This document shows positions 1 through 22,061 of a stretch of DNA of 22,061 bases, piece by piece. The first letter of the stretch is position 1. Every line of letters begins with the position of its first letter. Below the pieces are notes generated by a model. The model worked only from the letters and a program-made list of their open reading frames with translations, was not told the origin of the DNA and searched no databases. This stretch comes from a virus. The stretch covers positions 1 to 22,061 of the IMG/VR virus record IMGVR_UViG_3300037200_000071. One strand, given 5' to 3'. The position numbers and the translations under genes were made by a program.

Positions 1-151
1 ATTCGAAGTTCTCCGCACTGTAGTTAACGCTATTGGTCGATACCGTATACGAAAATGACAGAGACCCAAGGCTCAAGCTCGCGGACGATGCGAGGGTGGC
101 ATTCTCCAGAGTGAATGCAAAAGAGAGCGGACTTAACGCAAGCGTTGCCAT
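1..151 (-). CDS. Partial hypothetical virion protein (N-terminus only)
   Basis: An open frame begins with ATG at 151 directly after the TAA of the upstream gene (154-152) and runs off the window edge, giving about 50 residues. The visible part contains two copies of a short beta-strand-like motif, LALSPLSFAFT and LSLGSLSFSYT. These resemble motifs near the N-terminus of the neighbouring 928-aa protein (LSLSPVAFAYAP) and in the 47-aa protein at 3352-3495. The immediate TAA-ATG junction suggests re-initiation after the upstream gene. I see no clear Shine-Dalgarno sequence. From position and shared motif it is probably another tail or fibre-associated protein, but its function cannot be read from this fragment. 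Confidence 0.6.
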   Translation of the reverse strand, partial: MATLALSPLSFAFTLENATLASSASLSLGSLSFSYTVSTNSVNYSAENFE

Positions 152-2938
152 TTATGAGGTCGTAAACTGCACATTGGCAAAATAGGCCACATAAGAAGCA
201 GAGGGCGCAGTCGCGGCCTGAATGCCAAACTTCAAGATATCAACGCCCGCAACGGTCGGATAATTGCCGCCCCCACCGTTGAAGAGCGTGATGGGTATCT
301 TGTAGAAGTTCCACGCATTCGCTGTCATCGTGGCAGGTCCGGTGACCCCTGCGGGCACCGAGCCGTTACCGATGGTGACCGCCTGCCCGATGCTGATATC
401 GGGGACTTCGACCTCGTAGTAATCCCCCGCGTTGCCGCTTCCCGCGGTAACTCCTGTCAAGGTGGTTGCGGTGTTGCCGGTCACGCCGTAGGAGACGATA
501 TTGCCGCTCGTAATATCGAGCACATCGGATCCATTCAATACATTTCCGCTCGTCGGCCACGACTGCGTCGTATCGGTAAGTACTCCACCGCTGATTGCGG
601 AAGTCATCACGCCATCAATCCACAAGGCTTTTAAGAATTGGATCTGATAGCCATTCGTCGCAAGGCTCGTCGGGTAGATGTAGAGCTCAAGATACGGATA
701 CGGGTAGAGCTTGAACCGCCCCCCTTGAGTTGATGTGGGATTGACGTGCAAGAAATACGGCTGAAATCCCTCGTTGCCATCGACCTCGACCACGTTGTTG
801 CTGGAGAGCACCGGATTCGTGGGCGCGCTAAAGGAACCTACCCGCGAGGCTTGGCCCGGTATCGTGCCGTAGTAAACCGCACCGCTCCCATAGGAGAAAT
901 CTCCGCAGGCCGGGTTCTCGTTTCCAGGCACGAACACATACGGATTCGCAACCGCCGTCGGCGTGACCGTGCCCGACGCGGCCGATGCGATGCTAGTCCC
1001 TGCTGAATTGATCGCCTGCACAGTGACGGTGACGGGCGTCCCGGCCGCCATGCCGTTGATGTCGACGCGGCAGTTCAACTGCTGGTAGCTACCGCCTGTC
1101 GTTGCGATGAGCACGGTGCCCTGGGTTACATTCTCCCCGGTACTCGCCGTCGCCTTATAGGAGGTGATCGAAGATGAGCCGGAAGATGCGGGCGGCTGGA
1201 AGCGCACATACACGACGCCGGGGCCTGCATAAGCAGTCACGTTGCGGGGCGCAGACGGCGGTGATCCATAAGGCGATGTGGTGAAGGGATAAGCGCCGAA
1301 GCCCTGAATCGCCGCGTAGATATAGCTCCTCCATGCGTCCGGCGACTGAAATCTATTGTCTGTGTTGGCCCAGAAAGACCATGGTGGCTTGTAGTACTGC
1401 GCCGAGTTCCAGATGCCGTTAACCATCGCTGCGGTATAGGCGCTCACGCCGGACGAAGGATTCTGGTTGTAATCCAAGTTCTCGACATTGTTGGCCACGA
1501 GACCGGGATAGGTATTGAAGAAGCATTCACCACCGCTCGCAGGAGTTCCATACGAAGCGGGGTTGACCTGCGTACCGGTGAATGGGTTTCCTGACATCGG
1601 ATTGAACACGCAGCCTACATAGAGCTTCAACCAGTAAGAAGCATGCCCATTCGCATCGATAGAGTCTTTCCATGCCGTCGCGGCGGAATAGGGTCCTGTG
1701 GTATTCGGAGAAAGGCCAAAGCTATTGTTGAATGTATCTGAACCCATCAAGATGACGCGTCCTGCATTCACCGTCTGCATGAAGTTAGTATGCGTCGTGC
1801 TCGTGTTTTGCCCATCGGTCCCATAGATACCGAAACCATCGCAGCAACCGATACTCGTGTTCGGCGCAGAAGCGACGACGCGGGTCTTTGAGTCTGCGAT
1901 GAAGCGATAGCACTGAGCGTTCGTATAGGAAACCTTCCCGGCCGTCTGAGCTACGCCGTTGATGTCATTGTAAGAAGCGAGCACTCCATTGATTTTGTAT
2001 GTAGTGTCGGTGACGATCGCCGGCAGATAGCTTGAGCCGTACCCCATCGAGAACGTCAGCTCATCGATGTCCTGGATCATCTCGCAATACGGGTCGTTAT
2101 TGAACGTGAGGCCCGAGGGCATAACATGATTCAAGAGCGCCCGATACATATTGGTGTAGGCAGCAGCCGCTACGGGATGGTATTGGTGGGCTCCCATGAT
2201 GAACTCAAAGCCCGCGGTGAGCCCTGAATTGCCATTGAAGTCCCACACGAACCAGCCGTATTGGCTGGGATTGGGCGATGCAGGGAACGCAGTGGTCGAA
2301 TACACCGTCCCGGTAAGGGAGTCCGTTACCGATAGAGTCGGACCATTGTTAATCAGCCACTGTGGAACCTGTCCCGAGGCGGCATTGCTCGTGTTATACG
2401 GATTCGCCCCGCCAATCGGATTACAGACATTACCAACGTAGGTCGAGGTCTTGAACGAGACGATGAGATGCTTACCAATCGCCTTCAGAGAGGTGTAGGT
2501 AGAATCAATTACCGAAAAATTGTAGCTTGGACCCGTCGTGCCCACATCGACTTGTGCCCATGACAGTTGCAAACAATAACCAATGATGCCAGTCCCATAG
2601 CTAGTTAGGTCGCTGATATCGGATGAGACAGAATTACCAGCCTGCGCCATGTAGTGGCCAGGATTGAACTTGACGCCTGCGCCCGTGCTGTAAGAAAACG
2701 AATTCGCTTGGGGCGCGTAGGCAAACGCAACGGGGGATAGGCTCAAGGTGAGCGGCGGGTTGTAGCCTTGGACCGTCGGCGTATAGCTGAAAGCGACAGG
2801 ACCCAAGCCTAAGCTAAATCCAGGGCTGGTCGCGCTCTGCTGGAGCGCGCGGCTATACATGAGGTAATTGAACCCCACGGGATTCGCCTGCAAGGTGTAG
2901 GGATTCCCGGTGGGACCAATGATGATCCCGAGCGCCAT
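152..2938 (-). CDS. Large putative glycan-active tail protein with FnIII domain
   Basis: This 928-aa protein has a mosaic layout. Residues 18-84 hold three copies of a short motif (NPVGFNY, LGLGPVAFSYTP, LSLSPVAFAYAP). Residues about 88-550 look like a large single enzymatic or binding domain. The segment LQLSWAQVD (123-131) and acidic, aromatic-rich stretches such as EMIQDIDELTF (286-296) recall TIM-barrel glycoside hydrolases, but I cannot assign a family or catalytic pair. Residues about 560-660 form a fibronectin type III-like domain (PSAPRNVTAY, then VTVTVQAINSAGTS). The remaining 270 residues are beta-rich, like carbohydrate-binding modules. ATG lies 4 nt after the TAG of the upstream gene, with no strong Shine-Dalgarno. 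Position among tailspike and esterase genes suggests a virion polysaccharide depolymerase or adhesin. Structural role is likely; enzymatic function is inference. Confidence 0.7.
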   Translation of the reverse strand: MALGIIIGPTGNPYTLQANPVGFNYLMYSRALQQSATSPGFSLGLGPVAFSYTPTVQGYNPPLTLSLSPVAFAYAPQANSFSYSTGAGVKFNPGHYMAQAGNSVSSDISDLTSYGTGIIGYCLQLSWAQVDVGTTGPSYNFSVIDSTYTSLKAIGKHLIVSFKTSTYVGNVCNPIGGANPYNTSNAASGQVPQWLINNGPTLSVTDSLTGTVYSTTAFPASPNPSQYGWFVWDFNGNSGLTAGFEFIMGAHQYHPVAAAAYTNMYRALLNHVMPSGLTFNNDPYCEMIQDIDELTFSMGYGSSYLPAIVTDTTYKINGVLASYNDINGVAQTAGKVSYTNAQCYRFIADSKTRVVASAPNTSIGCCDGFGIYGTDGQNTSTTHTNFMQTVNAGRVILMGSDTFNNSFGLSPNTTGPYSAATAWKDSIDANGHASYWLKLYVGCVFNPMSGNPFTGTQVNPASYGTPASGGECFFNTYPGLVANNVENLDYNQNPSSGVSAYTAAMVNGIWNSAQYYKPPWSFWANTDNRFQSPDAWRSYIYAAIQGFGAYPFTTSPYGSPPSAPRNVTAYAGPGVVYVRFQPPASSGSSSITSYKATASTGENVTQGTVLIATTGGSYQQLNCRVDINGMAAGTPVTVTVQAINSAGTSIASAASGTVTPTAVANPYVFVPGNENPACGDFSYGSGAVYYGTIPGQASRVGSFSAPTNPVLSSNNVVEVDGNEGFQPYFLHVNPTSTQGGRFKLYPYPYLELYIYPTSLATNGYQIQFLKALWIDGVMTSAISGGVLTDTTQSWPTSGNVLNGSDVLDITSGNIVSYGVTGNTATTLTGVTAGSGNAGDYYEVEVPDISIGQAVTIGNGSVPAGVTGPATMTANAWNFYKIPITLFNGGGGNYPTVAGVDILKFGIQAATAPSASYVAYFANVQFTTS

Positions 2939-2942
2939 GGGA

Positions 2943-3368
2943 CTACTGAATCGTCGCTAGGCCGGACGCAATCGTCACCGTAAAGGTCTGACCACTCGCA
3001 AGCGTGATGGAGGATCCATAGTCCCACCAGCCCATCAATTGTCCCGAAGCGGTCACGTCATACCAGACCACATATCGGAACGGCCCCATGCCACCGCCTG
3101 AGCCGGTCCATGTCGGACTTGCGATGGTGCCCGATATGGTTTGCGTACCACTTGAATTATTACTCGATGGCGATGTAATGGTCACACCCCCCGTTGTATA
3201 GCCGGCTCCCGAAGCCAGCTCATTCGCACTGATGGATGAATACAACGTATTCGTCGCCACCGGTGCCGTATTCGTGAGCATGATCTTTTGCGTATCGGAG
3301 GTGAGATTTAAATTCCCACCGTTCACGAAGGACTGAACCGTCGTGTTGAATTTATTGCCGCTCGCCAT
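2943..3368 (-). CDS. Small virion-associated protein, hypothetical
   Basis: This is a 141-aa protein with an excellent ribosome-binding site: AAGGAG followed by 6 nt and ATG. The N-terminal half contains KIMLTNTAPVATNTLY and ELASGAGYTTGG, and the C-terminal half ends in alternating strands (SITLASGQTFTVTIASG). This pattern (L-T-N-T-x-P, then E-L-x-x-G-x-G-Y-x-x-G-G) is familiar from short proteins near phage tail-fibre genes, where the product is usually called a hypothetical or minor structural protein. It overlaps the end of the 47-aa gene by 17 nt. The role is probably in the tail or fibre, and nothing suggests enzymatic activity. Confidence 0.75.
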   Translation of the reverse strand: MASGNKFNTTVQSFVNGGNLNLTSDTQKIMLTNTAPVATNTLYSSISANELASGAGYTTGGVTITSPSSNNSSGTQTISGTIASPTWTGSGGGMGPFRYVVWYDVTASGQLMGWWDYGSSITLASGQTFTVTIASGLATIQ

Positions 3369-3495
3369 TCACTTCTCCTTGCTGAGGGGGATCGCCCAAG
3401 AGGGGCGTATGGTTAAAGACGACTGGCTCCAGACGAAGCTCGTAATGCCCCGGCTTCTCTTGAAGCACCTTCTCATCAGTCTTTGTATCGTTCAT
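3352..3495 (-). CDS. Small 47-aa protein with LxPVxF motif
   Basis: ATG at 3495 lies 8 nt after the TGA of the tailspike gene, and the frame ends 17 nt inside the next gene. The same frame is open further upstream to 3726, but that part lies inside the tailspike coding region and looks like a shadow, so I start here. A weak GTGAG lies upstream of the ATG. The protein is hydrophilic and charged at the N-terminus. Its core, ELRLEPVVFNHTP, matches the motif seen three times in the 928-aa protein and twice in the partial gene at the window edge. It could be a small adaptor or anchor for those proteins (inference). Being short, it could also be non-functional, but the motif match argues for translation. 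Confidence 0.6.
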   Translation of the reverse strand: MNDTKTDEKVLQEKPGHYELRLEPVVFNHTPLLGDPPQQGEVNGERQ

Positions 3496-3502
3496 AGCAT
3501 GC

Positions 3503-5392
3503 TCACTTGACAGAATAATAAAGTGTCCCGGCATTGTTACATCCGCGAAACCAATTCTCAGTCTCTGCGGGTATCGAAAAAGAAGTGGTGCTTGCGCCAG
3601 CGCCGATAATGTTTTGACTCGCCGTAATAGTCCATGCCCCGGCGTTGGGATTCGATATACAGTAGATCTCCCCATCGCCATTGGCTGCAATGGTAGGAAG
3701 CGCCAAGGTGCCGGTAGAGCTTCCAATACAGGTAATTGCCGATGTTTGACCGGCGGTCGCCGGTGGGATCGATGTTCCGGTGACTAGCTGCGTCGTCGGA
3801 ATCGCAATGGGGAAATTGGCAAATTCGACCGCAGAAGAATTCTTATTGAACTTGATCTCGGGACCCGTATTGCCTGAGAGATATCCCAGTGCGCCACCCG
3901 ATAGAGCACGGGTATCAGTGGCATTGTGCGAAAGACTCGACCAGCCGATACCCACGCTGCCCGTGAAATTCGCAGTCTGCCCGATCTGATAGCGCGGTAA
4001 CACAATGGTGGGACTGGTATATGTGTTGTCGATATCGAAGGTCGTACCGGGGGTACCGATCGTATCGTTGCCATAAATAGTCACCGCATCAGAAATGCGC
4101 TGTACAACCGTTGCGATACTTCCAGTATCGACATAGTTGAACCATAGATTGATTCCACGGACGGATGCCAGAGTCACCATGGAATTGGCTACACCCGCAT
4201 TGACCTCCAAGTCCAAATTCGTAAAGGACATGGGGAAAACGAGATTGTGATTGGCCGATCCGTTGTAATAGCCAATAATTTCCAATGGCGAGAATCCATA
4301 GCTATTTATCGTAAACGAGGCACTCCCGGTAGCCGCAGCCAAAGCCACATGGCCAGGATAATCTGTGATCGTAAGCACGTTCCCCGAGACACTCAGCACG
4401 AAATAAGTGATCAACGGTGCGAATGGTGTGTTGGTCAGCGTCCCACTCATCGTGACCGGCTGATCAGGAATGAACAGCGCGCCATTGGTTACCGTGACGT
4501 TCTGCGAACCATTCGTCATCGTCGCAGTTTGTGAGACGGCCGTACGATTCGAGAACGAAACCGTACAGTTATCCAGGGGAGTTTGATTCAGAGAATTGGC
4601 GGGGTTGCCGCGTGCGGAAAATACGATGCCGCGAGTCGATACGCTGTTGTTGCCCGTCTGCACCGTGAGCAACTCTACCTTGCTGTTACCTCCATCGATG
4701 GCGCCAGCAGCCGAGCTACAAAACCAGAAAGCCCCACCTACGTTGAATGAAGATACGAGATTGGCAAAATAACTCAGCCAATAATTCTCGATCCAAAAGC
4801 CCCATCCCGTACCTTGAATACAAGAAACGTTCTGAATGTTAAGACCGTTGCCGCCTGGGTTATATAGAGCACCGATCTTAATGCCATTATAGAAGCCGGA
4901 GAAGGTCAAATTGGCTATCGAAAAGCCAGAGAGCTTCGCATTGTTGAACTGCGTCGAGTTCAATGACTGGCTGCCCAGATCTCCTAAGGTACTCTGCGTG
5001 GCTGATCCCCCAGGCACCCCAAAGTAATCAAGCCCGTCGAAAGCACCGTTCCCTGTAAGTACCGTACCTCCGGTAATACCGCCGTTTGATGTGAGATAAC
5101 CGCGAGCACCGACCAGTGCGACATTGTTTTGCGCAATCAAAGGCCCGGTCATGGCATAAGAGCCCGGCTGCAACTGGACCAAGCCGCCGCCTGCGAGACT
5201 CGCCGTCACCATGGCTTGATTGATGGCAGTCGTATTCATTGCGGGATAGGAGGTTGGGACGAAAGACAAAATACTTGATACGGGCAACATGTAATCGGTG
5301 CCCAAAGCTCCGCCTGCAACCCCACCCCGGTTGGCCAGCACTACATCAGTCAGTTGTGCCGTGCTCTGCGGAACATTATTGAGTGTGGGCAT
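3503..5392 (-). CDS. Tailspike with parallel beta-helix (pectate lyase-like)
   Basis: A 629-aa protein. Residues 56-97 follow the classic entry to a phage right-handed beta-helix: AINQAMVTASLAGGGLVQLQ, then PGSY, then NNVALVGARG. Residues 150-480 show short repeated strands with Asn, Gly and hydrophobic residues typical of the helix coils. A beta-rich stretch at residues 287-362 resembles modules inserted in two other proteins of this window. The C-terminal 70 residues (LALPTIAANGDGEIYCI to NWFRGCNNAGTLYY) match a module that recurs in four neighbours. The start overlaps the preceding TAA as TAATG at 5394-5390. The family usually forms trimeric spikes that bind or cleave host surface polysaccharide. 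No catalytic residues can be assigned, so activity is inference. Confidence 0.8.
   Translation of the reverse strand: MPTLNNVPQSTAQLTDVVLANRGGVAGGALGTDYMLPVSSILSFVPTSYPAMNTTAINQAMVTASLAGGGLVQLQPGSYAMTGPLIAQNNVALVGARGYLTSNGGITGGTVLTGNGAFDGLDYFGVPGGSATQSTLGDLGSQSLNSTQFNNAKLSGFSIANLTFSGFYNGIKIGALYNPGGNGLNIQNVSCIQGTGWGFWIENYWLSYFANLVSSFNVGGAFWFCSSAAGAIDGGNSKVELLTVQTGNNSVSTRGIVFSARGNPANSLNQTPLDNCTVSFSNRTAVSQTATMTNGSQNVTVTNGALFIPDQPVTMSGTLTNTPFAPLITYFVLSVSGNVLTITDYPGHVALAAATGSASFTINSYGFSPLEIIGYYNGSANHNLVFPMSFTNLDLEVNAGVANSMVTLASVRGINLWFNYVDTGSIATVVQRISDAVTIYGNDTIGTPGTTFDIDNTYTSPTIVLPRYQIGQTANFTGSVGIGWSSLSHNATDTRALSGGALGYLSGNTGPEIKFNKNSSAVEFANFPIAIPTTQLVTGTSIPPATAGQTSAITCIGSSTGTLALPTIAANGDGEIYCISNPNAGAWTITASQNIIGAGASTTSFSIPAETENWFRGCNNAGTLYYSVK
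4307..4534 (-). other. Beta-rich insert-like module in tailspike
   Basis: Codes for tailspike residues about 287-362. The segment (SQTATMTNGSQNVTVTNGAL through SASFTI) has the rhythm of a compact Ig-like beta domain and interrupts the beta-helix repeat. It resembles, more distantly, the inserts in the gp4-like protein (6355-6591) and the SGNH protein (7221-7427). Boundaries are estimated by eye. Confidence 0.4.
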
Positions 5393-5835
5393 TATTGCGT
5401 CGTATAGGGTTGCGAATTAAGGGCATAAAGAAACGGGTTATTGTTCTGATCGAGCAACTCGTAATTGATGGGAAGCACATTGCCCAGATAGGCAAAATTC
5501 TCATTTACCTTGATCCAGGCGAGCACACCCGGATCGCCCAATCCGATGATGCCGTTATAGGGTGCAGCACCAATATTGATCACTTGTTGAATGCCGCCTA
5601 TATACAAGGGAAGTGAGAAAAGATAGGCAAAATTCGCATTGATCTTACCGAAAGCCACGTAGGCATCATCGCCCTGCATGTTGTTGGTGATCGAGGTATT
5701 GACGAGCGTCGGGGTCACACCGGTACCTGCAAACAAGGAGACGAAATTCTCATTCGTCTTGGTAAACCCCAATTGGATCGGATCACCCGTCGCATCCATA
5801 TCTCTCGTGCCCACGTTGATGATTTGTAGTGCCAT
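5392..5835 (-). CDS. Small protein with three GD...KxNxNFxxL repeats
   Basis: A 147-aa protein made largely of three imperfect repeats at residues about 16-35, 55-73 and 100-117: GDPIQLGFTKTNENFVSLF, GDDAYVAFGKINANFAYLF and GDPGVLAWIKVNENFAYLG. The first and third are preceded by INVG or INIG. The K-x-N-x-N-F-x-x-L signature is known from N-terminal regions of phage tail fibres and spikes (TGDPLRTAFDKVNANFAELY type), where it probably serves in attachment to the tail. The gene sits directly before the tailspike and is joined to it by a TAATG overlap. Its own ATG immediately follows the TGA of the gp4-like gene. I infer an adaptor or collar protein that helps dock the spike. Confidence 0.75.
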   Translation of the reverse strand: MALQIINVGTRDMDATGDPIQLGFTKTNENFVSLFAGTGVTPTLVNTSITNNMQGDDAYVAFGKINANFAYLFSLPLYIGGIQQVINIGAAPYNGIIGLGDPGVLAWIKVNENFAYLGNVLPINYELLDQNNNPFLYALNSQPYTTQ

Positions 5836-6828
5836 TCACAAGTTACTGCCAAAGCCGCCGTGCATGATAAAACTCGCATCTTTGCCGTTACCCGCCATGA
5901 GAGCGCTATCGAAACGCAGCTTCTTGACCGGGCTCGCATTCATCGCCTTGATGAACTGGCGTGACTCCCATGCCTGACGCAGCAACTCAGGGCTAGGCTG
6001 CTTGCCGTATTCGGGAGCGAGCTCGATGGCCAGGAGCTTCTTGATAGCTCGCGAATAGCCTTGCGGCAGCGAGAAAGTGCTCGTGGTCGAAGTAAGATCG
6101 GCCAAGATCACATCCGTAAAGAAATGCACTTCGCCCGCTTGCTGCGGATTCGGATAGACAAAAAGGTGGGCTAACGGAAAGTCCGGCTTCAAGCACACGA
6201 GGTACGGCCATGGTCCCGGCACTCCTTTATAGCCAATCTCGTTGTAATCATCGAAGCTCGAGACGTCGAACCAGTAATCGAGCCCGGTGTTGCCGGATGC
6301 CGTGATACGCGTATAGCCAGGACGGATCCTTAATGGACGCGCTATCGCAAAGTTGCCGGGAGCTGTATAGGTGAACGTGTCTAGCGTGCTTGAGCCAATA
6401 GCATTCTGGCTCATGACGACCGTCGTGCCCACCTGACTCACGATGGTGGTATTGGCAGGTACCAGCCCTTGCACCTCGGTGATAGTTCCACCAACTACAA
6501 CACCACTCGAATTCATGCCAGTTGTCAGAACGAGTGTCGTCGATACATTGGTTATATAAGGCGTAGCAGCTGTCAAAGTGCCTGCAAAAGTTCCCTGTAC
6601 CGGGTTACCGATCGTGTAATCGTACTGACCCGGCGTCCAGGCCAACTTGTTATAATTGGTCGAATACACGAAGTCTTTATCGGTCGAAAGCGACTCGAAA
6701 AGATCATTTAAGATCTGCAGTGCATCGCCCGCATCCGTTGCATCGACCGGTTCACCAGCGGCCTGAACGCCAAGATTGCGCAGCGCTCCGGTAATGAGAT
6801 CAAGTCCAGATGAGGTAACTGCGCCCAT
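5836..6828 (-). CDS. P22 gp4-like tail accessory / head completion protein with inserted domain
   Basis: A 330-aa protein. The N-terminal motif LITGALRNLGVQAAGEPVD followed by ALQILNDLFESLSTD is typical of the P22 gp4 family of tail accessory factors (packaged DNA stabilisation), which assemble under the portal ring and close the head. The core continues with YDYTIG, then ARPLRIRPGY, a region with FVYPNPQ, and a helical end (GYSRAIKKLLAIELAPEYG). P22 gp4 is 166 aa; longer relatives in other podoviruses share this layout. Between YTIG (res 71-74) and ARPLRI (res 163-168) sits about 78 extra residues of beta-rich sequence. The start forms TAATG with the stop of the SGNH gene. Distance from the coat gene is unusual for P22-like phages. 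Confidence 0.8.
   Translation of the reverse strand: MGAVTSSGLDLITGALRNLGVQAAGEPVDATDAGDALQILNDLFESLSTDKDFVYSTNYNKLAWTPGQYDYTIGNPVQGTFAGTLTAATPYITNVSTTLVLTTGMNSSGVVVGGTITEVQGLVPANTTIVSQVGTTVVMSQNAIGSSTLDTFTYTAPGNFAIARPLRIRPGYTRITASGNTGLDYWFDVSSFDDYNEIGYKGVPGPWPYLVCLKPDFPLAHLFVYPNPQQAGEVHFFTDVILADLTSTTSTFSLPQGYSRAIKKLLAIELAPEYGKQPSPELLRQAWESRQFIKAMNASPVKKLRFDSALMAGNGKDASFIMHGGFGSNL
6355..6591 (-). other. Inserted beta-rich module in gp4-like protein
   Basis: Residues about 80-158 interrupt the gp4-like core between YTIG and ARPLRI, which in relatives are separated by only a few residues. The insert reads like a small Ig-like domain, with IPAN/VPAN-type and DTFTY motifs shared with the insert in the SGNH protein at 7221-7427 (LVPANTTIVSQVG versus CIPANDIVTVVG). 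Boundaries are by eye. Confidence 0.55.
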
Positions 6829-8753
6829 TAATTCACCGTCAATAAGAAAGTTTTGTAGGCGACATTGCTCGCATTATCCGTCACCTTCTCAATCACCGTT
6901 TCTGTCTCAGCAGTTGAAGGTGTGCCAGAGAGCACACAACTCGTGTTCGATGAGAGCCAACTGCCGGTATCCGGATAGGCCGAGATGAGTGCGCAAGTGT
7001 ACGGTGACGTGCCACCCGAGACGGTGAGCGTGTTGGAATAGGCCGATCCGTGCGTCGCTGCCGTGAGCGGTGTCGTGTTGGTGAGCTGTACTTGAACCGC
7101 GGATTGCGTGAACGGATCCGCATACTGCACGCCATGATAGGTCGCATAGATCTGCTGAACGGTATTGTAGTAACCGTAGCTGTTTGGATGGCCGCCATCG
7201 ATCGTGTAACTGTTCGTGTTGTAGGTGATCGTGTCGCCCGTTTGCGAGCATGTCGCGGCAACGTTCAAAGTGAGAGTCGATCCACCGACAACCGTTACGA
7301 TGTCGTTGGCCGGAATACAGCCCGCAGTATCTACTAGACTCGCGCCCGCGATGATGTTTGATGGCACCGTCACGCCAGTAATTGACGTGGAGCTCGAAGT
7401 CACATTGCCGGTGAGTGTATAGGTGCCGTTACCGTACCAAAGACTCGTCTCACTCGTCGTCACCCCTTCGTTATAGCCATACTCGATGGCTGGGTTGGGA
7501 TCAATCCAGCAAGCTGTGCCAAGATCTGATGGGTACTGCCGTACATGCGAATCGTTCCATACGCCACGATTGGAAGCAGAATTTCCCCAGAAACTCGCCA
7601 CGGTCTGATCAGAAGCGTTAGTCGCGGTCCACTCAGCGGTGGAAGACGATCCTGGTGTGACAGTCGATTGACAGATTGGGATTCCGGGCAGAATGGTATT
7701 TAACTCGCTGAAAAGCGATAGAGCATTGCCCTTGATTACGGATGCTCCATGACCTTGGGTCAAATCGTTGTGACCGTTCTGCGAGAGAATGAACGTGGGG
7801 TTAGCAAGTGCAAAAAGAAGCAGTCGGTATTGCCAATTGGTTGGACTATAATACGAGAAAGCATCGCCACCCTTAGCCATGTTCACCATCTCATGGCTCA
7901 AAACCTCCTCGATCCACCGCGCGGCCCAGGCGGGGTTGGCCTGCGCATCGCCCATGGCGTCACCATAGGCCCCTAAGTTATTGGAACCCAGGCCACCCTC
8001 ACCGACACCGTAGTTGATCGAATCTCCTATATCCAACACGAACTGTTGTGTAGAGGTCGCCGGCACTTGGATCAGCATCATGACGGGCTCTAAACCATAA
8101 CCGCCCGTATTGATGGTTGAACCAACTGCTGTGATGCTACTCGCAGTAAGTGCTGTTCCAGCCGTTATCTGCGAACTGGTACTTTGCGTCTGTCCGGTAT
8201 AGCGATTGATATAGTTCTGGGCATTCGTAACGATCATCAATTCGCCCGCTGCTTGCGATGGCACCTCCTGAGTCGTCCAAAGTCCAAAGCAAGCGCCCGC
8301 GGAGATCGTACTGCCAAAATCAACGGTATCGGATTCTATGTAACCGGCTGGCGAGCCGGGAGTTCCTGCCGTATAGCTAACCGAATTATTGCCGCTAAAG
8401 GTCACCGCGATACGCGCTGGAATGCCGGTGAGTGAGTTGTTCCAGGGATTTTCAACGCCGACCTGGAAGTTATAGTTATTAGGTAAATCCGTATCGACTG
8501 GCGTTGCGCCATTGATGTAGAAGGTCGAAATGACGAACTTGGCATAGCGAAAGGCGGTATTCGTACAATGGCGTGCACGATAGGTCGATGACCAATTCGA
8601 GCCTCCGCCGAACGCTTGCAGCGCCACGCGCATATTCTGCCCGGTACCACGCCAGACATAGGTGAGAGCGGCGCTAGTCCCGCCGCCGCGGATGCGCGCT
8701 TCGGCACCGTAAAGCAAGAGAAATGGGAGAAGTGCTAGGAGGAATCGTTTCAT
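6828..8753 (-). CDS. SGNH/GDSL esterase-like virion protein with signal peptide
   Basis: A 641-aa protein. The SGNH hydrolase blocks are visible: block I VLDIGDSINYG (catalytic Ser245), block II NMAKGGD (Gly around 295), block III NGHND (Asn329), and block V IDGGHPN (Asp519 and His522). All catalytic residues are therefore present. Family members deacetylate or de-esterify carbohydrates, so a role in modifying acetylated capsule or LPS is plausible. Residues 443-511 form an inserted beta-rich module between blocks III and V. Residues about 557-641 look like a putative Ig (He_PIG type) domain (GGTSPYTCAL, then LSGTPSTA). The N-terminus is signal-peptide-like: basic MKR, a run of Leu and Phe, and AEA before residue 20. 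The start overlaps the fibre stop as ATGA. Confidence 0.82.
   Translation of the reverse strand: MKRFLLALLPFLLLYGAEARIRGGGTSAALTYVWRGTGQNMRVALQAFGGGSNWSSTYRARHCTNTAFRYAKFVISTFYINGATPVDTDLPNNYNFQVGVENPWNNSLTGIPARIAVTFSGNNSVSYTAGTPGSPAGYIESDTVDFGSTISAGACFGLWTTQEVPSQAAGELMIVTNAQNYINRYTGQTQSTSSQITAGTALTASSITAVGSTINTGGYGLEPVMMLIQVPATSTQQFVLDIGDSINYGVGEGGLGSNNLGAYGDAMGDAQANPAWAARWIEEVLSHEMVNMAKGGDAFSYYSPTNWQYRLLLFALANPTFILSQNGHNDLTQGHGASVIKGNALSLFSELNTILPGIPICQSTVTPGSSSTAEWTATNASDQTVASFWGNSASNRGVWNDSHVRQYPSDLGTACWIDPNPAIEYGYNEGVTTSETSLWYGNGTYTLTGNVTSSSTSITGVTVPSNIIAGASLVDTAGCIPANDIVTVVGGSTLTLNVAATCSQTGDTITYNTNSYTIDGGHPNSYGYYNTVQQIYATYHGVQYADPFTQSAVQVQLTNTTPLTAATHGSAYSNTLTVSGGTSPYTCALISAYPDTGSWLSSNTSCVLSGTPSTAETETVIEKVTDNASNVAYKTFLLTVN
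7221..7427 (-). other. Inserted beta-rich module in SGNH protein
   Basis: Codes for residues about 443-511, lying between SGNH block III (Asn329) and block V (Asp519, His522). It contains GTYTLTGNVTSSSTSITGV, CIPANDIVTVVG and DTITY, matching in order the insert of the gp4-like protein. It has a Cys pair (479 and 502) absent from that copy. Boundaries are estimated. Confidence 0.55.
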
Positions 8754-10693
8754 TTCGTCCGGCGAGCCGCCGCTTTCAGTTCATTGATCTCGGCCTGCTG
8801 TTCCTGAATGGCCTTGACAAGAACCGCGGTCAGTTGCATATAGCGCACGCCGAGCGGCTGACCTTCTGTATCAAGACCAATCAGCCGTGGATCGACTTTT
8901 TGCACATCCTCTGCGATCAAGCCAACCTGCGGGCCTAAAGCCTTAGGGTTAAACTCGGGCTTGAGGTCATAAGAAACTGGCCTTAAAGCCATCACGGTCG
9001 ATAGACCCTCATCGAGATCTTGCACGTCCTGCTTGATACGTCCCGTCGAAGACAGGCACGCAAGGGTCGTGTCCACAGTCAAATTGCCGCCCGTCGTCCA
9101 GCACACGGTGCCCGTGGCCGCAGAAGAACTCGATGCAAGGTTAGGCATGGATACGGTGTTATCGCCCATGACAATTTGCGTGTTTGCCGTCTGCGCGCCG
9201 CTGCCGCTTGTGCCTGTGTGGGCCGTGCTTAAGGAAAGTGTTGCGCCTGCCGCATTACCAGTGCCCAAAGAACCCTGAATGACATCATTAGCACCAGCCG
9301 TATTGGCTACGCCGGAAACACCTTGCATCGATAAAGTCTGTGCAACTGGAGATGTGGTGTTGCCTGCACCCAACTGAATATTACCCGCAGCGGGACTTGT
9401 TAGAATCCCTCTAGCATTCCATTGAAAGCTGCCGCTCCCGTAGGTCTGAATGTAACCACCATTGGTACTGATATTGCTATTGACCGAGAGTACGCCGCTG
9501 GTGGACAAACTCAGTTCCGAAGTGCCGCCTACTTCCCAAAGTACAAGATAGGAAGTAGCCGTGCACGTGGTGCAGGTCACATTGGCAAAATCTAGGATGC
9601 CGAGGACTGCACTCGCATCGTTTACAGTTCCCGTGATGTTACGGCCGAAGCCCGTCGTGCCGGAGGTGAGCGAGAGGCCAGTGCTCGTCTGCGTGTAACT
9701 GTTCGCCGCGTTGGTTAGGGTCAATCCAGCATTCGAATTGACTGATCCGACCGTGATGTTGGGCGTCCCGGTCAGAGCAGTTGCTGAAATTGTCCCGGAA
9801 CCGCTGATACCCAAACTCGCGCCCGTCCCCACGAGCATGGCAGCAGTCGTGTTGGTCCCTGCCGTGAGCCCGCTGAAGGCGGTGCCCGCGTTCGGTATGA
9901 TCGGCGTGCAACTATCGACTTGATAATTCGTGCCGTTACTTGAGAACCAGCAGCCATAGTATTGGGCAATGGCCATCGAGGTAGAGGTGGGAGCACCCAG
10001 CAGGGTGCTCGTGGTCGGCGTGAGGGTGACAGTTCCAGCGCCATCATTTTGAATACCGAAACCGAAACCCACGCCAAAGCCTGTGGTTGTAGCAACGGGG
10101 AGTGTAACGGCTACTGCACTCGCATTGTTGAAGGTGACAAGCGACGCAGCATCGGTTGCCTGAATGGTGTAACTCGTGCCGCTCTGAGCATTGATCGTCT
10201 GATAAAGCGAAACCGCTACAGCGCCCGTGGTTGGATTTGTCGTGACCCCGGAGGAGCCAGTCACGCTCGCGACGCTTCCCGCTGGAACAGAGCAAGCCCC
10301 GCTCCCGCTCAAATAGCAAGTAGATGAGGGTGTGCCGGAAAACAAATTATAGAGATCTGAAGCACTCGCCGCAGCAAGCGCATTGGCAGCCCCCTTCAAA
10401 GGCCCAGTGACCGATGTCTGCAAGGTAATAGCAGGAGTCGTTGTGGCAGTTGCGACAGTCCCGGCAAATCCGTTGGCAGAGACGACTGAGGCGCTCGTAA
10501 CCGTTCCAGAACCGCCGCCGCCCGTGGCATTCAAAACGTTGCTGCTAAATGAGAGATTCGTACCCAGGGTGCAATTCGTCGGCGGTCCCACAGCCCCGGT
10601 GGGATTACAAACGAGCGTATCCGCGGGAAGGCCCGGCGCTACTTGCGCATGGGCGGCCGGAATCAGGAAAAGTAGAAATAAAAGGTATCTCAT
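8750..10693 (-). CDS. Tail fibre with S74 autochaperone domain and signal peptide
   Basis: A 647-aa protein. The last 100 residues form a Peptidase_S74-type intramolecular chaperone: SSTGRIKQDVQDL, then MALRPVSYDLKPEF, VGLIAEDVQKVDP, and a terminal coiled coil. In this family the domain trimerises the fibre and then cleaves itself off with a conserved Ser-Lys pair. Here the usual S-D-R-x-K reads S-T-G-R-I-K, so the Asp is not conserved. Residues about 165-262 hold a common phage virion module (SYTIQATDAASLVTFNN, then TVTLTP). The body is Thr, Ser, Gly and Ala rich. The N-terminus MRYLLFLLFLIPAAHAQ looks like a signal peptide with an AHA cleavage site. AGGATAGGCC precedes the ATG, giving a fair ribosome-binding site 3 nt after the previous stop. 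Confidence 0.85.
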   Translation of the reverse strand: MRYLLFLLFLIPAAHAQVAPGLPADTLVCNPTGAVGPPTNCTLGTNLSFSSNVLNATGGGGSGTVTSASVVSANGFAGTVATATTTPAITLQTSVTGPLKGAANALAAASASDLYNLFSGTPSSTCYLSGSGACSVPAGSVASVTGSSGVTTNPTTGAVAVSLYQTINAQSGTSYTIQATDAASLVTFNNASAVAVTLPVATTTGFGVGFGFGIQNDGAGTVTLTPTTSTLLGAPTSTSMAIAQYYGCWFSSNGTNYQVDSCTPIIPNAGTAFSGLTAGTNTTAAMLVGTGASLGISGSGTISATALTGTPNITVGSVNSNAGLTLTNAANSYTQTSTGLSLTSGTTGFGRNITGTVNDASAVLGILDFANVTCTTCTATSYLVLWEVGGTSELSLSTSGVLSVNSNISTNGGYIQTYGSGSFQWNARGILTSPAAGNIQLGAGNTTSPVAQTLSMQGVSGVANTAGANDVIQGSLGTGNAAGATLSLSTAHTGTSGSGAQTANTQIVMGDNTVSMPNLASSSSAATGTVCWTTGGNLTVDTTLACLSSTGRIKQDVQDLDEGLSTVMALRPVSYDLKPEFNPKALGPQVGLIAEDVQKVDPRLIGLDTEGQPLGVRYMQLTAVLVKAIQEQQAEINELKAAARRTK

Positions 10694-10696
10694 GGC

Positions 10697-11161
10697 CTAT
10701 CCTGCAAAGATCAAGTTCGTGCCGTTGAAGGTCATCAGAGCCGCGGTTTGCGGGCCCAGGTAGGCCGTGGTTGCCCCAGGGCAGGCGATCTGATTGGCCG
10801 TCAAGCTGGTACTTGCGAGATTAGCAAAGGCGATCGTCGCGGTGGTCGAGGTGTTGTAGACCAAGAAGACATAGCCAGTCGTCATGCCAAAACTCGGCGG
10901 CGGCGGTATTAGAGGCTGTGTCGCGATGCCGTTGATCGTGGGACTACCGGTCGGAGTGATCATCAAGAAATTGATCGTTCCCGGCCCCCACCCCGCGGGG
11001 TTCCAGTTATCGACCGTCCCCGACAAGGTGACACTCAAGGGGTTATTGAATAGCCCGGAAACTCCGGTCAATGAGATATAGCCGGGCGAGCCTAAAACTG
11101 CTTGAGTGTTGTGAGTTTTAGTGATCGACGGACCGGGATTATAGTCAGGAGGAGCCGTCAC
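10697..11161 (-). CDS. Hypothetical virion protein, 154 aa
   Basis: The start codon is GTG at 11161, lying 17 nt inside the end of the 65-aa gene. Upstream signal for translation is weak, so coupling is likely. The C-terminal half (GYVFLVYNTSTTATIAFANL, then AALMTFNGTNLIFAG) fits the beta-rich module found in the 245-aa, 647-aa and 629-aa proteins: G-x-x-x-x-V-x-N, strands, then an aromatic-G-x-N segment. The N-terminal half is rich in Pro and Gly and contains TPTGSPTINGIA. No transmembrane or catalytic motifs are seen. From position directly before the fibre gene it is probably a fibre-associated or decoration protein. Confidence 0.7.
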   Translation of the reverse strand: MTAPPDYNPGPSITKTHNTQAVLGSPGYISLTGVSGLFNNPLSVTLSGTVDNWNPAGWGPGTINFLMITPTGSPTINGIATQPLIPPPPSFGMTTGYVFLVYNTSTTATIAFANLASTSLTANQIACPGATTAYLGPQTAALMTFNGTNLIFAG

Positions 11162-11342
11162 GGCGCTTGACGTCCGGGAGCTTCACGCCTCCGTTATAGA
11201 TAAAGCTACCCGTGTCAACCATCGATTTGCCCGGATCTGAGGTATTGCTCGCAGGCGGCCGCAGCCGAATCGCCGGATCATTCTCGACGAGCGGCGTCTC
11301 TAATACCACATTGTCCGTATCTGTTCGGAGCGGGCCTGGCAT
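11145..11342 (-). CDS. Small hypothetical protein, 65 aa
   Basis: The ORF starts with ATG at 11342, 6 nt after the stop of the upstream 127-aa gene, and ends 17 nt into the next gene. A GAGG lies 4 nt upstream of the ATG, a rather short spacing. The protein is polar, Pro and Asp rich, and without predicted helices or membrane segments (NDPAIRLRPP, then GGVKLPDVKRRD). No family is recognised. The gene fills an otherwise empty slot in a closely packed operon, which is the main reason to accept it. Confidence 0.55.
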   Translation of the reverse strand: MPGPLRTDTDNVVLETPLVENDPAIRLRPPASNTSDPGKSMVDTGSFIYNGGVKLPDVKRRDGSS

Positions 11343-11348
11343 ACATCC

Positions 11349-11732
11349 TCAGTCATAAATCAGTGTGATGAGATCCCCACCGGTGGTCAGGGCTGTTTGT
11401 GACGCGCCATCCGCAACCGTCGCAGAGATCCAATACCAGATACGGCCGCCATTCGTCAGGGGTAGATCACTCACGGCGAAATAGGAACTCGTCGAGGTGA
11501 GCGGTACCATGAAAGTCAACTGCGGAACAGTCGTTGCCACGGCCGGAGTCGTCGTTGACTGAGCGCCTGCGGACGGAGCGGTACCGGTACCTTCCCAGTA
11601 GATTTTCACATAGGTCGCAGCCGCTTCGAGATTAACCGCGGTAATTCCGTAGAAGATCGAGGCCGACCCCCCCGCAAGAAGCGTTGCCGTAACCGCACCC
11701 GTGCCGGTCGTGATTTTCGTACATCGGGCCAC
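11349..11732 (-). CDS. Hypothetical virion protein, 127 aa
   Basis: The likely start is GTG at 11732, three bases after the TAG of the 245-aa gene. The protein is Thr and Ala rich with alternating hydrophobic residues typical of an all-beta fold (TGAVTATLLAGGSASIFYG, then IWYWISATVADGAS). It has no recognisable family, signal peptide or catalytic motif. It lies in the block of small beta-rich proteins between the coat gene and the fibre, so a head decoration or fibre-linked role is the best guess. Confidence 0.68.
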   Translation of the reverse strand: MARCTKITTGTGAVTATLLAGGSASIFYGITAVNLEAAATYVKIYWEGTGTAPSAGAQSTTTPAVATTVPQLTFMVPLTSTSSYFAVSDLPLTNGGRIWYWISATVADGASQTALTTGGDLITLIYD

Positions 11733-11735
11733 CGA

Positions 11736-12473
11736 CTAACTCGGCACGCGCGGCAGGGTGTACCACTGGCCTGCTACAGCACAGGCGAAGCGAGCGGAGG
11801 TGCGAGTCGCCATGGTGATACCCGCATTCGCCGCTAGCGCGTTGATCACTTCGGTCGTGGTGCCACCCGCGTTCGGGAAGACGGCTACCGTGTTGGTGGC
11901 AGTCGTCGTATAAACGTCCAAATACATCCCTGGCACCGACACAGGGAGCAGCACCGAATAGGCGGAACCTGCGCTTGTCACCATATTGATGGTCGCCGTC
12001 AGAGGTGTGGCACCTGACTGGGCAGCGCCTGAATTAGCCGCGATCGTCGCATAGGGAGAAAAGGAGAAGCCCGCCGTGGGGGAAAAGGCATTAGAGGGGC
12101 CGTCAGAATACCAAGCCCCCGTCGCCGCACAGAAATAGGTGGTCGTGCTATTAGGAGCCTGAATCACCCCGGTCGCGGTCGCGATTCCATTGATGGTATC
12201 GGTCCCGGCACCATAGACCTGCATGTTGTTCGCACCGGCATTGACGACGGCGATTTGCATGCCGGGAGTTGATGGCGGCAATGCGACACTATCACCCGCG
12301 GTTGCCACGGTACTCACCCGCACCGTTTGCCCCGTGAGAGGCAATGCGGAGGATTGACCTCCTCCGGCATGGGCGGTCAGGGCATCGACGAACGAGGTCA
12401 GAGCATAATCACCGGGCTGAAACGGGACATTCCCTTGCCATACTCCATAAGCTCGGCCTGTATTGACGGGCAT
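11736..12473 (-). CDS. Beta-rich virion protein with internally duplicated module
   Basis: A 245-aa protein with a strong ribosome-binding site (AAAGGAG, 5 nt, ATG). The sequence contains two copies of one ~85-residue module, residues about 39-123 and 150-239. Shared landmarks are QSSALPLT / QSGATPLT, SVALPPSTPGM / SVLLPVSVPGM, an N-rich strand, DTINGIA / EVINALA, and a closing YFCAATGAWY / RFACAVAGQWY. Single copies of a related module occur in the S74 fibre, the tailspike C-terminus and probably the 154-aa protein. Function is unknown; such modules are common in phage surface proteins and may be small beta-sandwiches. The N-terminal 38 residues (RAYGVWQGNVPFQPGDY) are unique to this protein. 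Confidence 0.75.
   Translation of the reverse strand: MPVNTGRAYGVWQGNVPFQPGDYALTSFVDALTAHAGGGQSSALPLTGQTVRVSTVATAGDSVALPPSTPGMQIAVVNAGANNMQVYGAGTDTINGIATATGVIQAPNSTTTYFCAATGAWYSDGPSNAFSPTAGFSFSPYATIAANSGAAQSGATPLTATINMVTSAGSAYSVLLPVSVPGMYLDVYTTTATNTVAVFPNAGGTTTEVINALAANAGITMATRTSARFACAVAGQWYTLPRVPS
11757..12026 (-). repeat. Module copy 2 in 245-aa protein
   Basis: Encodes residues about 150-239. Landmarks are ATPLT, LPVSVPGM, EVINALA and CAVAGQWY, in the same order as copy 1. Confidence 0.65.
12105..12359 (-). repeat. Module copy 1 in 245-aa protein
   Basis: Encodes residues about 39-123. Landmarks are ALPLT, LPPSTPGM, DTINGIA and CAATGAWY. The second copy follows at 11757-12026. Confidence 0.65.
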
Positions 12474-12483
12474 GATCGCTCCT

Positions 12484-13044
12484 TTAGGTCAAATCAGTGC
12501 CGTAGACAAATACGTCCATGTAGGAGTTGGCGATGCCAGAGGCCGTGCCAATGTTGACGTAAATGCCGTAGGAAGCCGCACCGCCGATGCCGTTCGACTG
12601 TCCCACACCCCACGTGCCCGTCTGGTAATAGCCCGTGGCCGTCGCCGTCGCGATCTGGATATAGGTCGCTGCCGTAGTGGCACTCAAGGTGGATAGCGTC
12701 GTCGAGCCACAGACAGCAAGGCCTGTACCCGCGGGCCCTGACCAAAGCCTTGCTACGGTCGAGGCGATGCTCGCAAAAGCGACTACACCGCTCGTGATGG
12801 TGACGGGATTTGCGAACACGACGGCCGACGCAGCCGGCAGGAAGTTGAAGTTCTGTACGTTGATGAAAGGCAGGAAAGCGGCATCACCCGTGCCATTGAC
12901 AGGGATCTGCCGCCCTACCGCCAAGCACCGATAGGCGTTCACCCCTTGGTAGAGGTTGCCGTAATTGGGCTGACTCTGAGGCGCGAGAACCGCAACAGCC
13001 GAAGCATTCGCCGTGGTGGCCGGACCCGGATTTACTGAGGGCAT
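12484..13044 (-). CDS. Hypothetical virion protein after coat gene, 186 aa
   Basis: Starts at ATG 13044 with AAGGAG and 8 nt spacing, the strongest translation signal next to the coat gene. It lies 12 nt after the coat stop. The protein is very rich in Ala, Thr, Ser and Gly with Tyr and Asn near the C-terminus (SNGIGGAASYGIYVNIGTAS). It has no membrane segment or enzymatic motif. Good translation and the position immediately downstream of the coat gene suggest an abundant structural protein, such as a capsid decoration or head-fibre protein (inference). No family was recognised. Confidence 0.72.
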   Translation of the reverse strand: MPSVNPGPATTANASAVAVLAPQSQPNYGNLYQGVNAYRCLAVGRQIPVNGTGDAAFLPFINVQNFNFLPAASAVVFANPVTITSGVVAFASIASTVARLWSGPAGTGLAVCGSTTLSTLSATTAATYIQIATATATGYYQTGTWGVGQSNGIGGAASYGIYVNIGTASGIANSYMDVFVYGTDLT

Positions 13045-13056
13045 GTTCTATACTCC

Positions 13057-14412
13057 TTAACCGGCGACCCGTAGACCCAACGTCCGATATAGGCTGGCTG
13101 GCCCATACAAGACATCGGCCCTGGTAGGCTCGCTGTCATTATTTATTGTGTATTGCGACACAACACGAATGCTCATGCCCACGTCCTCATCGTCATAAGC
13201 GCGAGCCGCGAACTCCACACCGCGCGGGAGCGGCAAGTCAGCGAAGGCAAGCGCATAAGCGTACTTGTGGAACACGAGAGACTGCGGGCTCACGACCGAG
13301 GCATATCCCGTCCCGCCATTGACCGTAATGGTCGCAGCCGATGCCGGTGCTGCCGTGACGTTCTGGAACTGGCCGCCCGAGATGCAGCAATCGCCAATGG
13401 TGAGATACAAAGTGCCCGTGCTGCTTGAGGTGTAGGCGCCCGTGGTCGGGTTAAAAGTGCCGGCCGTCAGAGAAGCCGCCGCATAAGTCAGCGTGGTAGA
13501 CGCTGCGCCGTTGGGGGGAACCGTGAAGCCACCGGGCGGTAGCACCACGAACTGGCGCAAGGTCTTGCCATACTGATTGCGATTTTGCGGGTTGACCGGA
13601 TACACACCGGCAAACTGGATGATGTCGCCCACCTGGACGACGGCCGTCGAGTTGCTCCAGCCCTGCGTCGAGACCGTGCCAGACTGTGCCCAACCGGAGG
13701 TCAGAAAGGCCGTACCCGCAACCGGAGTCGTCAGGATGGGCGTTCCGCCCTGAGCACCGGTGGTAAAGACCGGTACGTTCTGGTCCTCCCACCAATCGAG
13801 CCCTGCGAACTCGCGGGCAATCATGCCCGTCTCGATGTAGTCCCCGATCTTGGCTTGCGGGTTAAATAGGCCCTGGACCGTCGCCACCATGCTCGACATG
13901 GAAGTCGGATCCAGCACCGCATTCTTCTCACCCTCACGCGGACAGGCCTCATTGGCGAGGTAGGCGCGGGCATCGGTGAAGATCTTGAGGCTATTCGGGC
14001 TCACGCCGAAGGTGCCCAGCATCGCGGCCGTGTTCAGGTAGTAGTACTGCGCGCTGTCGGAATCGATACGATTGGCGACGGTCGCAATCTGGGGCTTCAG
14101 CACCCGCTTCTTGAACATGTCCATGGACAGAGCCAGATCCTGGGTCGTGAACTGAATGTCCACATGGAACTGGTAGTTCAAGGCGACCGGAATATACGTC
14201 TCGTTCGTGTCCTCGACGTTGAGCGGTGGCCCATACGTGCCCTTATAGCGGGGCGGACGGCGGACGTTACAGGTATTGCCTATTTTGGCGCCCGTTTGGG
14301 CGAATTCGCTCGAGTACTGACGCTCGACGCGATTGGCAATGACGAGTTCGTTTTCGAGAACTACCAATGACTCATTGGTTATATAACTCATCGTCAGAAG
14401 CTGATTGGCCAC
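13057..14412 (-). CDS. Major capsid protein, P22 gp5-like
   Basis: A 451-aa protein matching the P22 coat family in length (P22 coat 430 aa) and in motifs: SYITNESLVVLENELVIANR at the N-terminus, NVRRPPRYKGTYGP, and FTTQDLALSMDMF. The C-terminal part carries VFHKYAYALAFADLPLPRG and RVVSQYTINNDSEP, both typical of coat proteins in this family. The protein forms the HK97-fold icosahedral shell with an extra insertion (I) domain, probably around residues 225-360. The start is GTG at 14412, preceded by GGAG at 6 nt spacing. That ribosome-binding site lies within a perfect hairpin (14414-14452). The gene follows the scaffold and is separated from it by 47 nt, the widest gap in the head module except that before the portal. 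Confidence 0.92.
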   Translation of the reverse strand: MANQLLTMSYITNESLVVLENELVIANRVERQYSSEFAQTGAKIGNTCNVRRPPRYKGTYGPPLNVEDTNETYIPVALNYQFHVDIQFTTQDLALSMDMFKKRVLKPQIATVANRIDSDSAQYYYLNTAAMLGTFGVSPNSLKIFTDARAYLANEACPREGEKNAVLDPTSMSSMVATVQGLFNPQAKIGDYIETGMIAREFAGLDWWEDQNVPVFTTGAQGGTPILTTPVAGTAFLTSGWAQSGTVSTQGWSNSTAVVQVGDIIQFAGVYPVNPQNRNQYGKTLRQFVVLPPGGFTVPPNGAASTTLTYAAASLTAGTFNPTTGAYTSSSTGTLYLTIGDCCISGGQFQNVTAAPASAATITVNGGTGYASVVSPQSLVFHKYAYALAFADLPLPRGVEFAARAYDDEDVGMSIRVVSQYTINNDSEPTRADVLYGPASLYRTLGLRVAG

Positions 14413-14413
14413 T

Positions 14414-14452
14414 GAAAGCTCCAGAAGTTAGGTGAAAACCCAAGGAGCTTTC
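14414..14452 (-). promoter_or_regulatory. Hairpin enclosing the coat ribosome-binding site
   Basis: A perfect 9-bp inverted repeat, GAAAGCTCC (14452-14444) and GGAGCTTTC (14422-14414), with a 21-nt loop. The 3' arm contains the GGAG of the coat gene, 6 nt before its GTG. The 5' arm begins 7 nt after the scaffold TGA (14462-14460). No T-tract follows, so a terminator is unlikely. The layout fits translational coupling: ribosomes ending the scaffold gene would open the stem and expose the coat start. Confidence 0.6.
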
Positions 14453-14459
14453 GGTCAGA

Positions 14460-15512
14460 TCATCGGCGGCGCATTTCCCTCGCACGCTCGCGCTCGAAAG
14501 CGCGCAATTGCTTAAAGTCCATCTTGGCGGGATCTATCGGAGGCGGATTCGCGCCAGATGGAGCAATTGGAGTGATCGGAGCCGGGGCTCCCTGCCGTTC
14601 TGCCGCTTGCGAAGGCGCTGCTACCGGGGAAGTAGCCTTTTCTGGTGGCTTCGTAAGACTTAGCTCAAGATCCCTAACTTCTGCCACTGCTTTGATCGGG
14701 TGCAGTTTCCCTATCTTGCCTGCGACTTCCGGGTTTTTAGCCAGGAAATACGCGATGTCCGTACCATAATCCGACAAATCGATGTAGTCAAGGACCGACT
14801 GCTGCAGCATGAGAGGGGATTTCGTGACGACCTCGGTCCAATCGGCATTCTTCTTGACCGCCGCATCCACCTTTTTCTGCCGTTCGATCTTGGCAGCCTC
14901 CAGCCGCACCGTCTCTTGAGCCTGACGCTGCTCATCGGCATAGCTTTGAATGGCCTTCTTGGCTTTATATTCCGCCCGATCGTCACTGAACTTGAGCCAG
15001 TCGAATTCACCCTTGTCATTCTTGTATTTGGCATCCTCAGGCTGTGGTTCCTTTAGCTCTGGCGCTGCCGGTGTCGTTTTGGCCTTGAGCGCTTTGAGTT
15101 CTTCCTCGACCGCGAGGCGTTGCTTACGCTCAAGCTCGCGCTCGTTGAAGAGCTGCTCGGCAAAGCGCTCGCTGTCGGCCGCTTCCTGAGCTTTGGTGGT
15201 GGCGAGAGCTTCTTGTGCTTTGAGGCGCGCGACATACTTACCGATGCGCTTGCGCTCTTTCTCGGCTTCCGCCTTGGCGAGTTCGACGATATCTTCCTCG
15301 TCGATCCCGTCGTTGGGGTCAGTAGATGGCGAAACAGCCTCAGTTCTTCCGGTAACAATAGCTTTGGATCCAGCATCGTTATCCCCTATTTCGACGGCCA
15401 CTGATTGCTTTATGATCTCTAATGGCGCTGCAGCCTCCCTCGCCGGCCGCTTCTTATCGACAATGACTTCTGTGCTCTGAATACCGCCCTCCGAGGTAGT
15501 TACTTTAGCCAT
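14460..15512 (-). CDS. Scaffolding protein
   Basis: A 350-aa protein, mostly charged and helical. Residues about 72-146 are a long Glu, Lys, Arg and Ala-rich coiled-coil candidate (LAKAEAEKERKRIGKYVARL). The middle part carries FDWLKFSDDRAEYKAKKAI, and residues 290-330 are Pro and Ala rich linker. The last 20 residues end in ERERAREMRRR, a basic tail that in P22-type scaffolds binds the coat protein. It sits between portal and coat, as in P22 (gp8, 303 aa). It overlaps the portal stop as TAATG at 15514-15510, with GGAG about 10 nt upstream. Function is assigned from composition and position, as scaffolds diverge quickly. Confidence 0.85.
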   Translation of the reverse strand: MAKVTTSEGGIQSTEVIVDKKRPAREAAAPLEIIKQSVAVEIGDNDAGSKAIVTGRTEAVSPSTDPNDGIDEEDIVELAKAEAEKERKRIGKYVARLKAQEALATTKAQEAADSERFAEQLFNERELERKQRLAVEEELKALKAKTTPAAPELKEPQPEDAKYKNDKGEFDWLKFSDDRAEYKAKKAIQSYADEQRQAQETVRLEAAKIERQKKVDAAVKKNADWTEVVTKSPLMLQQSVLDYIDLSDYGTDIAYFLAKNPEVAGKIGKLHPIKAVAEVRDLELSLTKPPEKATSPVAAPSQAAERQGAPAPITPIAPSGANPPPIDPAKMDFKQLRAFERERAREMRRR

Positions 15513-17677
15513 TATTTTGATGCTCCATTCGCAGGTTTCGCCTTAGCCGCCTTACGATCCTTATCCCCTTCTTCCGAGGCGTGCTCCCGCTCAGCCGCGC
15601 CCACGTGCTCGGCGTGCGCCATTTCCCGCTCGGCCATGTCTTTCTCGTGCCGATCGCTTTGGCGGCTATCGATGATGTCCGCACCCGCTTTGAGTTCTGC
15701 CACATCGAGTGCTGTCTGACTACGCTTTTCGGTGTCATGGACCTTGGTGACATTGCTCCCAAGGGCTTTCTCGCGCTCAACCTGCATCCAGCCCTGCTCT
15801 ATGGAGGACTTGTACTTAAGCTCCATTTGTAGCTGCTGGATCATCTTTTGCTGCTCTTGGGATTGGATCATCAACGCCTGAACAATGCCCTTAGCACTGT
15901 GAGGCAAGTTCTCCATGGCCTTAGACATCCCTTGGGTGTTAAGCGGCATGAGACGATCCGCAAGGTCATCAGCACCAGCAAAATCCATATTACGAACAAC
16001 CAAATCCGCCCCTGTCTTGGCGATAGGCTCAGCCAAAGGTGTCTTAAGGAGGTCAAGCATGTTCTCCGCGCCCTCCTGGCGCTTGGTCTCATACCCGGGG
16101 CCTGTATCCATCACGACGTCATAGCGACCGACCGACATGTCATGCTTGATCTCGGTCACACCCTGATCGTTCACTTGGGGTGAATTGATGGCGACCATCT
16201 GCGGCGTCCCATCCTCGCCGATGATGCGCTGCATGCGCTCCTCGCTGTAGTAATAGGGGAATAGATCCAGCAGGATCTCGCCAATGTGGCTGATAAACAT
16301 CGTCTGATTGTCGTAGAACTGGAAATGGCTGATATCGGATAAGGCTTGTCTACGGCGCAGTGCAACACCCGATACGACCTCGCCGGGTGTGTCCTGGCCG
16401 GGCTCGTGAGGCATGCCGGCCACCATCATGAGGTTGCGAATACCAGACTCGGCCGCCTCCTTGAAGCCAGCCTCCACTTCGATTGCAGGTGCCCGTTGTG
16501 GCGGAGGGACACCCTGAAGCGGCTGTCCGTCCATACCTAAAATTAGGTTCCACATCAACTTACCGTAGGGCTTCTGGTTCGCGTCATCCCACTCAGGATG
16601 CCCATCGAACTGCCCAACTACTCCAGTCCATGGAGCTTTCGAAGATAATGCGAGCTTCTCAGCCTTGGCTGTCTCCCAATAGTTAGCCGAACGGGCAGGA
16701 TCCTTCATATCCCGAATCATGCCCTTGCGCCGGACATCGCCATTTAAGTCAAGTACATTGCCCTCGCAACGGCTGATAGGAATGTAGCGGCCCGGGAGAT
16801 CACGCTGCTCAGCCACTTTGGTGCCCGTGAGCCTGAACCACTGAACTGTACGACGCTCGGACGGTCGTTTATCCACAATGGAAACTTGGGCGAGTTCAAA
16901 CGCCTCTTTTTGGCGTCGGTACTGAGATGCAAATAGAGTATTACCGTTGGAGAGCTTATAGAGCGTGTCTTTGACCCGCTTGATGCGATAGTACTCGGCA
17001 AGGCGGATAGATTCTTTGTTCTCCCACTTGTGTTGATCATCCCCTGGGGCTCCGTGGGGCCATTCATTGAGATATTCATCGGGGTACGCTCGCTTGAAGG
17101 CGGTTTTCTTCATCCACTCGGTGATGATGAACCAGTCGGCATCTGAGCCGTCGGGCATGACGGAGGCTGGGTCGATATAGCAGGTGAGGGCATTACGGAT
17201 GGGCTTGATCTTGAGTTCCTGCTCGAAGCTCTTTTCGTCTATGTATTCGCCCACGACACGTGCATAACCCCAGCCTATCCTGACAGCAGACGCGCCAGCT
17301 GTGTCATACGCAACAGATGCCTTCGAGAGCGTTTCGACATGACGAACCAAGCCATTCGCCACGCGGGCATCGTCAATAGTAGCATCCGAAACGGGGTGCA
17401 CTTTGATACGCGGGCGCTGTTCACGCATATTGTTCGTGACACGACGAACGAGTGTCGCGGTGTGATTAATCGTAAGGGAGGGCCGGCGCTGGATCTTACG
17501 GAGATTGTAAATGTCATCGGGCCACTGCTGTCCATCCTCGAACTCCAGATCCTCTATCGCGAGAAGACGGTTAGGCGACTCGATCTCCTCGGCAATGCGC
17601 AGGCGCTCACTCGCCTCCATCCAGACTTCTGGGTCTGTTTCGGCCTGCTCTGCATAATCACGCGGTACATCTGGCAT
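15512..17677 (-). CDS. Portal protein, P22 gp1-like
   Basis: A 721-aa protein, close to the 725 aa of P22 portal. It forms the dodecameric channel for DNA entry at one capsid vertex. Family-type motifs include FEDGQQWPDDIYNLRKIQRR (residues around 46-65), RPSLTINHTATLVRRVTNNM, RPRIKVHPV and ADWFIITEWMKK. Residues 589-721 form a long Gln, Glu and Lys-rich helical tail (QSQEQQKMIQQLQMELKYK), consistent with the long C-terminal barrel of P22 portal. The gene starts at ATG 17677, 53 nt downstream of the 94-aa gene, with only a weak Shine-Dalgarno. It ends by overlapping the scaffold start. Family assignment is strong. Confidence 0.92.
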   Translation of the reverse strand: MPDVPRDYAEQAETDPEVWMEASERLRIAEEIESPNRLLAIEDLEFEDGQQWPDDIYNLRKIQRRPSLTINHTATLVRRVTNNMREQRPRIKVHPVSDATIDDARVANGLVRHVETLSKASVAYDTAGASAVRIGWGYARVVGEYIDEKSFEQELKIKPIRNALTCYIDPASVMPDGSDADWFIITEWMKKTAFKRAYPDEYLNEWPHGAPGDDQHKWENKESIRLAEYYRIKRVKDTLYKLSNGNTLFASQYRRQKEAFELAQVSIVDKRPSERRTVQWFRLTGTKVAEQRDLPGRYIPISRCEGNVLDLNGDVRRKGMIRDMKDPARSANYWETAKAEKLALSSKAPWTGVVGQFDGHPEWDDANQKPYGKLMWNLILGMDGQPLQGVPPPQRAPAIEVEAGFKEAAESGIRNLMMVAGMPHEPGQDTPGEVVSGVALRRRQALSDISHFQFYDNQTMFISHIGEILLDLFPYYYSEERMQRIIGEDGTPQMVAINSPQVNDQGVTEIKHDMSVGRYDVVMDTGPGYETKRQEGAENMLDLLKTPLAEPIAKTGADLVVRNMDFAGADDLADRLMPLNTQGMSKAMENLPHSAKGIVQALMIQSQEQQKMIQQLQMELKYKSSIEQGWMQVEREKALGSNVTKVHDTEKRSQTALDVAELKAGADIIDSRQSDRHEKDMAEREMAHAEHVGAAEREHASEEGDKDRKAAKAKPANGASK

Positions 17678-17703
17678 AAAGTCAGGTCTCAGCCTCGTGT
17701 TTT

Positions 17704-17731
17704 ATGCAATGACTGCATGATTATGCTGCAT
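17704..17731. repeat. ATGCA/TGCAT dyad cluster before portal gene
   Basis: The 53-nt gap before the portal gene contains ATGCA (17704-17708), TGCAT (17714-17718) and a second TGCAT (17727-17731). The first two form a 5-bp inverted repeat with a 5-nt spacer. On the coding strand the sequence after it is AAAA. It could be a small hairpin, protein-binding site or chance. No promoter was identified here. Confidence 0.3.
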
Positions 17732-18015
17732 TAGGCTTCCACTGAGAGACTAATACTTGACGATACCAAAAAACGATAAGCGACCATTTCAACACTAGAT
17801 ATCGCCGGACCATCACGTCCTACGCTTTCATCAGCTATCTCGGCCGCCTTGGCAAGAGTCTCAGCTAAGATATATCTTGATTGGCCACCGACGATGTTAG
17901 CCTTAAAAACTCCCATCCTGCCTTCTTCTTTCATACTACCTCGCTCCAAAAGCTTGAGAGGTGGCGTGATAGATGCCCACGCTTGAATCCAACTATCTGA
18001 TGGCATATTCTTCAT
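17731..18015 (-). CDS. Hypothetical protein between terL and portal, 94 aa
   Basis: The frame is open from ATG 18027, but ATG 18015 overlaps the TerL TGA as ATGA, the junction type used throughout this operon, so I prefer it (94 aa; 98 aa from the first ATG). The protein contains a helical, Ala and Glu-rich stretch, SRYILAETLAKAAEIADESV, and a Ser-rich end. No family is recognised, and there is no membrane segment. P22-like phages normally have terL directly followed by the portal gene, so this gene is an addition. Translation signal upstream is weak. Confidence 0.6.
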   Translation of the reverse strand: MKNMPSDSWIQAWASITPPLKLLERGSMKEEGRMGVFKANIVGGQSRYILAETLAKAAEIADESVGRDGPAISSVEMVAYRFLVSSSISLSVEA

Positions 18016-19451
18016 GCGCCAAGCCATGCCGTATCCGAGTTACCAGCCCCGGAGAACGAGCGCTGATGGTTCACCCCCGCCTTGAACTGCACTTCGGCAA
18101 AGCGGCGCATCATCATGGCATAGCGGGTGGCGGACATGAGATCGTCACGCATCTTGACGATCAGGCCGTCCTTACGGTGGTACATGCGAAACTCCTCCCA
18201 CCAGTCGTTAAGCGTTGAGAACACCTTGAGGCGCCCTGTCTGCATGCGATCGAGCATTTCGGCGATACCCGCTTCCAGGCCGTTTGTACCGTCCGGAAAG
18301 GTCGCACGCTGGCCGATCATCTTCAAGCCTTGCTCTCGGTAGAGGCTGGCAAGCTGCTCCCCTGAGCCCTTGTCGTGCTGTAAGCCATCGTGGGGCCAAG
18401 CCCAAGGGAGCCACTCTCCCCATGGACGAATTGAAGCGGCAAACATGGCTGGAGTGTGCTGACGTTGCCGACAACAGGCAATAACGTACAAACAGTCTGA
18501 ATCCCTGTCCCAGGCCATTCGAATAGCAGCTGAAGGGTGATCCCATCCGAAATCCAAGCCTCCCATCTGCGGCCAAAAAGTTGGGATGGCAAAGGGTTCA
18601 CAAACGAGCTCCGCCTCAGCAACTGGGAAAACTCTTCCAGAACCAAGCTGAGGTATCCCCTTTGTTCGGGCGTCACGTTCGTACTCCGGATAGCTCGCAA
18701 TAATGGCTGCCCGCTGCTCGGGCGTGTAATGGCTCACATCGTCGATGGTCATCTGGGTGACATGGCTGCCCGGCTGCTTGTCGAGTACGAAGCGCCTGAC
18801 GACATCCGACATGCCGAGAAGCGGGGTGAATGTCACAAACACGGGGCCAACGGTTGAGTTTGTACGAGTCAGGCCCTCTATATAGATATCTAATGGCGGC
18901 TCCTCATCGAACCAGACGATGTCGAGTGTTTCGCCCTGCCATTTCTCGCGGCCTTTCTCATATGACTTCAGCGCGATATGGCTGACTTGGCCGGACTCGT
19001 GTCGGATCTTGATGCTGTCTTGGAGATCGGGTTGACCGCGGGCGGGTGTAATATCGAGGATCGCGTCTTTAGGTATTGCGCCAGTTCCGTAAGCACCTGG
19101 GCGTCCGAGGAGGATACGCTGGACGTTGTCTCGAGTAGATTCGCCAGTAATGCCTGCAGCCCAGCCGATGATATGTCTATCGTAATGCTTACCAGGCCAT
19201 CCTGAGGGATATCTACCAGTAGCGTGCATTGCATATTCCATCCCCGCCGCTAATGTCTTGCCGAGCTGATTACCCGCCATCAACAGCCGCTCTCTGTGAT
19301 CCTTGCCGGCTGCGTGGAACTCTAGCTGCTTTGGATAAGGGCGATAGTCATCGAGCTTCTGTTGACTCGACAGGCGTGCTTCCTGGGCTATCAGGGTCTC
19401 TAGGAGCAAGGAAGGATTGAAGGGCAGTGATGGCGAGTCGGAGTTCATCAC
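18012..19451 (-). CDS. terL: Large terminase subunit, P22 gp2-like
   Basis: A 479-aa packaging motor with N-terminal ATPase and C-terminal nuclease. Walker A is MAGNQLGKT (residues 58-66), and Walker B is IVWFDEEPP (178-186). The TFTPLLGMSDVV segment (208-218) is the coupling region. Nuclease acidic positions are D300 in GLDFGWDHP, D355 in AWPHDG, and D437 in MRDDLMSATRY. Long runs, including PHDGLQHDKGSGEQL and ATFPDGTNGLEAGI, closely match P22 gp2 (AWPHDG...EKGGGEQL). The likely start is GTG 19451, followed directly by ATG 19448, so the N-terminus is uncertain by one residue. It overlaps the upstream gene by 104 nt in another frame. Confidence 0.95.
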   Translation of the reverse strand: MMNSDSPSLPFNPSLLLETLIAQEARLSSQQKLDDYRPYPKQLEFHAAGKDHRERLLMAGNQLGKTLAAGMEYAMHATGRYPSGWPGKHYDRHIIGWAAGITGESTRDNVQRILLGRPGAYGTGAIPKDAILDITPARGQPDLQDSIKIRHESGQVSHIALKSYEKGREKWQGETLDIVWFDEEPPLDIYIEGLTRTNSTVGPVFVTFTPLLGMSDVVRRFVLDKQPGSHVTQMTIDDVSHYTPEQRAAIIASYPEYERDARTKGIPQLGSGRVFPVAEAELVCEPFAIPTFWPQMGGLDFGWDHPSAAIRMAWDRDSDCLYVIACCRQRQHTPAMFAASIRPWGEWLPWAWPHDGLQHDKGSGEQLASLYREQGLKMIGQRATFPDGTNGLEAGIAEMLDRMQTGRLKVFSTLNDWWEEFRMYHRKDGLIVKMRDDLMSATRYAMMMRRFAEVQFKAGVNHQRSFSGAGNSDTAWLGA

Positions 19452-19719
19452 GGGTTATGCCATCCAGTGCGCCATCGGGATCGACCTTCTTAGGCATGAG
19501 AGAAGCCACGACTTTAACGTAACTCGTTGGATCGTCAATACGAGCGAGCCTAATCGCTTCCTTGCCATTGCTCTCCCAATCAGCAGCGAGATCAGCGAGA
19601 AATTGATTCTCTAAATGCTGGCGCCCCTTGGGCTTGCCGGCTGGATTACCCGATTGACCGGGTTTCCATTGATGCTCTTGGAGCCAAGGAACTTTGAGCG
19701 CTGCATTGGAACTGCTCAC
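19348..19719 (-). CDS. Putative small terminase subunit (DUF5681-type)
   Basis: A 123-aa protein starting with GTG at 19719. Near its N-terminus it has WKPGQSGNPAGKPKGRQ (residues 18-34), the signature of the DUF5681 group found directly upstream of many phage terL genes. Residues about 36-75 are helical. The rest, including ITRDELRLAITALQSFLAP, is compatible with a small helical subunit. A role in recognising the packaging site is inferred from gene order. It has no clear helix-turn-helix. The last 104 nt overlap terL out of frame. It might instead be a terminase-associated protein. Confidence 0.75.
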   Translation of the reverse strand: MSSSNAALKVPWLQEHQWKPGQSGNPAGKPKGRQHLENQFLADLAADWESNGKEAIRLARIDDPTSYVKVVASLMPKKVDPDGALDGITRDELRLAITALQSFLAPRDPDSPGSTPVESTEAR

Positions 19720-19725
19720 AGTTTG

Positions 19726-19980
19726 TTACGGTGCACCAAAATAGGTGCGCTCCCATTCTTCGAGCTTGATGAGATCAGCTCGGGATTCAATGGAAGGCAT
19801 ATCAGGGATGAGACGATTATGAAGACATGAAAACATGGGTTCGATTACTCGCTTCAATAGCTGGGAATAAATCAATCCTTCATTCTCAAAAGAAGCAGTG
19901 ACATGGAAACAGTCTTTCCATGGCAGCGGCCCATCTGGCTCTTCGTTATAAGCTAACAGGAGAAGCTTTTTATATTTCAT
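19726..19980 (-). CDS. Hypothetical protein, 84 aa
   Basis: The gene begins with ATG 19980, overlapping the TGA of its upstream neighbour (ATGA), and ends 6 nt before the putative small terminase gene. The product starts MKYKKLLLLAYNEEPDGPLP, with mixed charged and hydrophobic content and two Cys. I recognise no domain. Both this and the preceding 76-aa product carry a similar segment, LLKRVIEPMFSCL and LIKQVINPLMDMI, which may mark a distant paralogy or shared helix (weak). Confidence 0.65.
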   Translation of the reverse strand: MKYKKLLLLAYNEEPDGPLPWKDCFHVTASFENEGLIYSQLLKRVIEPMFSCLHNRLIPDMPSIESRADLIKLEEWERTYFGAP

Positions 19981-20207
19981 TGCACTGTGTCAATTTCACG
20001 GGTACTCGATACGACGAGGGAGACCTTGTACTTGGTCTTCGAGTCGATGACGTGATCTGGCTTTAAGTACGCATCAATCATATCCATGAGCGGGTTAATG
20101 ACCTGTTTAATCAATTGGTTGCGCGCGGTAATGATGCCGTAATCAAGATCTACGCACTCGACCGCATAATTCTGTTTCTCGATTTGTGGGCCTTGGACTT
20201 CAGTCAT
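19977..20207 (-). CDS. Hypothetical protein, 76 aa
   Basis: ATG at 20207 overlaps the end of the co-chaperonin gene by 8 nt, and the stop overlaps the next start as ATGA. The protein has a helical core, RNQLIKQVINPLMDMIDAYL, resembling in pattern LLKRVIEPMFSCL of the following gene. The C-terminus forms strands (KYKVSLVVSSTREIDTV). No family is recognised. The translation signals suggest tight coupling in the same operon as the co-chaperonin and terminase. Confidence 0.65.
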   Translation of the reverse strand: MTEVQGPQIEKQNYAVECVDLDYGIITARNQLIKQVINPLMDMIDAYLKPDHVIDSKTKYKVSLVVSSTREIDTVQ

Positions 20208-20607
20208 ACACGATCGCGATATCTTGTTCGGAGCACACGATCACTTCTTTGCTGCCCCATCGGACGGTGGCGAACAGGTAGCCGCGTATCTCAAGTCCTC
20301 CAAGTTCGACCACATCACCGACTTTGACCTCGGTCGGACGGAAACTCTTACTGTCCCAGGTTTTGCTGCGCTGCCCTTTCGGGCCGTTGTAGAGCTTTGG
20401 GTATCGGCCCGGGCCAATCGCTCTAACCCGCCCCCGGAGAGGCTTACCGGTATAGACAACTTCGAGGGTGGAGGAGGGCTTCCAATCGAGGGGCTCGATG
20501 ACGATATTGTCCCTAAGGGGCCTAATGTGAGCTTCGGCCGGCACGGATGTGATGGACTCATTGCCTACTCGTACGCCCGGGACTTCAATCGATAGGCCGT
20601 CATTCAT
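20200..20607 (-). CDS. GroES-like co-chaperonin
   Basis: A 135-aa protein whose residues 28-135 follow the chaperonin-10 pattern: IRPLRDNIVIEPL (GroES IRPLHDRVIV), GRVRAIGPG (GEVLAVGNG), VKVGDVVEL (VKVGDIVIF), and EVIVCSEQDIAIVYD (EVLIMSESDILAIVEA). Between these lies a shortened mobile-loop region with EVVYTGKP in place of the IVL GroEL-binding motif. The protein is longer than GroES (97 aa), with 27 extra N-terminal residues and an insert around residues 72-92. Phage co-chaperonins such as T4 gp31 replace GroES to fold the coat protein in GroEL. A similar role for the coat gene downstream is plausible. It starts by ATGA overlap with the 48-aa gene. Confidence 0.75.
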   Translation of the reverse strand: MNDGLSIEVPGVRVGNESITSVPAEAHIRPLRDNIVIEPLDWKPSSTLEVVYTGKPLRGRVRAIGPGRYPKLYNGPKGQRSKTWDSKSFRPTEVKVGDVVELGGLEIRGYLFATVRWGSKEVIVCSEQDIAIVYD

Positions 20608-20750
20608 TTCTTGAGCTTAGCTTTTTGGCCTTCCGAATAGGCTATCGCTTCTCGTTGGGATCTCTTGGGAAACTTCTTTTTCGCTTCCTTGCTGGTTATC
20701 CACTTGGCTACGAACTCGCCAAGCTTTTCGCCACTTTGGGGGGTGGGCAT
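20604..20750 (-). CDS. Small conserved-type phage protein, 48 aa, nested in another frame
   Basis: ATG at 20750 gives a 48-aa product starting MPTPQSGEKLGEFVAKW and continuing FPKRSQREAIAYSEGQKAK. The M-P-x-P-x-x-G-E start and the F-P-x-x-x-Q-R-x-A-I-A-Y-S pattern are known from many short phage proteins of unknown function. It has its own GGAG 7 nt upstream and ends by ATGA overlap with the co-chaperonin start. It lies almost entirely within the frame of the longer 96-aa ORF (20617-20907) but in a different frame. These features favour the 48-aa reading as the real gene for this stretch. Confidence 0.75.
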   Translation of the reverse strand: MPTPQSGEKLGEFVAKWITSKEAKKKFPKRSQREAIAYSEGQKAKLKK

Positions 20751-20907
20751 GCACAGTCTCCACTCGTTGCGTTGCACTCAGCACGGCATCGGTTGTGCGA
20801 ATCTCATTGAGTTCTGTGGGACTTAAGGGCACTGCGGTATAGATCTTATCGCCATCGATTGAGGCATGGACAGTCTTGGTGCCCAAATGGAAGGTTGCGT
20901 GTCTCAT
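20617..20907 (-). CDS. Hypothetical protein, up to 96 aa; C-terminal half overlaps another gene
   Basis: ATG 20907 overlaps the TGA of the previous gene (ATGA). The N-terminal 52 residues have plausible content (HATFHLGTKTVHASIDGDKI, then LSPTELNEIRTTDAV). From about residue 53 the frame overlaps the 48-aa gene for 134 nt and the sequence becomes arbitrary-looking (RKAWRVRSQVDNQQGSEKEV). Either this is a true out-of-frame overlap, or the two frames are joined by frameshifting, or a sequence error in the six-C run at 20738-20743 splits one gene. No family is recognised. Confidence 0.5.
   Translation of the reverse strand: MRHATFHLGTKTVHASIDGDKIYTAVPLSPTELNEIRTTDAVLSATQRVETVHAHPPKWRKAWRVRSQVDNQQGSEKEVSQEIPTRSDSLFGRPKS
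20758..20761 (-). promoter_or_regulatory. Shine-Dalgarno site for the nested 48-aa gene
   Basis: GGAG on the coding strand, 7 nt upstream of ATG 20750. It supports separate translation of the nested gene rather than read-through of the 96-aa frame. Confidence 0.5.
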
Positions 20908-21143
20908 CCGGAGCCTGGGAATAAGGTCTTGCCACCCTCGCTGCCATCGGGGGCTTTACCGCCGATACTGACATCGTGGGCATTCGATAGATCGAATTGC
21001 ACACCCCCCCGGAGTTTGGGCTCTGGAGCGATCGTATATTGCCCCAGGAGGTTTCTCATCTGTTTGGTGCCCGAACGGAGCACCATACCCTCTCGGGGCT
21101 TGCCAGAGGATCCTACGACGGCTCTATCGTCACCCTTGGCCAT
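20904..21143 (-). CDS. Hypothetical protein, 79 aa
   Basis: The gene starts by TAATG overlap with the 59-aa gene at 21143 and ends by ATGA overlap with the next. The product is Gly, Lys and Ser rich (GSSGKPREGMVLRSGTKQM, later GGKAPDGSEGGKTLFPGSG) with no hydrophobic segment. No domain is recognised. Its composition resembles that of the preceding 59-aa protein, and both may be small, disordered DNA- or RNA-binding or assembly factors (inference). Confidence 0.65.
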   Translation of the reverse strand: MAKGDDRAVVGSSGKPREGMVLRSGTKQMRNLLGQYTIAPEPKLRGGVQFDLSNAHDVSIGGKAPDGSEGGKTLFPGSG

Positions 21144-21322
21144 TACGGTCTCTTCGGGCCTGATTCCATGCCGTGATAGTTATGGACCGGGAAGCGTATG
21201 CCGTTGCCATCGCTCGAGCCCACTTTCTCCTCACTCTTGATCGAGCCCTTACCGGCCTGACCACGATCCTGGTGCTTGGGCTCTCCCTTCATCGACTCTC
21301 GATTCTCTGGCTTGCCGGGCAT
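21143..21322 (-). CDS. Small basic hypothetical protein, 59 aa
   Basis: ATG 21322 is preceded by a perfect AAGGAG with 6-nt spacing, so translation is well supported despite the short length. The product is hydrophilic, Lys, Gly, Glu and Pro rich (MPGKPENRESMKGEPKHQDR at the start), and probably disordered. The end, IRFPVHNYHGMESGPKRP, is more ordered-looking. Its TAA overlaps the ATG of the next gene (TAATG). No family is recognised. Confidence 0.65.
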   Translation of the reverse strand: MPGKPENRESMKGEPKHQDRGQAGKGSIKSEEKVGSSDGNGIRFPVHNYHGMESGPKRP

Positions 21323-21385
21323 GTGGAGCTCCTTGTGAAGTGATCGGAATCTAACCGTTTAGCCGTCTGTTTGCAATCGATCGCA

Positions 21386-21399
21386 GGCATGAAGATGCC
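21386..21399 (-). other. Short hairpin after the GIY-YIG-type gene
   Basis: GGCAT-CTTC-ATGCC on the coding strand, a 5-bp stem with a 4-nt loop beginning 7 nt after the TAG. No T-tract follows, so it is not a convincing terminator. It may be an mRNA-stabilising or processing hairpin. Confidence 0.3.
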
Positions 21400-21406
21400 A
21401 CTTTCC

Positions 21407-21685
21407 CTAGGCGTCCGATAAATGTTCCAATTCCCATCCCTTCTGCACTACAACATCTGCACATCTAAACCACTCTCCCCTGATGTGATATCTCTTGAGA
21501 TTCCTATGAATTAGACGCTCGACATAGAGAGCATGCATCTCACTTCTACAACGTATCTTGGCCATCATCTTCATTTCCCCCGGACATCCAGTTTGCATCT
21601 GTTTCAGCCGTTCCTCCGGATTTCTAGATTTTCCTATCTTCATGCGAGACGGCTTAGTAGAAGCTTTTATAAAGTAAACGTACAT
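21407..21685 (-). CDS. GIY-YIG/T5orf172 (MUG113-like) nuclease-family protein
   Basis: A 92-aa protein. The N-terminal MYVYFIKA supplies the first strand, followed by MKIGKSRNPEERLKQMQTG, in which the I-G and Arg of the GIY-YIG superfamily can be seen. The later segment ALYVERLIHRNLKRYHIRGE carries the Glu-containing helix and ends in GEWF, typical of MUG113/T5orf172 members. The whole domain fits in 92 residues, so no other domain is fused. Family members are often found in phages and are thought to cut DNA, but substrates are mostly unknown. Upstream Shine-Dalgarno is weak. The gene follows a 170-nt intergenic region with repeats. Confidence 0.8.
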   Translation of the reverse strand: MYVYFIKASTKPSRMKIGKSRNPEERLKQMQTGCPGEMKMMAKIRCRSEMHALYVERLIHRNLKRYHIRGEWFRCADVVVQKGWELEHLSDA

Positions 21686-21695
21686 GCTACGCTGA

Positions 21696-21711
21696 CCGAC
21701 ATTCCAGTCGG
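21696..21711 (-). promoter_or_regulatory. Hairpin directly upstream of the GIY-YIG-type gene
   Basis: CCGAC-TGGAAT-GTCGG on the coding strand, a 5-bp GC-rich stem with a 6-nt loop, ending 10 nt before the ATG. It lies where a Shine-Dalgarno sequence would be and may limit ribosome access, or it may be an operator. Function is unknown. Confidence 0.3.
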
Positions 21712-21779
21712 GGCGCGGATCTAAACCTTAAGAATAAGATTCCAGAGGGTTTAGCGCATAAGTGCATAAAACCAAGAAT

Positions 21780-21795
21780 TCTGATAAGAATCAGA
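21780..21795. repeat. Inverted repeat next to DnaA-box cluster
   Basis: TCTGAT-AAGA-ATCAGA is a perfect 6-bp inverted repeat with a 4-nt centre, 9 nt from the 11-bp direct repeats. Two GCATAA hexamers with 8-bp period lie nearby at 21756-21769. This may be a small operator. No convincing promoter could be picked in the region. Confidence 0.35.
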
Positions 21796-21803
21796 TACAT
21801 AGT

Positions 21804-21858
21804 CTGTGGATAACCTGTGGATAAGTCTGTTAGTAACCTGTGAATATGCTGTGAATTA
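21804..21858. repeat. Five 11-bp direct repeats including two perfect DnaA boxes
   Basis: Repeats begin with CTGT at 21804, 21815, 21827, 21838 and 21849, so the period is 11, 12, 11 and 11 bp. The first two contain TGTGGATAA, the reverse complement of the consensus DnaA box TTATCCACA. The third (TGTTAGTAA), fourth (TGTGAATAT) and fifth (TGTGAATTA) are degenerate. Sites at one-turn spacing would place bound proteins on the same DNA face. The last repeat includes the stop codon of the upstream gene. An AT-rich stretch follows. It could be an origin, a DnaA-controlled regulatory region, or binding sites for a phage regulator. Confidence 0.6.
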
Positions 21859-22061
21859 GATATCCATTGCATAAACAGCCACACGGCGCTTGCTCGGTAA
21901 TTTGATCATGGTTGAGTGGATCCGATGACCGCGGTGCTTTAGCTCCCGAATGCGCTCGGAGAGGCGACAGCAATCGAACAATCGCCACGCCTGATCGGTG
22001 GTGAGCACCCGTCGAGTCTTCAGGTGTGCGAGGATCTGCGCACATTGGCTGCCATGCTGCA
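21856..22061 (-). CDS. Partial winged-helix/HTH protein (C-terminal end)
   Basis: An open frame enters from beyond the window edge and ends at TAA 21858-21856, giving 67 visible residues. No start lies within the window. The sequence AQILAHLKTRRVLTTDQAWR, then RLSERIRELKHRGHRI and RRVAVYAMDI, follows the small helix-turn-helix family (HTH_39 type) seen in many phages: a helix, T-x-x-x-A turn, recognition helix with R-x-x-E-L-x-x-x-G, and a wing ending in Y. It probably binds DNA. The binding site could be the direct repeats immediately downstream, one of which overlaps this stop codon. The missing N-terminus prevents a full assignment. Confidence 0.7.
   Translation of the reverse strand, partial: QHGSQCAQILAHLKTRRVLTTDQAWRLFDCCRLSERIRELKHRGHRIHSTMIKLPSKRRVAVYAMDI

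Follow-up and report, generated by a model that had tools for sequence, protein, structure and literature searches.

The window analysed here corresponds to an entire IMG/VR record (22,061 bases) of the linear class, whose members are often fragments. This one comes from a P22-portal podovirus, whose genome it covers only in part. It encodes a P22-type portal (PF16510, E 4.9e-140), a major head protein, a scaffold, a terminase large subunit, a Peptidase_S74 fibre and a GroES-like protein, and its main genes lie on the minus strand. The GroES/Cpn10-like gene (20200–20607, minus strand) is located between the early genes and terL, and is common to the relatives and phage PBR31. At the right end, a repeat array directly follows the HTH_39 stop codon (21856), and the GIY-YIG gene (21685–21407) starts after a further 118 bp. 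The record ends 203 bp past the array, and the remaining early region lies beyond that end. Rfam and tRNA searches gave no match, and no DNA-level relatives of the right 8 kb were found among deposited phages. Relatives of the HTH_39 protein in viral contigs were limited to one distant match and the same three known relatives.

The five-unit array and its flanks

The features of the region are as follows.

21407–21685, minus strand: GIY-YIG / T5orf172 protein (PF10544, MUG113; E 1.2e-15), first gene after the array
21690–21717, minus strand: hairpin CGC...CCGAC-TGGAAT-GTCGG...GCG, just upstream of the GIY-YIG start codon
21721–21754, minus strand: hairpin with 7-bp outer stem CTAAACC...GGTTTAG
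21729–21740, minus strand: AT-rich 12-mer, copy 2, ATCTTATTCTTA
21757–21876: least stable 120-bp duplex of the whole 22-kb record, with the array a candidate DNA unwinding element (DUE)
21780–21795, minus strand: hairpin TCTGAT-TCTT-ATCAGA
21785–21796, minus strand: AT-rich 12-mer, copy 1, ATCTGATTCTTA, 11/12 identical to copy 2
21805–21813, minus strand: DnaA box 1, TTATCCACA, perfect
21816–21824, minus strand: DnaA box 2, TTATCCACA, perfect, 2-bp gap to box 1
21828–21836, minus strand: degenerate unit 3, TTACTAACA, 2 mismatches, 3-bp gap
21839–21847, minus strand: degenerate unit 4, ATATTCACA, 1 mismatch, 2-bp gap
21850–21858, minus strand: degenerate unit 5, TAATTCACA, 1 mismatch, 2-bp gap, overlapping the HTH_39 stop codon
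21856–22059, minus strand: HTH_39 (PF14090) winged-HTH protein (E 2.1e-17, phrog_4973), start beyond the record end

The array (21804–21858) is non-coding and consists of five head-to-tail units beginning with CTGT, which start at 21804, 21815, 21827, 21838 and 21849 with spacings of 11, 12, 11 and 11 bp. Compared with the DnaA box TTATNCACA, the units show 0, 0, 2, 1 and 1 mismatches, and they lie on the same strand with gaps of 2, 3, 2 and 2 bp. The minus strand of the array reads TAATTCACA gc ATATTCACA gg TTACTAACA gac TTATCCACA gg TTATCCACA. The best five-unit chain has 4 mismatches in total, versus at least 14 in 1,200 shuffles (200 whole-window and 1,000 local dinucleotide shuffles), and a perfect pair at 11 bp was observed in 0/300 shuffles. 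The coordinates and the shuffles thus confirm the five units with two perfect boxes described in the original prediction. The window contains a single further perfect DnaA box, which is isolated at 16869.

The neighbourhood had also been described as AT-rich with a 6-bp inverted repeat, and both features are real. At lengths of 50, 80 and 120 bp, the weakest helix of the entire record in each case spans the array or the flank immediately to its left, and the inverted repeat is the minus-strand hairpin at 21780–21795. Across viral contigs, however, AT-rich flanks were equally frequent around a control motif, and no class-wide DUE signal above the control was observed; therefore, the weakest helix is used here only as supporting evidence. 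The 118 bp between the array and the GIY-YIG gene contain the two AT-rich 12-mers (ATCTKATTCTTA). As single-stranded DNA, this 118-nt segment folds better than 200/200 shuffles (z −3.7), and 2.7% of the window segments fold equally well for their GC content. Near the array, no IHF consensus and no intrinsic terminators were found, and a search by eye for the DnaA-trio motif gave no convincing candidate.

Helical phasing of DnaA-box pairs in viral contigs

Viral contigs were scanned for two perfect same-orientation DnaA boxes located 9–37 bp apart, and the DnaA box read backwards (a 9-mer) was used as the control in the same test. At least 120 raw pairs were obtained for each motif, so that the spacing pattern alone, and not the pair counts, is taken as evidence. 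Among the matches listed, the spacings of the DnaA pairs cluster at 11–13, 20–22 and 30–34 bp, and none is observed at 14–16, 26–28 or 35–37 bp. For 78 non-redundant contigs among these matches, the phasing at a period of 10.5 reaches R 0.75 (p about 1e-19). It persists past the first helical turn (R 0.63, p about 1e-7, among the matches listed). The control pairs listed show codon periodicity (R 0.57 at period 3) with no helical signal, and inverted DnaA-box pairs are weakly phased (R 0.26). Among the matches listed, 25/80 DnaA pairs lie inside long open frames (55/80 outside), versus 53/80 for the control. The contigs behind these observations are IMG/VR L082–L100 and L251–L311. Because the viral same-orientation pairs are helically phased and mostly non-coding, whereas the control is only codon-periodic, the window array is, on this analysis, a member of a recurrent class that resembles the DnaA arrays with 2-bp gaps in E. 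coli oriC.

Three more contigs carry arrays near the format of the window array, and in two of them, probable replication genes are followed downstream by rows of boxes. L248 (~12393–12435) and L250 (~805–847) each contain a row of about eight DnaA boxes at 11–13 bp spacing, beside TGTCCAC repeats. A small HTH gene and a cluster of probable replication genes lie upstream of these rows; judged by reading, the cluster probably includes a replication helicase/primase. Genes adjoining viral DnaA-box pairs were not enriched for replication functions in comparison with genes farther away. Terminase, ParB and nuclease genes were slightly commoner as neighbours than among distant genes, in numbers too small to weigh.

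Stretches similar to the array were also found in Pseudomonas megaplasmids and T5-like phages. In the left terminal repeat of T5-like phages, an almost identical pair, CTGTGGATAAGTCTGTTAATAAC, is present, and repeats, palindromes and DnaA boxes have been described for the T5-like injection-stop region (PMC13250531); hairpins flank the window array, too. The array could accordingly be a T5-like injection-stop or DNA-transfer control signal. The window phage, however, is a P22-type podovirus, and comparison with its relatives places the array at an internal gene junction of a fragmentary record, not in a terminal repeat of first-step transfer. Two-step injection is not known for P22-like phages, and we regard such a signal as highly improbable.

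The replication-module slot in relatives

Relatives were collected by TerL (78–89% identity). The relatives have a slot, bounded by the cro/HTH_39 genes on one side and the GroES-like/terminase genes on the other, with a lambda-O-like initiator gene that contains iterons. In both L003 and L072, the O-like gene comes after an ortholog of HTH_39. The L072 gene (7157–7672) corresponds to phrog_391 (E 1.9e-23), and contains three DnaA boxes, TGTGGATAA-TGTGAATAA-TTATCCACA, followed by three GCACGTGGTGCACCC-type iterons. The L003 protein has no PHROGs match and has a C-terminal motif in common with the L072 protein (60% over 30 residues); TGTCCAC iterons and one DnaA box are located inside its gene. 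At L003:5153–5192, two exact tandem 20-bp repeats, CATAACCATTGTAATTGCTA, run from the HTH_39 stop codon, and an inverted repeat around TTGGACTGTCCACAATAGTCCAA follows. L007 and L026 encode relatives of the L003 O-like protein, with repeats inside and upstream of the gene. L005 encodes a replication initiator together with a P-like loader at the corresponding place, and L004 has an HNH gene in the slot and no perfect DnaA box. The isolated Xanthomonas phage PBR31 (42% portal identity) shows the order repressor, two small genes, replication protein, further genes, Q, GroES, terL and portal. Very Ala/Arg-rich repetitive frames are present in the early region and at the record end of relatives (L004:1–630 and L208:1–1041).

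Since the relatives and PBR31 keep initiator genes there, the array occupies, as judged by gene order, the slot that holds the replication module in the relatives. No O-like gene or O remnant was detected in the visible part of the window phage; the slot there consists of the array and the GIY-YIG gene only. The array had been placed just before the late operon. This is roughly correct, and the slot is that of an early replication gene in the relatives, followed by small genes, the GroES-like gene and terL. The proposed search for the array in relatives gave a divided result. The L072 cluster lies at the same place inside the O-like gene and L003 has one box there, whereas the L004, L005, L010 and L011 records contain 0 perfect DnaA boxes. 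The closest relatives lack the exact array, and the three-box cluster of L072 is different from it. At 37 loci of bacterial genomes that encode TerL relatives, no DnaA-box cluster was found nearby.

Iterons that are short and phased are common in this phage group; thus, the main competing explanation is that the array consists of iterons, or of an operator recognised by a phage protein, either an O-like initiator encoded off the record or HTH_39, and resembles DnaA boxes by chance. Phage-specific iterons in the group have a period of about 9–12 bp or 20 bp. PBR31 has iterons TCAACGCGATATCA at 11 and 11 bp, L007 has TCTCAACAC and L026 has AGTCGACCAC, and the L003 iteron GTCCACACTGTCCACC has TCCAC(A) in common with the DnaA box. 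Repeats upstream of the O gene are also present in L003, L007 and L026. The iterons of the relatives, however, are located inside and just upstream of an O gene, which was not detected in the window, and a chance iteron would hardly give two perfect 9-bp matches to the DnaA box. The HTH protein, named in the original prediction as a competing reader, is weakened in this role because its orthologs in L003 and L004 (63–66% identical) have no such array alongside. We therefore regard the iteron or operator explanation as unlikely.

The array may also be a DnaA-responsive transcription switch or a DnaA-titrating cluster, which would sense the replication state of the host and control the genes from GIY-YIG onward. 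DnaA also regulates transcription at some of the regions that it binds (PMC4447404), and a co-directional gene starts 118 bp downstream of the array. No sigma-70-like promoter was found in 21100–22061, however, the slot in the relatives is a replication slot, and titration would not need the strict phasing. A switch or titration role is thus quite unlikely in our estimate.

A putative DnaA-dependent origin and known systems

Our preferred reading, with a probability of roughly 0.6, is that the array is a cluster of host-DnaA binding sites that forms all or part of the phage replication origin. As five in-line DnaA sites stand in the initiator slot of the relatives, the phage probably relies on the replication machinery of its host to start copying its DNA. 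The sites themselves are real, and from them we infer DnaA binding, duplex opening and origin activity at the array. In this model, DnaA would first occupy the two perfect boxes and then spread cooperatively over the three weaker units, with the 11–12-bp period keeping the same face of the helix, as in oriC arrays. The easily melted adjoining DNA (21757–21876) would open, and the host DnaB would be loaded there. DnaA may act alone or together with a phage initiator encoded off the record. In E. coli oriC, low-affinity sites form 2-bp-gap arrays beside high-affinity boxes (PMC6727663), and host DnaA boxes are part of the origins of the iteron plasmids P1, F, RK2 and pSC101 (PMC4980987).

The origin proposed in the original prediction is favoured by the box identity, the oriC-like 2-bp gaps, the phasing of the class, the melting minimum and the slot, and the absence of the array from the closest relatives counts against it. 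The suggested GC-skew analysis of the window fragment and L003 gave no origin signal, which is also counted against an origin, as are the missing IHF consensus near the array, the equally frequent AT-rich flanks of the control motif and the lack of replication enrichment among neighbours of viral DnaA-box pairs. A more speculative proposal, doubtful as a whole, is that the O-type initiator was lost and host DnaA starts replication directly at an oriC-like array in the former initiator slot, and that phased DnaA-box arrays are a widespread, largely unannotated class of phage origins. If this is true, a lambda-like replication module would have been reduced to a host-DnaA array, and phage replication would be tied to the initiation clock of the host. 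Origins of uncultured phages are rarely annotated, and phased, mostly non-coding viral DnaA-box pairs may provide a simple rule for spotting such elements.

Four known systems were compared with the window array. The left terminal repeat (injection-stop region) of T5-like phages has a nearly identical two-unit stretch, CTGTGGATAAGTCTGTTA(A/G)TAAC, with palindromes nearby, whereas the window array belongs to an unrelated phage and another genomic location. The lambda-type O-gene origins of L003, L072 and PBR31 have short direct repeats in the same slot, and L072 also has DnaA boxes; unlike in these origins, the repeats of the window are non-coding and its visible part has no O gene. In iteron-plasmid origins such as P1 oriR and RK2 oriV, as in the window, several host DnaA boxes are located near an AT-rich element of a mobile replicon (PMC4980987). 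The window shows no Rep gene and no separate Rep iterons, however, and its array is flanked by HTH_39 and GIY-YIG genes. Unlike E. coli oriC, the phage array has five sites on one side only, with no opposed second array and no IHF site found, and its role as an origin is putative. The E. coli oriC arrays (R5M-tau2-I1-I2 and C3-C2-I3-C1) nevertheless consist, like the window array, of head-to-tail 9-mers with 2-bp gaps that combine strong and weak boxes, and easily melted DNA adjoins both (PMC6727663).
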